From: an uncultured Kouleothrix sp.
GTDB taxonomy: Bacteria > Chloroflexota > Chloroflexia > Chloroflexales > Roseiflexaceae
Length of the DNA stretch: 12,572 bases
Assembly (NCBI GenBank): GCA_937858455.1
Contig: CALLYN010000611.1
Span: forward strand, 1 to 12,572
Reading direction: 5' to 3'
Below, one piece after another: positions 1 through 12,572 of the stretch. Under the pieces are notes generated by a model. It was not told the origin of the DNA. It saw only the letters and a program-made list of their open reading frames with translations, and searched no databases. Position 1 is the first letter of the stretch; the number at the start of each line of letters is the position of its first letter. Both the position numbers and the translations under genes were made by a program.

Positions 1-606
1 AGCTCCATCAGATGGGTGCAGGCCGCGCGCTTCTCCAGCCGCGCGCGCACCGCCGAGCAAGCGATCATTGCGCGCGTACGGCCGGCGCTTGGCACAACCG
101 AACTGTCGTTCCAGTATCGCAGCCCGTACAGCGCTCCGGATGAGGTCGAGCAGCACCGGGTCGCGCCCTACGAGCTGTTCCAGCGCGACGGCTCGACCTA
201 CCTGGAAGCCTACTGCATCGACGCGAGCCTCAAGCAGCTGTGCGGGCGGTACATCGCCTACCGGCTCGACCGGATCGTGGCCGGGTCGGTGCGCCGGCTG
301 CCGAAACAGCTCCCGCCGGTGCGCTATGCGCGCCGTTCGTACCGCCTGCGCTACGAGCTCACACCCGCCGTCGCGCGCCGCCGTGATATTGCGCTCTGGT
401 TTGCAGGCAGCAGCTGCACGTATACCGACGCCGGCGGCGCAATCGTCGAGGCCTGCATCACCGATCTGTGGTACGCACGCGAGGTGCTGCTACGCTACCG
501 CGAGCACTGCCGCGTGATCGAGCCGCCCGAGCTGATTGCCATGATCCGCGAAAGCCTCGGGCGCATGGCCGCGCTGTATGCCGAGCGACCACCACCGGAG
601 GATTGA
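1..606 (+). CDS. WYL-domain regulator, 5' end outside the window
   Basis: The reading frame is open from base 1, so the gene almost certainly starts upstream and the N-terminal HTH is not visible. Codons about 35-93 match a WYL domain: a beta-strand with FQYRSP, then HRVAPYELF, a YLEAYC strand and the closing RLDRI. The name-giving WYL tripeptide is TYL here. Codons about 115-195 (RYELTPAVARR ... LLRYREHCRVIEPPELIAMI) fit the WCX extension usual in this family. WYL proteins are ligand-responsive transcription factors, often found beside CRISPR-Cas and other defence genes, where the domain is thought to bind nucleotides or nucleic acid. The gene ends 2 bases before the next start and so lies in one operon with the CARF gene. 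It probably regulates that locus; this role is inferred from the neighbourhood. A GTG at 16 could serve as a start but would leave no HTH. Confidence 0.82.
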   Translation, partial: SSIRWVQAARFSSRARTAEQAIIARVRPALGTTELSFQYRSPYSAPDEVEQHRVAPYELFQRDGSTYLEAYCIDASLKQLCGRYIAYRLDRIVAGSVRRLPKQLPPVRYARRSYRLRYELTPAVARRRDIALWFAGSSCTYTDAGGAIVEACITDLWYAREVLLRYREHCRVIEPPELIAMIRESLGRMAALYAERPPPED

Positions 607-608
607 CC

Positions 609-1268
609 ATGACCGACACACACACCACGTCGCTGCTCGTCACCCGGCAGCACCACCTGGAAGTACTACAGCGGCAGCTTGCGACGTTTGGTGAGCTGTA
701 CGCGCCACCGCATATTATCACCGGGATCGCCCAAACCCAGGCTGAGATCAGCCAGCTGCGCCAGCAGCGCACCCAGCAGATACCCCGCCCGGCCACGCTG
801 GCATCGGCGGCGCCGCCCGCAGCTCGCGGCCTGGTCGTGCTGATCAGCCCGCGCCGCCCGACTGAGCGGCTCGAAGACATGGCCAGCTATCAGGCGCTCC
901 TGTATCACCGCCAGCTGACGCACTGCTGGCTGATCGCCACCAGCGGCGAAGGCGGCTCGCTCGCCACTGCGCACGAGCTCGCGCGGTATTTTTCTGGGGT
1001 GCAGAGCGCGATCTGGCAGGTGCTCGACCCGATCCACGCTGACGAGACGTTTGCGCTGGTCGAGCGGATCTTCACGATCGATCTTCCTGACGCTGGGCTG
1101 ACCGCCAGCGACGTGCTCGCCGACATCACCGGCGGCACCAAGCCGATGACCGCCGGGATGGTGCTGGCCTGCGGCCACCAGCGCGCGATGCAGTATATGG
1201 TCTACCAGCCAGCGGGGCCGTCACTGCCGGTGGCGCTGCGCGTTCAGGCTGGCGACAATCCGGCGTAG
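609..1268 (+). CDS. CARF-domain protein with helical N-terminal adaptor-like module
   Basis: Start is the ATG at 609, with GGAGGA at 597-602 six bases upstream; a longer in-frame extension overlaps the WYL gene and is unlikely. The 219-aa product has a helical N-terminus (residues about 7-52, with LEVLQRQLATFG and a PPHIITGIAQTQAEI stretch). It resembles the short effector-associated modules found on Chloroflexota and cyanobacterial conflict proteins. A linker follows, then a CARF-like Rossmann domain (about 74-215): first strand GLVVLISPRR, second strand CWLIATSGEG, and the signature DITGGTKPM at 172-180. CARF domains bind cyclic oligoadenylates made by type III CRISPR Cas10. No HEPN RxxxxH nuclease motif is visible, so this looks like a sensor or adaptor, or a ring nuclease, rather than a Csm6-type RNase. 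The family is fairly clear; the exact function is not. Confidence 0.75.
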   Translation: MTDTHTTSLLVTRQHHLEVLQRQLATFGELYAPPHIITGIAQTQAEISQLRQQRTQQIPRPATLASAAPPAARGLVVLISPRRPTERLEDMASYQALLYHRQLTHCWLIATSGEGGSLATAHELARYFSGVQSAIWQVLDPIHADETFALVERIFTIDLPDAGLTASDVLADITGGTKPMTAGMVLACGHQRAMQYMVYQPAGPSLPVALRVQAGDNPA

Positions 1269-1540
1269 CCCCACACTGCGTATGCCTCCCACCCGCGCTC
1301 GCGCCTACCCTCCTGCTGCGCGACGTGCATACCCTGATTACAGGACGCTAACAGCCATCCAAGCGCCTGTCGTGGCGCACGTACGCCACGGATGGCATTG
1401 GCGTGCCTTGCTCCGAACAGCAGCCACGTGCGCTCTGCGAGCGCTGCAGTCTCGCGCTGCGGGCTCGTCGCATATGTGACGAGCCCGCAGCATACGCTGG
1501 GCGTGGATGTATTCGCAATTGCTAGAAAAGGAGCACTCGA
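1269..1540 (+). other. Intergenic region with two hairpins
   Basis: No gene is convincing here. Two inverted repeats are clear. At 1354-1396, a 13-bp stem (GCCATCC plus GTGGCG against CGCCACGGATGGC) is interrupted on its left side by an 11-nt bulge. At 1456-1491 there is a perfect 14-bp stem (GCTGCGGGCTCGTC with GACGAGCCCGCAGC) around an 8-nt loop containing CATATG. Neither is followed by a T-run, so they may be factor-assisted terminators of the CARF operon or regulatory sites of the next gene. No good -35/-10 pair was found for the gene at 1541. Confidence 0.55.
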
Positions 1541-2893
1541 ATGGATGCACGCGTTGGTTGCAGAGCAGCACTGCTGGCCGTACTGCTCACTCTCGTGACA
1601 CTGCTGGCGCCGGCGGCTTCGGCGCGAGCGGCCGCGCCGCTGGCGATCCGCTTTATCAGCCAGTACACTGGCATTGCAACCCAGAACGCCGACTGCGGGC
1701 CGACGGCAGTCGCCATGATCCTCGACGCCTACGGTAAAAAGCCGGCTGGCTGGAGCGATGCCCAGTTTGTACAGGACATCCGCGCCAAAGCCGGCGGCAC
1801 AGGGGACACCAACTTTGGCCAGCTCGAGCGCGCGCTTGGCGCGTACGGGCTTGGCTCGAGCGAGATCTCGAACGCCGCCGCGCCGCAGCCCGACGCGCAA
1901 ATGCAGGCGATGAAGACCGCGCTGGCGCAGGGCAAGCCGGTGATTGCGCTGCTGCACGGCGCGACGCTGGGGCGCGGCACGGCGTACGGCGACCACTGGG
2001 TGGTGCTGCGCGGCTTCTCTGATGACGGCCAGTCGGTGTATCTGAACGACCCCGACACCCAAAGCCCGCGCTGGGCCGGCTGGATCGCGGGCGGCCAGAT
2101 GACGCTGGCATACGCGACGTTTCGCGCGGCGGCATTCAACGCCGCACCGGGGCCGTACGGCATTATCGTGGGCGATGGCCTTGTGAATGGGCCGCCAGCG
2201 ACGCCGGATGGGCTGGCGGTGAGCGCGGACGGGCCGCACAGCTTGACGCTAAGCTGGCAGGCGGTAGCCGGGGCGAGCGGGTATCGCGTGTATCGCTGGG
2301 GCTATGCCGAAAACCGCTGGGACTTCTTCCCACTGGCTGAGACTGGTGGAACCAGCTACACCCAGAGCGGGCTTGACTGCGCCAACAACTTCAACTACTA
2401 CCTGGTGACCGCATTCAACGCGGCGGGCGAGTCGCCGCGCAGCGGCTGGGTGCAGGGCACCACCCAGGCATGTGAGACGCCAGCGACGCCGGACGGGCTG
2501 GTGGTGAGCGCGGACGGGCCGCACAGCTTGACGCTGAGCTGGCAGGCGGTGGCCGGGGCAAGCGGCTATCGCGTGTATCGCTGGGGCTATGCCGAAAACC
2601 GCTGGGACTTCTTCCCGCTGGCTGAGACTGGTGGAACCAGCTACACCCAGGGCGGGCTCGACTGCGCTAGCACCTTCAACTACTACCTGGTGACCGCGTT
2701 CAACGCGGCGGGCGAGTCGCCGCGCAGCGGCTGGGTGCAGGGCACCACCCAGGCGTGTACGCAGGGCGCGCCGCGCGATGCACAGCCGCAGATCGAGAGG
2801 CCTGCGCCAGCGGCGCCGCAGGATGCGCCAAGGCCAGAACTGCCCGCGACAATAGTGCCTGCGCCAAGCGTGCTACCAGAAGCGCTATACTAA
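1541..2893 (+). CDS. Secreted C39-like cysteine peptidase with two Fn3 repeats
   Basis: ATG 1541 has AAAAGGAG 7 bases upstream. The 450-aa product begins with a signal peptide (hydrophobic core about residues 9-25, Ala-rich cleavage region near 26-32). Residues about 35-215 form a papain-like C39 domain of the Peptidase_C39_2 type. The candidate catalytic Cys is C52 (ADCGPTAVAM), the His is H152 (GDHWVVLRGF) and the Asn/Asp is in YLNDPD (167-172). Two fibronectin type III domains follow (about 219-313 and 314-408), each with SLTLSWQAV and SGYRVYRW strands and a pair of Cys (LDC ... TQAC). A Pro/Ala-rich tail ends the protein. It is probably exported to hydrolyse peptides or amide bonds outside the cell, with Fn3 domains as spacers or adhesion modules; no substrate can be read from sequence. 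It appears to be an independent unit closed by its own terminator. Confidence 0.82.
   Translation: MDARVGCRAALLAVLLTLVTLLAPAASARAAAPLAIRFISQYTGIATQNADCGPTAVAMILDAYGKKPAGWSDAQFVQDIRAKAGGTGDTNFGQLERALGAYGLGSSEISNAAAPQPDAQMQAMKTALAQGKPVIALLHGATLGRGTAYGDHWVVLRGFSDDGQSVYLNDPDTQSPRWAGWIAGGQMTLAYATFRAAAFNAAPGPYGIIVGDGLVNGPPATPDGLAVSADGPHSLTLSWQAVAGASGYRVYRWGYAENRWDFFPLAETGGTSYTQSGLDCANNFNYYLVTAFNAAGESPRSGWVQGTTQACETPATPDGLVVSADGPHSLTLSWQAVAGASGYRVYRWGYAENRWDFFPLAETGGTSYTQGGLDCASTFNYYLVTAFNAAGESPRSGWVQGTTQACTQGAPRDAQPQIERPAPAAPQDAPRPELPATIVPAPSVLPEALY
2194..2763 (+). repeat. Tandem 285-bp repeat encoding Fn3 domains
   Basis: Two direct copies of a 285-bp (95-codon) unit lie at 2194-2478 and 2479-2763. 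They differ at only a small number of positions, many silent or conservative (e.g. GLAVSADG vs GLVVSADG, ANNFNYY vs ASTFNYY). Each unit encodes one complete Fn3 domain. Near-identity at DNA level points to recent duplication or ongoing gene conversion. Confidence 0.93.
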
Positions 2894-2902
2894 CAGATTG
2901 CG

Positions 2903-2940
2903 AGCCGGAAGCCGCGCTAACACTAGCGCGGCTTCCGGCT
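2903..2940 (+). terminator. Terminator of the C39/Fn3 gene
   Basis: A perfect 17-bp stem (arms 2903-2919 and 2924-2940, loop ACAC) begins 9 bases after the TAA stop and is followed by GACTCTTTCT. The stem is very strong although the T-run is short, so it is likely a Rho-independent terminator. The near-symmetric arms could act in both directions. Confidence 0.85.
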
Positions 2941-2995
2941 GACTCTTTCTGCACGTACTGCCCGCAGCTCATCATCGCATTTTTCCAAAATATAA

Positions 2996-3024
2996 TTGAC
3001 TTCGATTCCCTTCTCGTCTATACT
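2996..3024 (+). promoter_or_regulatory. Sigma70-type promoter of the T-box leader
   Basis: TTGACT (2996-3001), a 17-base spacer and TATACT (3019-3024) form an almost consensus housekeeping promoter; transcription would start near 3031. An A/T-rich segment TTTTCCAAAATATAA (2981-2995) abuts the -35 box and could be an UP element or an operator. A related segment recurs upstream of the promoter at 5650. Confidence 0.75.
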
Positions 3025-3030
3025 GCCGCC

Positions 3031-3314
3031 AAGAAGAGCATGCTTTTCAGATCATACGTGACGTTGCGGCAGTCCTCGATCGGCGAATGGCAGACAGCGA
3101 CTCTGGGTTTGGTGCGAGCCAGAGTGCCCATCCGATCAGTCCCACTGCCGAAGTCGCCGGGGCAAACCCGATGGTGAACCTGGCCGTGCGGCGCACGTTA
3201 TGCGCACAAAGTGGCCGATCGCACCCACGGCGATCGTCAAGCGGGGTGGTACCGCCGGTTGTTTTCGCCCGTCCCGGCGTGATCTTTGATGACGCCTGGG
3301 CGGGCCGCTTGTTT
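3031..3314 (+). promoter_or_regulatory. T-box riboswitch (tRNA-sensing leader) upstream of a regulator gene
   Basis: The leader shows the ordered landmarks of a transcriptional T-box. Stem I has helices CGGCAGT/ACTGCCG (3067-3073 with 3144-3150) and GATCGG/CCGATC (3078-3083 with 3132-3137). An AG box AGCGA (3096-3100) is followed by an apical helix ACTCTGG/CCAGAGT (3100-3106 with 3119-3125) around a GTTTGGTGCGAG loop carrying the GGUG motif. A Stem II-like region holds CGTTA (3196-3200), the F-box core. Stem III is CGATCGC/GCGATCG (3216-3222 with 3230-3236). The T-box GGGTGGTACCGCC (3244-3256) carries the UGGU bulge that pairs with a tRNA NCCA end, and CGTCCC (3270-3275) completes the antiterminator. 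UGGU implies a discriminator A73. The specifier is unresolved: AUC (3135-3137, Ile), GUC (Val) and CCC/CCA (Pro) all lie in the right place. T-boxes normally control amino-acid genes; here the next gene is a regulator. Confidence 0.82.
3268..3314 (+). terminator. T-box-controlled terminator hairpin
   Basis: CCCGTCCCGGCGT (3268-3280) pairs with ACGCCTGGGCGGG (3292-3304) with one C/T mismatch and one wobble. The inner ATC/GAT continues the stem, and a modest T-rich TTGTTT follows at 3309-3314. The 5' arm includes the CGTCCC needed for the antiterminator, so the two structures are mutually exclusive, as in known T-box leaders. Confidence 0.78.
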
Positions 3315-3336
3315 ATGTACGCCAGAGGTGGCATGT

Positions 3337-5484
3337 ATGGCGTCAACCAGGCAAACGCCAAACCAGGCTGCAGATGGTGAGGCGCACATGGCTCCCCAGC
3401 CGCCAGATGATGGTGAGCCTGAGACAATTGATGCGAGCAATGAGCTGCTCAAAGAGCTCGTCGAGCGTATCCACAAGCGTGCCGAGGGCTGGCGCGATGC
3501 GCTGACCGTCAGCATTGGGCGCGCGCGTGAGCTGACGAATCTTGAGGAAACGCGCATTCGTTATTTCGAAGAGCTGGGTGCGCTACAGCCAACCAAACTC
3601 GCCGGTGGTGCGGGTTCGAATCGCCTGTATACCCTCGCCGATCTGCGCTGCCTGTATGCTCTCGCCATTCTGGTCAAAGAGCACGACTACCGCCCACAGG
3701 CAGCTGCGCTGCTCGTTAAACATCATCGTGATCTGATCGTATCTGGCCGGCCAGATTCGCTGCATACCTTAGTGGAGCGTGAAGGCGACGTCGTTACCGA
3801 TGGCTTTGTGCTCGCCCGACTCATGAGCCAACTGCTCGACGCGGTACAAGCTGAGTTTGCGCCTGGCTGTGGCAGCCAGGCTAGTCCGACTGCTCCAGCA
3901 GGCGCGAGTGCGCCGTCGCTCCGTGTTGTCGGAGTGCTATTGTCGCTGCAAAATATGTTCTTTGATTCGCGCGGGCCTGCTCCAGCGGTTGTCCAGCGGA
4001 TGGGTCGTGCGATATGCAAGCGCCCAAAGGATACTCTGATCGCGCTCGATCGGGCCGCATTCTTCGGCACCGATGCCAGGGCGGCTCGCTTTGCCTCGCA
4101 GCAGACAAGCGTACGCAATGACAGCACTATTCTGCTGTATAGCCGTGATGATGCCTGGGATATTCCACTGCAGAAACACCACCGTTTCTGCTTTTACACA
4201 TCATCACAGCAGCAGCTGTCGATGTGGCTGATTCTCGAAGGCGCCGCGGAGATGACCCCTGCTTCTCCTTTACTCTTCAGCCCGCAACGCCGTACGCTTG
4301 TGGATCGTGTGCTGTCAATGTGCGCGCAGATCTTCCAGTCGTTTCGTGATAGCTCGCTCGCAAAAAACTATCGCTATCGCTCGGACGGCTTTCAGATCGA
4401 GCACTCGCAGAAGACATATAGTGCTCTGCTCAAGCTCATTGTCGATCTGATCTTCTCAGATCCCAACGATAGTGTAGCCGCATTGCTGATCCCAAACAGC
4501 CTTGAACATCCTACAACGTTGGCCATGCTAGCAAACCATAATTATGCCGACGAGCTGGTGTCGCGCGTAAAGCTCGATCTCCATGGCGAGGGACAAGGAT
4601 TGTGTGGACGTGCGTACAATGTGCGTGAGCCATTTTTCTCTGCCAACACCCGCAGCGACCCGCGCGTGGCGTATGCGCTTGAAGAACATAGCCAGGTAGC
4701 GTTGGCGATACCATTGGTGATGAGCGGCGTGGTTGCGCCGCTCGGCGTGCTGTATTTGGCGTCGCAGAAATCGCAGCCGGCGTTGCGGAGCGACGATGCC
4801 TACTTCGCGCTCATCCTGGGTAATATTTTGAGCGAGCAGCTTGGGCGCTGGTGGCTCACGCGCTTGCGAAAAACACACGACCAGACCCTGCACGAGCAGA
4901 TGGAGCCGATCACTCGCTGGTTCGATAGCCTCAACCCGCACGGCCGCGATTTTCAGGAGGCGATCGATGAGCTGCAGAAGCTGTGGCTCACGATTCATGC
5001 GGATGATACCGACGCCGATACATCGAATGTAGCGCTGCTGCTGTTTGATATCGATAGCTACCGGCAAAATGTCCAGGTGCGCAGCACCGACCCGGTACCG
5101 CTCGAAGCACAGATGCACGTTCGGAAAGCCATCCTCAAGATTTTACCAAACACGCGCGACTACTGGTTTAAGCATGATCATGTATTGGTGATAGTGCATA
5201 ATTACAAAGTAGAGCAGGTGATTGCCTTTGCCCGGCGCATCGCCAACCAGGTTCGCGCCGTGCCTCTTTCCATTCAAGGCGCGGATGGTAAAAATATTAC
5301 CCTCAGTGTGAGTGGGGCGATCAAGATGATGAGCTACCGTGATCTCCACGATCTTGACGCGATTGGTCAAGCGCAGTTCCGTCACCAGATCGAGGTGGTG
5401 CTCGACGACCTGCGCGAGCAAACGGCGCACTCCACCGCGCACTCGCTGCAGATACTCAAGCCTGAGGGCTGGACGCCAGCCTAA
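3337..5484 (+). CDS. MerR-type HTH, GAF and degenerate GGDEF regulator
   Basis: I prefer ATG 3337 (AGAGGTG six bases upstream); ATG 3388 after GGTGAGG is an alternative. The frame runs back to a TTG at 3286, but that lies inside the leader's terminator hairpin. From 3337 the product is 715 aa. Residues about 57-128 form a winged MerR-like helix-turn-helix (GRARELTNLEETRIRYFEEL, then RLYTLADLRCL). The middle (about 140-350) is not recognised. A GAF-like sensor spans about 361-480 (GLCGRAYNVREPFFSANTR, VAPLGVLYLAS). A GGDEF-fold domain spans about 560-690 (VALLLFDIDSYRQN), but the GGDEF loop reads FKHDHVLVIV near residue 610, so cyclase activity is unlikely. It is probably a DNA-binding signal integrator; its ligand is unknown. 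Codon third positions are visibly less GC-biased than in flanking operons. Its expression should be set by tRNA charging through the T-box leader. Confidence 0.78.
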   Translation: MASTRQTPNQAADGEAHMAPQPPDDGEPETIDASNELLKELVERIHKRAEGWRDALTVSIGRARELTNLEETRIRYFEELGALQPTKLAGGAGSNRLYTLADLRCLYALAILVKEHDYRPQAAALLVKHHRDLIVSGRPDSLHTLVEREGDVVTDGFVLARLMSQLLDAVQAEFAPGCGSQASPTAPAGASAPSLRVVGVLLSLQNMFFDSRGPAPAVVQRMGRAICKRPKDTLIALDRAAFFGTDARAARFASQQTSVRNDSTILLYSRDDAWDIPLQKHHRFCFYTSSQQQLSMWLILEGAAEMTPASPLLFSPQRRTLVDRVLSMCAQIFQSFRDSSLAKNYRYRSDGFQIEHSQKTYSALLKLIVDLIFSDPNDSVAALLIPNSLEHPTTLAMLANHNYADELVSRVKLDLHGEGQGLCGRAYNVREPFFSANTRSDPRVAYALEEHSQVALAIPLVMSGVVAPLGVLYLASQKSQPALRSDDAYFALILGNILSEQLGRWWLTRLRKTHDQTLHEQMEPITRWFDSLNPHGRDFQEAIDELQKLWLTIHADDTDADTSNVALLLFDIDSYRQNVQVRSTDPVPLEAQMHVRKAILKILPNTRDYWFKHDHVLVIVHNYKVEQVIAFARRIANQVRAVPLSIQGADGKNITLSVSGAIKMMSYRDLHDLDAIGQAQFRHQIEVVLDDLREQTAHSTAHSLQILKPEGWTPA

Positions 5485-5504
5485 GGCTCGCTCTTCCACC
5501 TTTC

Positions 5505-5564
5505 GCAAACACAACCCCCAGTTCTCGAACACGATAGCCTGAAGTCAGGCTCTTCAGTGTTTGC
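5505..5564 (+). terminator. Weak terminator-like structure after the MerR/GAF gene
   Basis: AGCCTG/CAGGCT (5536-5541 with 5546-5551, loop AAGT) is enclosed by an outer GCAAACAC/GTGTTTGC pair (5505-5512 with 5557-5564). It lies 20-80 bases after the stop at 5484. The T-run is poor, so the termination role is only probable. Confidence 0.5.
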
Positions 5565-5649
5565 TCCATGCTTGCCGATACGATCTCAATATAATCTCGA
5601 AAGTCCGCACATTTTCCAAAAATATTCTAAATTTGTTTAATTCATCCTA

Positions 5650-5678
5650 TTGACCCACTGGGATCGATCCGCTATGAT
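5650..5678 (+). promoter_or_regulatory. Sigma70-type promoter
   Basis: TTGACC (5650-5655), a 17-base spacer and TATGAT (5673-5678) form a strong promoter; transcription would start near 5685. A long A/T-rich tract lies upstream and includes TTTTCCAAAAATAT (5612-5625), close to the element before the 2996 promoter. Confidence 0.72.
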
Positions 5679-5721
5679 GATCGCAATCGACACGACGATC
5701 GCGGTTAGATAGGGAGTCGGT

Positions 5722-5895
5722 ATGACGCAGGGTTGGATATCTGGCGGCAGTAGCCTAGCTCACTGCCCGCTACGAGCACACAATAATGCGCAATCAGCTC
5801 GCACCCCACATCGGCCGCTCATCTATCCATACCGTTCCACCACACTCTGGTGTGGTAGGTCACGACGTGGGGCATTCCTGCCTATCGGTACTTAG
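5722..5895 (+). CDS. Possible 57-aa small ORF inside the candidate RNA
   Basis: ATG 5722 has GGGAG (5712-5716) five bases upstream and runs to TAG 5893-5895. The product begins MTQGWISGGSS and is rich in Arg, His and Pro, with no domain, signal or membrane segment I can recognise. It overlaps the strongest RNA helices, which argues for RNA structure rather than protein as the conserved function. It is listed because promoter, SD and ORF are in order. Confidence 0.2.
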   Translation: MTQGWISGGSSLAHCPLRAHNNAQSARTPHRPLIYPYRSTTLWCGRSRRGAFLPIGT

Positions 5896-5923
5896 GCGCG
5901 CGCCTTCAACCTTCTTCATACGC

Positions 5924-5953
5924 AACAGGCGCCTCACGGCGCCTGTTTGATTC
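5924..5953 (+). terminator. Terminator of the candidate RNA, or attenuator
   Basis: A perfect 10-bp stem AACAGGCGCC/GGCGCCTGTT (5924-5933 with 5938-5947) closes a TCAC loop and is followed by TGATTCT. This is a Rho-independent terminator, or an attenuator if transcription continues to the gene at 6149. Confidence 0.7.
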
Positions 5954-6148
5954 TCCAGTTTCTACCTGAGCGAGCTTTGCGCGAATGCACCGTCGCGGCG
6001 ATGCAGAATACGATCATCGTTCTAAAAACACCCGCCTTCCAAAGCACACGCAGATCATCAATGCATCCGCCTGTCCCAACGCTGGGACACCGTTGGCAAT
6101 GCTGCCCAACCATCAGCGCGACTCACGCGCTTTCGAAGGGAGGACACG
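5954..6148 (+). other. Leader of the BTAD gene with three small hairpins
   Basis: No gene or consensus promoter is convincing here. Hairpins seen are TGTCCCA/TGGGACA (6072-6078 with 6083-6089, loop ACGC), GTTGG/CCAAC (starting about 6093, closing near 6110) and GCGCG/CGCGC (6116-6120 with 6126-6130). The last lies just upstream of the ribosome binding site AGGGAGGA at 6137-6144. They could tune translation or bind a regulator. Confidence 0.45.
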
Positions 6149-6886
6149 ATGAGCATTGGCTGCGAATCGACAGTGATGTTTCCGCCAACACTCCAGGCCG
6201 TTTACATCCGCACGCTTGGCGCATATGAGGCGACCAGGGATGCAGTGCAGCTGAACTGGCAGGGCGCCGGCGTTGGCGCGCGTAAGCTTCAGCGTGGACT
6301 CTCACATCTGCTTGCGAAGCGTGACCAGCTGGTTGGCCGTGAGGTATTGATCGAGCTGACCGAAACGCGTAATATCGTCTCAGGTATCAAGACAATGCTG
6401 TGCCGGTGGGGCATGAAGCCCGCGTTCGACTTGCGTAGCCTCAACGTGATTCTGATGCGTCACACGAGCTGGTATACCGATGGCGATCGCCTCGAAGAGC
6501 TGCTCAAGCGAGCAGCGCAGCTTGAAGCATCGGGCGATCTTGCCGGCCGGCTTGCCGTCCTTGAGCAGATCGAACCGCTCTGTGGCGGGCGTTTTTTGCC
6601 AGACTATGATTCGGTGCCAGAGTATTCGATCGATGATGAAGTCGCGTTCTGGCAGCTTCGCCAGAAAGAGGCGCTTCAGACGTTGGCCTGGGCGCGGATC
6701 GCGACAAATGATCCGCACTTGTGCGCACCGGCATTGCGGGCAGCCGTGCGGGCTCTTCGGTTCGATCCGGAAAATCCTACCGCGTATCAGTTTGCCGCTG
6801 ATATCGCTCGACGCGGCAGCCATGAAGCTCGCGCTCGCCATTATGAGGCCTTAGCACGCTACTACGAGCGCTGTCACGATAATTAA
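6149..6886 (+). CDS. BTAD-domain (SARP-like) transcriptional regulator
   Basis: ATG 6149 follows AGGGAGGA by 4 bases. The 245-aa protein has an N-terminal winged-helix region (about 10-95: VYIRTLGAYEATRD, GARKLQRGLSHLLAKRDQL) like the OmpR-type DNA-binding fold of SARP proteins. A bacterial transcriptional activation domain of TPR-like helices follows (about 113-240: LEELLKRAAQLEASGDLAGR, CGGRFLPDYD, RALRFDPENPTAYQFAADIA). SARP/BTAD proteins activate target operons through this pair. At 245 aa it matches the minimal form with no ATPase or sensor domains. It stands alone between two terminators, 181 bases before the tubulin-like/RT operon, and may control that operon or the CARF genes; this is inference from position. 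The N-terminal half is divergent, so DNA binding is less certain than the BTAD. Base composition is lower in GC than the operon that follows. Confidence 0.75.
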   Translation: MSIGCESTVMFPPTLQAVYIRTLGAYEATRDAVQLNWQGAGVGARKLQRGLSHLLAKRDQLVGREVLIELTETRNIVSGIKTMLCRWGMKPAFDLRSLNVILMRHTSWYTDGDRLEELLKRAAQLEASGDLAGRLAVLEQIEPLCGGRFLPDYDSVPEYSIDDEVAFWQLRQKEALQTLAWARIATNDPHLCAPALRAAVRALRFDPENPTAYQFAADIARRGSHEARARHYEALARYYERCHDN

Positions 6887-6913
6887 AACAAGCCAATAAT
6901 CTTATACGATCTT

Positions 6914-6950
6914 GAAACAGCGGGAATACTACCCGCTGTTTCTTATTTTA
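6914..6950 (+). terminator. Strong Rho-independent terminator
   Basis: An 11-bp perfect stem GAAACAGCGGG/CCCGCTGTTTC (6914-6924 with 6932-6942) with a 7-nt loop is followed by TTATTTTA. It ends the BTAD gene and separates the regulator block from the downstream operon. Confidence 0.93.
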
Positions 6951-6994
6951 ATAGAAAGATCTTTGATTTGTCGTGGAGCGATCTGTGAGCAGGT

Positions 6995-7003
6995 TGCTAG
7001 TAT
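6995..7003 (+). promoter_or_regulatory. Possible extended -10 promoter of the tubulin/RT operon
   Basis: TGCTAGTAT (TG at 6995-6996, TAGTAT 6998-7003) resembles an extended -10 element. No matching -35 box lies at the usual distance, so an activator such as the neighbouring BTAD protein may be needed. It sits 65 bases before the first gene and after a strong terminator, so some promoter must be close by. Confidence 0.35.
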
Positions 7004-7067
7004 ACAAACACTGAGCGGCGATGGTGCCGTGTGATTACCGAGCAGCGTATGCACCAGGAGGAACGCA

Positions 7068-8222
7068 ATGCATCTGAACAGCCAACAGCTCCAGCGCGCA
7101 GGCCAAGCCGCACGGCCATCCGCGCCACGCGGCGAGCTTGCACGCCCGCCGGCCGACCTTGATGTCGCGGTGATCGGCATCGGCAACTCGGGCGAGGCCG
7201 TGGCGCTACGGCTTCAGGCCCTGGCCTATCTCGATGGCACCTGGCTGAACACGAGCGGTCTGAACAACGACCGGCTGCCGCCGCGCCCGCTCGCGCTGCC
7301 CGGTGCGCCCGAGCCGCTTACCCTCGTCGAGCGGCTGGTGCTCGACGCCGATAACCCGCGCGAGCGCTTGCTCGACGAGCCGGTGCTGGCGCGGCGCTAC
7401 GCAGCTGTGCTGCGCGGCATCTCGGTGTTCGAGACTTACCCGCGCGCTGGGTCGGGCGGCCACGGTTTGCCGGGGATCTCGGGCCTGGATATCGACCTGA
7501 ATACCGATCGGGTGCACGTCTGGCTGCGCGGGGTCACGCGCCAGCTCCACGGCGTTGTGCCGCCGGCACCCGGCCAAAGTGCCATCCAGCGCATCCTGGC
7601 CGAGCAGGGGCAGCGCGCCGCACCCGCGCGCGAGAAGCGCGTGATTGTGATCGGTGGGTCGTGCGGCGCAATGGGCAATGCTGGGCACCAGCTTGTTCCG
7701 CCGTTGCTGCATCACACGCTGGCCGAGCAAGGCATCCGGACGTACGAGGTTTGGGGCGTGCTGCTCGGCCCTCGTGCTTTTACCGGCCTGACACCGTATG
7801 TGCGCCATAACTTCCGCGCGCTGATCGAGACGATCGAGCATATGAGCCGGCACGGTCTGCGCCGCCACTACGCGCCCGATCTCGAGATCGCGATGCAGCG
7901 GCCACCCTACGATCGGGTGTTTCTGATCGACGACCCGCGCCTGCCCGGCAGCGCGGCCAGCGTCACCGAGGCCGAGATGGAGCAGTTTCTCGACCAATCG
8001 GCGCTCAGCTTGTACCTGCTGCTGCGTGGCACGATCTGGCCGACGATCGCCAGCCATACTGCAAACGACGACGGCGTGGTGCGGCTCGACGGCCGGCTGC
8101 GCTACCTGCATACCGTGCGCGGCGCGGCGCTGCGGGCCGATCGCGCGCAGCTACATGCCGCGCTGGCGGCCGGGCTGGCTGTGCGCACGCTGGATCAGTT
8201 TCTAGCCCAATTTGCGGCGTAG
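7068..8222 (+). CDS. Divergent FtsZ/tubulin-like GTPase-fold protein
   Basis: ATG 7068 has AGGAGGAA four bases upstream. The 384-aa protein opens with a disordered stretch. A Rossmann strand and loop follow, VAVIGIGNSGEAVALRLQAL (about 33-52), as at the start of FtsZ and tubulin-like domains. VIVIGGSCGAMGNAG (192-206) stands where the tubulin signature GGGTGSG would lie, in degenerate form. GVLLGPRAFTGL followed by RHNFRALIETIEHM resembles the switch strand and the Asn-bearing helix that contacts guanine. Tubulin-like families outside cell division (FtsZl/Tubulin_2 types) have been proposed to remodel membranes. Here the gene heads an operon with coiled-coil and membrane proteins, RNase H and an RT, so it could build a scaffold at the membrane. 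The fold call rests on motif order, and GTP hydrolysis is uncertain because the signature is altered. A plain NAD(P)-binding Rossmann protein is the main alternative. Confidence 0.55.
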   Translation: MHLNSQQLQRAGQAARPSAPRGELARPPADLDVAVIGIGNSGEAVALRLQALAYLDGTWLNTSGLNNDRLPPRPLALPGAPEPLTLVERLVLDADNPRERLLDEPVLARRYAAVLRGISVFETYPRAGSGGHGLPGISGLDIDLNTDRVHVWLRGVTRQLHGVVPPAPGQSAIQRILAEQGQRAAPAREKRVIVIGGSCGAMGNAGHQLVPPLLHHTLAEQGIRTYEVWGVLLGPRAFTGLTPYVRHNFRALIETIEHMSRHGLRRHYAPDLEIAMQRPPYDRVFLIDDPRLPGSAASVTEAEMEQFLDQSALSLYLLLRGTIWPTIASHTANDDGVVRLDGRLRYLHTVRGAALRADRAQLHAALAAGLAVRTLDQFLAQFAA

Positions 8223-8236
8223 AAAGGAGCATTGCT

Positions 8237-9568
8237 ATGCTGTCTCTCCTTAATCGTCCGGCGTCGGCAGCTGAGCCGGCGATCTACCAGGCCGGCGCGC
8301 TGCTCGACGCGTTCGGGCTGACGTTGACGCTGCCTGAGGCGCTCGCGCAGGACGCGGCCGGGCACGCGTTTGAGCCGTTCCAGCTCAGCCCCGAGCGCGA
8401 TCTGGCCGAGCAGTTCGCGCTGCTGATCCGGCCTGAGCCGCTGGCCGGGGCCGAAGCCTTGATCGCTGCGAACCGCCAGCGTATCGATGCTCAGGCCGAG
8501 CAGCAGATCGAGCGGGCGCTCGCCAGCGTGCGTCAGGCGCCGCGATCGTTCATCCAGGATCTCCGCGACACAATCCGTGACCGCTACGAGCAGTTGGCCG
8601 CGCAGCTGGCACAGGCCGACGATGCGTACCGGCGGCTGCAGGAGCGGCTCCACGCCTGGCAAGGGCGCCAGCGTGAGCCGGGGCAGGGGCTGGGCGCCAC
8701 GCTCTGGCAGTGGGTGTTCGGCGGGGAGGATCGGCTGTCGCTGCCCGATGCGATTGCACTCTGGAATCAGCGCGAGGTACTGGCGACCCAGCGCGCGAGC
8801 CTGATCGCTGCGATTGGCATCTTCACTCACCAGATCGAGCGGCTTCGCACCTTGCTCGCCCAGCTCGACGAGCGGCTCGCCGAGACACGTATCGCGCGCG
8901 CGGCGCTGCAGCGCGCGTATGAACAGGCGCGCCAGGCGGCGACGGCCTACGATCCCTGGACACTGCGCGTCACGCCGGCTGCTGCGGTGGAAGCGCTGCT
9001 CGCTCGCGCCGACCCGGCCGAGCTGCTGGCCGAGCTGCTCGGCCGGATGGCTGCAGCCGATGGCGCAGCCTTGGCCGATGTGGCCCGAGCGCTTGCCGAT
9101 GCGGCCGCGACTCAGGCATTGGCGCCGCTGACAATCGCCAACCTGATCGCGCTTGAGGCGCAGAACGGCGATCTAGAGGCGCCTGATCCGCTGGTGCCGA
9201 TTGGCCAGGCGCTGCTCGATATCGCCCAGCAGCCAACCTGGCAGCTTGCACGCGGCGCCCGCCCGCGCAGCGAAACGCTCCAGATTACGCCGGACGGCAG
9301 CCCACTGTATAGCCTTGAAGGGTTAGGCGGCGCAGCCTACGGTGGCGAAACGCTATGCCTCGGTTTTGTGCAGGTGCAGCTGGGCGTTGCCAAAGATGAC
9401 CTGGCGTTGCTGCGCGATGACGACGAGGCGTTCCGCGCTGCGCTGCGCCAGCGGAACCTGTTTGTGCTTGAGGAGCTGGCTCAGGGATGGGTGCCTGAGG
9501 ACGAGGCTGAGCCGAAAACGAACGGCCACGGGCCGCTGCATGGGCCGGAGGTAGAGGTACGCCCATGA
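8237..9568 (+). CDS. Coiled-coil protein of unknown function
   Basis: ATG 8237 follows AAAGGAG, 14 bases after the previous stop. The 443-aa product has no signal peptide or obvious membrane helix. Residues about 60-240 are rich in Gln, Arg, Glu, Leu and Ala with long heptad-like helices (DRYEQLAAQLAQADDAYRRL; then IERLRTLLAQLDERL). These are split by a Trp-rich break (ATLWQWVFGGEDR). Ala-rich helices follow, and a more globular C-terminal part from about 340 (LYSLEGLGGAAYGGETLCLG) ends in an acidic tail. I recognise no family. Position directly after the tubulin-like gene suggests a partner or adaptor linking that GTPase to the membrane components. Its stop overlaps the next start (ATGA), so translation is coupled downstream. 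Confidence 0.7.
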   Translation: MLSLLNRPASAAEPAIYQAGALLDAFGLTLTLPEALAQDAAGHAFEPFQLSPERDLAEQFALLIRPEPLAGAEALIAANRQRIDAQAEQQIERALASVRQAPRSFIQDLRDTIRDRYEQLAAQLAQADDAYRRLQERLHAWQGRQREPGQGLGATLWQWVFGGEDRLSLPDAIALWNQREVLATQRASLIAAIGIFTHQIERLRTLLAQLDERLAETRIARAALQRAYEQARQAATAYDPWTLRVTPAAAVEALLARADPAELLAELLGRMAAADGAALADVARALADAAATQALAPLTIANLIALEAQNGDLEAPDPLVPIGQALLDIAQQPTWQLARGARPRSETLQITPDGSPLYSLEGLGGAAYGGETLCLGFVQVQLGVAKDDLALLRDDDEAFRAALRQRNLFVLEELAQGWVPEDEAEPKTNGHGPLHGPEVEVRP

Positions 9569-9747
9569 GCTGGCTGCGCGTGTATCGCTGGCTGCCGCGC
9601 CTGACGCTCAGCCGGCGCGGCATCAGCATCAGCGTGCGCGTGCCGGGTACCCGCCTGCGCCTGGTATGGCAGCGTACCAGGCGCAGGCCGCAGGCGAAGC
9701 GACCACAGTCCAGGCAGCAGCCTGGCCCAATCAGGAGGGTGCGATGA
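9565..9747 (+). CDS. Small basic DUF4236-like protein
   Basis: This 60-aa ORF starts with an ATGA overlap on the upstream stop and ends with an ATGA overlap on the next start, so it sits inside a coupled chain of three genes. GGAGGT and AGAGG precede it. The N-terminal half (LTLSRRGISISVRVPGTRL) resembles the strand-turn motif of DUF4236 proteins, which pair an SKSGVS-type segment with a VPG turn. The C-terminal half is Arg/Gln/Pro-rich and very basic, which could bind nucleic acid. DUF4236 has no established biochemical role. The reality of the gene is supported by the two overlaps; the family call is tentative. Confidence 0.55.
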   Translation: MSWLRVYRWLPRLTLSRRGISISVRVPGTRLRLVWQRTRRRPQAKRPQSRQQPGPIRRVR

Positions 9748-10808
9748 ACGATCGGTGGGGGCGATTGGCCGCACAGCAGCGGTTGCGCGTATGTCGCTGG
9801 CTCGGCTGTAGCTTGTTGCTTGTGGCGCTGCTCAGCCAGCTCGGCGGCGCGAGCGCACAGCCAGCGCCGGCAGCGGTTGAGCTGGCGCCGGCGATGCCCG
9901 AGGCGCCGCGCCAAAGCCGCGCGCACGGTGTCTTCTTCGCGCGCACCCAGCTGGTAGCCTTGCCTGGTGGGGTGCTGCATCTGGCGTCAACGCCGGATGG
10001 GCGCGGCGATCTTTGCACCGACGACCAGGCAACTATTGTGGTGGCGCGCGGTGCGCACGAGCTGTGGCGCTGGTCGCATCGATTTGTGAGCGCCGACCGT
10101 CTGGCGATCGAGTGCATCGGCGCGCAAACGATCATGCTGCCGCTGGCAGCCGCGAGCTACTCAGCGACCATCGTGCTGGAGGATGTGTACCCCGATACCT
10201 ATGGCACGCGTGCCTATTATCTGGTGCCCGACCCGCCAGCGCCCACGGCTGAAGCAGCGGCGACGCCCAGCCCAGCACCGTTGGTAGCGCCTACACAACC
10301 TGCGCCAATCCAGCCGACTGCGCCGCCGCTCGCGACCTTAGCCACACCGGTGCCGGACACGCCACTCGGGCCACGGCCGGCGCGCTGGACAGCAATCGGC
10401 CTTGCGGCAGGGTTTCTTGCCGGGCTGATCGGGCTCATCTGGTTGCTGCGCCGGTCTCCCGCCGTGTCGCGACAGCGCGCCCGCGCAATCATCGAGCTGT
10501 TCGACCAGGAGACGCGCGAGGCGCGCACGATCGCCGTAACCGAAGAAACAACTCTGATCGCTCGCCGCCCGTTGCGCGCTGCGCCTGCCACGGCGCTGGC
10601 AGCCGAAGCCACGATCGCAAGCATTCAGCTTTCGGCGGTGGGGGCGCTGCTACGGGTCAGCACCGCGCTTCCAAATCAGGCGCCGATCGTGCTGCAGCCC
10701 GACCAGCGCTATCCGCTGGCCGGCGGCGTAGTGCTGCTGCGCTACCGTGGCGATGGCGCGCCGCCGGCTGCGATCGACCGGCCAAGGCCGCCGGCCTGGA
10801 AAGGATAA
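9744..10808 (+). CDS. Signal-peptide, single-TM membrane protein
   Basis: ATG 9744 has AGGAGGG five bases upstream and overlaps the previous stop; an upstream in-frame start at 9666 is not needed. The 354-aa product has a signal peptide (positive N-region, hydrophobic core about 20-33, likely cleavage after ASA at 38). An extracytoplasmic domain of about 130 residues has two Cys (DLCTDD, IECIGA) and a Tyr-rich end. A Pro/Ala/Thr-rich linker follows, then one TM helix at about 215-235 (IGLAAGFLAGLIGLIWLL). The cytoplasmic domain (about 236-354) is beta-rich; TLIARRPL, LSAVGALLRVS and YPLAGGVVLLRY loosely recall an FHA-like sandwich, a weak match. It probably anchors or signals to the cytoplasmic partners (tubulin-like protein, RNase H, RT) across the membrane. 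No enzyme motif is seen. Confidence 0.75.
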   Translation: MNDRWGRLAAQQRLRVCRWLGCSLLLVALLSQLGGASAQPAPAAVELAPAMPEAPRQSRAHGVFFARTQLVALPGGVLHLASTPDGRGDLCTDDQATIVVARGAHELWRWSHRFVSADRLAIECIGAQTIMLPLAAASYSATIVLEDVYPDTYGTRAYYLVPDPPAPTAEAAATPSPAPLVAPTQPAPIQPTAPPLATLATPVPDTPLGPRPARWTAIGLAAGFLAGLIGLIWLLRRSPAVSRQRARAIIELFDQETREARTIAVTEETTLIARRPLRAAPATALAAEATIASIQLSAVGALLRVSTALPNQAPIVLQPDQRYPLAGGVVLLRYRGDGAPPAAIDRPRPPAWKG

Positions 10809-10898
10809 ACGTGATGGTGCGACGACCTGGTGTGTTGTGGGCCTGGCTAGCACGGCTGGCGCAGTCGGCTGCCGGCATCGTATCGAAAGGAGACCATC

Positions 10899-11111
10899 GT
10901 GAAGGAAAGCTTGCTGGCCATGTGGTGCCTGATCGGCATGGCGGCGCTGGCGGCATTGACCGCGCTGGCGGCGCTGCTATTCCGCCCATCGCGGGTACGG
11001 CTACCGCGCCCGCGCCCGGCCCGGCTTCTACGCGGCTGCGTCGCGCTGGCCTGTCTGCTCGTGGCGCTCACGCTGGTGCTGATCGCCATCCTGCTCGCGA
11101 ACCAGGCCTAG
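10899..11111 (+). CDS. Small two-TM membrane protein
   Basis: GTG 10899 follows AAAGGAG (10886-10892) by 6 bases. The 70-aa product has two strongly hydrophobic helices, about residues 7-27 (CLIGMAALAALTALAALLF) and 47-67 (LACLLVALTLVLIAILLA), joined by an Arg/Pro-rich loop. Codon third positions in this frame are nearly all G or C, supporting coding. The 90 bases before it (10809-10898) hold no clear gene, though a second SD and ATG at 10814 open another frame. Tiny two-helix proteins in defence operons can be pore formers, toxins or membrane anchors; nothing here decides which. The stop lies 14 bases before the RNase H start. Confidence 0.68.
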   Translation: MKESLLAMWCLIGMAALAALTALAALLFRPSRVRLPRPRPARLLRGCVALACLLVALTLVLIAILLANQA

Positions 11112-11125
11112 TCGGGCCGGGCGCG

Positions 11126-11557
11126 GTGCTGCTGGTGCAGGTTGACGGCACGCCCGGCGCACAGCCGCGCGGGGTTGCTGGCATTGGGGTGGTAGTGCGC
11201 GACGCTGCAGGGAATGTGCTGACCTGGCGCGGCCTGTGCGCGCCCGCGCACACCAACAACGAGGCCGAGTACCAGGCGCTGATCGCCGGGCTGGAGCTGA
11301 TGCTCCAGCGCTTCCCCGGCCGGCCGGTGATCTGCCTGACCGACAGCCGAATCGCGGTCGAGCAGATCGCCGGGCGCAGCGCCGTGCGTGCAGCGGCTGG
11401 AGCGCCGCTGCACGCACGTGCCATGGCGCTAGCCGGCCAGTTCGCGCAACTGACGTTTGTGGCCATTCCGCGCGAGCTGAACCAGCTGGCCGACGCGCTG
11501 GCCTGGGAGGCGCTGGCCGGCCGGCGGATGATCGCGCGGAAGCTCACCGAGTACTAG
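11126..11557 (+). CDS. Stand-alone type I RNase H
   Basis: The fold begins at once after GTG 11126, giving a 143-aa protein, the usual size of a bare RNase H domain. All four catalytic acidic residues are visible: D7 (VDGTPG), E48 (NNEAEYQAL), D73 (LTDSR) and D123 (LADALA). RNase H cuts the RNA strand of RNA-DNA hybrids, and the next gene is a reverse transcriptase, so together they could supply the polymerase and RNase H activities that retroviral RTs carry in one chain. The start has no good SD; it may be translated by coupling to the upstream membrane gene. The same frame stays open back to 10811, and an ATG at 10814 with GGAAAGGA before it could add an Ala/Gly/Pro-rich N-terminus overlapping the small membrane gene. 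I think the short form is right. Confidence 0.82.
   Translation: MLLVQVDGTPGAQPRGVAGIGVVVRDAAGNVLTWRGLCAPAHTNNEAEYQALIAGLELMLQRFPGRPVICLTDSRIAVEQIAGRSAVRAAAGAPLHARAMALAGQFAQLTFVAIPRELNQLADALAWEALAGRRMIARKLTEY
11383..11418 (+). repeat. 15-bp perfect inverted repeat inside the RNase H gene
   Basis: CGTGCGTGCAGCGGC (11383-11397) pairs perfectly with GCCGCTGCACGCACG (11404-11418) around a TGGAGC loop. The stem encodes an Ala/Arg-rich stretch (VRAAAGAPLHARA) and is unusually long for coding DNA. It could be a protein-binding or RNA-processing site, or a chance product of GC-rich codons. Confidence 0.7.
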
Positions 11558-11574
11558 CCGGATCAACGTGATCA

Positions 11575-11621
11575 GGTGTGAGTTTTGCGTCACGAACAAA
11601 AGATCGACACGAACTCATACC
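11575..11621 (+). promoter_or_regulatory. Hairpin in the RT leader, next to its ribosome binding site
   Basis: GGTGTGAGTT (11575-11584) pairs with AACTCATACC (11612-11621), 10 bp with one wobble, around a 27-nt loop. It ends four bases before the AAGGAGGAG ribosome site of the RT gene. It fills most of the 78-base gap after RNase H and may control RT translation or be a short RNA element bound by the RT. Confidence 0.45.
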
Positions 11622-11635
11622 TCTAAGGAGGAGCT

Positions 11636-12572
11636 ATGCCACTCTTTCCCCGCTACAGCGGCCCGCCGCTGATCGAGCAGATCTGTAGTGTCGAGAATCT
11701 CACACTGGCCTGGCGGCGCGTGCGCAGCAATATTCAGGTAGCGCGGCGCGGACGCAGCGCTGGGCCTGATGCCGTGACGCTGCGTGACTTCGAGGCCGAT
11801 TGGACCCGCCAGATGACGACCCTGGCCGAGGAGCTGCGTAGCGGCGCGTACCGCCCGCTGCCGCCGCGCCACGTGCAGATCCCCAAGGCCAGTGGCGGGG
11901 CGCGTGCAATCGCCATCCTGTCGGTGCGCGACCGCGTGGCCCAGCGCGCGGTACAGCAGGTGGTCGAGCCATTGTTCGACCCGCTGTTTCTCGACTGCTC
12001 GTACGGCTGCCGGCCGCTGGTCGGCGTGCCCGAGGCAGTGGCGCGGGTCGAGCGCTACGCCCAGCAAGGCCTGACCTGGGTAGTCGATGCTGATATCGCC
12101 AGCTACTTCGACACGATCGATCAGCGTATTTTGCTCGGGATGGTTCGCCAGCGGATCGCGGAGCCAGCCCTGCTGCAGATGATCGCCCAATGGCTGACGG
12201 TTGGTGCGCTGCACCGCGACGAGACCGAGCCGATCGCACCGCCCGAGACACGGCTGAGCCGCTGGGGCCAGGCGCTGCGTCGCTTTGCGCCTTGGGGCGG
12301 CCAGCAGCCGGGTGCGCCAGCAGCATTTGGGTTGCCGCCAAGTGAGCTGGCTGACCCCTACGCGGCGGCGATATGGGAGCAGCCAGGCAGCGTCGGGCCG
12401 CTCGGCGCCGGCCCAATGGTCGCCAACAGCCTTGAGCAGCACCTCTGGACGGCGATGATGTTCGCGCGGCCGGTGCTCAGCGGCGCGCGGATGGCCTGGC
12501 CGTATGTACGGCGGGTTGGCGGCAGGCGGATCGCGCTGGCGAGCGCGGTGGCCGCCGGCGCGCTTGCGGCCG
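11636..12572 (+). CDS. Group II-type reverse transcriptase with palm insertion, 3' end outside the window
   Basis: ATG 11636 follows AAGGAGGAGC. The frame stays open for 312 codons to the window edge. Early RT blocks are clear: GRSAGPDAVTLRDFE (about 38-52), IPKASGGARAIAILSVRDRV (about 83-102), CSYGCRP (the usual YGFRP site) and motif A, VVDADIASYFDTID (149-162, catalytic D153). Helices to about 194 (LLQMIAQWLTVGAL) match the segment that normally leads straight to GTPQG. Instead more than 110 unrelated residues follow, containing Pro/Trp-rich stretches and ending in a hydrophobic run (RIALASAVAAGALAA). Motif B, the YxDD motif and the thumb must lie beyond the edge. No intron structure is seen upstream, so it is probably not a mobile group II intron protein. 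CRISPR-linked RTs, DRT/UG defence RTs or DGR RTs remain possible; the C-terminus would decide. Confidence 0.85.
   Translation, partial: MPLFPRYSGPPLIEQICSVENLTLAWRRVRSNIQVARRGRSAGPDAVTLRDFEADWTRQMTTLAEELRSGAYRPLPPRHVQIPKASGGARAIAILSVRDRVAQRAVQQVVEPLFDPLFLDCSYGCRPLVGVPEAVARVERYAQQGLTWVVDADIASYFDTIDQRILLGMVRQRIAEPALLQMIAQWLTVGALHRDETEPIAPPETRLSRWGQALRRFAPWGGQQPGAPAAFGLPPSELADPYAAAIWEQPGSVGPLGAGPMVANSLEQHLWTAMMFARPVLSGARMAWPYVRRVGGRRIALASAVAAGALAA

Follow-up and report, generated by a model that had tools for sequence, protein, structure and literature searches.

RNA spacer acquisition by a reverse transcriptase (RT) acting with Cas1-Cas2 has been described in Marinomonas mediterranea, and the available passages of that report discuss RNase H digestion with second-strand synthesis as an alternative, against which the authors argue (PMC11014452). 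In Chloroflexi, the little-studied clade RT-CRISPR-9 comprises three records with no complete operon in the available part of Toro et al. 2017 (PMC5541045); the terms "RNase H" and "membrane" do not occur in the text of that study, and "ribonuclease H" appears in one reference title only. Tubulin-like proteins are known from the FtsZl1/Tubulin_2 systems of Makarova and Koonin 2010 (PMC2875224) and from the GTPase/tubulin/vWA conflict systems of Kaur et al. 2020 (PMC7159879), which, in the passages available, pair tubulins with vWA membrane proteins and have a predicted antiviral role.

The window, by which we mean the whole 12,572-nucleotide stretch of Kouleothrix sp. DNA analyzed here, shares features with each of these. 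Its RT fits the description of RT-CRISPR-9 on phylum and separate Cas1 only; the available passages on that clade match our loci in their Chloroflexota origin, in a Cas1 separate from the RT and in the link to CRISPR loci, while our loci repeatedly contain RNase H, a two-transmembrane (two-TM) mini-protein and modules of the SPFH-like or tubulin-like kind. The M. mediterranea RT, according to the passages available, is instead fused to Cas1. With the FtsZl1 systems, as far as the available text describes them, our locus has in common a divergent tubulin fold, a coiled coil and membrane or secreted partners (vWA in their case); it differs in that the Chloroflexales version has a short domain with the coiled coil as a separate gene, shows no vWA gene and sits 5' of a CRISPR adaptation RT. 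The combination of a tubulin with a vWA membrane protein, as in the systems of Kaur et al., is also found beside related RTs, whereas the RTs in the available passages of that paper belong to diversity-generating retroelements, none of them linked to Cas1.

Organization of the window

The first-pass annotation proposed a set of seven codirectional genes between 7068 and 12572, and this arrangement proved to be real. The main features of the window are the following.

1..606, + strand: WYL/WCX-domain regulator, 5' end cut by the contig (Pfam WYL and WCX; PADLOC WYL, E 1.9e-20)
609..1268, + strand: CARF-domain protein of the CARF-TM type (PADLOC CARF_2M, E 1.2e-26)
3286..5484, + strand: MerR-HTH plus GAF regulator that opens the conserved tubulin block (Pfam MerR_1 above the cut-off, GAF_2 slightly under it)
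6149..6886, + strand: TPR/BTAD-like (SARP-type) protein, member of the conserved block (weak TPR_14)
6914..6942, + strand: intrinsic-terminator-like hairpin ahead of the operon (11-bp stem, 7 G-C pairs, T-rich tail)
7068..8222, + strand: tubulin/FtsZ-like protein, 384 aa, probable GTPase (predicted tubulin/FtsZ fold)
8237..9568, + strand: coiled-coil/helical partner protein, 443 aa (structure model; homologues)
9565..9747, + strand: small basic protein, DUF4236-like (PF14020, E 0.0043, under the cut-off)
9744..10808, + strand: membrane protein (hydropathy; homologues in L061, L063 and L068)
10899..11111, + strand: two-TM mini-protein 5' of RNase H (two hydrophobic helices)
11126..11557, + strand: RNase HI-type nuclease (RVT_3, E 1.1e-18, over the cut-off)
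11636..12572, + strand: reverse transcriptase, 3' end missing at the contig edge (RVT_1, E 1.2e-10)

The WYL regulator is of a type given as CRISPR associated in the PADLOC listing and has homologues at 6 of the 30 other RT loci. The CARF protein matches the CRISPR CARF model TIGR02710 partially and under the cut-off; its frame is open from 468, and the likely start at 609 was chosen by eye. In L061, L062/L058 and L063/L049, a homologue of the MerR-GAF protein lies ahead of the tubulin-like gene, and the position of the TPR/BTAD-like protein is kept in L049, L058 and L061, the last of which codes for a homologue with a weak BTAD match. A separate counterpart of the small basic protein is absent between its neighbors in L061 and L049/L063. 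The membrane protein consists of a signal peptide, an extracytoplasmic domain, a Pro-rich linker, one TM segment and a C-terminal domain.

CRISPR adaptation genes around related RTs

We compared 31 related RT loci, including the window, some of them on short contigs. Cas1 follows the RT in all 28 loci that extend beyond it (28 of 31 overall, the other three ending inside the RT), one of these, L100, being a decayed copy, and Cas2 is present in 27 of the 31. CRISPR arrays with repeats of at least 36 nt and a period of about 74 nt were found in 12 of 12 loci that had been selected for holding repeats; in a repeat screen of 22 RT loci, six lacked a cluster, four of these on contigs of <8 kb. Csm3-type genes were seen at two loci (L044 and L042) and Csx1 or CARF at several, and in L061 a Csx7-like gene fell slightly under the cut-off. 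Among another 120 genomes, from the class of G159, one further RT locus came to light, L102, whose 8-kb contig carries RNase H, Cas1 and Cas2 and lacks a tubulin-like gene. The assembly from which the window comes is 71.5% complete. It has a single Cas1, which lies on another contig and reads as type I-E, and it contains no match to the multidomain Csm3 profile and no array with the repeat core of the clade, the window likewise being without an array.

RNase H lies ahead of the RT in 26 of the 31 loci and is missing at four with upstream sequence (L050, L061, L098 and L100), one of which is a tubulin carrier. The window protein is RNase HI-type, a predicted nuclease by its sequence, with D-E-D-D residues read by eye. 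Of 21 Chloroflexales loci examined, 20 have a two-helix open reading frame directly 5' of RNase H, and three distant loci all lack one. The RNase H frame could be read with a long extension at its N terminus, which we discarded because it overlaps the two-TM gene out of frame and only that gene is conserved. How RT-CRISPR systems get from an RNA/cDNA hybrid to an insertable spacer is an unsettled question, and an RNase H gene kept next to RT and Cas1 at most of the loci, all from one phylum, bears directly on it.

Tubulin-like and SPFH-like modules

The tubulin-like block is found 5' of the RT in 3/31 loci (the window, L049 and L061). The latter two, from other Chloroflexales, carry it upstream of the RT in unchanged order, on a single contig each. 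In a fourth carrier, G055, the block is on one contig and a piece with RNase H-RT-Cas1-Cas2 on a second, both breaking in the gap. In a distant Chloroflexota family, a canonical operon of VWA and Tubulin_2 (E 9e-47 and 1.8e-42) lies next to RNase H, RT, Cas1 and Cas2 in two genomes, whose RTs occupy their own branch in the RT tree. Gene order is kept in other Chloroflexales, the distant family being a separate Tubulin_2 and VWA case, and the outcome that the first-pass annotation named as refuting, RT and tubulin-like genes never occurring together elsewhere, was not observed. A draw of 400 genomes across the phylum contained seven with both a clade RT and a tubulin-like gene, within about 5 kb of each other in four; the RT and Tubulin_2 genes of G056 and G211 are on different contigs.

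No tubulin-like gene was seen at 26 of the 31 RT loci (some on short contigs), and it is therefore dispensable; as a module, the tubulin/membrane block is optional to the CRISPR adaptation locus. An SPFH/Band-7-like gene is present at 17 of the 31 and never together with a tubulin-like gene. We regard this mutual exclusion as a pattern and not a proof, because the sample is 31 related loci with short contigs among them, and because the RT tree shows no clear clustering of the tubulin label (100 of 500 shuffles were equally low) and has long branches that join near L051/L052 and L095-L102.

The strongest competing explanation, to which we give a substantial but clearly smaller share of belief than to our own, is that an FtsZl1-type membrane-remodeling or conflict module landed by CRISPR adaptation genes in a defense region and acts alone, with only RNase H, RT, Cas1 and Cas2 cooperating. 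The 26 loci at which no tubulin-like gene is shown are in line with it, as are the conflict modules of tubulin and vWA already described, in the available passages, in PMC7159879 and PMC2875224. The same holds for the 45 Tubulin_2-bearing genomes of the 400 Chloroflexota, 41 of which lack the clade RT, and for G182, an 88%-complete genome that has the tubulin-like gene and its membrane partner without a clade RT. Against it, block, order and orientation are the same 5' of the RT in all three Chloroflexales carriers with a sufficiently long contig, a distant family has a second tubulin-like family at this position, and our scan placed the other two terminator-like sites of the + strand within genes and not between them.

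Proposed mechanism

The reading that we consider most likely, with somewhat better than even confidence, is CRISPR adaptation through cDNA, with RNase H removing the template and interchangeable scaffolds holding the machinery at the membrane. The window would be the upstream half of such a locus, of the Chloroflexota RT-CRISPR type, and the missing continuation would contain the rest of the RT, then Cas1, Cas2 and the CRISPR array. The RT would copy invader RNA into cDNA, the adjoining RNase H would remove the RNA strand, allowing completion of a DNA protospacer, and Cas1-Cas2 would insert it. Judging from hydropathy, the two-TM mini-protein, perhaps with a hydrophobic insertion of the RT that is itself borderline by this measure, may hold the machinery at the inner membrane. 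There, the tubulin-like protein, its coiled-coil partner and the transmembrane protein could form a GTP-dependent scaffold or filament in contact with the adaptation proteins, regulated by the MerR-GAF and TPR/BTAD proteins and filling the role that an SPFH/Band-7-like protein would take in many sister loci.

A membrane or filament scaffold may thus help to turn viral RNA into CRISPR memories. The complete version, in which RNA-derived memory is made on a membrane-bound tubulin-like scaffold with RNase H built in and with interchangeable SPFH-like and tubulin-like forms, is a tentative and rather doubtful proposal. With a tubulin-like/membrane module recurring at this position, CRISPR adaptation would gain a spatial layer, of a kind not met in the literature that we searched, part of it as passages. 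If true, this would be the first CRISPR adaptation machinery organized by a cytoskeletal filament; to our knowledge, none has been known before. The argument of the M. mediterranea authors, in the passages available (PMC11014452), counts against the RNase H step proposed here.

Type of reverse transcriptase

The first-pass annotation read the RT as a group II type. It is of the CRISPR adaptation kind, as seen in the Cas1 genes and arrays of its relatives. The window RT breaks off within a long stretch between RT4 and RT5, before the xxDD box, which is present in 21 of 24 aligned RT rows, that is, in all that reach it. The annotation's gene set and tubulin-like fold stand, as does its guess of a cDNA-based defense that includes membrane and cytoskeletal components, and what it missed is the CRISPR adaptation RT; its system without described counterpart is real as a set of genes, the frame being CRISPR memory acquisition and not a new stand-alone RT system.

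A stand-alone DRT-like defense, in which RT and RNase H make a cDNA alarm or toxin, the membrane and tubulin parts are effectors and Cas1-Cas2 is unneeded, would suit the shared direction of the RT, RNase H and membrane protein genes and a contig that ends in the RT and holds no Cas gene after it. We consider it improbable and rejected it, as PADLOC ranks the generic RT model (E 3.9e-57) and then Cas1_IIIb (E 2e-27) above the best UG/DRT model (E 4.4e-22) and Cas1 comes next in every relative that continues.

Intron RTs are not known to have as long a spacing from RT4 to RT5 as the approximately 140 residues between the RT4 block end and RT5 in the full-length relatives, which also have a short C terminus. 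Chance insertion of a group II intron maturase next to the tubulin-like operon, suggested by the sole NCBIfam match of the window RT (group_II_RT_mat, 161 bits against a cut-off of 300), is rejected as highly improbable, since full-length relatives also stay under the cut-off (257.9 bits for the L063 RT), no group II intron RNA reached the Rfam gathering score in six sources, and many loci share the same neighbors.

Tubulin-like protein and its coiled-coil partner

The predicted structure of the tubulin-like protein has a tubulin/FtsZ fold, bearing out the first-pass call, though Pfam gives no tubulin match for it or for three close homologues. Its likeness to the Tubulin_2 domain is at the profile-profile level only (hhalign E 6.1e-6), under the PF13809 family cut-off, which the L096 and L097 proteins pass. 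A PDB sequence search returned eight matches, all to other proteins (best E 0.09). The GTP-binding loop is altered to GGSCGAMG in the window and reads GGGSGSMG in the three homologues, the superfamily loop being GGGTG(S/T)G. We read the protein as a divergent relative of FtsZl1/Tubulin_2 and a probable GTPase. A phage origin of the gene was dropped after one scan of viral contigs with the window protein, by a method that reaches close relatives only, found none.

The coiled-coil protein is modeled with long helices at residues 71-97, 103-145 and 169-236, residues 311-443 being unreliable, and Foldseek found nothing similar to this model at E ≤ 0.001. There is no more than a hint of likeness to the helical neighbor in G182 (hhalign E 0.067, probability 0.8%). 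Homologues at the same position have 41% (L061) and 38% (L063) identity.

Gene content of the window locus

The window corresponds to contig C611 in full, from a source assembly that is 71.5% complete and divided into 1123 contigs. A terminator-like hairpin (6914-6942) is followed by seven genes on the + strand that continue up to the contig end, and the first-pass annotation had listed them correctly as to kind and order (tubulin-like, coiled-coil, small basic, signal-peptide/TM and two-TM proteins, RNase H, and reverse transcriptase [RT]). The RT is truncated by the contig end, ahead of its active-site box. Overall, the locus is genuine and its composite makeup is unusual: we read it as a novel form of RT-type CRISPR adaptation whose tubulin-like companion was not expected. 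Toward the left of the window, we also found a secreted-looking C39-like peptidase (1541-2893) with two fibronectin type III repeats, whose gene contains two 285-bp units (2188-2757) that are 94% identical and, judging from the sequence, probably represent a recent duplication.

Assignment of the reverse transcriptase

RT matches with an E value of 1e-10 or better were present in 29 of 60 genomes (the window's own counted), and the close family (E below 1e-60) comprised 22 loci in 21 genomes of this set, with the window excluded. At E 1e-50, the family was found in 24 of 400 genomes of the phylum, again counting the window's own. We compared 31 RT loci, namely, the window, the 22 close-family loci, L061 (Chloroflexaceae SM1_1_0), six from the 400-genome draw, and one more. 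Cas1 follows the RT in 28 of them, and the remaining three (window, L050, and L061) stop before the RT ends. Cas2 was detected in 27 loci and RNase H in 26. RNase H was not found in L050, L061, L098, and L100, and L006 starts too late to judge its presence. Several loci also carry WYL, CARF, or Csx1 genes similar to those at the left end of the window. L100 (G405) is a decayed copy with an RT match only 129 residues long; at 6455-7689 (RT-forward orientation), the RT fragment runs straight into a Cas1 fragment, and the two-TM gene is retained.

CRISPR arrays, with repeats of at least 36 nt and a period near 74 nt, were identified in all 12 loci picked for their repeats (9 of the 22 screened plus L096, L098, and L102). 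Repeat clusters were lacking in 6 of the 22 screened loci, and 4 of these lie on contigs shorter than 8 kb. The xxDD box is present in all 21 aligned RTs that extend to it. About 140 residues separate the end of the RT4 block from RT5 (judged on L049), a gap that we take to exceed that of intron RTs; in most aligned rows, this interval includes an Ala/Gly-rich hydrophobic segment of borderline hydropathy. No group II intron RNA was detected in six sources. Given the Cas1/Cas2 context, the arrays, the xxDD box, and the lack of group II intron RNA, we are highly confident that this is a CRISPR-adaptation RT. The accessible text of PMC5541045 describes an RT-CRISPR-9 clade from Chloroflexi, with the RT separate from Cas1, three records, and no complete operon, and the window RT matches this description, a likeness by description and not by tree placement.

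RNase H, two-TM, and SPFH/Band-7-like genes

As RNase H is retained next to the RT in most loci, it is likely to act on the RT products. For the RT-Cas1 of M. mediterranea, a route of RNase H digestion and then second-strand synthesis was considered and argued against (PMC11014452), because the resulting protospacers would lack the tails that are present on, and required by, RNA protospacers in M. mediterranea; matters could be different where the system encodes an RNase H of its own. The available part of a hot-spring Cas1 survey lists 26 RNase H-like open reading frames (ORFs) close to unclassified Cas1 genes (PMC9755687). Our literature search met no report of this gene set, an absence that is unproven, as most subscription papers and all supplements fell outside the search.

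Two-TM mini-proteins were scored as two-helix ORFs by hydropathy; of the Chloroflexales loci tested, 20 of 21 have one immediately 5' of RNase H, and none of the three distant loci does. SPFH/Band-7-like genes, grouped by mutual sequence similarity, occur in 17 of the 31 RT loci, as a fragment in L042 and on the opposite strand in L039 and L040. The Pfam Band_7 match was above the cutoff in L036, just below it in L044, and absent in the L037, L032, and L051 proteins. L036 also codes for a CHAT-domain protein 5' of the RT locus (5119-6972; Pfam E 5e-20).

The tubulin-like block

Homologs of the tubulin-like gene were found in 3 of 60 and 4 of 400 genomes (own counted both times) and at three loci of the genome collection, of which L062 and L063 were taken as the same contigs as those of G055 and G028. 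The carriers that we take to belong to the order Chloroflexales are the window genome, "Ca. Oscillochloris fontis" (G028), Oscillochloris sp. ZM17-4 (G055), and SM1_1_0. Three of them (the window, O. fontis, and SM1_1_0) carry the series on a single contig, ordered as MerR-GAF, TPR, tubulin-like, coiled-coil, membrane protein, two-TM, RNase H (not found in SM1_1_0), and RT; SM1_1_0 also has type III Cas7-like genes upstream. The ZM17-4 assembly splits the block from an RNase H-RT-Cas1-Cas2 piece, each on its own contig, with both contigs broken in the gap. A fifth, distant carrier, G182, has a membrane protein, the tubulin-like gene, and a helical neighbor; a search of this genome (88% complete) with the RT alignment found nothing at E 1e-5. 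A gene 3' of these RT-free tubulin-like genes (L068, 3210-5663) reads as a CHAT/TPR protein from its sequence only. The C-terminal part of the window MerR-GAF protein (about 5000-5330) keeps aspartates in a DID motif together with a WFKHDH motif, a layout reminiscent of GGDEF/palm cyclases; no GGDEF was found there by Pfam.

A second case was found in G402 and G159, from another Chloroflexota family, with the gene run VWA protein (with a signal-peptide-like start), Tubulin_2, a third large protein, RNase H, RT, Cas1, and Cas2. Their Tubulin_2 proteins are canonical (E 9e-47 and 1.8e-42), their RTs form a separate, well-supported branch of the RT tree, and the G402 locus (L096) also has a CRISPR array. 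The related genome G392 contains RNase H-RT-Cas1-Cas2 on a contig that starts at RNase H.

Co-occurrence of RT and tubulin-like genes

Of 400 genomes, 7 combine a tubulin-like gene with an RT of this clade, a tally that treats three scans as one and the same draw. The two genes are within about 5 kb in four of them (G000, G028, G159, and G402), on broken contigs in G055, and on different contigs in G056 and G211. Chance neighbors within 10 kb would be expected in roughly 0.4% of cases each, an estimate for genomes of ~5 Mb that ignores shared ancestry. Whether the tubulin-like block serves CRISPR adaptation is close to evenly balanced, and we lean slightly toward such a role: its position and orientation and the second (Tubulin_2) case favor it, and the absence of the block from 26 of the 31 RT loci and its presence without this RT in G182 cast doubt on it.

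Two further Tubulin_2 regions were observed. In G131, which shares its genus with the RT-linked Tubulin_2 loci, the genes on either side of it read by eye as a VWA gene, another large gene, and a kinase-like gene, and no RT gene was found on this stretch (L103, 9334-19901). In G056 (C83, 99340-107694), there are two Tubulin_2 matches, and for each of them the open frame given is 3518 codons long; a single giant protein carrying both tubulin domains is possible.
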